Origin: Bacteroidota bacterium
Lineage (GTDB): Bacteria > Bacteroidota > Bacteroidia > Bacteroidales > UBA10428
Assembly (NCBI GenBank): GCA_003252385.1
Contig: QKEH01000164.1
Location: forward strand, 1-36,093
Direction: 5' to 3'
DNA length: 36,093 nucleotides
In this document: piece after piece, positions 1-36,093 of the stretch
Numbering within the stretch: position 1 is the first letter of the stretch
Layout of the letters: the number at the start of each line of letters is the position of its first letter
Made by a program: the position numbers and the translations under genes
The notes under the pieces: generated by a model
The model's database searches: none
Seen by the model: only the letters and a program-made list of their open reading frames with translations
Told to the model about the DNA's origin: nothing

Positions 1-131
1 GCCAGAGTGCTTTTCCCCGAACCGTTCGGCCCCATAATGGCATGTACCTCGCCGGCATTCACCTCCAGATTAATACCTTTCAGTATTTCCTTTCCATCAA
101 TTGATGCATGTAAATCTTTTATCCTGAGCAT
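1..131 (-). CDS. sufC: SufC, Fe-S assembly ATPase (N-terminal part, cut by window edge)
   Basis: ABC-type ATPase of the SUF iron-sulfur cluster assembly machinery, which works with SufB and SufD in the cytoplasm. Only the first 43 or so codons are in the window. They read [20 protein letters not shown] and run into the Walker A motif GPNGSGKST, which is typical of SufC. The ATG at 129-131 lies 22 nt after the sufB stop, so sufB and sufC are very probably cotranscribed. The rest of the gene, with the Q-loop, signature and Walker B motifs, lies beyond position 1. Confidence 0.93.
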
Positions 132-153
132 GTTTCCTGTTTTTTAGAACGAA

Positions 154-1599
154 TTACCCTACGCTTCCTTCCAAACTGATCTGCAGCAACTTTTGAGCCT
201 CCACGGCAAATTCCATGGGCAGCTTGTTCAGCACCTCTTTGGCATAGCCGTTAATAATCAGGCCTATAGCGTTTTCGGTATCTATTCCGCGTTGGTTACA
301 ATAAAATATCTGATCCTCACCAATTTTGGAGGTAGTTGCTTCGTGTTCCACAATGGCGGTATCGTTATCCACTTCGAGGTAGGGGAAAGTATGTGCTCCG
401 CACTGGTCGCCCAGCAACAACGAATCGCACTGGGTAAAATTCCGCACCCCGTCAGCATTCTTCAGAACCTTAACGAGGCCACGGTAGCTGTTTTGGCTTT
501 TACCGGCCGAAATCCCTTTGGAGATAATGGTACTGCGCGAATTTTTACCCATGTGAATCATTTTGGTTCCCGTATCGGCCTGCTGGTAATTGTTGGTTAC
601 CGCTACGGAGTAAAATTCGCCAATGCTGTTGTCGCCTTTAAGAATGCAGCTGGGATATTTCCAAGTTATGGCAGAACCGGTTTCCACCTGGGTCCACGAA
701 ATTTTAGAATTATCGCCTTTACAAATGCCGCGCTTGGTCACGAAATTGTAGATCCCTCCTTTTCCGTTCTTATCGCCCGGATACCAGTTTTGCACGGTGC
801 TGTATTTAACTTCGGCATTTTCCATAGCCACAATCTCCACAATGGCGGCATGCAGCTGATTTTCGTCGCGTTGCGGTGCGGTACAGCCCTCGAGGTAGCT
901 GACGTAGCTGTCGTCATCCGCTACAATTAGGGTGCGTTCAAACTGGCCGGTATTCATCGCATTAATCCTGAAATAGGTCGAAAGCTCCATGGGGCAGCGA
1001 ACGCCCTTAGGAATATAACAAAACGAACCGTCGCTGAACACGGCCGAGTTAAGTGCCGCAAAGAAATTATCGGTGTAGGGCACTACGGAGCCCATGTACT
1101 TTTGAATTAAATCGGGATGTTCCCGTATCGCCTCGCTAAACGAGCAAAAGATTATCCCCTGCTCGGCCAAAGTCTCGCGAAAGGTGGTTTTAACCGATAC
1201 ACTATCCATTACCGCATCGACCGCTACACCCGCCAGGTGTTTTTGTTCCGCGAGCGGAATACCCAGCTTATCGAAAGTGGCCAGTAATTCGGGATCCACC
1301 TCATCGATGCTCTCGTATTTGGCCTGCTGCCGGGGTGCGGCATAATAAATAATATCCTGGTAGTTGATCTCGGGAATTTTCAGATGCGCCCATCGGGGCA
1401 TGCTCAGGGTTTGCCAGTGCCGGAACGCTTTCAGGCGGTACTCCAACATCCATTCCGGCTCGTTTTTCTTGGCCGAAATCATCCCTATCACCTCTTCGTT
1501 CAACCCCTTGGGAATGGCGTCAATTTCAATATCGGTATAGAAACCGTATTTGTATTCGTTCGAGGTAACCTCGTTTAAAAGTTTATCCTGCTCACTCAT
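154..1599 (-). CDS. sufB: SufB, Fe-S cluster assembly scaffold protein
   Basis: Scaffold subunit of the SufBCD complex, on which Fe-S clusters are built from cysteine-derived sulfur. The 481-residue protein has the family's usual length. Its C-terminal beta-helix core contains [19 protein letters not shown] and, further on, [20 protein letters not shown]. These are SufB signatures; the cysteine of TQCDS corresponds to the essential Cys405 of the E. coli protein. The start is the ATG at 1597-1599. It is followed by sufC 22 nt downstream and is divergent from thiL. A good -7 box, TATCTTTG, lies on the minus strand at 1658-1665. The neighbours outside the window would probably be sufD and sufS. 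Confidence 0.97.
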
Positions 1600-1657
1600 G
1601 CGCGCTCCAATGTTTTGAATCCAACCCTAATTTATTTAGACTATTTCCAAATAAGTG

Positions 1658-1665
1658 CAAAGATA
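1658..1665 (-). promoter_or_regulatory. Putative sufBC promoter (-7 box)
   Basis: On the minus strand this reads TATCTTTG, a perfect match to the Bacteroidota -7 consensus TAnnTTTG, about 60 nt before the sufB start. No TTTG stands 19 nt upstream. The box forms an 8-bp inverted repeat with the thiL box at 1685-1692, so each -33 region falls on the other promoter's -7 box. Confidence 0.55.
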
Positions 1666-1684
1666 TATAAAGTAAACGAAATAC

Positions 1685-1692
1685 TATCTTTG
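1685..1692 (+). promoter_or_regulatory. Putative thiL promoter (-7 box)
   Basis: TATCTTTG matches the Bacteroidota -7 consensus TAnnTTTG and lies 34 nt before the thiL ATG. The sequence about 19 nt upstream (GATA) is not a -33 TTTG; it is part of the opposing sufB box. Confidence 0.55.
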
Positions 1693-1726
1693 TAGTTCAA
1701 TTGTACCACTCAAAAATACCGTGCTG

Positions 1727-2764
1727 ATGTCTGGCAAGACCAATGAGATCACAAAGATAGGAGAATTTGGCCTAATCGAGCTGCTCACCCGCAACATAAA
1801 ATTAAAGAATTCTTCCTCGGAGAAGGGCGTGGGCGATGATGCCGCGGTACTCGACCTTCGGCAAATGAAGACAGTGGTTACCACCGACCTGTTAACCGAA
1901 GGGATTCACTTCGACTTAATGTACACCCCCCTCAAACATTTGGGTTACAAGGCGGTAGTGGTCAATCTGTCCGACGTGTATGCCATGAATGCCATACCCA
2001 CCCAGATACTGGTTTCCATTGCAGTATCGTCCAAATTCACTACCGAACGCATTGAGGAACTGTACGATGGCATTCACCTGGCCTGCGAACGGTACGGGGT
2101 GGATCTGGTAGGCGGCGACACCACCAGTTCGCTTACCGGACTAACCCTCAGTGTGGTGGCCATTGGGAGTGCCCCGGCCGAAAAAATCACGTATCGCTCG
2201 GGAGCCCGGGAAAACGATTTGATTTGCGTGAGCGGAGATCTGGGAGGAGCCTTCATGGGGTTGCAACTGCTGGAACGCGAGAAAAAAATATTCCAAACTG
2301 CCGGAGCCGGCCAGCCCGACTTGAGTGATTTCAGCTATGTGCTGGAACGCCAGCTCAAACCCGAAGCCCGGCGCGACATTGTAAACCTGTTGGCCGCAAA
2401 AGGCATTCAGCCCTCTTCGATGATCGATATCTCGGACGGCCTCTCGTCCGAAGTGCTGCATCTGTGTAAAGCCTCGGGTACCGGCTGCCGCCTTTATGCC
2501 GACCGGCTGCCCATTGCCGATGAAATCAGGAAGGCTGCAGAAGAACTTCATCTGGAAGCTGCTACCATTGCCCTCAACGGTGGCGAAGATTACGAGCTGC
2601 TCTTTACCGTACCGCTGGCAGACTTCGAAAAAGTAAGTGCGCTCGATGAAATTACCATCCTGGGTCATATGGAAAATACCAGTAACGGAAACTACCTGGT
2701 AATGCCGGATGGAAGTTTGGTAGAACTTACCTCTATGGGGTGGAACAGTTTTGTGGAAGAGTGA
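1727..2764 (+). CDS. thiL: ThiL, thiamine-monophosphate kinase
   Basis: Phosphorylates thiamine monophosphate with ATP to give thiamine diphosphate, the last step of the pathway. The ThiL/PurM-like motifs occur in order: GVGDDAAVL near the N-terminus (ATP and metal binding), TTDLLTEGIHF, VGGDTTSS, DISDGLSSE and GGEDYELLF. The length, 345 residues, is normal. The frame is open from a GTG at 1721, but the ATG two codons later is preferred because it gives MSGKTNEITKIGEFGLIE, a typical ThiL beginning. The gene is transcribed alone, divergently from sufB; no terminator was seen after it. Confidence 0.95.
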   Translation: MSGKTNEITKIGEFGLIELLTRNIKLKNSSSEKGVGDDAAVLDLRQMKTVVTTDLLTEGIHFDLMYTPLKHLGYKAVVVNLSDVYAMNAIPTQILVSIAVSSKFTTERIEELYDGIHLACERYGVDLVGGDTTSSLTGLTLSVVAIGSAPAEKITYRSGARENDLICVSGDLGGAFMGLQLLEREKKIFQTAGAGQPDLSDFSYVLERQLKPEARRDIVNLLAAKGIQPSSMIDISDGLSSEVLHLCKASGTGCRLYADRLPIADEIRKAAEELHLEAATIALNGGEDYELLFTVPLADFEKVSALDEITILGHMENTSNGNYLVMPDGSLVELTSMGWNSFVEE

Positions 2765-2987
2765 ACCATGACGAATTCTAACTCATCATTCAACAACATC
2801 AATGATACAGCGAACTATTGAATGTAAAGTTGAAGGTCGCTTTGCCTTACGAATTGTTCGTTAATCTTATGATTGCTCTGACCCAAATACAGAAGCAGCA
2901 GATTCGAGCAATACGTCATAAATACAAATCGTGCAAAGAATTGATTGGAGAAGCTAACCGTGACTCTGAGTAGGAAACGACCGATGC
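2765..2987. other. Intergenic region with small broken reading frames
   Basis: These 223 nt lie between the convergent ends of thiL and lpxA. There is no clear terminator hairpin. On the plus strand there are a 20-codon frame (2802-2864) and, in a different frame, a 34-codon frame (2869-2973) that starts MIALTQIQKQQIRAIRHKYK and is rich in Lys, Arg and Gln. The two together could be a remnant of a frameshifted small gene, or chance. I recognise no family. Confidence 0.25.
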
Positions 2988-3776
2988 CTACTTCTCGTCG
3001 TCGAAGTAACCTTTAATAATACCCCGCTTGGAGTTCTTAATAAACAGGATAATTTTGTCGCGTTCGTCGCTGGCCGTTAAATTAGCCTCCACAAACTCTA
3101 CGGCATCCGAAATATTCAACCCACGCTGATAGATGATACGATACACCTCCTGAATTTGGTATATGGTTTCGTTAGCGAAATCTTTTCTGCGAAGCCCAAT
3201 GGAGTTGATACCGGTATAGGTCAACGGCTCGCGACCGGCCATAATATAAGGTGGTACATCTTTACTTACCTTACCTGTGGCCTGAATAAAGGAATGACTC
3301 CCAATACGCACAAACTGATGTACTACGGCATAGGGGCTTACAATGGCATAGTCGTCTACCTCCACCTCGCCGGCCAGTCCGGCATGGCTGCCAATAATTA
3401 CATTGTTGGCAATGATACAGTCGTGAGCCAAGTGGGCATACGATTGAATCAGACAATTCGCACCCACCCGGGTAGTGCCTTTGGCTTTGGTTCCCCGGTT
3501 CATGGTAACATATTCCCTTACCGTGGTGTTATCACCAATTTCGGCGGTGGTTTCTTCGCCCACAAATTTCAGATCCTGAGGAATACCGCTAATCACCGCT
3601 CCGGGAAAAATCCGGCAGTTCTTACCAATACGGGCTCCATCCATTACCAGGGCGTGCGGGCCAATCCAGGTCCCTTCGCCAATAACCACATCCTTTCCAA
3701 TGTAGGCAAAAGGTTCAATGGTTACATTTTCCCCGATACGGGCTTCAGGATGTATATACGATAAGGGAGTGCTCAT
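2988..3776 (-). CDS. lpxA: LpxA, UDP-GlcNAc 3-O-acyltransferase
   Basis: First enzyme of lipid A synthesis; it moves a 3-hydroxyacyl chain from acyl carrier protein to the 3-OH of UDP-GlcNAc. The 262-residue protein has the normal length and begins with hexapeptide repeats ([IV]G-x4) forming a left-handed beta-helix over about residues 1-190. His115 and His118 in the motif AHLAHDC match His122 and the catalytic His125 of E. coli LpxA. The helical C-terminal domain covers about residues 195-262. It is the last gene of the operon HD phosphohydrolase-lpxD-lpxC-lpxA, 27 nt after lpxC. Confidence 0.97.
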   Translation of the reverse strand: MSTPLSYIHPEARIGENVTIEPFAYIGKDVVIGEGTWIGPHALVMDGARIGKNCRIFPGAVISGIPQDLKFVGEETTAEIGDNTTVREYVTMNRGTKAKGTTRVGANCLIQSYAHLAHDCIIANNVIIGSHAGLAGEVEVDDYAIVSPYAVVHQFVRIGSHSFIQATGKVSKDVPPYIMAGREPLTYTGINSIGLRRKDFANETIYQIQEVYRIIYQRGLNISDAVEFVEANLTASDERDKIILFIKNSKRGIIKGYFDDEK

Positions 3777-3803
3777 GCTTGTATATTTTGATCGTTCGAT
3801 ACG

Positions 3804-4721
3804 TTATTTATGATTTGTTATCAGTTGTCGTATTTTTTTGGCCAATTCGGTATTGGCATGATGGCCCGGCTTGTTAGCCACCACTTTGCCCTTCAAATGC
3901 ACACCAGCCAATGCCAAATCGCCCACAATATCGAGCAATTTATGACGGGCAGGCTCATTCTCGAAGGTTCGTTCCGTATTATTCAGATAGCCTTCCGGCA
4001 ACACTTCAATTTTAGGTTTATGGAAAAGTTGCGAAAGCCGGTCGAGCTGTTCCTGGCTCATGGGTCGATCCACAATGATCAAGGCATTGTCCACATCGCC
4101 GCCTTTAATCAGGTTGTTCTGTGCCAGAAATTCCAGTTCGTGCAGAAACACGAAGGTCTTACATGAGGAAATCTCGGTTTCGAAATCGGACAAACTACCC
4201 AAACGAGCCTGTTGTTTACCTAACACCTTACTATTGAAGTCAATATGCACATCGATGCTGTAAGAATCGGCAGGCTCTATGCTTACCTCTACCCCATTAT
4301 CTTCGCGATACACCACTTTTTCGGTGACCGAAAAATAGTTTCGATCTTCTAGCTGTTCAACAGTTCCGGCTGCCTTCAATCCCTGGATAAAATATTTGGA
4401 ACTTCCATCCATAATGGGTACTTCGGGGCCGTCAATTTCGATATGGGTATTATCGACACCCACCCCCTGCAGTGCGGCACATAGGTGTTCGATGGTCATC
4501 ACCTGGCCGCCGTTCTCCTGAAGGGTGGTTCCCCGGGCAGTGCTCACCACATTTTCGGCTAAGGCGCGTATCACAGGCTGCCCCTCCAGGTCGACCCGCT
4601 GGAAACGATATCCGTAATTCTCCCCGGCAGGTTTAATCACCAGGTTTACTTGTTTACCACTGTGGAGCCCTTTACCGGAAAGTGTAACCACCTCTGCTAC
4701 GGTGCGTTGCTTCTCTGCCAT
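3804..4721 (-). CDS. lpxC: LpxC, UDP-3-O-acyl-GlcNAc deacetylase, without FabZ domain
   Basis: Zinc amidase for the committed step of lipid A synthesis. The frame is open from a TTG at 4754, but the ATG at 4721 gives 305 residues, the same length as E. coli LpxC, and places the catalytic Glu78 and zinc ligand His79 (TIEHL) at the same numbers. The other zinc ligands are His260 and Asp264 (HKLLD), and His287 or His288 lies in KPGHHANTEL. In most Bacteroidota the protein goes on into a FabZ dehydratase domain of about 150 residues. Here it stops right after the deacetylase domain, and lpxA starts 27 nt later with no trace of FabZ between. The activity itself looks intact. Confidence 0.95.
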   Translation of the reverse strand: MAEKQRTVAEVVTLSGKGLHSGKQVNLVIKPAGENYGYRFQRVDLEGQPVIRALAENVVSTARGTTLQENGGQVMTIEHLCAALQGVGVDNTHIEIDGPEVPIMDGSSKYFIQGLKAAGTVEQLEDRNYFSVTEKVVYREDNGVEVSIEPADSYSIDVHIDFNSKVLGKQQARLGSLSDFETEISSCKTFVFLHELEFLAQNNLIKGGDVDNALIIVDRPMSQEQLDRLSQLFHKPKIEVLPEGYLNNTERTFENEPARHKLLDIVGDLALAGVHLKGKVVANKPGHHANTELAKKIRQLITNHK

Positions 4722-4787
4722 ACTGCTGAAACCTATATTTTTTTGCGAGCGCAAGATAAATAAAATCTTTCGAATAGCGCTTGGGTG

Positions 4788-5831
4788 CTATTCTCCGATT
4801 TGTTTTTTTAGTGCTTCCAGCTCTTTCTCCAAAAGGTTAATTTTCGAGTACAACTCCGGAAGTTTCCGATAGATGATCATCGATTTCTTGGTTTCCTTCA
4901 TATCGTAGGCTGGCGACCCTAACAACACCGAGCCTTCGGTACGCACGGAGTTGGAAACCCCCGCCTGCGCCCCGATAATGGTTTTATCGGCTATGGTAAT
5001 GTGCCCTACCAAACCCGCCTGGGCGGCTATGGTAACCTGCTTACCCACCTTGGTGGAGCCGGCAATACCCGATTGTGCCACTACTACGGTGTGCTCACCA
5101 ATTTCAACGTTATGGGCAATCTGCACCAGGTTGTCCACCTTAGTTCCCTTATGCAGAATGGTGGAACCAATAGCTGCCCGATCGATGGAAACGTTCGAGC
5201 CAATCTCCACATCGTCTTCAATAATCACATTCCCAATTTGGGGTATTTTCTGGTATCCGGCCTCTCCGGGAGCAAATCCAAACCCATCGGAACCCACTAC
5301 CGAACTGGCATGCAGGATACAATTTTTACCAACTTTACAATCCTGATATATTTTTACGCCCGGGTACAGTGTGGTATTATCGCCCACCACTACCGAATCG
5401 CCAACATATACCTGGGGATATATTTTAACGTTATTGCCAATCACTGCATTTTCGCCAATATAGGCATAGGCTCCAATATAACAACCTTCGCCCACCTTAG
5501 CACTTGTTTCCACGGTGCTGTTGGCTGCCACTCCCTTTTTCTGGGGCAACTGGCTTTGATACAAATTCAATAAAGAAGCAAAAGACTGGTATGCATCCGC
5601 CACCCGAATCAGCGTACACGAAACCGCTTCGCTGAGCTCGAGATCCTTATTCACCAGTACTATGGAAGCCTGTGTGGTATAGAGGTATTTTTCATATTTC
5701 GGATTGGAGAGAAATGCCAGACCTCCTTTACTTCCTTCTTCAATGCGGCAAATTGTATTAACGCATTCGTCAGGGTTTCCAATAATTTCTCCTTTCAGGA
5801 AGTCGGCAATGATCTGGGCGGTAAATTCCAT
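4788..5831 (-). CDS. lpxD: LpxD, UDP-3-O-acylglucosamine N-acyltransferase
   Basis: Third enzyme of lipid A synthesis; it adds the 2-N-linked 3-hydroxyacyl chain from acyl carrier protein. The 347 residues comprise an N-terminal uridine-binding domain (about 1-95), a long left-handed beta-helix of hexapeptide repeats (about 100-310) and a C-terminal helix that looks coiled-coil ([16 protein letters not shown]). His240 in QIAHNVEIG matches the catalytic His239 of the E. coli enzyme. The gene lies between the HD phosphohydrolase (33-nt gap) and lpxC (66-nt gap to its ATG). Confidence 0.96.
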
Positions 5832-5864
5832 GTTGTAAAATTTGAGGCAAAAGTAATTTTTATA

Positions 5865-7115
5865 TCAGACACCACAATGCCTGGGGTAACATATATAGTA
5901 TTTTTTCTCACCACGGTGCAGGTAGGCAACACTCAAAATATCAGATACCTCCGAGAGATTTTGAACCTCGTCCTTGCCGGAGAGTATCTGAATCATATCG
6001 GTACGGCTGCTATAGGCACTATTCGAAAGTTCGCCCACACTCACCAAAAAGGGCACTTCGTGCGGCTCTACCCGAAAGGCCTCAGCAACCTGGCTGCTCA
6101 ATCGGTTCAGCCATTCTGCATCCGGTCTTTCATCGAGTATCTTTACCACCGGCAGTTTTCGGTTTACCAGGCTAATGGCCAATTCGCGGAGCACCGGATC
6201 GCTGTGCCGTTGCCAGTCCTTGGCCGAAGCCAGTATATCGTTATCATCGAGCTCAATAAAATGCCCAAGTGTTTCGTTCAACTTGGTGTTCAAATTGTCG
6301 GCACAAATGTTCTCATATAAAAAATAGCGAAGTGCCGGAGTGGCAAACAGCTCCTCCTTTCTTTCGGCCAGGTACTTGGCCCGTTTCAGCATACGCACCA
6401 AAAGGTTTTCGGAGGCTATTACCGTTTTATGCAAATACACCTGCCAATACATCAGGCGGCGGGCAATCAGGAATTTTTCCACCGAATACATGGCCTTCTT
6501 CTCCACCACCAACTGATCGTGCTTTACGGTCAGCATTTTTAGTATCCGGTCGGTCCCAATGGTTCCTTCCGTAACTCCGGTATAAAAGCTGTCGCGCTGT
6601 ATGTAATCCAGTCGATCCATATCCAGCTGACTGGTAACCAATTGATGAAGAAATTTTTTAGGGTAGCTGTTATTGAAGATGGCTATGGCCACATCCAGTT
6701 TTCCGCTAAAAGTTTCATTCAGCCTCGACATCAGGATCTGCGAAATTTGTTCGTGATGAATGCCGGATATGATACTCTCCTCCAGAGCATGCGAAAATGG
6801 CCCGTGCCCCACGTCGTGCAACAGAATGGCCACATACACCCCTTCCATTTCCTCATTGGTAATGGCCACACCCTTACTGCGCAAACAGGCAATGGCCTGG
6901 GTCATCAGATGGAGGGCGCCGATGGTATGTTGGAAACGGGTATGCGTAGCGCCCGGATACACGTAATGCGTTAACCCCAACTGTTTGATCCTCCGTAAAC
7001 GTTGAAAATACGGATGCTCCATCAGGTCGAAAATAAAATCGGTAGGAAGGGTTACGAAACCGTGCACCGGATCGTTAATAATTTTTCTCTTATTCTTTGT
7101 CACTCGCTTGGCCAT
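5865..7115 (-). CDS. HD-domain phosphohydrolase (dNTPase/SAMHD1-like)
   Basis: Metal-dependent phosphohydrolase of the HD superfamily, in the branch related to dGTP triphosphohydrolases and SAMHD1. The metal ligands are visible: His63 (TRFQHTIG), His100-Asp101 (LLHDVGHGPFSHA) and Asp167 (LDMDRLDYI). The N-terminal IINDPVHGFV is typical of this branch. Its substrate cannot be told from the sequence; members hydrolyse dNTPs or other nucleotides. It is the first gene of the lpxD-lpxC-lpxA operon, an association I have seen in other Bacteroidota and which gives no clear functional link. Length is 416 residues, normal. No TAnnTTTG box was found upstream on this strand. Confidence 0.88.
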   Translation of the reverse strand: MAKRVTKNKRKIINDPVHGFVTLPTDFIFDLMEHPYFQRLRRIKQLGLTHYVYPGATHTRFQHTIGALHLMTQAIACLRSKGVAITNEEMEGVYVAILLHDVGHGPFSHALEESIISGIHHEQISQILMSRLNETFSGKLDVAIAIFNNSYPKKFLHQLVTSQLDMDRLDYIQRDSFYTGVTEGTIGTDRILKMLTVKHDQLVVEKKAMYSVEKFLIARRLMYWQVYLHKTVIASENLLVRMLKRAKYLAERKEELFATPALRYFLYENICADNLNTKLNETLGHFIELDDNDILASAKDWQRHSDPVLRELAISLVNRKLPVVKILDERPDAEWLNRLSSQVAEAFRVEPHEVPFLVSVGELSNSAYSSRTDMIQILSGKDEVQNLSEVSDILSVAYLHRGEKKYYICYPRHCGV

Positions 7116-7208
7116 TAAATCGTACGCGCCTTAAAATTAACAACAACCCGCCCGCTGCGCTAAAAAAGTTTTAAACGGAAAAAATCTTTCCTATTGATTT
7201 CCAATATT

Positions 7209-7239
7209 TTTGTAGTTTGATCTATAATTTGTAGTTTTG
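7209..7239 (+). promoter_or_regulatory. Promoter of rimP-nusA-infB
   Basis: TTTG at 7209-7212, 19 nt of spacer, then TAGTTTTG at 7232-7239. This is a full match to the Bacteroidota -33/-7 promoter consensus (TTTG, N19, TAnnTTTG). Transcription would begin near 7246, giving a leader of about 50 nt before rimP. Confidence 0.75.
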
Positions 7240-7259
7240 CAGCGTTGTAGAATGAACGG

Positions 7260-7281
7260 ATAGGGGACAGCAGTCCCCTAT
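7260..7281 (+). promoter_or_regulatory. Hairpin with U-rich tail in the rimP leader
   Basis: Perfect 9-bp inverted repeat ATAGGGGAC / GTCCCCTAT around the loop AGCA, followed by TTTATTG. It lies between the predicted transcription start and the rimP ATG, 14 nt before the start codon. It resembles an intrinsic terminator and could act as an attenuator or shape translation initiation; which of these is inference. Confidence 0.55.
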
Positions 7282-7295
7282 TTTATTGAATATAA

Positions 7296-7760
7296 ATGAT
7301 CTCGAAAGAAAAAGTACTCCAACTGATCGCAAATACCCTGGAAGAAAAGAACATCTTCGTGGTATCGCTCAGCATAAGCCCTGCAAACAGCATCCGGCTT
7401 TTTGTCGATAGTATGGAGGGCGTAAAAATAGAGGACTGCGTACGTCTCAGCCGCGACATTGAGCACAACCTCGACCGCGAAGCGGAAGATTTTGAACTGG
7501 AAGTTTCTTCGGCAGGCCTCGATATGCCACTACAGGTTAAGCAGCAATACCTGAAGAATATTGGTCGCGAGGTGGAGTTTTTTGATAAAGATGGAAAAAA
7601 GTGCCAGGGCAGTTTAGTTGCTGCCAACGACACCCACTTTAGCGTGGAACAAACCCGCAAAGTGACGGTCGAAGGAAAGAAAAAGAAGCAGCTCCTCGTG
7701 GAAACAGTCCACCTGGCCTACGATGAAGTAAGTAAAGTAAAAATAGTTATAAAGTTTTAA
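7296..7760 (+). CDS. rimP: RimP, ribosome maturation factor
   Basis: Helps assemble the 30S ribosomal subunit. The 154-residue length is normal, and the first domain has the family pattern with SPANSIRLFVDS followed by CVRLSRDIEHNLD and FELEVSSAGLDMPL, the most conserved RimP motif (EVSSPGLDRPL in other bacteria). The C-terminal SH3-like part is at about 80-154. It is the first gene of the rimP-nusA-infB operon, whose order is widely conserved, 24 nt before nusA. The hairpin in its leader may regulate the whole operon. Confidence 0.95.
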   Translation: MISKEKVLQLIANTLEEKNIFVVSLSISPANSIRLFVDSMEGVKIEDCVRLSRDIEHNLDREAEDFELEVSSAGLDMPLQVKQQYLKNIGREVEFFDKDGKKCQGSLVAANDTHFSVEQTRKVTVEGKKKKQLLVETVHLAYDEVSKVKIVIKF

Positions 7761-7784
7761 CATGGTTAGTTTAAAAATTAAGGT

Positions 7785-9020
7785 ATGGAAAACATTAATC
7801 TGATCGAGACCTTTTCGGAGTTTAAAGAACTTAAGAATATCGATAGGGCCACTATGATATCTGTACTGGAAGATGTATTCCGCAGTACATTGCTAAAAGT
7901 TTATGGTAACGATGAGAATTTTGATGTAATTATTAATATTGACAAAGGCGACTTTGAAATTTGGCGTAACCGCGAAGTGGTGGAAGATGGCCAGGTGGAA
8001 GACCCCAACCTGCAGATTTCTCTTTCGGAAGCCAAAAGAATCGATGAAGATTATGAAGTTGGCGAAGACGTAACCGACGAAGTGAAGTTGCAGCATTTTG
8101 GCCGCCGGGCTATATTGGCTCTGCGTCAAAACCTCACGTCACGTATCATGGATCTGGAAAAAAACAACCTCTTCCAGAAGTACAGCGAACGCATTGGCGA
8201 AATTATTACCGGCGAGGTGTACCAGGTGTGGAAACGCGAAATCCTGATCCTCGATGAAGAAGCCAATGAACTGATCCTTCCCAAATCGGAACAAATCCCA
8301 TCCGATTACTTTCGCAAAGGCGACAGCATACGAGCCGTAGTGGTACGCGTTGAAATGCGCAACAATACCCCGCTGATTATCCTGTCGCGCACCTCGCCCG
8401 TATTCCTGGAGCGTTTGTTTGAACTGGAGGTACCCGAAATTTTTGACGGCCTGATTACCATCAAAAAAATTGTTCGCGTACCCGGCGAACGTGCCAAAGT
8501 AGCCGTCGAATCGTACGACGAGCGTATCGACCCGGTTGGAGCCTGCGTGGGTATGAAAGGATCCCGCATCCATGGCATTGTTCGTGAATTGCGGAACGAA
8601 AATATCGACGTAATCAACTTCACCAACAACCAGCAACTGTTTATTACACGTGCCCTGAGCCCCGCCAAGATTACGTCCATCAAACTCAACCAGGACACCA
8701 AGCGGGCAGAGGTATTCCTGAAACCCAACGAAGTATCGCTGGCGATTGGGAAAGGCGGTTTAAACATTCGACTGGCCAGCCAGCTAACCGGTTACGAAAT
8801 CGATGTGTACCGCGAAGGCACCGAAGATGACGAAGACGTGAACCTGGATGAATTTGTGGATGAAATTGACGGATGGATACTGGATGAACTAAAGGCTGTT
8901 GGCTGCGACACCGCCAAGAGCGTGCTGGAACTCTCCGTTCAGGATTTGGCACAACGCACCGACCTCGAAGAGGAAACCATTACCGAGGTAATGAATATTT
9001 TGCGAGCAGAATTTGAATAA
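7785..9020 (+). CDS. nusA: NusA, transcription elongation/termination factor
   Basis: Binds RNA polymerase and nascent RNA and controls pausing, termination and antitermination. In 411 residues one sees the N-terminal polymerase-binding domain (about 1-125), an S1 domain (about 130-200), then two KH domains with VGMKGSRIHGIVREL and AIGKGGLNIRLASQL. After an acidic linker comes a short C-terminal helical region (VLELSVQDLAQRTDLEEETI) of helix-hairpin-helix type. It is the middle gene of the rimP-nusA-infB operon. Confidence 0.97.
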   Translation: MENINLIETFSEFKELKNIDRATMISVLEDVFRSTLLKVYGNDENFDVIINIDKGDFEIWRNREVVEDGQVEDPNLQISLSEAKRIDEDYEVGEDVTDEVKLQHFGRRAILALRQNLTSRIMDLEKNNLFQKYSERIGEIITGEVYQVWKREILILDEEANELILPKSEQIPSDYFRKGDSIRAVVVRVEMRNNTPLIILSRTSPVFLERLFELEVPEIFDGLITIKKIVRVPGERAKVAVESYDERIDPVGACVGMKGSRIHGIVRELRNENIDVINFTNNQQLFITRALSPAKITSIKLNQDTKRAEVFLKPNEVSLAIGKGGLNIRLASQLTGYEIDVYREGTEDDEDVNLDEFVDEIDGWILDELKAVGCDTAKSVLELSVQDLAQRTDLEEETITEVMNILRAEFE

Positions 9021-9083
9021 TTAACAGTATATTAGCCCCCGGTTCAATCAACGGGTAACAGGCAGAAAACAGGAGTATTTCGT

Positions 9084-12023
9084 ATGGATAATAGCAAGGC
9101 TACACGACTAAGTAAAATTGCACGGGAATTTAATGTGGGGATATCCACTATTGTGGAATTTCTGCATAAAAAAGGTGAGGTGGTGGATACTAACCCCAAC
9201 ACCAAAATTTCTCCACAACAATATGAAATGTTGACCAGTGAGTTTAGCTCCGATCTGAGCATCAAGAAAGAGTCGGAAAAAGTTAATCTACGGAGTATCA
9301 AGGAGAAGAAACAAACCGTTTCCATTAACGACATTCCAGTCAGTGAAGAGGACAAAGCCGACGACCAGGAGGAACTCCTGATAAAAGGCACCCAGGTTAC
9401 CGGCGATATTTACCATCACCGCTCCAAGGAATTGGAAAGTCCGAAGGTACTGGGTAAAATTGATCTGGAACCAAAGAAAAAAGCTCCGGTGGAAGAAGTA
9501 AAAGAGCCACTGCCTGTGAAGGAAGAAGTTGCCCCGGAACCCAGAATTGAAAATGTGGAAGTACCGCTGGAAAAACCGGAAGAAGCACAAGTTAAAGTGG
9601 TAGGTAAAATCGATCTGGATGCCATGAACCAGCGCACCCGTCCGGTTAAAAAGGGCAAACAAAAAGAAACCGATAAAGAGGAAGAAACCGCCAAAGAGCA
9701 ACCCGTCCGTGCCCAGGAAAAAACCCGCGAAGTGGAAACTCCCCGCGTAGCAGCGGCAGTTCCCCAATCCGGGCAGAAGCCGGTCGAACCTGTCAAGGTG
9801 GAAAAACCGGTTGAACAGGATGTTCCGGAAATAATCCGTGCCAAAGTAGAAAAACTGAGTGGCCCCACCGTACTGGGTAAAATTGAACTACCCACCAAAC
9901 CAACCCGAACATCCGGTTCCGACGGATCGTCGTCTCCCGATAAAAAGAAAAAGCGCAAGCGAATCCGAAAAGATAAAATCAACCTCGAGGAAGCCAACAA
10001 GCAACCACAACGCCCGGGTACTCCCGAACGCAATGGTGAACGCAATACCGAACGTAATGCCGAACGCAACACCAGTGCTGATGCCCAGAAGAAAAAGCGC
10101 AAAGGTAAAACACTCAAGCCGGAGATCAGCGAAGAAGATGTTCAAAAGCAAATTAAGGACACCTTGGCCCGCTTAACCAAAAGCAAATCACGCGGAGCGA
10201 AATACCGTCGCGAAAAGCGCGAATGGGTAAGCCAGAAGATGCAGGAAGAATCCGAACAGAATGAACTGAAAAAGAATATTCTGAAGGTTACCGAATTTGT
10301 GACCGTTGCCGAACTGGCCACCATGATGGATTTACCACCCACCCAGATTATTTCCACCTGTATGAGCTTGGGGCTCTTCGTGAGCATCAACCAACGGCTC
10401 GATGCCGAAACGATGGCGGTGCTGGCAGAAGAATTTGGTTTCCAACTCGAATTTGTAAGCGTTGAACTTCAGGAATCCATTGCCGAGGAAGAAGACTCCG
10501 ATGAAGATCTGAAGGATCGTCCCCCTATTGTTACCGTAATGGGGCACGTTGACCATGGTAAAACCAAACTCCTCGATTACATCCGGAATGCCAACGTGGT
10601 AGCCGGTGAGGCCGGAGGTATTACCCAGCATATCGGAGCCTACAGTGTGGAGCTCGAAAATAAACGCAAAATTACCTTCCTCGATACTCCGGGACACGAA
10701 GCGTTTACCGCCATGCGTGCCCGCGGTGCTCAGGTAACTGACGTAGCCATTATTGTGGTGGCTGCCGACGATGGTATTAAACCACAAACCATTGAAGCCA
10801 TTAACCACGCCCAGGCAGCTGGTGTTCCCATGGTTTTTGCCATCAATAAAATAGATAAACCCACCGCGAACCCCGACAAGGTAAAAGAGGAACTCGCGAA
10901 CATGAATATACTGGTTGAAGACTGGGGCGGAAAGTATCAGTCACAGGACATTTCAGCCCGGGACGGACTTAATGTAGCCTCGCTGCTGGAAAAAGTACTC
11001 CTCGAAGCGGAATTACTGGAACTCCGGGCCAACCCCGACAAAGCTGCCATTGGAACCGTGGTGGAATCGGCTCTCGACAAGGGTCGTGGTTTCACCACCA
11101 CCCTGCTTATTGAAGGCGGAACCCTTCGATTGGGCGACATTGTACTGGCCGGAGTTCAAATGGGTAAGGTGAAAGCCATGTACAACGAAAGAGGTAATGC
11201 CATTCAGGAAGCAGGCCCTTCCACCCCGGTAATGATACTGGGTCTTGGCGGCGCACCGCAGGCGGGCGACAAGTTCCATGTGATGCGTTCGGAGAAAGAA
11301 GCCAAAGAAATTGCGAACAAACGTGAGCAACTTCAGCGCGAACAGGGTCGTCGTACCCAAAAACACATTACACTCGACGAAATTGGCCGCCGTATTGCCA
11401 TTGGCAACTTCCAGGAGCTCAACATTATTGTTAAGGGCGACGTGGATGGTTCCGTAGAAGCCCTTTCCGATTCACTCATCAAACTGTCAACTGAAGAAAT
11501 TCAGGTAAATATCAAGCACAAAGCCGTTGGTCAGATTTCGGAAGCCGATATTCTGTTGGCAGCCGCTTCCAACGCCATTGTTATTGGATTCCAGGTTCGT
11601 CCGTCGCTAAGTGCCCGAAAGCTGGCCGAGCGCGAAGAAATTGATATCCGCCTGTACTCCATCATTTACGATGCCATTGACGAAATCAGATCGGCCATGG
11701 AGGGTATGCTTTCTCCCGAAATCAGAGAACAGATTACCGCTACACTCGAAATTCAGGAAGTGTTCCGGATCACGAAAGTGGGTACCATTGCCGGTTGTAT
11801 GGTTAAAGAAGGAAAGATCAAACGAACCAGCAAAGTCCGGATCATCCGCGATGGTATTGTAATATATACCGGTGAACTGGGATCGCTCAAACGCTTTAAG
11901 GACGACGCGAAGGAAGTAGTTGCCGGACTGGATTGCGGTTTGAATATTGAGAATTTTAACGATATCAAAACCGGCGATGTGGTGGAAGCCTTCGAAACTT
12001 TTGAAGTTAAAAAAACACTCTAA
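9084..12023 (+). CDS. infB: InfB, translation initiation factor IF-2
   Basis: GTPase that brings initiator tRNA to the 30S subunit and promotes subunit joining. The 979 residues start with a short IF2 N-domain ([18 protein letters not shown]), followed by a long charged linker up to about residue 380 with a V[LV]GKI[DE]L motif three times (near 110, 172 and 265). The GTPase motifs are G1 GHVDHGKT (about 487-494), G3 DTPGHE and G4 NKID; the beta-barrel domains II and IV with the C1 domain follow. A 12-nt tandem repeat lies in the linker. It closes the rimP operon; a terminator follows at 12044. Confidence 0.98.
10026..10073 (+). repeat. Four 12-nt tandem repeats in the IF-2 linker
   Basis: Units begin at 10026, 10038, 10050 and 10062, each close to GAACGCAATxxx. 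They encode four E-R-N-x tetrapeptides in the disordered charged linker of IF-2. The period is a multiple of three, so copy-number changes would keep the frame. Confidence 0.8.
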
Positions 12024-12043
12024 TCAAGTGGCACAATACGTAG

Positions 12044-12073
12044 AAAGGCTCGTTGATGTAACGGGCCTTTTTT
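12044..12073 (+). terminator. Intrinsic terminator after infB
   Basis: Stem AAAGGCTCGTT (12044-12054) and AACGGGCCTTT (12060-12070) with one G-U pair, loop GATGT, then a run of six T ending at 12073. The queG ATG at 12078 follows only 4 nt later. Confidence 0.85.
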
Positions 12074-12077
12074 GGAT

Positions 12078-13010
12078 ATGACCCTTACCAAATCCGATAT
12101 TGCCCAAAATGTTAAGAGAATAGCCCAGGAATTGGGCTTTACCGAGTGTGGCATTACACCTGCCCGCCACCTCGCCCACGATGCCGAACACCTTAAGCAT
12201 TGGCTGAACAAAGGCATGCATGCAAACATGTCTTATATGGAAAATCACTTCGACAAACGCACCCATCCCTCGCTCCTGGTTCCGGGTGCCAAAACGATAA
12301 TTGTCGTCCTGCTCAATTATTATCCTGGCAGGTTGCAACCCACCGAGACCTATCAGGTGGCTAAATACGCTTATGGCCGCGATTACCACGTTGTCATGAA
12401 AAACAGGCTGCACGAATTCCTGCAACAGATTCAGCATCAAATTACCCCGGTGGAAGGCCGGGTTTTTGTGGATTCTGCCCCCGTTCTGGAACGCGCACTG
12501 GCCGCGGAAGCCGGCTTGGGCTGGATAGGCAAAAACGGCAACCTGATTTCCCCCAAATGGGGCTCGTTCTGCTTCATCGGCGAATTGATGGTAGATGCAG
12601 AAATGGAATACGATGAGCCCATGAAGGACTCCTGTGGCAGCTGCACCCGTTGCCTTCAGGCCTGTCCCACGCAGGCTCTGGTAGCACCCAAACAGCTCGA
12701 CAGCCGCAAATGCCTGTCCTATTGGACCATTGAACACAAGGGGCCTTTCCCCGACGAAATCGCCGGCACGCTCCAAAATCGAATTTTTGGATGTGATATC
12801 TGTCAGGATGTTTGCCCCTGGAACCGTAAAGCGGTTGCAAACCAAATTGCCGACTTCCAGCCTTTACCCTCATTCCTGACCCTGACGAAAAAGGATTGGA
12901 ACGAACTTTCCCTTGAAAGTTTTGAGCAACTGTTCAACCAGTCGGCCCTTGCACGCAGCCAATACCAAGGGCTTCTGCGTAACATCCACGCTCAGGAGGC
13001 AGCCCGGTAA
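12078..13010 (+). CDS. queG: QueG, epoxyqueuosine reductase
   Basis: Cobalamin- and Fe-S-dependent reductase that makes queuosine from epoxyqueuosine in tRNA, the last step of the pathway. The 310 residues hold the family motif DSAPVLERALAAEAGLGWIG near the middle and two ferredoxin-like cysteine clusters: CGSCTRCLQACPTQAL, and CDICQDVCPW some 60 residues later, which together bind two 4Fe-4S clusters. The frame is open from a TTG at 12072, but this lies inside the infB terminator, so the ATG at 12078 is preferred. The protein ends soon after the second cluster, without the HEAT-repeat tail of longer QueG proteins. No promoter of its own was seen. Confidence 0.95.
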   Translation: MTLTKSDIAQNVKRIAQELGFTECGITPARHLAHDAEHLKHWLNKGMHANMSYMENHFDKRTHPSLLVPGAKTIIVVLLNYYPGRLQPTETYQVAKYAYGRDYHVVMKNRLHEFLQQIQHQITPVEGRVFVDSAPVLERALAAEAGLGWIGKNGNLISPKWGSFCFIGELMVDAEMEYDEPMKDSCGSCTRCLQACPTQALVAPKQLDSRKCLSYWTIEHKGPFPDEIAGTLQNRIFGCDICQDVCPWNRKAVANQIADFQPLPSFLTLTKKDWNELSLESFEQLFNQSALARSQYQGLLRNIHAQEAAR

Positions 13011-13136
13011 AATGGGGCTTGCAAATCGGTATTTTCATGTGCGCTTTTTTACCTGAACAACTGGCATTCAGACTAAAAAACTGTTTCTTTGCAGTTCAAA
13101 CCTAAAGCGAAATTTCTTCACTCAATTGCCGTTATC

Positions 13137-16100
13137 ATGAACTATAAAACCTTACTAGCCGTAAGCATTCTATCCCTTTTTCCAGTCATCACAGCACATA
13201 CCCAGGTTGCTGTAACCGGCGTTGTGCTTTCGCACGAAGATATTTACATGAACCCGGGCACAACGTATCAACTGGCCGCCCAGGTACAACCCCTCACAGC
13301 CACTGACAATACCATAACATGGAGTACCCTGACAGGCACTATCGCCACCGTGAACAATGGTGCCGTTACCGCACTGGTATCGGGTTCGGAACAAATTGTG
13401 GTTACCACTCTCGACGGATCCTTTACCGATACCTGTACGGTACATGTGGTGGATCACCCCTTGTATGCCGTGGAGGCCGAAAGTTATACCAGCACGGGTG
13501 GCCTCCTCAGTAATACCACCTGGGGTGGTACCGGCTATGGCGTCAATGTTTCCTCCTACGGTATAAATTATGTTAACAATGGCGATTCCGTCATGTATAG
13601 CTTTTCGCTTCCGGAAAGCGGGATCTATCAGCTGATCTATTCCATTTCCACGCCAAGCGATCAGGCAGAAATCAAAGCCTATATCGACCATCGGCTCGTG
13701 TCCACCGATCCGGTGACCAACAACCGAAAATGGGACAGTTACTACAGCCTGCTTTCTGGCGAAACCACCGGGTGTGAGGCAGGCCCACATACCCTGAGCC
13801 TGTATGCCAGCGGCACCAATCCCTGGCAATGGAACCTCGATCGTATTCAATTCCTGAAAACCGCCAACCTTACCATTCCGGTGGAAAGCATCCAACTGAC
13901 CCCCGAACAGGTTACCCTGCAATTAGGTCAAAATACCTCACTGTCCCACAGTATTCTGCCTGCCAATGCAACCAACCAACAGGTAAGCTTCCGCTCCGAA
14001 AACCCGGCTGTAGCCAATGTAACCAACCTGGGGGCGGTGAGCGCGATATCAGTTGGCTCAGCCCTTGTGGTAGTTGCCACCAGCGACGGCGGTTTTAGCG
14101 ACACCTCCCGCATAACGGTTACCGGTATCCCGGTTTCCGGTATTTCCGTAACTCCTTCCACCGATACCCTTATCCTGGGGCAAACCTTGGTTCTAACGGC
14201 CTCCCTAAGTCCCATCAATGCCACGGACGACACCATAGTATGGCATTCCGTTAACCCACTGAAAGCTTCGGTGAGCCAAACCGGTTTGGTAACGGCTATC
14301 GATACAGGATGGGTTTCTATCGTGGCTACCTCGCACGATGGTAATTACCCCGATTCCTCCAGGATATACATTCAACGTATTGCCGTGGAAACCCTGCAGG
14401 TGACTCCGGATTCGCTATCCCTCCGGTTGGGCGATCAGGCTGATCTTACCGCCGTTCTTCTGCCCGCAAATGCAACCAATAAGCAATACACCTGGCGATC
14501 CGATAGCCCCGAAATTGCCAGTGTGAACTCCTCCGGACAGGTAAATGCCCTGAGCCTGGGACTGGCGCACCTCATTGCCACCGCTACCGATGGCGGTTTA
14601 AGCGATAGCTGTACGGTTACGGTAACTGGCATTCCGGTGGATAGTGTGCGGGTACTCCCCGAATCGGACACCCTGAAAATTGGAGCCAGCCTGATACTTC
14701 GTGCCACGGTGTATCCGGCCAACGCCAGCAACCCAACTGTAAGCTGGCAATCGTCCAACCTCAATGTGGCCCGGATTGACACCAACGGAAAAGTATCGGC
14801 ACTTCAGGCCGGCACAGCCACCATCGTAGTTCATACCAGCGATGGGAACCATACCGACACCACCCGCCTCCTTATTGTTCCGGTGGCCGTAGAAAGCCTG
14901 GAACTACTTCCTGCCCGACTTACCCTGCATGTAGGCGACACCCAAACCATTCAGGCAGTGGTTCTGCCCGATACGGCAACCAACCGAAACCTATCCTGGC
15001 GATCGACCCAGATCGCAGTGGCCACAGTCAGCCAAACAGGCCGGGTAACCGCACTCACCGAAGGGCTAACCAGCGTAATAGCCACCACGCAGGACGGACA
15101 CTTTACGGATACCGTACGCCTTACTGTGGAGCGCATACCCGTGCAGTCGGTTTCCATCAGTCCCAACCAAAGTACGCTCCTGATTGGGGACCAGCTCCGG
15201 TTCGAAGCTATCGTCACCCCTTCCAATGCCACCTATCCGGGAGTTTTGTGGGCATCAGACAATAACGCATGCATTCAAATTGACCAGCTAGGCAACGTTC
15301 GGGCTCTGGCCGAGGGCACCTGTACCTTACGGGTAACCACCACCGATGGAGGTTTTACCGCATCGGCATCCATCACGGTGCATCCTATTCATGTTAACAG
15401 CATCAGCTTGTCTCCCGGTGAACTGGTGCTTCAAATTGGAGAGGAAACTAATTTGACGGCAATCATAAACCCACAGAATGCCACCAACCCCAACTACTCC
15501 TGGTTTTCGGAAAATACCAGCATTGCCCACGTGGATAACCTGGGCAGGGTTAGTGCCATAACCCTGGGCGAAACCTACGTGGTGGTAACTACCGAAGATG
15601 GTTCGCTTACCGATACCACTTTCATTACCGTTACGGGAATACAGGTTATAGGAATCAATCTGGAACCGGACGTTCTTAACCTGCTGGATGGCGACACCTA
15701 CAACCTTACTGCAGGCATACTACCTGTCAATGCCAGCGACCAACGCATCCTGTGGAGCGTCGATAGTTCGCAAATTGCCCTGGTAACTGATAACGGACAG
15801 GTCACTGCTACGGGAGTTGGACAAGCCATAGTGAAGGCCACCAGTCGCGATGGCCATTTTAGCGATAGTACGCAGGTTATCGTTTCGGCACGCCCTGTAG
15901 ACAATGTTCGGGTATTCCCCTCCTTCTATTCGCTGAAAATTGGCGATACCATACGATTAACTGCCCGCATAACACCTGCCAATGCTACCAACCGACTGGT
16001 TTCGTGGGAAACCCAGGCGCCATCCATTGCATCTATAACCTCCGATGGCCTGTTAACGGGACTGGCCGTAGGCAACACCGTCATTCAGGTTACTACCCTC

Positions 16101-16409
16101 GATGGGGGATTTTCGGCATCGTCTACCATTCAGGTGGTTAACACCAACGCGATCAACCTTTTTGAAGGATCCCGGTTGAAACTGTTTCCCAATCCGGCAA
16201 GCCAGTCCATTACTCTGAACGGGCTCCTTGCGAAAACTCAAACTTTACGTATTATTACCGCGCAGGGAGCCTTGGTGTTTTCCGAAACTGTTGACGACAA
16301 AACCGAATTTACCATCGCCATAAACCAGCTTCGTAGCGGTTGGTACATTTTGGTAGTTCAATCGGAAGACGAACTCCACCACCTCCCGTTCAGCAAAACA
16401 GAACCTTAA
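13137..16409 (+). CDS. T9SS-exported BIG2-repeat protein with CBM6-like domain
   Basis: Large secreted surface or extracellular protein of 1090 residues. A signal peptide (MNYKTLLAVSILSLFPVITA) is followed by one BIG2 Ig-like domain (about 24-108), a domain of about 135 residues resembling carbohydrate-binding module family 6 (from AVEAESYTS to WQWNLDRIQFLK, about 111-245), then nine BIG2 domains of exactly 84 residues each. A C-terminal T9SS type A sorting domain ends it (LKLFPNPASQSITLNG and a terminal strand with GWYILVV). No catalytic domain is visible, so binding or adhesion to a polysaccharide is an inference from the module type. The frame is open from a TTG at 13089; the ATG at 13137 gives the signal peptide. 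A near -7 box, TTTCTTTG, lies at 13084-13091. Confidence 0.88.
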   Translation: MNYKTLLAVSILSLFPVITAHTQVAVTGVVLSHEDIYMNPGTTYQLAAQVQPLTATDNTITWSTLTGTIATVNNGAVTALVSGSEQIVVTTLDGSFTDTCTVHVVDHPLYAVEAESYTSTGGLLSNTTWGGTGYGVNVSSYGINYVNNGDSVMYSFSLPESGIYQLIYSISTPSDQAEIKAYIDHRLVSTDPVTNNRKWDSYYSLLSGETTGCEAGPHTLSLYASGTNPWQWNLDRIQFLKTANLTIPVESIQLTPEQVTLQLGQNTSLSHSILPANATNQQVSFRSENPAVANVTNLGAVSAISVGSALVVVATSDGGFSDTSRITVTGIPVSGISVTPSTDTLILGQTLVLTASLSPINATDDTIVWHSVNPLKASVSQTGLVTAIDTGWVSIVATSHDGNYPDSSRIYIQRIAVETLQVTPDSLSLRLGDQADLTAVLLPANATNKQYTWRSDSPEIASVNSSGQVNALSLGLAHLIATATDGGLSDSCTVTVTGIPVDSVRVLPESDTLKIGASLILRATVYPANASNPTVSWQSSNLNVARIDTNGKVSALQAGTATIVVHTSDGNHTDTTRLLIVPVAVESLELLPARLTLHVGDTQTIQAVVLPDTATNRNLSWRSTQIAVATVSQTGRVTALTEGLTSVIATTQDGHFTDTVRLTVERIPVQSVSISPNQSTLLIGDQLRFEAIVTPSNATYPGVLWASDNNACIQIDQLGNVRALAEGTCTLRVTTTDGGFTASASITVHPIHVNSISLSPGELVLQIGEETNLTAIINPQNATNPNYSWFSENTSIAHVDNLGRVSAITLGETYVVVTTEDGSLTDTTFITVTGIQVIGINLEPDVLNLLDGDTYNLTAGILPVNASDQRILWSVDSSQIALVTDNGQVTATGVGQAIVKATSRDGHFSDSTQVIVSARPVDNVRVFPSFYSLKIGDTIRLTARITPANATNRLVSWETQAPSIASITSDGLLTGLAVGNTVIQVTTLDGGFSASSTIQVVNTNAINLFEGSRLKLFPNPASQSITLNGLLAKTQTLRIITAQGALVFSETVDDKTEFTIAINQLRSGWYILVVQSEDELHHLPFSKTEP
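13875..16142 (+). repeat. Nine in-frame 252-nt BIG2 repeats without indels
   Basis: Units start at 13875, 14127, 14379, 14631, 14883, 15135, 15387, 15639 and 15891 and each spans exactly 252 nt (84 codons). Most start with [IV]-x-V and contain LP-x-NAT-N...W and T-x-DG-x2-[TS]D. The units are clearly diverged in DNA, so this is an old array kept at fixed length. Confidence 0.95.
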
Positions 16410-16650
16410 GCCGGTTCGTAGTTGCACCATATTGGGAAATCAGGCTGAATGAGAACCGGCCCATGCTGTAATCATTCACCCCTCTGCTATCCGTGAATTC
16501 ATGGGAAACCAAGGCACTGCCAACGTTTTCCAGGTTTTCCCGCGAGTTCATGCTATCGAATTGCATTCCACCGTTGAAGACAGCAACACTGGGTGAAATG
16601 ACCTTGCCAAAGGCCGTACCAAGCGGAATCCAGTGATTATCCGGGATGTT
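16390..16650 (-). pseudogene. Possible gene remnant, unidentified
   Basis: An open frame on the minus strand of some 85 codons fills the gap between the BIG2 gene and the hydrolase gene and overlaps the BIG2 gene end by 20 nt. Its translation looks like protein (for example GKVISPSVAVFNGGMQF and DYSMGRFSFSLISQYGATTN) and codon choice resembles the neighbours. There is no suitable start codon: upstream the frame runs into the hydrolase promoter and gene. I read it as the tail of a lost gene, but cannot name the family, and a chance open frame is possible. Confidence 0.3.
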
Positions 16651-16653
16651 TCG

Positions 16654-16661
16654 TATCTTTG
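16654..16661 (+). promoter_or_regulatory. Putative promoter (-7 box) of the hydrolase-GSCFA pair
   Basis: TATCTTTG matches TAnnTTTG. The region 19 nt upstream has no clear TTTG. Transcription from here would start near 16668, which rules out the ATG at 16646 and favours 16691 or 16724. Confidence 0.5.
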
Positions 16662-16690
16662 CTACCCAACAAAGGTTACTGCCTTTAAAA

Positions 16691-17653
16691 ATGTTCAATA
16701 ACCTATTAATACCCATTTCAGCAATGCTTAAGAGTGAAGTTCTGCGCAAACAAATAGCAAGAGAGCACGTGGAGAAACATTGGAAAACGAGAGATGGAAT
16801 CTTGCTGTATTCCCAGTCCTGGTGCCCGGCCACCCGGTCGAAAGGAATAATTCTGCTGATACACGATTTGGGGGAACACAGTTCCTGCTATACCGACTGG
16901 GCCAGTCAATTGGCTACACAGGGCTATCAGGTTCTGGCTCCGGATCTCCGCGGTCATGGCCGTTCGGAAGGAACACGAGGGCATTTGGCCCACCTGAATG
17001 GAGTACTGAACGACCTGCTGCAAATCACCGAATCCCTGCGGGAGGAGTATCCCGAAACACCCCTGTTTCTTTATGGTCAGGGAATGGGTGCCATGCTCGG
17101 TCTGAATATGCTCATACGAACACCCCTTGCGCTGGGAGGAATAGTGTGTAGCGCACCGTGGCTCGCACTCAGCCACGAACCCAACCGGCTGGCGCAATTC
17201 CTGATTACTGCCGCCAGCAAACTGATGCCCCGTATCCGGATTCAAAGTCCCGTGCATCCTCAGCTCCAATCCGGCGATTTGCGCACCGTGCGGGCTTATC
17301 AAAAAGACCCGATGTGCCAGCACACACTCAGTTGCCGCTTCTTTACCGAACTTCAATCGGCAGCAGCACAGGCTGCTTTAAGCAAGTATAAAATCAATAT
17401 CCCCCTGCTGGTGATGCATGGAAGCAACGACGACTTTACCTCGTGTAAGGCTTCGGGAGAGTTTGTACGCAACACTTCCCGGAAAACCCGTTTTATCGAG
17501 TGGCAGGGAGGATACCATGCCTTACATACCGGCTGCATGCAGGAAGAAGTGCTGCAAAGTGTAATAGATTGGCTGAATCAGCAAAGTTCCGATGCAATTA
17601 AAACCACTGCCCATGACTCCATTGCAAACCCGGGTTCAGGTTTCCGAGCCTGA
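16691..17653 (+). CDS. Alpha/beta-hydrolase homologue lacking the catalytic serine
   Basis: Resembles the monoacylglycerol lipase/lysophospholipase family (Hydrolase_4): TRDGILLYSQSW, then LIHDLGEH, LAPDLRGHGRSEG, and near the C-terminus HGSNDDFTS and GGYHALHTG, which carry the expected acid and histidine. The nucleophile motif, GHSMGG in the family, reads GQGMGA here (codons at 17075-17089), so the serine is glycine 131. The oxyanion motif HG is HD (residues 58-59). It is thus probably not an esterase of the usual kind and may bind a lipid or partner instead. The gene has no frameshift. The ATG at 16724 (MLKSEVLRKQ) is an alternative start. It overlaps the GSCFA gene, so the two are translated together. 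Confidence 0.8.
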   Translation: MFNNLLIPISAMLKSEVLRKQIAREHVEKHWKTRDGILLYSQSWCPATRSKGIILLIHDLGEHSSCYTDWASQLATQGYQVLAPDLRGHGRSEGTRGHLAHLNGVLNDLLQITESLREEYPETPLFLYGQGMGAMLGLNMLIRTPLALGGIVCSAPWLALSHEPNRLAQFLITAASKLMPRIRIQSPVHPQLQSGDLRTVRAYQKDPMCQHTLSCRFFTELQSAAAQAALSKYKINIPLLVMHGSNDDFTSCKASGEFVRNTSRKTRFIEWQGGYHALHTGCMQEEVLQSVIDWLNQQSSDAIKTTAHDSIANPGSGFRA

Positions 17654-18587
17654 TTTTCGAATCGATTATTCCTCCCGGTTGTTTTTTATCGGATCCTGCT
17701 TTGCCGACACCATGGGCAGGCGGATGCAAAAACTGAAATTCAACACCTGTGTAAATCCGTTTGGCGTGTTGTACAACCCGCACTCCATTGCGCAAAACCT
17801 GTTACTCCTACTCCAAAAAAACGAATTTACCCCGGAAGATCTTTCCTTCCATAACGAATTATGGTTTAGCTTCTCCCACTACACGCTGTTCTCGCACACC
17901 GATCCAAAGCACTACCTGAAAATCATCAACGCAGCATTCGATGCCGCCAAAAAACAGATCAGCTCCACCAACGTGCTGAGTATCACCCTGGGCACCTCCT
18001 GGTACTATACACTCCGGGAATCGGGTAAACTGGTGGCCAACTGCCATAAGTTGCCTGCGGATCGCTTTCAGCGGAGCTTTTCCAAACCCGAACATTCCTT
18101 TCAGGTGCTGTTCAACGCTTTAAAGCATATCCAGGAAATTAATCCCGGGATACAGGTGCTGTTCACAGTGAGTCCGATCCGACACTGGAAAGATGGGGCG
18201 GTGGGAAACCAGCGCAGCAAATCGGCACTGATTCTGGCCATTCAGGAACTGGAAGAAAAGCTGGATAATGTGCACTATTTTCCTGCTTACGAACTTTTTA
18301 TGGACGAATTGCGCGACTACCGGTTCTATGCCGCGGACATGCTCCATCCCTCCGAAATGGCCCAGTCAATAGTCTGGGAACGCTTTAGTTCAGCCTATCT
18401 GAGCCCTGAAAGCCTCCAACTCAGCCATCGCATCCAAAAATTACGCGAAGCTTTGGCGCATCGCCCGCGCTTCCCGGAGACCCATTCCTATCAGTCGTTT
18501 GTAGCCGCTACCCGAAACAAGTTCTCGGAGCTTGAAAAGGAATTTCCTTTTTTGAACTTCGATGAAGAGTTACAGAACCTCTGCTAG
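17613..18587 (+). CDS. GSCFA domain protein
   Basis: Member of the GSCFA family (named after its conserved peptide), related to SGNH/GDSL hydrolases and often tied to polysaccharide modification; its reaction is not established. The motif LFFIGSCFADTMG is near residue 25 and a late block with ADMLHPS supplies the Asp and His expected of an SGNH-type site. Length is 324 residues. The ATG at 17592 is possible but 17613 gives the family-like beginning MTPLQTRVQV. The start overlaps the hydrolase gene by 41 nt, which points to translational coupling. No signal peptide. Confidence 0.87.
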   Translation: MTPLQTRVQVSEPDFRIDYSSRLFFIGSCFADTMGRRMQKLKFNTCVNPFGVLYNPHSIAQNLLLLLQKNEFTPEDLSFHNELWFSFSHYTLFSHTDPKHYLKIINAAFDAAKKQISSTNVLSITLGTSWYYTLRESGKLVANCHKLPADRFQRSFSKPEHSFQVLFNALKHIQEINPGIQVLFTVSPIRHWKDGAVGNQRSKSALILAIQELEEKLDNVHYFPAYELFMDELRDYRFYAADMLHPSEMAQSIVWERFSSAYLSPESLQLSHRIQKLREALAHRPRFPETHSYQSFVAATRNKFSELEKEFPFLNFDEELQNLC

Positions 18588-18589
18588 TT

Positions 18590-18619
18590 TGTTTAATATT
18601 TTATCGAAATAATTAAACA
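18590..18619. promoter_or_regulatory. 8-bp inverted repeat upstream of the TonB receptor gene
   Basis: TGTTTAAT (18590-18597) and ATTAAACA (18612-18619) are perfect inverted repeats with a 14-nt spacer, starting 2 nt after the GSCFA stop and 44 nt before the receptor ATG. AT-rich, with no T tract typical of a terminator; it may be an operator. Confidence 0.3.
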
Positions 18620-18662
18620 TTCACTGGCTGCACGGTGTTTCTGTTTCATAAACCAGAAAAAC

Positions 18663-21080
18663 ATGAATCAAAAATACCTTACTGCTCTTATAATTTGCAC
18701 CTTGTCGCTTGGAGCATTGGCCGAAACCACGAATACCGGCTACATTGAAGGGCGGATCTTTAACCGGGCTACCAACGAACCGATACCCTTTGCCAACCTG
18801 GTAGTTTTTGGAACCAATATTGGGTCGGTGAGCGACCTTGATGGCCGGTTTCTTTTTGCCGGTATTAAACCCGGCTATGTACGCATACAAGCCAGTTCGG
18901 TGGGGTTCGAAACCTATGTTACCGGCGAATTCCTGGTAACCAACTCGGCCAAAGCCTATGTGGAAGTGCCGCTTACCGAAGTGCCGCTGGCACTGGATGA
19001 AATTGTAGTGAAAGCATCGCCCTATCGAAAAACGGAAGAAAGCCCCGTATCGCTGCGCCGTATCGGCATTGAGCAAATCGAAAAAAACCCTGGTGGCAAT
19101 CGCGATATTTCCAAGGTTATTCAATCGTTCCCCGGAGTAGCTTCAACCCCCGCCTACCGCAACGATGTAATTGTACGCGGCGGGGGACCCAGTGAGAACC
19201 GTTTTCTGCTCGATGGAGTAGAGATCCCCAATTTGAACCACTTTGCCACTCAGGGCGCTTCGGGAGGGCCGGTAGGTATCATCAACGTGGATCTGATACG
19301 CGAAGTGAATTTTTATTCCGGTGCCTTTCCGGCTAATATCTCGAATACCACCAGTTCCGTTCTGGATATGCGCCAGGTGGATGGCAACCCCGATCGGCTT
19401 AAATTCCGTGGATCAGTGGGTGCCAGCGACATGGCTTTCACCTTCGATGGGCCGTTGAGCAAGAACACCACCTACATTGCTTCGGTTCGTCGTTCGTACC
19501 TGCAATTTCTGTTTGCGGCTCTGGAGTTACCCTTTCTGCCCACTTATAACGATTACCAGCTAAAGGTAAAAACCCGGATCAATACCCGGAACGAATTCAC
19601 TTTTATAAGTTTGGGCGCACTCGACCAGTTTGCCCTGAACCTGAATGCCAATAAAACCGCCGATCAGCGTTACATCCTCAGTTTCCTTCCGGTGAACGAA
19701 CAATGGAACTATACGGTGGGAACCGTACTCAAACATTACCACGACAATGGCTACAGCACCTGGGTATTGAGCCGCAACTATTTGCACAACACCGCTTACA
19801 AATACCTCGACAACCGCGAAGATTTGTACAAAACTTTTGACTATGCCTCGGATGAAATCGAAAACAAATTCCGATACGAGCGCAACCTGCTACCTTCCAA
19901 CGGTATAAAATTTAGCTATGGAGTAAACGGGGAATTTGCCAAATACACCAACTATACCTTCAATAAGGTATTCGCCGGTGGCCGGCTCACCGACTTCAGC
20001 TATACCAGCTACCTGGATATGTTTCACTACGGACTCTTCAGCCAAGCCGCTAAAACCTGGTGGGATAACCGGTGGACGATTTCTGCCGGCATCCGGGCCG
20101 ATGGCAGCAGCTATTCAACGGCTATGAACCAACCATTCGGAAACCTTTCGCCACGGGTAAGTTCCGCTCTGGATCTTTCACAAAAACTCACCTGGAACAC
20201 CAATGTGGGCCGCTACCAGCAGCGGCCAGCCTATACCCTTATGGGTTATCAGAATGCTGCAGGCGAACGGGTAAACCACAACAACGGGTTGAAGTACATT
20301 GTTTCGGATCATCTGGTTTCCGGGCTGGAATACCGCCCGAATGAACTGACCCAGCTAACCGCTGAAGCCTTCTACAAAAGATACAGCGATTATCCCTTTT
20401 CGTTGCAGGACTCTATACCCATGGCCAGCAAAGGAGCCGATTATGGAGTGTTTGGGAACGAAGCCGTGCGTTCAACAGCCGAAGGCCGTGCGTATGGGGT
20501 TGAATTATTGGCTCGCTGGCAGGATTTACTGGGTTTCAATACCGTTCTTTCCTACACCTGGGTGCGCAGCGAATTTAAGGATAAGCGCCCCGCTTACGCC
20601 GGACAATACCTGCCTACCACCTGGGATAACCGGCACCTGTTGAACATAACCGCTACCCGCACCTTTAAAAACGATATCTATGTGGGTTTTAAATGGCGTT
20701 TTGTGGGAGGAGCACCCTACACCCCCTATAATCAAGAATTATCCTCGATACGTGCAGCCTGGGACGCCCAATCGGGACCATACCTCGACTACAACCGGTA
20801 CAATCAGAGGCGGTTAAAGGCTTTTCACCAGCTCGACGTACGCTTCGACAAGCAGTGGTATTTTGCCAAATGGTCGCTCAATCTGTACATCGATATACAG
20901 AACCTTTACAATTTCAAAGCCGATGAGCCCGACCGGCTGATCCGGAGTTCGTTCCTGGACCCCACGCAAAACGACAGCTACCTGGACGAAAACGGCATAG
21001 AGCGGTACCAGCTGCAGAATTTAGAGAGCGATGGCTCCGGAACGGTACTGCCTACATTGGGCATCATAGTAGAATTTTAA
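18663..21080 (+). CDS. TonB-dependent outer-membrane receptor
   Basis: Outer-membrane beta-barrel importer driven by TonB-ExbBD. A signal peptide (about 1-20) is followed by a CarboxypepD_reg-like domain (about 25-110, GYIEGRIFNRATNEPIPFAN), then the plug (about 125-260: DVIVRGGGPSENRFLLDGVEIP), then the barrel to residue 805, ending in the typical C-terminal Phe (GIIVEF). No SusD partner adjoins, so a glycan-utilisation SusC role is unlikely; the substrate may be a metal complex or another small molecule. It is followed after 30 nt by a DUF2271-like gene, probably in one operon. Confidence 0.92.
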   Translation: MNQKYLTALIICTLSLGALAETTNTGYIEGRIFNRATNEPIPFANLVVFGTNIGSVSDLDGRFLFAGIKPGYVRIQASSVGFETYVTGEFLVTNSAKAYVEVPLTEVPLALDEIVVKASPYRKTEESPVSLRRIGIEQIEKNPGGNRDISKVIQSFPGVASTPAYRNDVIVRGGGPSENRFLLDGVEIPNLNHFATQGASGGPVGIINVDLIREVNFYSGAFPANISNTTSSVLDMRQVDGNPDRLKFRGSVGASDMAFTFDGPLSKNTTYIASVRRSYLQFLFAALELPFLPTYNDYQLKVKTRINTRNEFTFISLGALDQFALNLNANKTADQRYILSFLPVNEQWNYTVGTVLKHYHDNGYSTWVLSRNYLHNTAYKYLDNREDLYKTFDYASDEIENKFRYERNLLPSNGIKFSYGVNGEFAKYTNYTFNKVFAGGRLTDFSYTSYLDMFHYGLFSQAAKTWWDNRWTISAGIRADGSSYSTAMNQPFGNLSPRVSSALDLSQKLTWNTNVGRYQQRPAYTLMGYQNAAGERVNHNNGLKYIVSDHLVSGLEYRPNELTQLTAEAFYKRYSDYPFSLQDSIPMASKGADYGVFGNEAVRSTAEGRAYGVELLARWQDLLGFNTVLSYTWVRSEFKDKRPAYAGQYLPTTWDNRHLLNITATRTFKNDIYVGFKWRFVGGAPYTPYNQELSSIRAAWDAQSGPYLDYNRYNQRRLKAFHQLDVRFDKQWYFAKWSLNLYIDIQNLYNFKADEPDRLIRSSFLDPTQNDSYLDENGIERYQLQNLESDGSGTVLPTLGIIVEF

Positions 21081-21110
21081 TTTCCAGGTAACCGATAAAA
21101 CAGATCCGTA

Positions 21111-21869
21111 ATGAACACACCAAAAAATATTCTCTGGATAGGTTTCGCTGCACTGCTACTTGTACTTTGGGGACATCCCTCGTGCAGCACCTCCCGGCTC
21201 TCCAATCCGCTCTCCACCGACACACTCCGGTTAAACCCCGCCGGACAGGGAAATTTCATTGAATTCGAATTCCGAAAAGGCCCTGAACATAACCATCCGG
21301 TAATGGCACTGTGGATCACCGACACTTCCAATGCTTATCTGCAAACCCTCTATGTTGCCCAATCGATATCACGTGGCCGTTTCGAGCACGGCGACAAAGC
21401 CTCCGGTTTTTGGCAACCCGGTTCCATTAGAAGGCCTGCGGCCCTGCCCGTATGGGCGCACAGCCGCAACATCCCCACCAACCATGGAGACTATTTGCCC
21501 ACCGAAGCCCACCCGGTTCCGGATGCCTATACCGGAGCAACACCCCCGGGCAACTTCCTGATTTCCACCTATACCGACCAGCCTCTACCCCCGAATATCT
21601 TTATTTATTTCGAAATCAATCAGACCTGGGATTGGAACCAGTTTTGGAATAACTCCAGGTATCCCGACGATACCGATTACCAATCGTCCTGCCAGCCAGC
21701 CCTGGTATATCGTGCCCGAGCCGATAATAACGGCCGGTGGGAAGTGAGTCCTTTCGAACTGTTGGGGCACAGCCATTACAACGGCAGTGACGGCGAAATT
21801 TACCCCGATGTAAGTACGCTGACTACGGCCAAAGAAATCACCGAACAAATACGCATAACGATACAATAA
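21111..21869 (+). CDS. Putative envelope protein, DUF2271-like
   Basis: Predicted exported protein of 252 residues. The N-terminus is a hydrophobic segment (WIGFAALLLVLWG) followed by HPSCSTS; the cysteine could be a lipoprotein site, but the lipobox is poor. The body resembles the DUF2271 family: HPVMALWITDTSNAYLQTL, then a Trp-rich middle and PDAYTGATPPGNF, with paired beta strands after it. The function of DUF2271 is unknown. The gene follows the TonB receptor gene by 30 nt. Family assignment is from memory of the pattern and only moderately sure. Confidence 0.55.
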   Translation: MNTPKNILWIGFAALLLVLWGHPSCSTSRLSNPLSTDTLRLNPAGQGNFIEFEFRKGPEHNHPVMALWITDTSNAYLQTLYVAQSISRGRFEHGDKASGFWQPGSIRRPAALPVWAHSRNIPTNHGDYLPTEAHPVPDAYTGATPPGNFLISTYTDQPLPPNIFIYFEINQTWDWNQFWNNSRYPDDTDYQSSCQPALVYRARADNNGRWEVSPFELLGHSHYNGSDGEIYPDVSTLTTAKEITEQIRITIQ

Positions 21870-21895
21870 TAAAATGATCTGTATCACTGAAATCC

Positions 21896-21911
21896 AATGA
21901 TAAATATCATT
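21896..21911. promoter_or_regulatory. 7-bp palindrome upstream of the phosphatase gene
   Basis: AATGATA and TATCATT with two bases between, 58 nt before the ATG at 21969. AT-rich; it may be a protein-binding site or a weak terminator. A poor -7-like box, AAGCTTTG, follows at 21936-21943. Confidence 0.25.
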
Positions 21912-21968
21912 ATTTATGCCCCTTAGAACTTAGGCAAGCTTTGTAACTTAAAAATTTAAAAAGAAATT

Positions 21969-24185
21969 ATGAGTAGACGGCTTGTACAGAAGGTTCTGGG
22001 TTATTTTGCACTTACCTGCTTAACGCTCTGCGGTTATCCTGCCCTTGCTGCAGCTAACAATATTGAACAACAAATTGAAGAACAAATCAGCCTAGCCCGG
22101 AAAGCGGAAGAAAACGGAAACCCAACCGACCAGGCACGCTACTATACCAAACTGGGATATTTATACTGGCAAATTGATGCCAAACTGGAAGCAATCGACT
22201 TTTTCAGCCGCTCTGTAACCGTTAACGAAAAACTGGGCAATAAGAACGCTATTAAAACCCTTTACAACAACCTGGGTTTAATCCATTCCGAACGAGAGGA
22301 GTACCAGAAGGCCATTGGCTTTTTCGAAAAGAGTCTCCATTTAAATTTAAACCAGCAAAACAAAGCAGAAGCCATTGCCGACTATCTGAATATTGCCTTG
22401 TGTTTTCAGTCGATGGGCTATTATTCCGAATCGAACAACCGAGCCGATCAGGCATTGGAAAAAGCCCTTGAAATCAACAACCTGAAACAGGCAAAAACGG
22501 CTTACGGAATACTTGGCGAGAACTATGAAAAACTGGGCGAGAGCAAAACTTCTGCCAGCTATTACGAAAAATATGCAGCCCTTACCAAGCACCTGCAACA
22601 GGAAGAAATGGCTGCTATGGAGAACCGAACCCGCGAAGTGGAAAGCCAGGTAGTTTCCAAAGAAAAGGAACTGGCCAGCACCCGAAGCGACCTTAACCAG
22701 CAACTGGAACTCAACCACGAAATGCAACTGCAAAATGAGTTGCTCAATAAGGAAAATCAACTCAAGGAAGCCGAAAAAGCCCGCCTGGAAGCAGAACAGG
22801 AACAACTCAAAGCCCGGGAAAAAACCCGGCGTACACGGTTTATCGGGTTGGTGGCAGTGCTCATTCTGTTCGGCTGCATTATTAGCCTGATCATGTGGCA
22901 ACTGGCCCAAAAGAAAAAAGCCAACCAACAGTTGAAGGAGCAAAATTTCGAAATTGAAAAGCAAAAACTCGAAATTGAAAAACAACGAGATTGGGCCAAC
23001 CAGCAAACCAAAAAAATTACCGATAGCATTCAATATGCCCAACGTATTCAAAAAGCCGTTCTCCCCCCCCTGGAAGCCTTCGACGAAACGTTTGAGGATT
23101 ATTTTGTGCTCTATAAACCGAAAGATATTGTTAGCGGAGACTTTTATTGGACCACCCGAAAAGACCAGGTCATGATTCTGGCTGTGGCCGACTGCACCGG
23201 ACATGGTGTGCCGGGAGCCTTCATGAGCATGCTGGGTGTGGCCTACCTCAACGAAATCGTCAATAAAATTGCGGTGAACAAACACATCAGCACCCTCAAC
23301 GCCGATGACATTCTCAACGAACTTCGTGAAATGATTATTTCCTCGCTGCGACAAACCGGCGACCCCAGAGAGCCCAAGGATGGCATGGACATTTCCCTTT
23401 GTATATTCGACTTTGAACGCAAGGCTATGCAGTTTGCCGGTGCAAACAATCCGCTGTTCCTGATCCGAAAGGGAGAACTGATAGTGTACACCGCCGACAA
23501 AATGCCGGTTAGCCACCACCAAAAAAAGGATGTGCTCTTTACCAAACATGAACTGGAATGGCAGCCTGATGATAAGATCTACCTCTTTTCCGATGGCTAT
23601 GTCGATCAATTTGGTGGCGACCAGAAACTTAAATTCATGGCCAAGCGCTTTCGCGAACTGCTGCTAAAAATACACCACTACCCCATGGCCGAGCAAAAGG
23701 CCATCCTTGATAAAAATCTGGCAGACTGGCGGGGAGATATACCCCAGGTCGATGACGTTTTAATCATGGGAATCAGCCTGGCAGGCAAAGTGCGCACCAA
23801 GCAAGCCAAATCGCACCTCAACTGGAGCGATAAAAAAATACTGATTGCCGAGGACACCGATGTAAATTACTTCCTGTTAACCGCTGTTCTGAAGGACACA
23901 CGTGCGGCACTGGTGCGGGTTAAGGACGGCCAGGAGGCCATCGATTTTGTAAACAACAACGAGGTAGACCTGATCCTGATGGACATCAATATGCCCCGTA
24001 TGAACGGATACGATGCTACCCGAAGAATCAAGGAAATCCGTAGCGATATTCCCATCATTGTACAAACCGCCATGCACTACGACGATGAAAGCGAGGAAGC
24101 CTTCAAAGCCGGAGCAGATGATTACATCGCCAAACCCATCGACTTAAAAACCTTTATGACTAAGGTGGAGAAACTCCTCAGCTAG
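21969..24185 (+). CDS. TPR-PP2C (SpoIIE) phosphatase with C-terminal receiver domain
   Basis: Membrane-bound sensor phosphatase of 738 residues, functionally like SiaA or RsbU. Order: signal peptide (1-28), TPR repeats in the periplasm (about 35-205), coiled coil (about 210-290), membrane span (291-312), short coiled coil (315-350), PP2C/SpoIIE domain (about 352-605) and receiver domain (about 622-738). The PP2C metal ligands are present: Asp391 (SGDFYW), Asp408 (ADCTGHG), Asp474 (DGMDIS), Asp542 (FSDG) and Asp596. The receiver has its acidic pair (Glu628, Asp629), phosphoacceptor Asp672 (MDINMPRMNG), Thr700 and Lys722 (AKP). It lies 72 nt upstream of siaC, its likely substrate. A receiver at the C-terminal end of a PP2C protein is unusual. 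Confidence 0.9.
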   Translation: MSRRLVQKVLGYFALTCLTLCGYPALAAANNIEQQIEEQISLARKAEENGNPTDQARYYTKLGYLYWQIDAKLEAIDFFSRSVTVNEKLGNKNAIKTLYNNLGLIHSEREEYQKAIGFFEKSLHLNLNQQNKAEAIADYLNIALCFQSMGYYSESNNRADQALEKALEINNLKQAKTAYGILGENYEKLGESKTSASYYEKYAALTKHLQQEEMAAMENRTREVESQVVSKEKELASTRSDLNQQLELNHEMQLQNELLNKENQLKEAEKARLEAEQEQLKAREKTRRTRFIGLVAVLILFGCIISLIMWQLAQKKKANQQLKEQNFEIEKQKLEIEKQRDWANQQTKKITDSIQYAQRIQKAVLPPLEAFDETFEDYFVLYKPKDIVSGDFYWTTRKDQVMILAVADCTGHGVPGAFMSMLGVAYLNEIVNKIAVNKHISTLNADDILNELREMIISSLRQTGDPREPKDGMDISLCIFDFERKAMQFAGANNPLFLIRKGELIVYTADKMPVSHHQKKDVLFTKHELEWQPDDKIYLFSDGYVDQFGGDQKLKFMAKRFRELLLKIHHYPMAEQKAILDKNLADWRGDIPQVDDVLIMGISLAGKVRTKQAKSHLNWSDKKILIAEDTDVNYFLLTAVLKDTRAALVRVKDGQEAIDFVNNNEVDLILMDINMPRMNGYDATRRIKEIRSDIPIIVQTAMHYDDESEEAFKAGADDYIAKPIDLKTFMTKVEKLLS

Positions 24186-24226
24186 GTTGAGCCCGGATTA
24201 TGATTCAGGTTTTCAAAAAGAATATG

Positions 24227-24234
24227 TATCTTTA
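24227..24234 (+). promoter_or_regulatory. Weak possible siaC promoter (-7 box)
   Basis: TATCTTTA differs from TAnnTTTG in the last base and lies 24 nt before the siaC ATG. No -33 box is evident. The gene may instead be transcribed with the phosphatase gene. Confidence 0.25.
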
Positions 24235-24257
24235 ATAGTGTTCAAATACTTAAACGC

Positions 24258-24641
24258 ATGAATCCCTTGTACATTCAAGCCACCGACGACACCCCTGAAA
24301 TACACTTCGACAAAACCCAAGGCATTTTCAGAATAACCGGTAAATCGCTGCCCGAAGACGTAATCAGTTTTTATACCCCCGCCTTTTCCTGGCTGGAACA
24401 GTACATCTCCGACCCCAATGAGCACACGAAAGTGGAAGTTAAGGTGGTGTATTTCAACTCGGCCTCGCAAAGAGCACTAAACGAGATCTTTACCATACTA
24501 AGCCGGGTAAGAATTAAGAATAAAGAAATAGTGGTTGATTGGTACTTTATTGAGGATGATGAGGAAATGTGCGAAGCTGGCGAAGAATATGCCGATATCA
24601 CCAAAATTGAATTTAACTTTAAAACCTATAACCCCGAATAG
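24258..24641 (+). CDS. siaC: SiaC family regulatory phosphoprotein (DUF1987)
   Basis: Small cytoplasmic switch protein. In Pseudomonas aeruginosa SiaC is phosphorylated by SiaB, dephosphorylated by the PP2C phosphatase SiaA, and when unphosphorylated activates the diguanylate cyclase SiaD. The 127 residues carry the family signatures FRITGKSLPEDVISFYTP, the block VVYFNSASQRALNEIF and an acidic late segment with WYFIEDDEEMCEAGEEY. The phosphosite, Thr68 in P. aeruginosa as I recall, is Ser68 here. The phosphatase lies directly upstream; no SiaB- or SiaD-like gene is in the window. The OmpL47-like gene begins 2 nt after its stop. Confidence 0.85.
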   Translation: MNPLYIQATDDTPEIHFDKTQGIFRITGKSLPEDVISFYTPAFSWLEQYISDPNEHTKVEVKVVYFNSASQRALNEIFTILSRVRIKNKEIVVDWYFIEDDEEMCEAGEEYADITKIEFNFKTYNPE

Positions 24642-24643
24642 CC

Positions 24644-26398
24644 ATGACGAATTATCAGCCATCGGTCTGTTTAAAATATCTCCACGCTATGTTCCGATAC
24701 CTCCTCGTTGCAGGGCTCATTTTCAGCAACCTTGTGAGCTTTGCACAAAGTCAGTTAACTCATAAAAAAGGAACCTATATCGATTCAGATGGCAAGCTCT
24801 ACGTAAATAAACAGCTGGGGCTATACGTTTGGCTCTCCACCTCACCCGATGAAAAAGCGCAAAAGTACCGTCTGTTCAGCGAAGCGTCCAAAGCCTACTC
24901 CAATCCCATGTATCTCGACACCGATGGATTCAATACCCTGCGGTCGCCTTCTGCTGTGGATACCGTAACGCATAAAACCGTGCTGCCGATGCAGGATATT
25001 GTTTTTGAAATCTATGCCGACGAAACCGCACCTACCACCACCATCGACTATAAGGTGAATCCCTTCCAGGCCGAACACAAAATCAACCTGGGAACCGGAA
25101 CCGAAATTAGTCTTGCAGCGAAAGACCTGCTCTCGGGAGTTGACGCTATTTACTACTCGCTCGATGGCGCACCCTATCAACCCTACACCACACCTTTAAA
25201 GATAGAACAGGAAAAAGAATACAGCCTCAAATTCTATGCGGTAGACCATGTGGGCAATGTGGAGGAAGTGCATACCCGGGAGCTGGCCTACGACAAAACC
25301 TCCCCCGTAACGCAACTTACCATTGACGTGGATCAGTACGAAAACATTCTCTCGTCTCAATCCGCTATTACGCTATCGTCAGAAGATAAAGGTATAGGTG
25401 TTAAACACATTTATTACAAGCTGGACAACGGTCCGGAAAAAGTGTACACCGGAGTCATTCAGGCAAAATACATTTCCCAGGACGAGCACACCATAACCTA
25501 TTACGCTACCGATAAAGTTGGGAATAAGGAAGCGGAGAGAACCTATGCATTCTATGTGGACAAAACCGCCCCGACCATTATTGAAGAAGTAATGGGTAAA
25601 AGTTTCTTCTCGGGAGGTAAAGAATATTCCTCAGGGAAAGCACGTCTAAAACTCACTTCGTTCGACAACAAGGCAGGAGTCAAGGAAATTCGTTATTCCG
25701 TGAACAATGGAGAATTTCTGGTGTATGACAAACCGGTATTTTTAACTCAGTCATCGGGCGTGTTAACCATACAAACCTATGCGGTCGATAATGTCAACAA
25801 CCGATCCAGCAGCCAGCTGGCCAATCAAAAAACCAACATACCCTACATCGACCTTACCGGCCCCAAATTGGCCTACAGCATACAGGGAGCAAGTTTCACC
25901 ACCCGCGATACGTTGTTTATAAACGCAACCAGCGGTATTGTGCTGAAAGGTACCGATTCGGAGGCTGGCATGAACCACATAGAGTATTCGCTCAACGACT
26001 CCACCACAAAAGAATATTCGAATGCCATTAAGGTGGCATCCGAAGGTTACAGTACCATTGCCTATACCGGTTTCGACAATGTGGATAATACCAGCTCCAG
26101 TTCATTTAGCTTTAAAGTGGACAATACCGGCCCCAAAATTCAGGAAAGTTTTGGTACCAGCCGGTTGGGTATGGAAAACGGCATTGCAGTTTACCCGGCT
26201 CACACCATCCTGTTCGTAACGGCCAACGATGTTGTGGTAGGTTTACAGCGTATTACCTATTGTTTAAACAATGCCCCGGTTAAAGAATCTACCGGTATGT
26301 TTACCCATTTGCCTAAAGGTAAAAATCAGATGACCATTACCGCTTACGATAAGCTGGGGAATACTTCTGAAAAGACAATAACTTTTATTGTTCAATAG
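24644..26398 (+). CDS. Secreted protein with five OmpL47-like repeats
   Basis: Exported protein of 584 residues, function unknown. The likely signal peptide is MFRYLLVAGLIFSNLVSFAQ, preceded by 15 residues if the first ATG is used; the ATG at 24689 is an alternative start, but 24644 lies only 2 nt after the siaC stop. Residues about 36-125 form a domain I do not recognise. Then come five beta-rich units of 85-95 residues with the pattern G[VI]..I.YS(L/V)(D/N)..., Y......, Y..D..GN, as in OmpL47-type repeats and other Ig-like folds. Without a C-terminal sorting domain, it may stay in the periplasm or outer membrane. Probably cotranscribed with siaC. Confidence 0.7.
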   Translation: MTNYQPSVCLKYLHAMFRYLLVAGLIFSNLVSFAQSQLTHKKGTYIDSDGKLYVNKQLGLYVWLSTSPDEKAQKYRLFSEASKAYSNPMYLDTDGFNTLRSPSAVDTVTHKTVLPMQDIVFEIYADETAPTTTIDYKVNPFQAEHKINLGTGTEISLAAKDLLSGVDAIYYSLDGAPYQPYTTPLKIEQEKEYSLKFYAVDHVGNVEEVHTRELAYDKTSPVTQLTIDVDQYENILSSQSAITLSSEDKGIGVKHIYYKLDNGPEKVYTGVIQAKYISQDEHTITYYATDKVGNKEAERTYAFYVDKTAPTIIEEVMGKSFFSGGKEYSSGKARLKLTSFDNKAGVKEIRYSVNNGEFLVYDKPVFLTQSSGVLTIQTYAVDNVNNRSSSQLANQKTNIPYIDLTGPKLAYSIQGASFTTRDTLFINATSGIVLKGTDSEAGMNHIEYSLNDSTTKEYSNAIKVASEGYSTIAYTGFDNVDNTSSSSFSFKVDNTGPKIQESFGTSRLGMENGIAVYPAHTILFVTANDVVVGLQRITYCLNNAPVKESTGMFTHLPKGKNQMTITAYDKLGNTSEKTITFIVQ

Positions 26399-26458
26399 AG
26401 CCGTTCGGCAATTGGTGCTCTCGCATAGCAGACGCATTTCACTCTTGAACAGTGCACT

Positions 26459-27172
26459 ATGCAAAAACAGGGTATCCGTGCATTTCAAATAACAACGGCC
26501 TTACTCTTTGGTGTTATGGTATTTGCTCAGGATTACTACGCACATAGGCGCCAGATTATGGTGCAAAACCAGTTGGTAATTCGAGGAATTCAGAATGAGC
26601 GGGTGTTGGATGCCATGCAAAAAGTGGAACGGCACCGTTTTGTCCCCGACGACATGGTGGAAAAAGCCTACTACGATTGTCCGCTTCCTATCGGGTATGG
26701 CCAAACCATCTCGCAACCCTACATTGTAGCCTTCATGACGGAAATCCTGGATATCCGGCCTGAGGATAAAATTCTGGAAATTGGAACGGGTTCAGGGTAT
26801 CAGGCCGCAGTGTTGTCGGAATTGTGCGACTCCGTTTTTAGCATCGAAGTAGTAGCTCCATTGGGGGTTGAAGCCCGTGAACGACTGGCTCAGTTGGGAT
26901 ACGGCACCATCCGAATTAAAATTGGAGATGGGTATCAGGGATGGTCCGAACATGCTCCCTACCAGTCCATCATTGTAACCTGTTCACCCACCCATATTCC
27001 CAAAGCTCTGAAAGAGCAGCTGGCCGAAGGAGGTAAAATGATTATTCCGGTGGAACAAAATTACGGCCAACAGCTAGTTCTGCTGGAAAAAAATCATGGA
27101 CGTTTAAAACGCACTCAGGTGTTGGCGGTACGTTTTGTACCCATGGTGGATACCGGGGGAAAGAAATACTAA
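26459..27172 (+). CDS. pcm: Protein-L-isoaspartate O-methyltransferase with signal peptide
   Basis: Methylates isoaspartate residues in damaged proteins so they can be repaired, using S-adenosylmethionine. The family motifs are clear: QLVIRGIQNERVLDAMQKV, then FVPDDMVEKAYYDCPLPIG, YGQTISQPYIVAFM and the SAM-binding EIGTGSGYQAAVLSEL (residues 107-122). The 237-residue protein begins with a hydrophobic segment ending in FAQ (ITTALLFGVMVFAQ), which looks like a cleavable signal peptide; this would send the enzyme out of the cytoplasm. It stands 60 nt after the OmpL47-like gene and converges with groEL across a shared hairpin. Confidence 0.93.
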   Translation: MQKQGIRAFQITTALLFGVMVFAQDYYAHRRQIMVQNQLVIRGIQNERVLDAMQKVERHRFVPDDMVEKAYYDCPLPIGYGQTISQPYIVAFMTEILDIRPEDKILEIGTGSGYQAAVLSELCDSVFSIEVVAPLGVEARERLAQLGYGTIRIKIGDGYQGWSEHAPYQSIIVTCSPTHIPKALKEQLAEGGKMIIPVEQNYGQQLVLLEKNHGRLKRTQVLAVRFVPMVDTGGKKY

Positions 27173-27187
27173 GTGAAAAAACTAAAA

Positions 27188-27215
27188 AAGGCTGCTCAAA
27201 ACCTTGAGCAGCCTT
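27188..27215 (-). terminator. Terminator between pcm and groEL
   Basis: Perfect 12-bp stem AAGGCTGCTCAA / TTGAGCAGCCTT with loop AACC. On the minus strand it is followed by TTTTTTAGTTTTTT, a strong U tract, so it mainly ends groES-groEL. On the plus strand (after pcm) only CATATTTTC follows, so it may also work weakly for pcm. Confidence 0.88.
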
Positions 27216-27238
27216 CATATTTTCAGTTTGGGGAACTT

Positions 27239-29186
<1,948 letters not shown>

Positions 29187-29390
29187 ACTATTTATTTTTT
29201 AATTAAACATTCGGTTTTAAAACACTGTCTGCGCATACTCATATTCTGTGCCAAGCCAATATTCTGGTCATAATTTCAAAAAAATACGACAGTTTAACAG
29301 TCTTGGAAGATGTATTCCCGGAATCTGGCAAAAGAAGGCTGTCAAAATATCCGGTTATGCTGCAAGTTACGTTGAAAATAGAAAACAAAA
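29187..29390 (-). other. groES upstream region
   Basis: Between the secG terminator and groES. AT-rich near groES. Minus-strand TTGGCAC at 29248-29254 matches the -24 part of a sigma-54 promoter, but the expected GC at -12 is absent. No other convincing promoter or operator seen. Confidence 0.3.
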
Positions 29391-29422
29391 AAAATGTCAG
29401 CCCTGCGACAGACTGACATTTT
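29391..29422 (-). terminator. Terminator after secG
   Basis: Stem AAAATGTCAG / CTGACATTTT with a 12-nt loop; on the minus strand the stem ends in a run of T. It begins 20 nt after the secG stop and closes the operon that starts with the sigma-54-type activator. Confidence 0.8.
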
Positions 29423-29441
29423 ATATGTTTTGCAGTAGATA

Positions 29442-29774
29442 TTATTCTTGAGGTTGATCATCGGGCATACCTGCTGGCATTTGAGGCAATCCTGCATCAA
29501 AATCGCTGGCATCCATTTGGGTTTCAATCCGCGACTTAACTTCCTCCACCGGTTTGTCAATAACCCAGCTGGCCAAAATGCTAAGTGCAAGAAGCACACC
29601 GGCAAGAGTCCAGGTAGCCTTCTCCAGAAAATCGGCGGTACGCCGTACCCCCATAACCTGATTGGAAGCTCCAAAGTTTGCGGCTAAACCGCCCCCTTTT
29701 GAATTCTGTACCAGAACGACCAGAATCAGCAAGCCACACACAATCAAAATCAGTACCGATAAAAGAGTAAACAT
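29442..29774 (-). CDS. secG: SecG, Sec translocase subunit
   Basis: Small inner-membrane subunit of the SecYEG protein-export channel. The 110 residues contain two membrane spans (LLSVLILIVCGLLILVVLVQ, and ATWTLAGVLLALSILASWVI) flanking the family signature SKGGGLAANFGASNQVMG. The acidic, Pro- and Gln-rich tail is usual in this phylum. It is the last gene of its operon, 11 nt after the TPR gene. Confidence 0.95.
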   Translation of the reverse strand: MFTLLSVLILIVCGLLILVVLVQNSKGGGLAANFGASNQVMGVRRTADFLEKATWTLAGVLLALSILASWVIDKPVEEVKSRIETQMDASDFDAGLPQMPAGMPDDQPQE

Positions 29775-29785
29775 AATAGTGTTAT

Positions 29786-30808
29786 TTACGATTTATGAAT
29801 AAGTTTCTTTATTTCTGAAATTTGCCCCGCAAAGTAAGCACTTTTTTCCGGATATTTCAAGCTTAATTTCTCATAGGCCAAAATAGCCTTAGTGTAATTT
29901 CCCTGCTTCAGGTAAATCTGCGCCAGTGTATCGGTAAAGAAGCTTTCATGTTCTTTCACACTATCGGCCGAAATATCTTCCTGTTCCTTAGCTGCATCGG
30001 AATTTCCGGTTATTTTGGGATTGGCCTGAATAAAACGATCGATCAGGGAAGCATTATCGGTGGTTTCGGTATCGCCATACAAAGCATTCAGGTCGTACGG
30101 AATTTCGGCACGTATTTCCCGGATCAGATCCGCCTTTCCGCCCGATGGGTCTTGTGCCGGCTTCACCGGTTCAGCAATGGGACGATCCGTAACTTCATTT
30201 TCCCGAAAGCGCTCATTCTGCCCTTCGCCATCAGCTATCCTTTCCTCGGCAGATACCGAGGACAGTGTTGGAGGAGCCATGGTGACATCGTCATGATCCC
30301 ATTCGAGCAGGGCATCGTCGTCAAACGATTTTTTTGCCACCCGCGGTGCTGCCGATTCATGCTCCGGTGCACGACCATAGGTTTTACGCACATCAATGGC
30401 CAAGCCCGGTGTGAATTCCCGCGAACGGTCGGGAGTTCCCGTATACCGTTTGAATTGTTGGGTCACGGCATCGGAAATATTTTCCTGGAGCGATTCTTTG
30501 TATTCCTTCTCGGGCTGAATGTTTCCAGTTGCCTTCTCTACTTCCGGCATTTCCGTATCCGGTTCGGCAACGGGAGTTTGCAGCAAATAGTACAGCACTT
30601 TTCGGTCGCACACATAGGCTGCAGTCCGATGCAGTTCCTTAGGGTCGGCCTGACCCTGAAGGTTCTGCAAATTTTTAATCCGAAGCAGATGGGCGGTTTG
30701 AAAATACGGATAGTTTTTAAGCCATTGTTCAATGGTCAGGAGGCTCGAAGCATTCAATGCCCCGGGATTTTGTATGTATTCTATCAGTCGATCCGCGTCC
30801 ATAGCCAT
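29786..30808 (-). CDS. TPR-containing protein of the lptE-secG operon
   Basis: Protein of 340 residues, function unknown. The N-terminal 100 residues are helical (LIEYIQNPGALNASSLLTIE and LKNYPYFQTAHLLRIKNLQ), the middle is low-complexity, polar and acidic, and the C-terminus holds one TPR-like unit (DTLAQIYLKQGNYTKAILAY). No signal peptide. The ATG at 30808 (MAMDADRLIEY) is chosen; the open frame reaches a TTG three codons earlier. The gene lies 9 nt after lptE and 11 nt before secG, an order I recall from other Bacteroidales genomes, which hints at a shared envelope-export role. Confidence 0.72.
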   Translation of the reverse strand: MAMDADRLIEYIQNPGALNASSLLTIEQWLKNYPYFQTAHLLRIKNLQNLQGQADPKELHRTAAYVCDRKVLYYLLQTPVAEPDTEMPEVEKATGNIQPEKEYKESLQENISDAVTQQFKRYTGTPDRSREFTPGLAIDVRKTYGRAPEHESAAPRVAKKSFDDDALLEWDHDDVTMAPPTLSSVSAEERIADGEGQNERFRENEVTDRPIAEPVKPAQDPSGGKADLIREIRAEIPYDLNALYGDTETTDNASLIDRFIQANPKITGNSDAAKEQEDISADSVKEHESFFTDTLAQIYLKQGNYTKAILAYEKLSLKYPEKSAYFAGQISEIKKLIHKS

Positions 30809-30817
30809 TGCTTCCAA

Positions 30818-31333
30818 TTACCAGTTCACAAAAGCCCGGTTAAATATTTCGTCAATAATTTCATCAACAATTTCCTCGGATAAAGCGGCTTCCACGGAGC
30901 CAAAATCCACCGAACTGTCAAATTCACGATAACGGCTGAAATTCTGGTCAAAACTGTCTTCGGGTTTGATGGAGTTGCTGTACTTTACCCGTATTTGAAT
31001 GGTGAAACGGGTTTTAGCGGCTACATCACCGGCTGCTATGGCAGCAGGTGCCAGGGTGTACCCGGTTATCTCCCCGGAAAAATCCACATCGCCCAGGCCA
31101 TTGACCAACCGCAACTTGGTGTTCCCTTCCATATACTCCTTAAGGGCGGAGGTGAAATTTTGGCTCAACGAAGGTTCTACTCGCGACGCCCGGTTGTTGA
31201 AGTATTGTACCGACATGGTTTTTATAGCCGGATTGATATCGGCACCCCCCTTCATGTCGTAACGGAGGGTAAAGCATCCTCCCATCATTAAAGTACTGAT
31301 AACCAAGCTGAAAATTAATGAAAATTGCCGCAT
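30818..31333 (-). CDS. lptE: LptE-like lipoprotein (LPS assembly)
   Basis: Likely outer-membrane lipoprotein that works with LptD to insert lipopolysaccharide. It has 171 residues with a lipoprotein signal peptide ending in LMMGGC (Cys20), then the LptE/LPS-assembly lipoprotein fold pattern: the motif IKTMSVQYFNNRASRVEPSL, the strand GDVDFSGEITGYTLAP and the C-terminal helix with EEIVDEIIDEIFNRAFVNW. Only 1 nt separates it from the sigma-54-type activator. Sequence similarity to E. coli LptE is low; the family name is from the pattern known in Bacteroidota. Confidence 0.82.
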   Translation of the reverse strand: MRQFSLIFSLVISTLMMGGCFTLRYDMKGGADINPAIKTMSVQYFNNRASRVEPSLSQNFTSALKEYMEGNTKLRLVNGLGDVDFSGEITGYTLAPAAIAAGDVAAKTRFTIQIRVKYSNSIKPEDSFDQNFSRYREFDSSVDFGSVEAALSEEIVDEIIDEIFNRAFVNW

Positions 31334-31334
31334 A

Positions 31335-32579
31335 TTACATGTCCATTAAATTGTATTCCTTTATTTTCCGGTAGAGCGTCCGCTCCGAAATTCCCAGTTC
31401 CTGAGCGGCATATTTACGTTTTCCGCGATGCTTTTGCAGGGCCTTGGTAATAAGTTCTTTCTCCTTCTCCTCCAGCGAAAGCGATTCTTCCACGATTTCC
31501 TCCGTATCCTGAATGATTTCTTCATCGCGCCGGGTGGCATATTCAAAGGTCGAAACCGCGGGTTCCGTCGGAATGTGCATCTCGGGTTCGTCGTTTATAA
31601 GGCGCTTAATCAAATGCTGATTGTCCTCATGCAGATCGTGAGCCACTGTTCCGCGTTGCATAATGTCCAGCACCAGTTTCTTCATGTCGTTCATATCCTT
31701 TTTCATATCAAAAAGGACCTTATACAAGATTTCCCGTTCGCTGTTAAAGGTCTTTTGATCGATGGGGGCATTGTAAAGTGCGGGCAGTTTATCTTCATAG
31801 AAATCAGGCAGATAATTCCTCAGCACCGCGCCATCAATATCGCGACGGGTTTCAATAACCGAAATTTGTTCGGCCACATTTTTCAGCTGTCGTATATTTC
31901 CCGGCCAGCGATAATTCTGCAGCAACCGCACAGCATCGTCGCTCAGGCTGATGGAGGGCATGCGGTTGCGTTCGGCAAAATCAATGGCAAATTTCCGGAA
32001 CAGGATATGAATATCGTCTCTGCGGTCGCGCAGGGGAGGTATCACTATGGGAACGGTGTTGAGTCGATAGTACAAATCTTCGCGAAAGCGGGCTTCCTTA
32101 ATGGCATGCGGAATATCCACATTGGTGGCCGCAATTACACGCACATTCGTTTTAAAAATTTTGGAAGAACCCACCCTCAGAAATTCACCAGTTTCGAGTA
32201 CGCGTAACAGCCTAACCTGGGTGGAAAGTGGAAGTTCAGCCACCTCATCGAGAAAAATGGTACCGCCGTTGGCTACCTCAAAATACCCTTTGCGGCTATC
32301 GTAGGCACCGGTAAACGAACCTTTCTCGTGGCCGAAGAGTTCAGAATCGATAGTTCCTTCCGGAATGGCACCACAGTTTACGGCAATATAGCTGCCATGC
32401 TTTCTCGAACTGAACTGATGTATAATTTGAGGGAAGACCTCCTTTCCAACGCCACTCTCTCCGTTGATAAACACCGACAAATCGGTAGGCGCTACCTGAA
32501 CCGCGATGTCGATGGCACGGTTCAACCCCTCCGTGTTTCCAATAATTCCAAAACGTTGTTTGATACTTTGAACGTTCAT
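31335..32579 (-). CDS. Sigma-54-dependent activator without sensory domain
   Basis: AAA+ bacterial enhancer-binding protein of NtrC type. Starting at the ATG at 32579 gives 414 residues. The AAA+ domain begins almost at once: Walker A GESGVGKE (40-47), the sigma-54-contacting loop GSFTGA (87-92; GAFTGA in most) and Walker B GTIFLDEV (107-114). After an extended polar linker with an acidic stretch, a Fis-type helix-turn-helix ends the protein (AAQELGISERTLYRKI). No receiver, PAS or GAF domain precedes the AAA+ domain, so control must come from its amount, a partner protein or the linker. It is the first gene of the lptE-TPR-secG operon. Confidence 0.93.
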   Translation of the reverse strand: MNVQSIKQRFGIIGNTEGLNRAIDIAVQVAPTDLSVFINGESGVGKEVFPQIIHQFSSRKHGSYIAVNCGAIPEGTIDSELFGHEKGSFTGAYDSRKGYFEVANGGTIFLDEVAELPLSTQVRLLRVLETGEFLRVGSSKIFKTNVRVIAATNVDIPHAIKEARFREDLYYRLNTVPIVIPPLRDRRDDIHILFRKFAIDFAERNRMPSISLSDDAVRLLQNYRWPGNIRQLKNVAEQISVIETRRDIDGAVLRNYLPDFYEDKLPALYNAPIDQKTFNSEREILYKVLFDMKKDMNDMKKLVLDIMQRGTVAHDLHEDNQHLIKRLINDEPEMHIPTEPAVSTFEYATRRDEEIIQDTEEIVEESLSLEEKEKELITKALQKHRGKRKYAAQELGISERTLYRKIKEYNLMDM

Positions 32580-32667
32580 GTGTATAGCAAGAAAAAATGT
32601 CAGACAAACCAAGAAGAACCCTAAGAAACACGGGGTACCGCAATCGGTGGGTTTTGCTTCTACCTGA

Positions 32668-32698
32668 CAAAATTACACTTTATACCCAACTTACGCAA
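32668..32698 (-). promoter_or_regulatory. Promoter of the activator-lptE-secG operon
   Basis: On the minus strand TTG (32698-32696), 20 nt of spacer and TAATTTTG (32675-32668). Both fit the Bacteroidota consensus; the spacer is one nt longer than the optimum. The leader would be about 80 nt. Confidence 0.6.
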
Positions 32699-32819
32699 CA
32701 GAAGTTTTAGGTAGCGGTACGGCCGGAGTTTTCCGAAGAAATAGTCGTAAATCAGGGAGTAGGGCATCAAATGTTTTGAACTCCGCATTCAATTTGTTTA
32801 CAGATTCGGACTGGTTCAT
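32691..32819 (-). CDS. Possible 42-residue ORF after the TonB receptor gene
   Basis: Begins MNQSESVNKLNAEFKTFDAL; its ATG overlaps the receptor stop codon (ATGA). The overlap suggests translational coupling, but the frame is short, has no known motif, and runs into the activator promoter. May be chance. Confidence 0.2.
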   Translation of the reverse strand: MNQSESVNKLNAEFKTFDALLPDLRLFLRKTPAVPLPKTSVA

Positions 32820-35242
32820 TCCTCAAAATACAACCACGAGTTTACTTTTTGTTTGAAGGTTTTTTCCGGTTTTTCTCTTTTCAGCGAATATTTGTCGAAA
32901 TACACCTTGTAGGATAGCGAGGGCATTATAGGGAACAGGCTTAACTGGTACAGTTTGGTGGGCAAATAACCGTATTCGGGCGAGGGGTAGAATATTTCGC
33001 CGGTGCCACCGCTGTTGTAGTAATACATGTACGGGTTCTGCCGGTTGTAAACGTTGTAAACGGAGAAGGTCCAGGTGGAAGGGAGTTTTCGCCTTTTGGT
33101 CAACCGGGTGTAGGTAAGAGCTATATCCATACGGTGGTAGTTGCGCATGCGGGCACTGTTGCGTTTGCCGTAAATAAGGGCATCGTAGTAGAAGGGTTCT
33201 TCGGAGTGGAACAGATATTCGTCGGCAACCAGATGGCGGCCAATGGCCGGGGTGTAGGGCAGGCCGGTTTGGTATATCCAGCTAAGGCTGAAAGTGAGTT
33301 TGGGTTTTATGGGTAGGATAATACCGGCATGGATGCTGTGCGGCCGGTCGAACTCAAAGAGGTATTCCTCGCCGGCATTGATTTGACCGAACTGCCGCGT
33401 GGTATGCGACAGGGTGTAATTGGCAAAGCCGGTCCAGGCGCCGTAATTTTTTTGCAGCGACACCTCCATGCCCTGCGAATGCCCCCGGCCGCCGCTTTCA
33501 ATCTTGCTTTGCCAGTGCGCATCGCCGGCCAGGTAGCTGTAGCCCTCGCGGTAGGTGGCCAGGTCGTACAGGTTTTTATGATAAAACTGAAGTTCCAGTG
33601 CATACTTCTTCTGCTGAAAATAGCCGTTCCAGCCGGCAGTATATTGTTCCGACCAGGCGGGAGACAGGTTGGAACCTGCCGGTATCCATATTTCGTTGTT
33701 GACAAAGCTCTGGGGGGTAAAAAGCAGGTGCGCGTGCTGGGTAACCTGCATGTAGCTGGCATTTAGAAACTGATCGGGGGCAACTTTTACCTGCACCGAA
33801 GCACGGGGTTCCGGTCTGAAATGCGCATAGTTTTCCGTAAAGTAGGCGGTAGCGCGGGTGCCAAGCTGTAGTTCAACCCGTTTGAAGAGGTGAAGGGTAT
33901 TGTTCACGTACAAGGCCGGGTTCAGGGAACGGGTAATATCAGTAACATGAGCGGACGAGTTATTATTACTTACCAACCGGTTGGGTTCATGGATCAACAG
34001 GTGCGTTTGCAGGCCAAAATCCAAATTCCAACCGGCCCGGGGGGTGAACTGAAAATCGGTACGCTGGTAAAAATCCTGAACCGAAGCGCGGTAGCGTAAG
34101 CCAATGTCTTCGGCAGCTTCGCTGTTACGCATTTGGGAAACCTGTTTCAGGCGGTAGCGGGAATAGGAAATGCCCGAAGTCATAAAGAGTTTTGCGGAAA
34201 GTACCCGGTTCCAGCGAGCCGATAGCATCCAATTGCCCCAAGCCGTAGCCTGCCGCGATTTTTCGGTTATCCCCTGCTCCTTCAGTACCGACCAGTAATG
34301 GAGGTAATCGTCGCCCTGGTAGAAATTGAGGTAGTAGCTGTTGGCGGCATTGGGCTTCCAGGAGAGTTTGGCATTTACATCGTGGAAGCCATACACCAGG
34401 TTGAAGTTGTCGTCTACGAGGGTACATATACCCATGTAAAGCGCTTCGGTAAGTGTTTTACGGCCCGATACCAGGAAGGTGGCATTCTTCAGCCGCAGGG
34501 GGCCTTCGAGGGTGAGCCCCACTCCGGTAATACCTGCATCGTAAGAGCCTTTGAGGGTGTCGGGGGCACCTTCGCGCTGGGTAATGTCTAACACCGAGGA
34601 GAGTTTGCCGCCCAGCGATGGGGGGAACGCTCCCTTGTAGGTGCTTACGTTGTTGATGGCCTCGGGGTTGAATACCGAGAAAAAACCGCCCAGGTGGTTC
34701 ACGTAAATCAGGGGGGTCTGGTCGAGCAGGTAGAGGTTTTCGCCCGGGTTGCCGCCCCGCACCAGCAGCAGGCTGGAACCCTCGTTTTGCGACTGGATGC
34801 CCGCGTGCATTTGCAGGCTTTTCATCAGGTCGGGGGTGGCACCCAGGGCAGGGAGCAGTTTCATTTCCCGGGCCGATACACTAGTGATATTGCCGCCGGT
34901 ATTCCGGGGGGCACTTATTTCAACGGCTTCCAGCTCGGAACCTGGTTTTAAGGCAATTTGCAATAGGGGGTGGGCTGCCGATGTAATGGAGCAGCTAAAC
35001 GGTTCGTAACCGATAAACGAAACGTTCAGTCGGGTACCCTCGCGCACCACCAGCTGAAAGTAGCCGTACTGATCGGTACACAGGGTTTGTTTGCCCACAC
35101 TGTCGGTAATATGGGCGCCAATAAGGGCTTCGTGAGTGTACACATCCCGAACAAAACCCGAAACCGAAATGGGGCTTTGCGCCAGGGCGTGGCCAGCGAT
35201 AAACCACAACAGGATGCGGTGTATTTTGAAAAATGTTTTCAT
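32816..35242 (-). CDS. TonB-dependent outer-membrane receptor (DUF4249 partner)
   Basis: Outer-membrane importer of 808 residues. The order is signal peptide (about 1-21, WFIAGHALAQ), CarboxypepD_reg-like domain (about 28-100), plug (about 115-220, LLLVRGGNPGENLYLLDQTP) and barrel. Receptors of this kind with a neighbouring DUF4249 lipoprotein are common in Bacteroidota; the ligand is unknown. The gene is 9 nt after the DUF4249 gene, so the two form one operon. It looks somewhat richer in G+C than its neighbours: in 34741-34800, 42 of 60 bases are G or C. It lies downstream of, and on the same strand as, nothing else in the window. Confidence 0.9.
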   Translation of the reverse strand: MKTFFKIHRILLWFIAGHALAQSPISVSGFVRDVYTHEALIGAHITDSVGKQTLCTDQYGYFQLVVREGTRLNVSFIGYEPFSCSITSAAHPLLQIALKPGSELEAVEISAPRNTGGNITSVSAREMKLLPALGATPDLMKSLQMHAGIQSQNEGSSLLLVRGGNPGENLYLLDQTPLIYVNHLGGFFSVFNPEAINNVSTYKGAFPPSLGGKLSSVLDITQREGAPDTLKGSYDAGITGVGLTLEGPLRLKNATFLVSGRKTLTEALYMGICTLVDDNFNLVYGFHDVNAKLSWKPNAANSYYLNFYQGDDYLHYWSVLKEQGITEKSRQATAWGNWMLSARWNRVLSAKLFMTSGISYSRYRLKQVSQMRNSEAAEDIGLRYRASVQDFYQRTDFQFTPRAGWNLDFGLQTHLLIHEPNRLVSNNNSSAHVTDITRSLNPALYVNNTLHLFKRVELQLGTRATAYFTENYAHFRPEPRASVQVKVAPDQFLNASYMQVTQHAHLLFTPQSFVNNEIWIPAGSNLSPAWSEQYTAGWNGYFQQKKYALELQFYHKNLYDLATYREGYSYLAGDAHWQSKIESGGRGHSQGMEVSLQKNYGAWTGFANYTLSHTTRQFGQINAGEEYLFEFDRPHSIHAGIILPIKPKLTFSLSWIYQTGLPYTPAIGRHLVADEYLFHSEEPFYYDALIYGKRNSARMRNYHRMDIALTYTRLTKRRKLPSTWTFSVYNVYNRQNPYMYYYNSGGTGEIFYPSPEYGYLPTKLYQLSLFPIMPSLSYKVYFDKYSLKREKPEKTFKQKVNSWLYFEE

Positions 35243-35251
35243 GAAAGAAGC

Positions 35252-36093
35252 TTACTGAATAGGTTCGGGATAGAGCGTATCGGACAGGGTTGCCGCATAG
35301 CCGGCAAAGATTCCGTAGCCGTTTTCTACATTGGAATAGAGGTTGAATACCGGAGGCGCCCCGTTGAGGTCGGAGGTATAGCGCCCCTGCTGGTAGAGGA
35401 AAAGCCGTTGCAGGTAGTGGTAGTAGTGGGCACTCAGGGCGCGCAGCTCAAGCAGCACGGGATCCAACTGGCGGGAACCTTGTTGCAGGCCGATGTGCTG
35501 GTTGTTGCGGTAGTTGAAGGTGAGGGTATAGTGGCCGTTTTCGATCAGGGTATCGCTGAACACCAGAAGGGGCAGGCCTTCGTTAAGCAGCACGGTATCG
35601 GTAATATCCAGGAACTCATCGGGCGATCCTCCCTGGCGGAGAACAATTTGGTAGTAGTTTTTCTCGTGGGGCGGGTCGTTAAAGTCCAGGGTGATGGACG
35701 AGTAGCCCCAGCCCTCCTCATCGCGCCCGGCCAGGGAGGTGTGGCTGACATGGGTAATTTGCGGGGCAGCAGGCACAAAATCGCCAGCCGTAGCGTTGGG
35801 CAAACCGGGGAGCGAAACGGCCACCTGATAGGAAGTGTTGGCTTTCACCGGCGCGATCGCCTCATACAGGCCGTTGCCAGCATAGAGAAGGGTTTCAGCC
35901 GGCTGGTGTTCGCAGTATAGCAGTACGGTAGCATGCTCTGCCCCGTACAACTGGCTGGTATCGATAGCGTCTGTGGTGGAAACATGCACCCGCAGCAGGC
36001 TGTCGGCAGCCAGAAAGGCATTGATTACCGGTTGCTGCGCGAAGGGTGGGAATTCGTCCTGTACGAGCTTGCGGCAGGCCAACAGCGACAGGG
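35252..36093 (-). CDS. DUF4249 lipoprotein (5' end beyond window)
   Basis: Periplasmic-face or surface lipoprotein of unknown function, often encoded beside a TonB receptor. The coding frame runs out of the window; the last visible codons read LSLLACRKL, a good lipobox (LLAC), so only a short part of the signal peptide, probably about 15 codons, is missing. After the cysteine come beta-rich stretches with VQDEFPPFAQQPVINAFLAA, DFNDPPHEKNYYQIVL and YYHYLQRLFLYQQG, which match the DUF4249 pattern. It ends 9 nt before the receptor gene. Confidence 0.85.
   Translation of the reverse strand, partial: LSLLACRKLVQDEFPPFAQQPVINAFLAADSLLRVHVSTTDAIDTSQLYGAEHATVLLYCEHQPAETLLYAGNGLYEAIAPVKANTSYQVAVSLPGLPNATAGDFVPAAPQITHVSHTSLAGRDEEGWGYSSITLDFNDPPHEKNYYQIVLRQGGSPDEFLDITDTVLLNEGLPLLVFSDTLIENGHYTLTFNYRNNQHIGLQQGSRQLDPVLLELRALSAHYYHYLQRLFLYQQGRYTSDLNGAPPVFNLYSNVENGYGIFAGYAATLSDTLYPEPIQ

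Follow-up and report, generated by a model that had tools for sequence, protein, structure and literature searches.

Phosphatases of the SpoIIE type, switch proteins of the STAS family and dedicated kinases make up the partner switches of the SpoIIAA and RsbV systems. In Pseudomonas aeruginosa, according to two papers (PMC7647112, PMC8457831), SiaC is phosphorylated at T68 by SiaB and dephosphorylated by SiaA, and unphosphorylated SiaC holds the stalk of SiaD. PMC7647112 also describes SiaA as carrying a HAMP domain and two membrane regions, and notes that the structure of SiaC is close to that of anti-sigma antagonists. For Campylobacterota, PMC9239204 reports partner switches that involve c-di-GMP enzymes. 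In the literature that we found, SiaC is the switch of one diguanylate cyclase, and among the papers listed for SiaC, SiaB or DUF1987 the relevant ones deal with P. aeruginosa. Our literature search, with most subscription papers outside its scope, returned nothing on SpoIIE partner switching in Bacteroidetes and PMC8457831 alone on DUF1987 or DUF6272. Among the matches listed for SiaA, SiaB or SiaC, none concerned Bacteroidota, and none for a TerB/ABC transporter with a phosphatase or anti-anti-sigma factor in Bacteroidetes was relevant by its title or the start of its abstract.

The DNA analyzed here is a 36,093-nucleotide stretch (the window; contig C69) from a Bacteroidales genome (G000) whose assembly, made up of 182 contigs, reaches a completeness of 97.55%. 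On its plus strand, positions 21969..24185 encode a membrane SiaA-like phosphatase of 738 amino acids, with the order TPR, membrane helix, PP2C and receiver (REC) domain as judged by Pfam, a PDB search and hydropathy. The TPR region covers residues 55-132 (22131..22364), where Pfam places TPR_12 at residues 55-123 and more TPR matches up to residue 132. A single membrane segment rises above the hydropathy threshold, at residues 287-315 (22827..22913). The SpoIIE/PP2C domain at residues 399-601 (23163..23771) scores 60.9 bits in Pfam vs a cut-off of 25 and has the motif aspartates D408, D542 and D595/D596; in the PDB it finds a single entry at E<=0.01, namely P. aeruginosa SiaA (6k4e, E 2.7e-28). 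The REC domain at residues 624-733 (23838..24167) scores 92.6 bits with Pfam Response_reg vs a cut-off of 30.2. With the SiaA equivalog (NF038263) the protein reaches 196 bits, below the cut-off of 700, and HAMP is absent from its Pfam listing, which holds TPR, SpoIIE and Response_reg only. No -33/-7 motif, which we take to be the Bacteroidota-type promoter, was found at up to one mismatch before the phosphatase gene or between it and the gene that follows; the only exact match in the window is at 7209.

That following gene, 72 bp downstream on the same strand (24258..24641), encodes a SiaC protein of 127 amino acids, identified by Pfam (PF09345, 126.7 bits vs a cut-off of 24.5), a PDB search and a structural model. 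By sequence its PDB matches are SiaC (1.7e-12) and four weak, unrelated entries at 0.0075 or worse. With the model (pLDDT 95.8) as query, the PDB yields eight hits at E<=0.001, each of them a SiaC chain, with TM up to 0.90; RsbV and SpoIIAA appear as weak fold matches (E 0.23 and 0.38). The codon at 24459..24461 specifies Ser68, which aligns to T68, the residue that is phosphorylated in SiaC from P. aeruginosa. As with the phosphatase, the score for the SiaC equivalog (NF038265, 81.5 bits) falls below the cut-off, here 150. The initial annotation had described a membrane PP2C phosphatase directly upstream of a DUF1987/SiaC gene, and both genes are indeed present at these positions, with Pfam scores over the cut-offs.

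Two base pairs after the SiaC gene begins a third gene on the plus strand (24644..26398), encoding an OmpL47-type protein of 584 amino acids in which a signal helix precedes a string of Ig-like domains (NCBIfam, model and neighborhood), which we call the rod protein. It scores 251.3 bits with the OmpL47-type domain (NF047446) vs a cut-off of 40. Its model (pLDDT 83.4) begins with a helix, after which beta domains follow one another; with a pTM of 0.52, only the domains of this model are usable and not their arrangement. In the PDB the model is best matched by parts of the grappling hook protein of Aureispira (query TM <=0.43), followed by titin, cadherin and other Ig-like chains, and we infer that the protein may be rod-shaped. 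OmpL47 of Leptospira (PMC2698987) shares the NCBIfam domain with the rod protein, but the latter scores below the equivalog cut-off (188.5 vs 250) and its Ig-like chain is nearest to the Aureispira pieces in the PDB. Elsewhere in the window, positions 13089-16409 encode a 1,106-amino-acid protein that by eye consists largely of repeated, Ig-like-looking units.

The locus resembles SiaABCD of P. aeruginosa in having a PP2C domain nearest to that of SiaA, the SiaC fold and the phospho-acceptor position, and in belonging to a genome with SiaB-family kinases. It differs in that no SiaB gene lies in the unit and no GGDEF match occurs in the genome. Furthermore, the phosphatase has TPR and REC domains where SiaA has HAMP and two membrane regions, the genome holds many SiaC matches, and a rod gene forms part of the unit.

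With the rod protein alone as a query, we kept 80 loci out of 279 relatives, which come mostly from metagenome-assembled genomes titled Bacteroidales or Bacteroidetes; the four nearest are 59-61% identical, three 'Zod' isolates among them. Within two genes of the rod gene, SpoIIE was found in 47 of the 80 loci, SiaC in 33, both in 26 and SiaB in one, with the rod gene at the locus edge in 10. The order SpoIIE-SiaC-rod occurs seven times, rod-SpoIIE-SiaC 13 times and SiaC-SpoIIE-rod six times; two of the last six have a second rod gene in between and hence are not within the 26. Two further rod loci have SiaC genes on the opposite strand. In a survey of individual genomes, for which the SpoIIE and SiaB profiles contained wrong-strand sequences, the window order of phosphatase, SiaC and rod also appeared in G332 and in G338, where the reading frames of rod and phosphatase are broken, and the genes of the unit appeared in other orders in G391, G374, G319 and G383. 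The two collections overlap, with G391, G332 and G383 in both. Because the phosphatase and SiaC are found together in further families of the order, and in more than one arrangement, their association is beyond chance, and the rod gene belongs to a conserved phosphatase-SiaC unit. At one rod locus (L272:3391-5964) the order is SiaC, a gene for 491 amino acids, SiaC and rod, where the 491-amino-acid gene takes the place of the phosphatase and bears no SpoIIE label.

The phosphatases near rod genes form a set of 52 that includes fragments. All three PP2C motif patterns are present in 38; another 11 are without the last pattern only, and three are without all, two of these being short fragments. 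An N-terminal signal segment exceeds the hydrophobicity threshold in 39 of the 52, so the TPRs are likely periplasmic, and those of the window phosphatase would lie outside the inner membrane even though its own signal segment stays below the threshold. The annotated "periplasmic TPRs" are therefore confirmed as TPRs by Pfam, and their side of the membrane is likely by comparison with related phosphatases. Among the 47 phosphatases of at least 500 amino acids (five shorter ones were omitted), 20 end in a REC domain, and each of these 20 is accompanied by a SiaC gene at a distance of 300 bp or less and in the same orientation, vs seven of the 27 without REC. Where rod-linked SiaC proteins lie within 5 kb of the rod gene, the window included, the phospho-site residue is Ser in 43 and Thr in eight, which accounts for all 51.

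One alternative holds that the rod gene is a bystander, and that the phosphatase and SiaC alone form a unit inserted beside a conserved envelope locus. Two loci (L273, L274), at what seems to be the corresponding place, keep the series GSCFA, TonB receptor, a gene for 252 amino acids, rod and PCMT, in which nothing matches PP2C or SiaC; L271, with rod, PCMT, GroEL and GroES, is likewise free of such matches, and the cultured Cytophagales Ekhidna, Marinoscillum and Reichenbachiella (L288, L311, L339) have rod without SpoIIE or SiaC within two genes. The pair has either been inserted at this place or been lost there in relatives. Against a bystander role stand the 47 loci with rod and phosphatase at most two genes apart, in differing gene orders, and the distribution of rod in a sample of 99 genomes of the order (G000 included): it is present in 22 of 45 genomes with SiaC vs two of 54 without (p=1.2e-7; kinship among the genomes inflates these counts, as it does all association counts here). 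We consider this alternative unlikely.

The switch genes of the source genome extend well beyond the window. Our genome search gave 21 SiaC matches, five DUF6272/SiaB matches, four TerB-ABC matches, 17 RsbW-like matches of which two exceed the cut-off, and 12 SpoIIE matches plus one more in a SpoIIE-SiaC fusion on contig C51. No GGDEF match was found in the assembly, and the same search was positive in 8 of 14 control genomes. The initial annotation had noted a single SiaC and had overlooked the REC domain as well as the rod gene as a conserved member of the unit. Its statement that a SiaB kinase is lacking stands locally, as no SiaB or GGDEF gene lies beside the pair in the window, but fails genome-wide, since the five SiaB-family matches lie elsewhere, three of them beside other SiaC genes (C127, C145, C150). 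SpoIIE and SiaC genes are at most two genes apart at C69 (the window), C79, C127 and C150. The Glu and Asn of the first SiaB motif, presumably the N-box, are kept in all five SiaB proteins and GGxGLG in four, the SiaB of C150 being the one without it; the SiaB of C127 passes the NCBIfam cut-off for SiaB-family kinases (175.5 vs 85). At the phospho-site, the 21 SiaC matches have Thr in 12, Ser in five, and Ile, Ala, Asp and Arg once each, the Arg belonging to a weak match (C51:6296, 38.2 bits) that may not be a gene. Given this conservation of residues, chemistry of the SiaB and SiaA type on SiaC is likely here.

Several of these proteins depart from the usual form. The C51 fusion (L020:7780-9849, 689 amino acids) has Ile at the phospho-site and is probably a non-phosphorylatable switch. 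A SiaC on C70 (L029:7880-8287) has Asp at the site, lies beside a normal SiaC, and is possibly locked in a phosphorylated-like state. At a further locus, L089:1937-2812 encodes a 291-amino-acid protein matching both SiaC and SiaB, an apparent fusion, beside a separate SiaC.

In a search for a SiaB that would go with the window's unit, the SiaB of C104, which sits behind a REC gene and a lipoprotein-like gene, was considered, but 19 further SiaB regions, chosen as seemingly without an adjoining SiaC, gave no rule, and five of them adjoined SiaC or TerB-ABC. Among SiaB genes without SiaC, those of four genomes (L344, L347, L349, L354) lie between genes for ~540-565 and ~610-645 amino acids, with a gene for ~230 amino acids adjoining; the likeness of these four is one of size and order only.

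Across the order, SiaC gave 433 matches in 45 of the 99 genomes. SiaB was found in 46, which are all 45 with SiaC and one alone (p=1.4e-27), and the copy numbers of the two correlate (Spearman 0.87). GGDEF is present in three of the 99 genomes, one of which has SiaC, so that 44 of the 45 genomes with SiaC have no GGDEF match. TerB-ABC (E<=1e-100) occurs in 42 of the 45 vs two of the 54 others (p=7e-22). A phylum-wide sample, in which 14 of 25 G000 candidates were scored, had SiaC in 18 of 296 genomes, with one to four copies outside G000.

The survey of DUF1987 neighborhoods that had been proposed with the annotation was carried out for 155 distinct SiaC genes, drawn chiefly from the top-scoring matches, from G000 and from rod loci, and hence not a random choice among the 433. 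Within two genes of these SiaC genes were SiaB in 96, SpoIIE in 53, TerB-ABC in 49, another SiaC in 41 and rod in eight; 24 had none of these. TerB-ABC and SiaB were both near SiaC in 28 cases with SpoIIE and in 21 without it. These counts rest on longest-ORF picks that miss genes, such as SiaC genes at C20 and in L099, and on a SpoIIE profile containing one wrong-strand sequence (L043) that was removed for the 80 rod loci. The row seen at C127 (L015:4119-12000), which comprises a PAS/GAF-SpoIIE gene, SiaB, SiaC, TerB-ABC-ABC2 and a lipoprotein-like gene, is a recurrent main operon of the SiaC network. The lipoprotein-like gene holds the second place in 28 SiaC loci, and TerB-ABC flanks SiaC in 17 of the 30 top SiaC loci (one per genome). 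In the C145 type of arrangement, TerB-ABC is convergent with SiaB-SiaC. On the grounds of neighborhood and co-occurrence, we infer that the main SiaB-SiaC operons have their best candidate for an output in the TerB-ABC transporter, which would fit the suggestion in PMC8457831 that DUF1987 proteins commonly modulate adjacent proteins. A lipoprotein-like gene ~26% identical to the gene after TerB-ABC lies on C104 (L030:884-2922) with a single REC protein and a SiaB without SiaC.

Such transporters might also be the output of the window's SiaC, in which case the three-gene unit would be a further input only. The four TerB-ABC matches in the genome agree with a shared output, as does the finding that no output gene recurs in the unit among the 80 rod loci. 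Because it is exported, the rod protein itself cannot directly be the target of cytoplasmic SiaC. However, a FastTree analysis of 202 SiaC proteins places the window SiaC in a 12-member clade made up entirely of rod-linked proteins (support 0.856), nested in a clade of 34, of which 33 are rod-linked (support 0.433); 21 of the 54 rod-linked SiaC proteins lie outside the larger clade. That this rod-linked clade stands apart from the SiaC proteins of the operons suggests that the window SiaC has a partner of its own, and a shared output seems to us improbable.

Somewhat lower in probability is a classical partner switch, in which SiaC would titrate SiaB or an RsbW-like kinase with an anti-sigma or transcription target. 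The structural closeness of SiaC to anti-sigma antagonists (PMC7647112) and the two RsbW-like matches of the genome are in favor of such a switch. A phosphatase, a switch protein and a HATPase-type kinase are shared with the SpoIIAA and RsbV systems. In contrast to those systems, the switch protein here is SiaC, by sequence not a member of the STAS family. A cluster of sigma-factor-like neighbors, recognized by eye, occurs at six SiaC loci.

An ordinary SiaABCD system with its diguanylate cyclase encoded elsewhere is hardly credible despite the family resemblance of the phosphatase and SiaC, as it is already refuted by the missing GGDEF matches in the genome and in 44 of 45 SiaC genomes, save for the case that the assembly lacks the stretch with a GGDEF gene. 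A siaD gene elsewhere in G000 is accordingly rejected, and within the limits of the assembly an output of the SiaD type is excluded. The annotated absence of a SiaD cyclase thus extends from the neighborhood to the assembly, and the proposal of a different wiring of the switch gains support from the GGDEF counts of the genome and the order; the interpretation as a whole is borne out in part, as SiaB homologs do exist elsewhere. With no detected GGDEF enzyme in a genome so rich in SiaC, the window switch probably acts on something else, and the unit is, as judged by its sequence relationships, a new wiring of a known switch.

The reading that we prefer, to which we assign about an even chance as a whole, is that the three genes are a branch, linked to the envelope, of a partner-switch network of the SiaABC type in which no diguanylate cyclase takes part. 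The TPR part of the phosphatase would sense an envelope condition, possibly via the rod protein, and the REC domain would add a two-component input. The phosphatase would then take the phosphate off Ser68 of its SiaC, and a SiaB encoded elsewhere would put it back; this kinase step is not supported by the neighborhood, as no kinase lies within two genes of rod in 79 of the 80 loci. Unphosphorylated SiaC might bind its target via the surface with which Pseudomonas SiaC holds SiaD. The rod protein would stand on the sensing side or would be the structure whose making is regulated.

With 44 of 45 SiaC genomes free of GGDEF matches, SiaC should have targets other than diguanylate cyclases, and the TerB-ABC transporter is one named, testable candidate. 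The genome also poses a question of specificity, namely how five SiaB matches could suffice for 21 SiaC matches within a single cell. Our tentative view, which we hold to be somewhat short of an even bet, is that about half of the order, mostly uncultured and of the Bacteroidales type, may use a c-di-GMP-free network of SiaC proteins (up to 21 per genome), SiaB kinases and sensor phosphatases in which SiaC would control ABC transporters and surface structures by binding directly, with the unit in the window as the surface-rod branch of this network.
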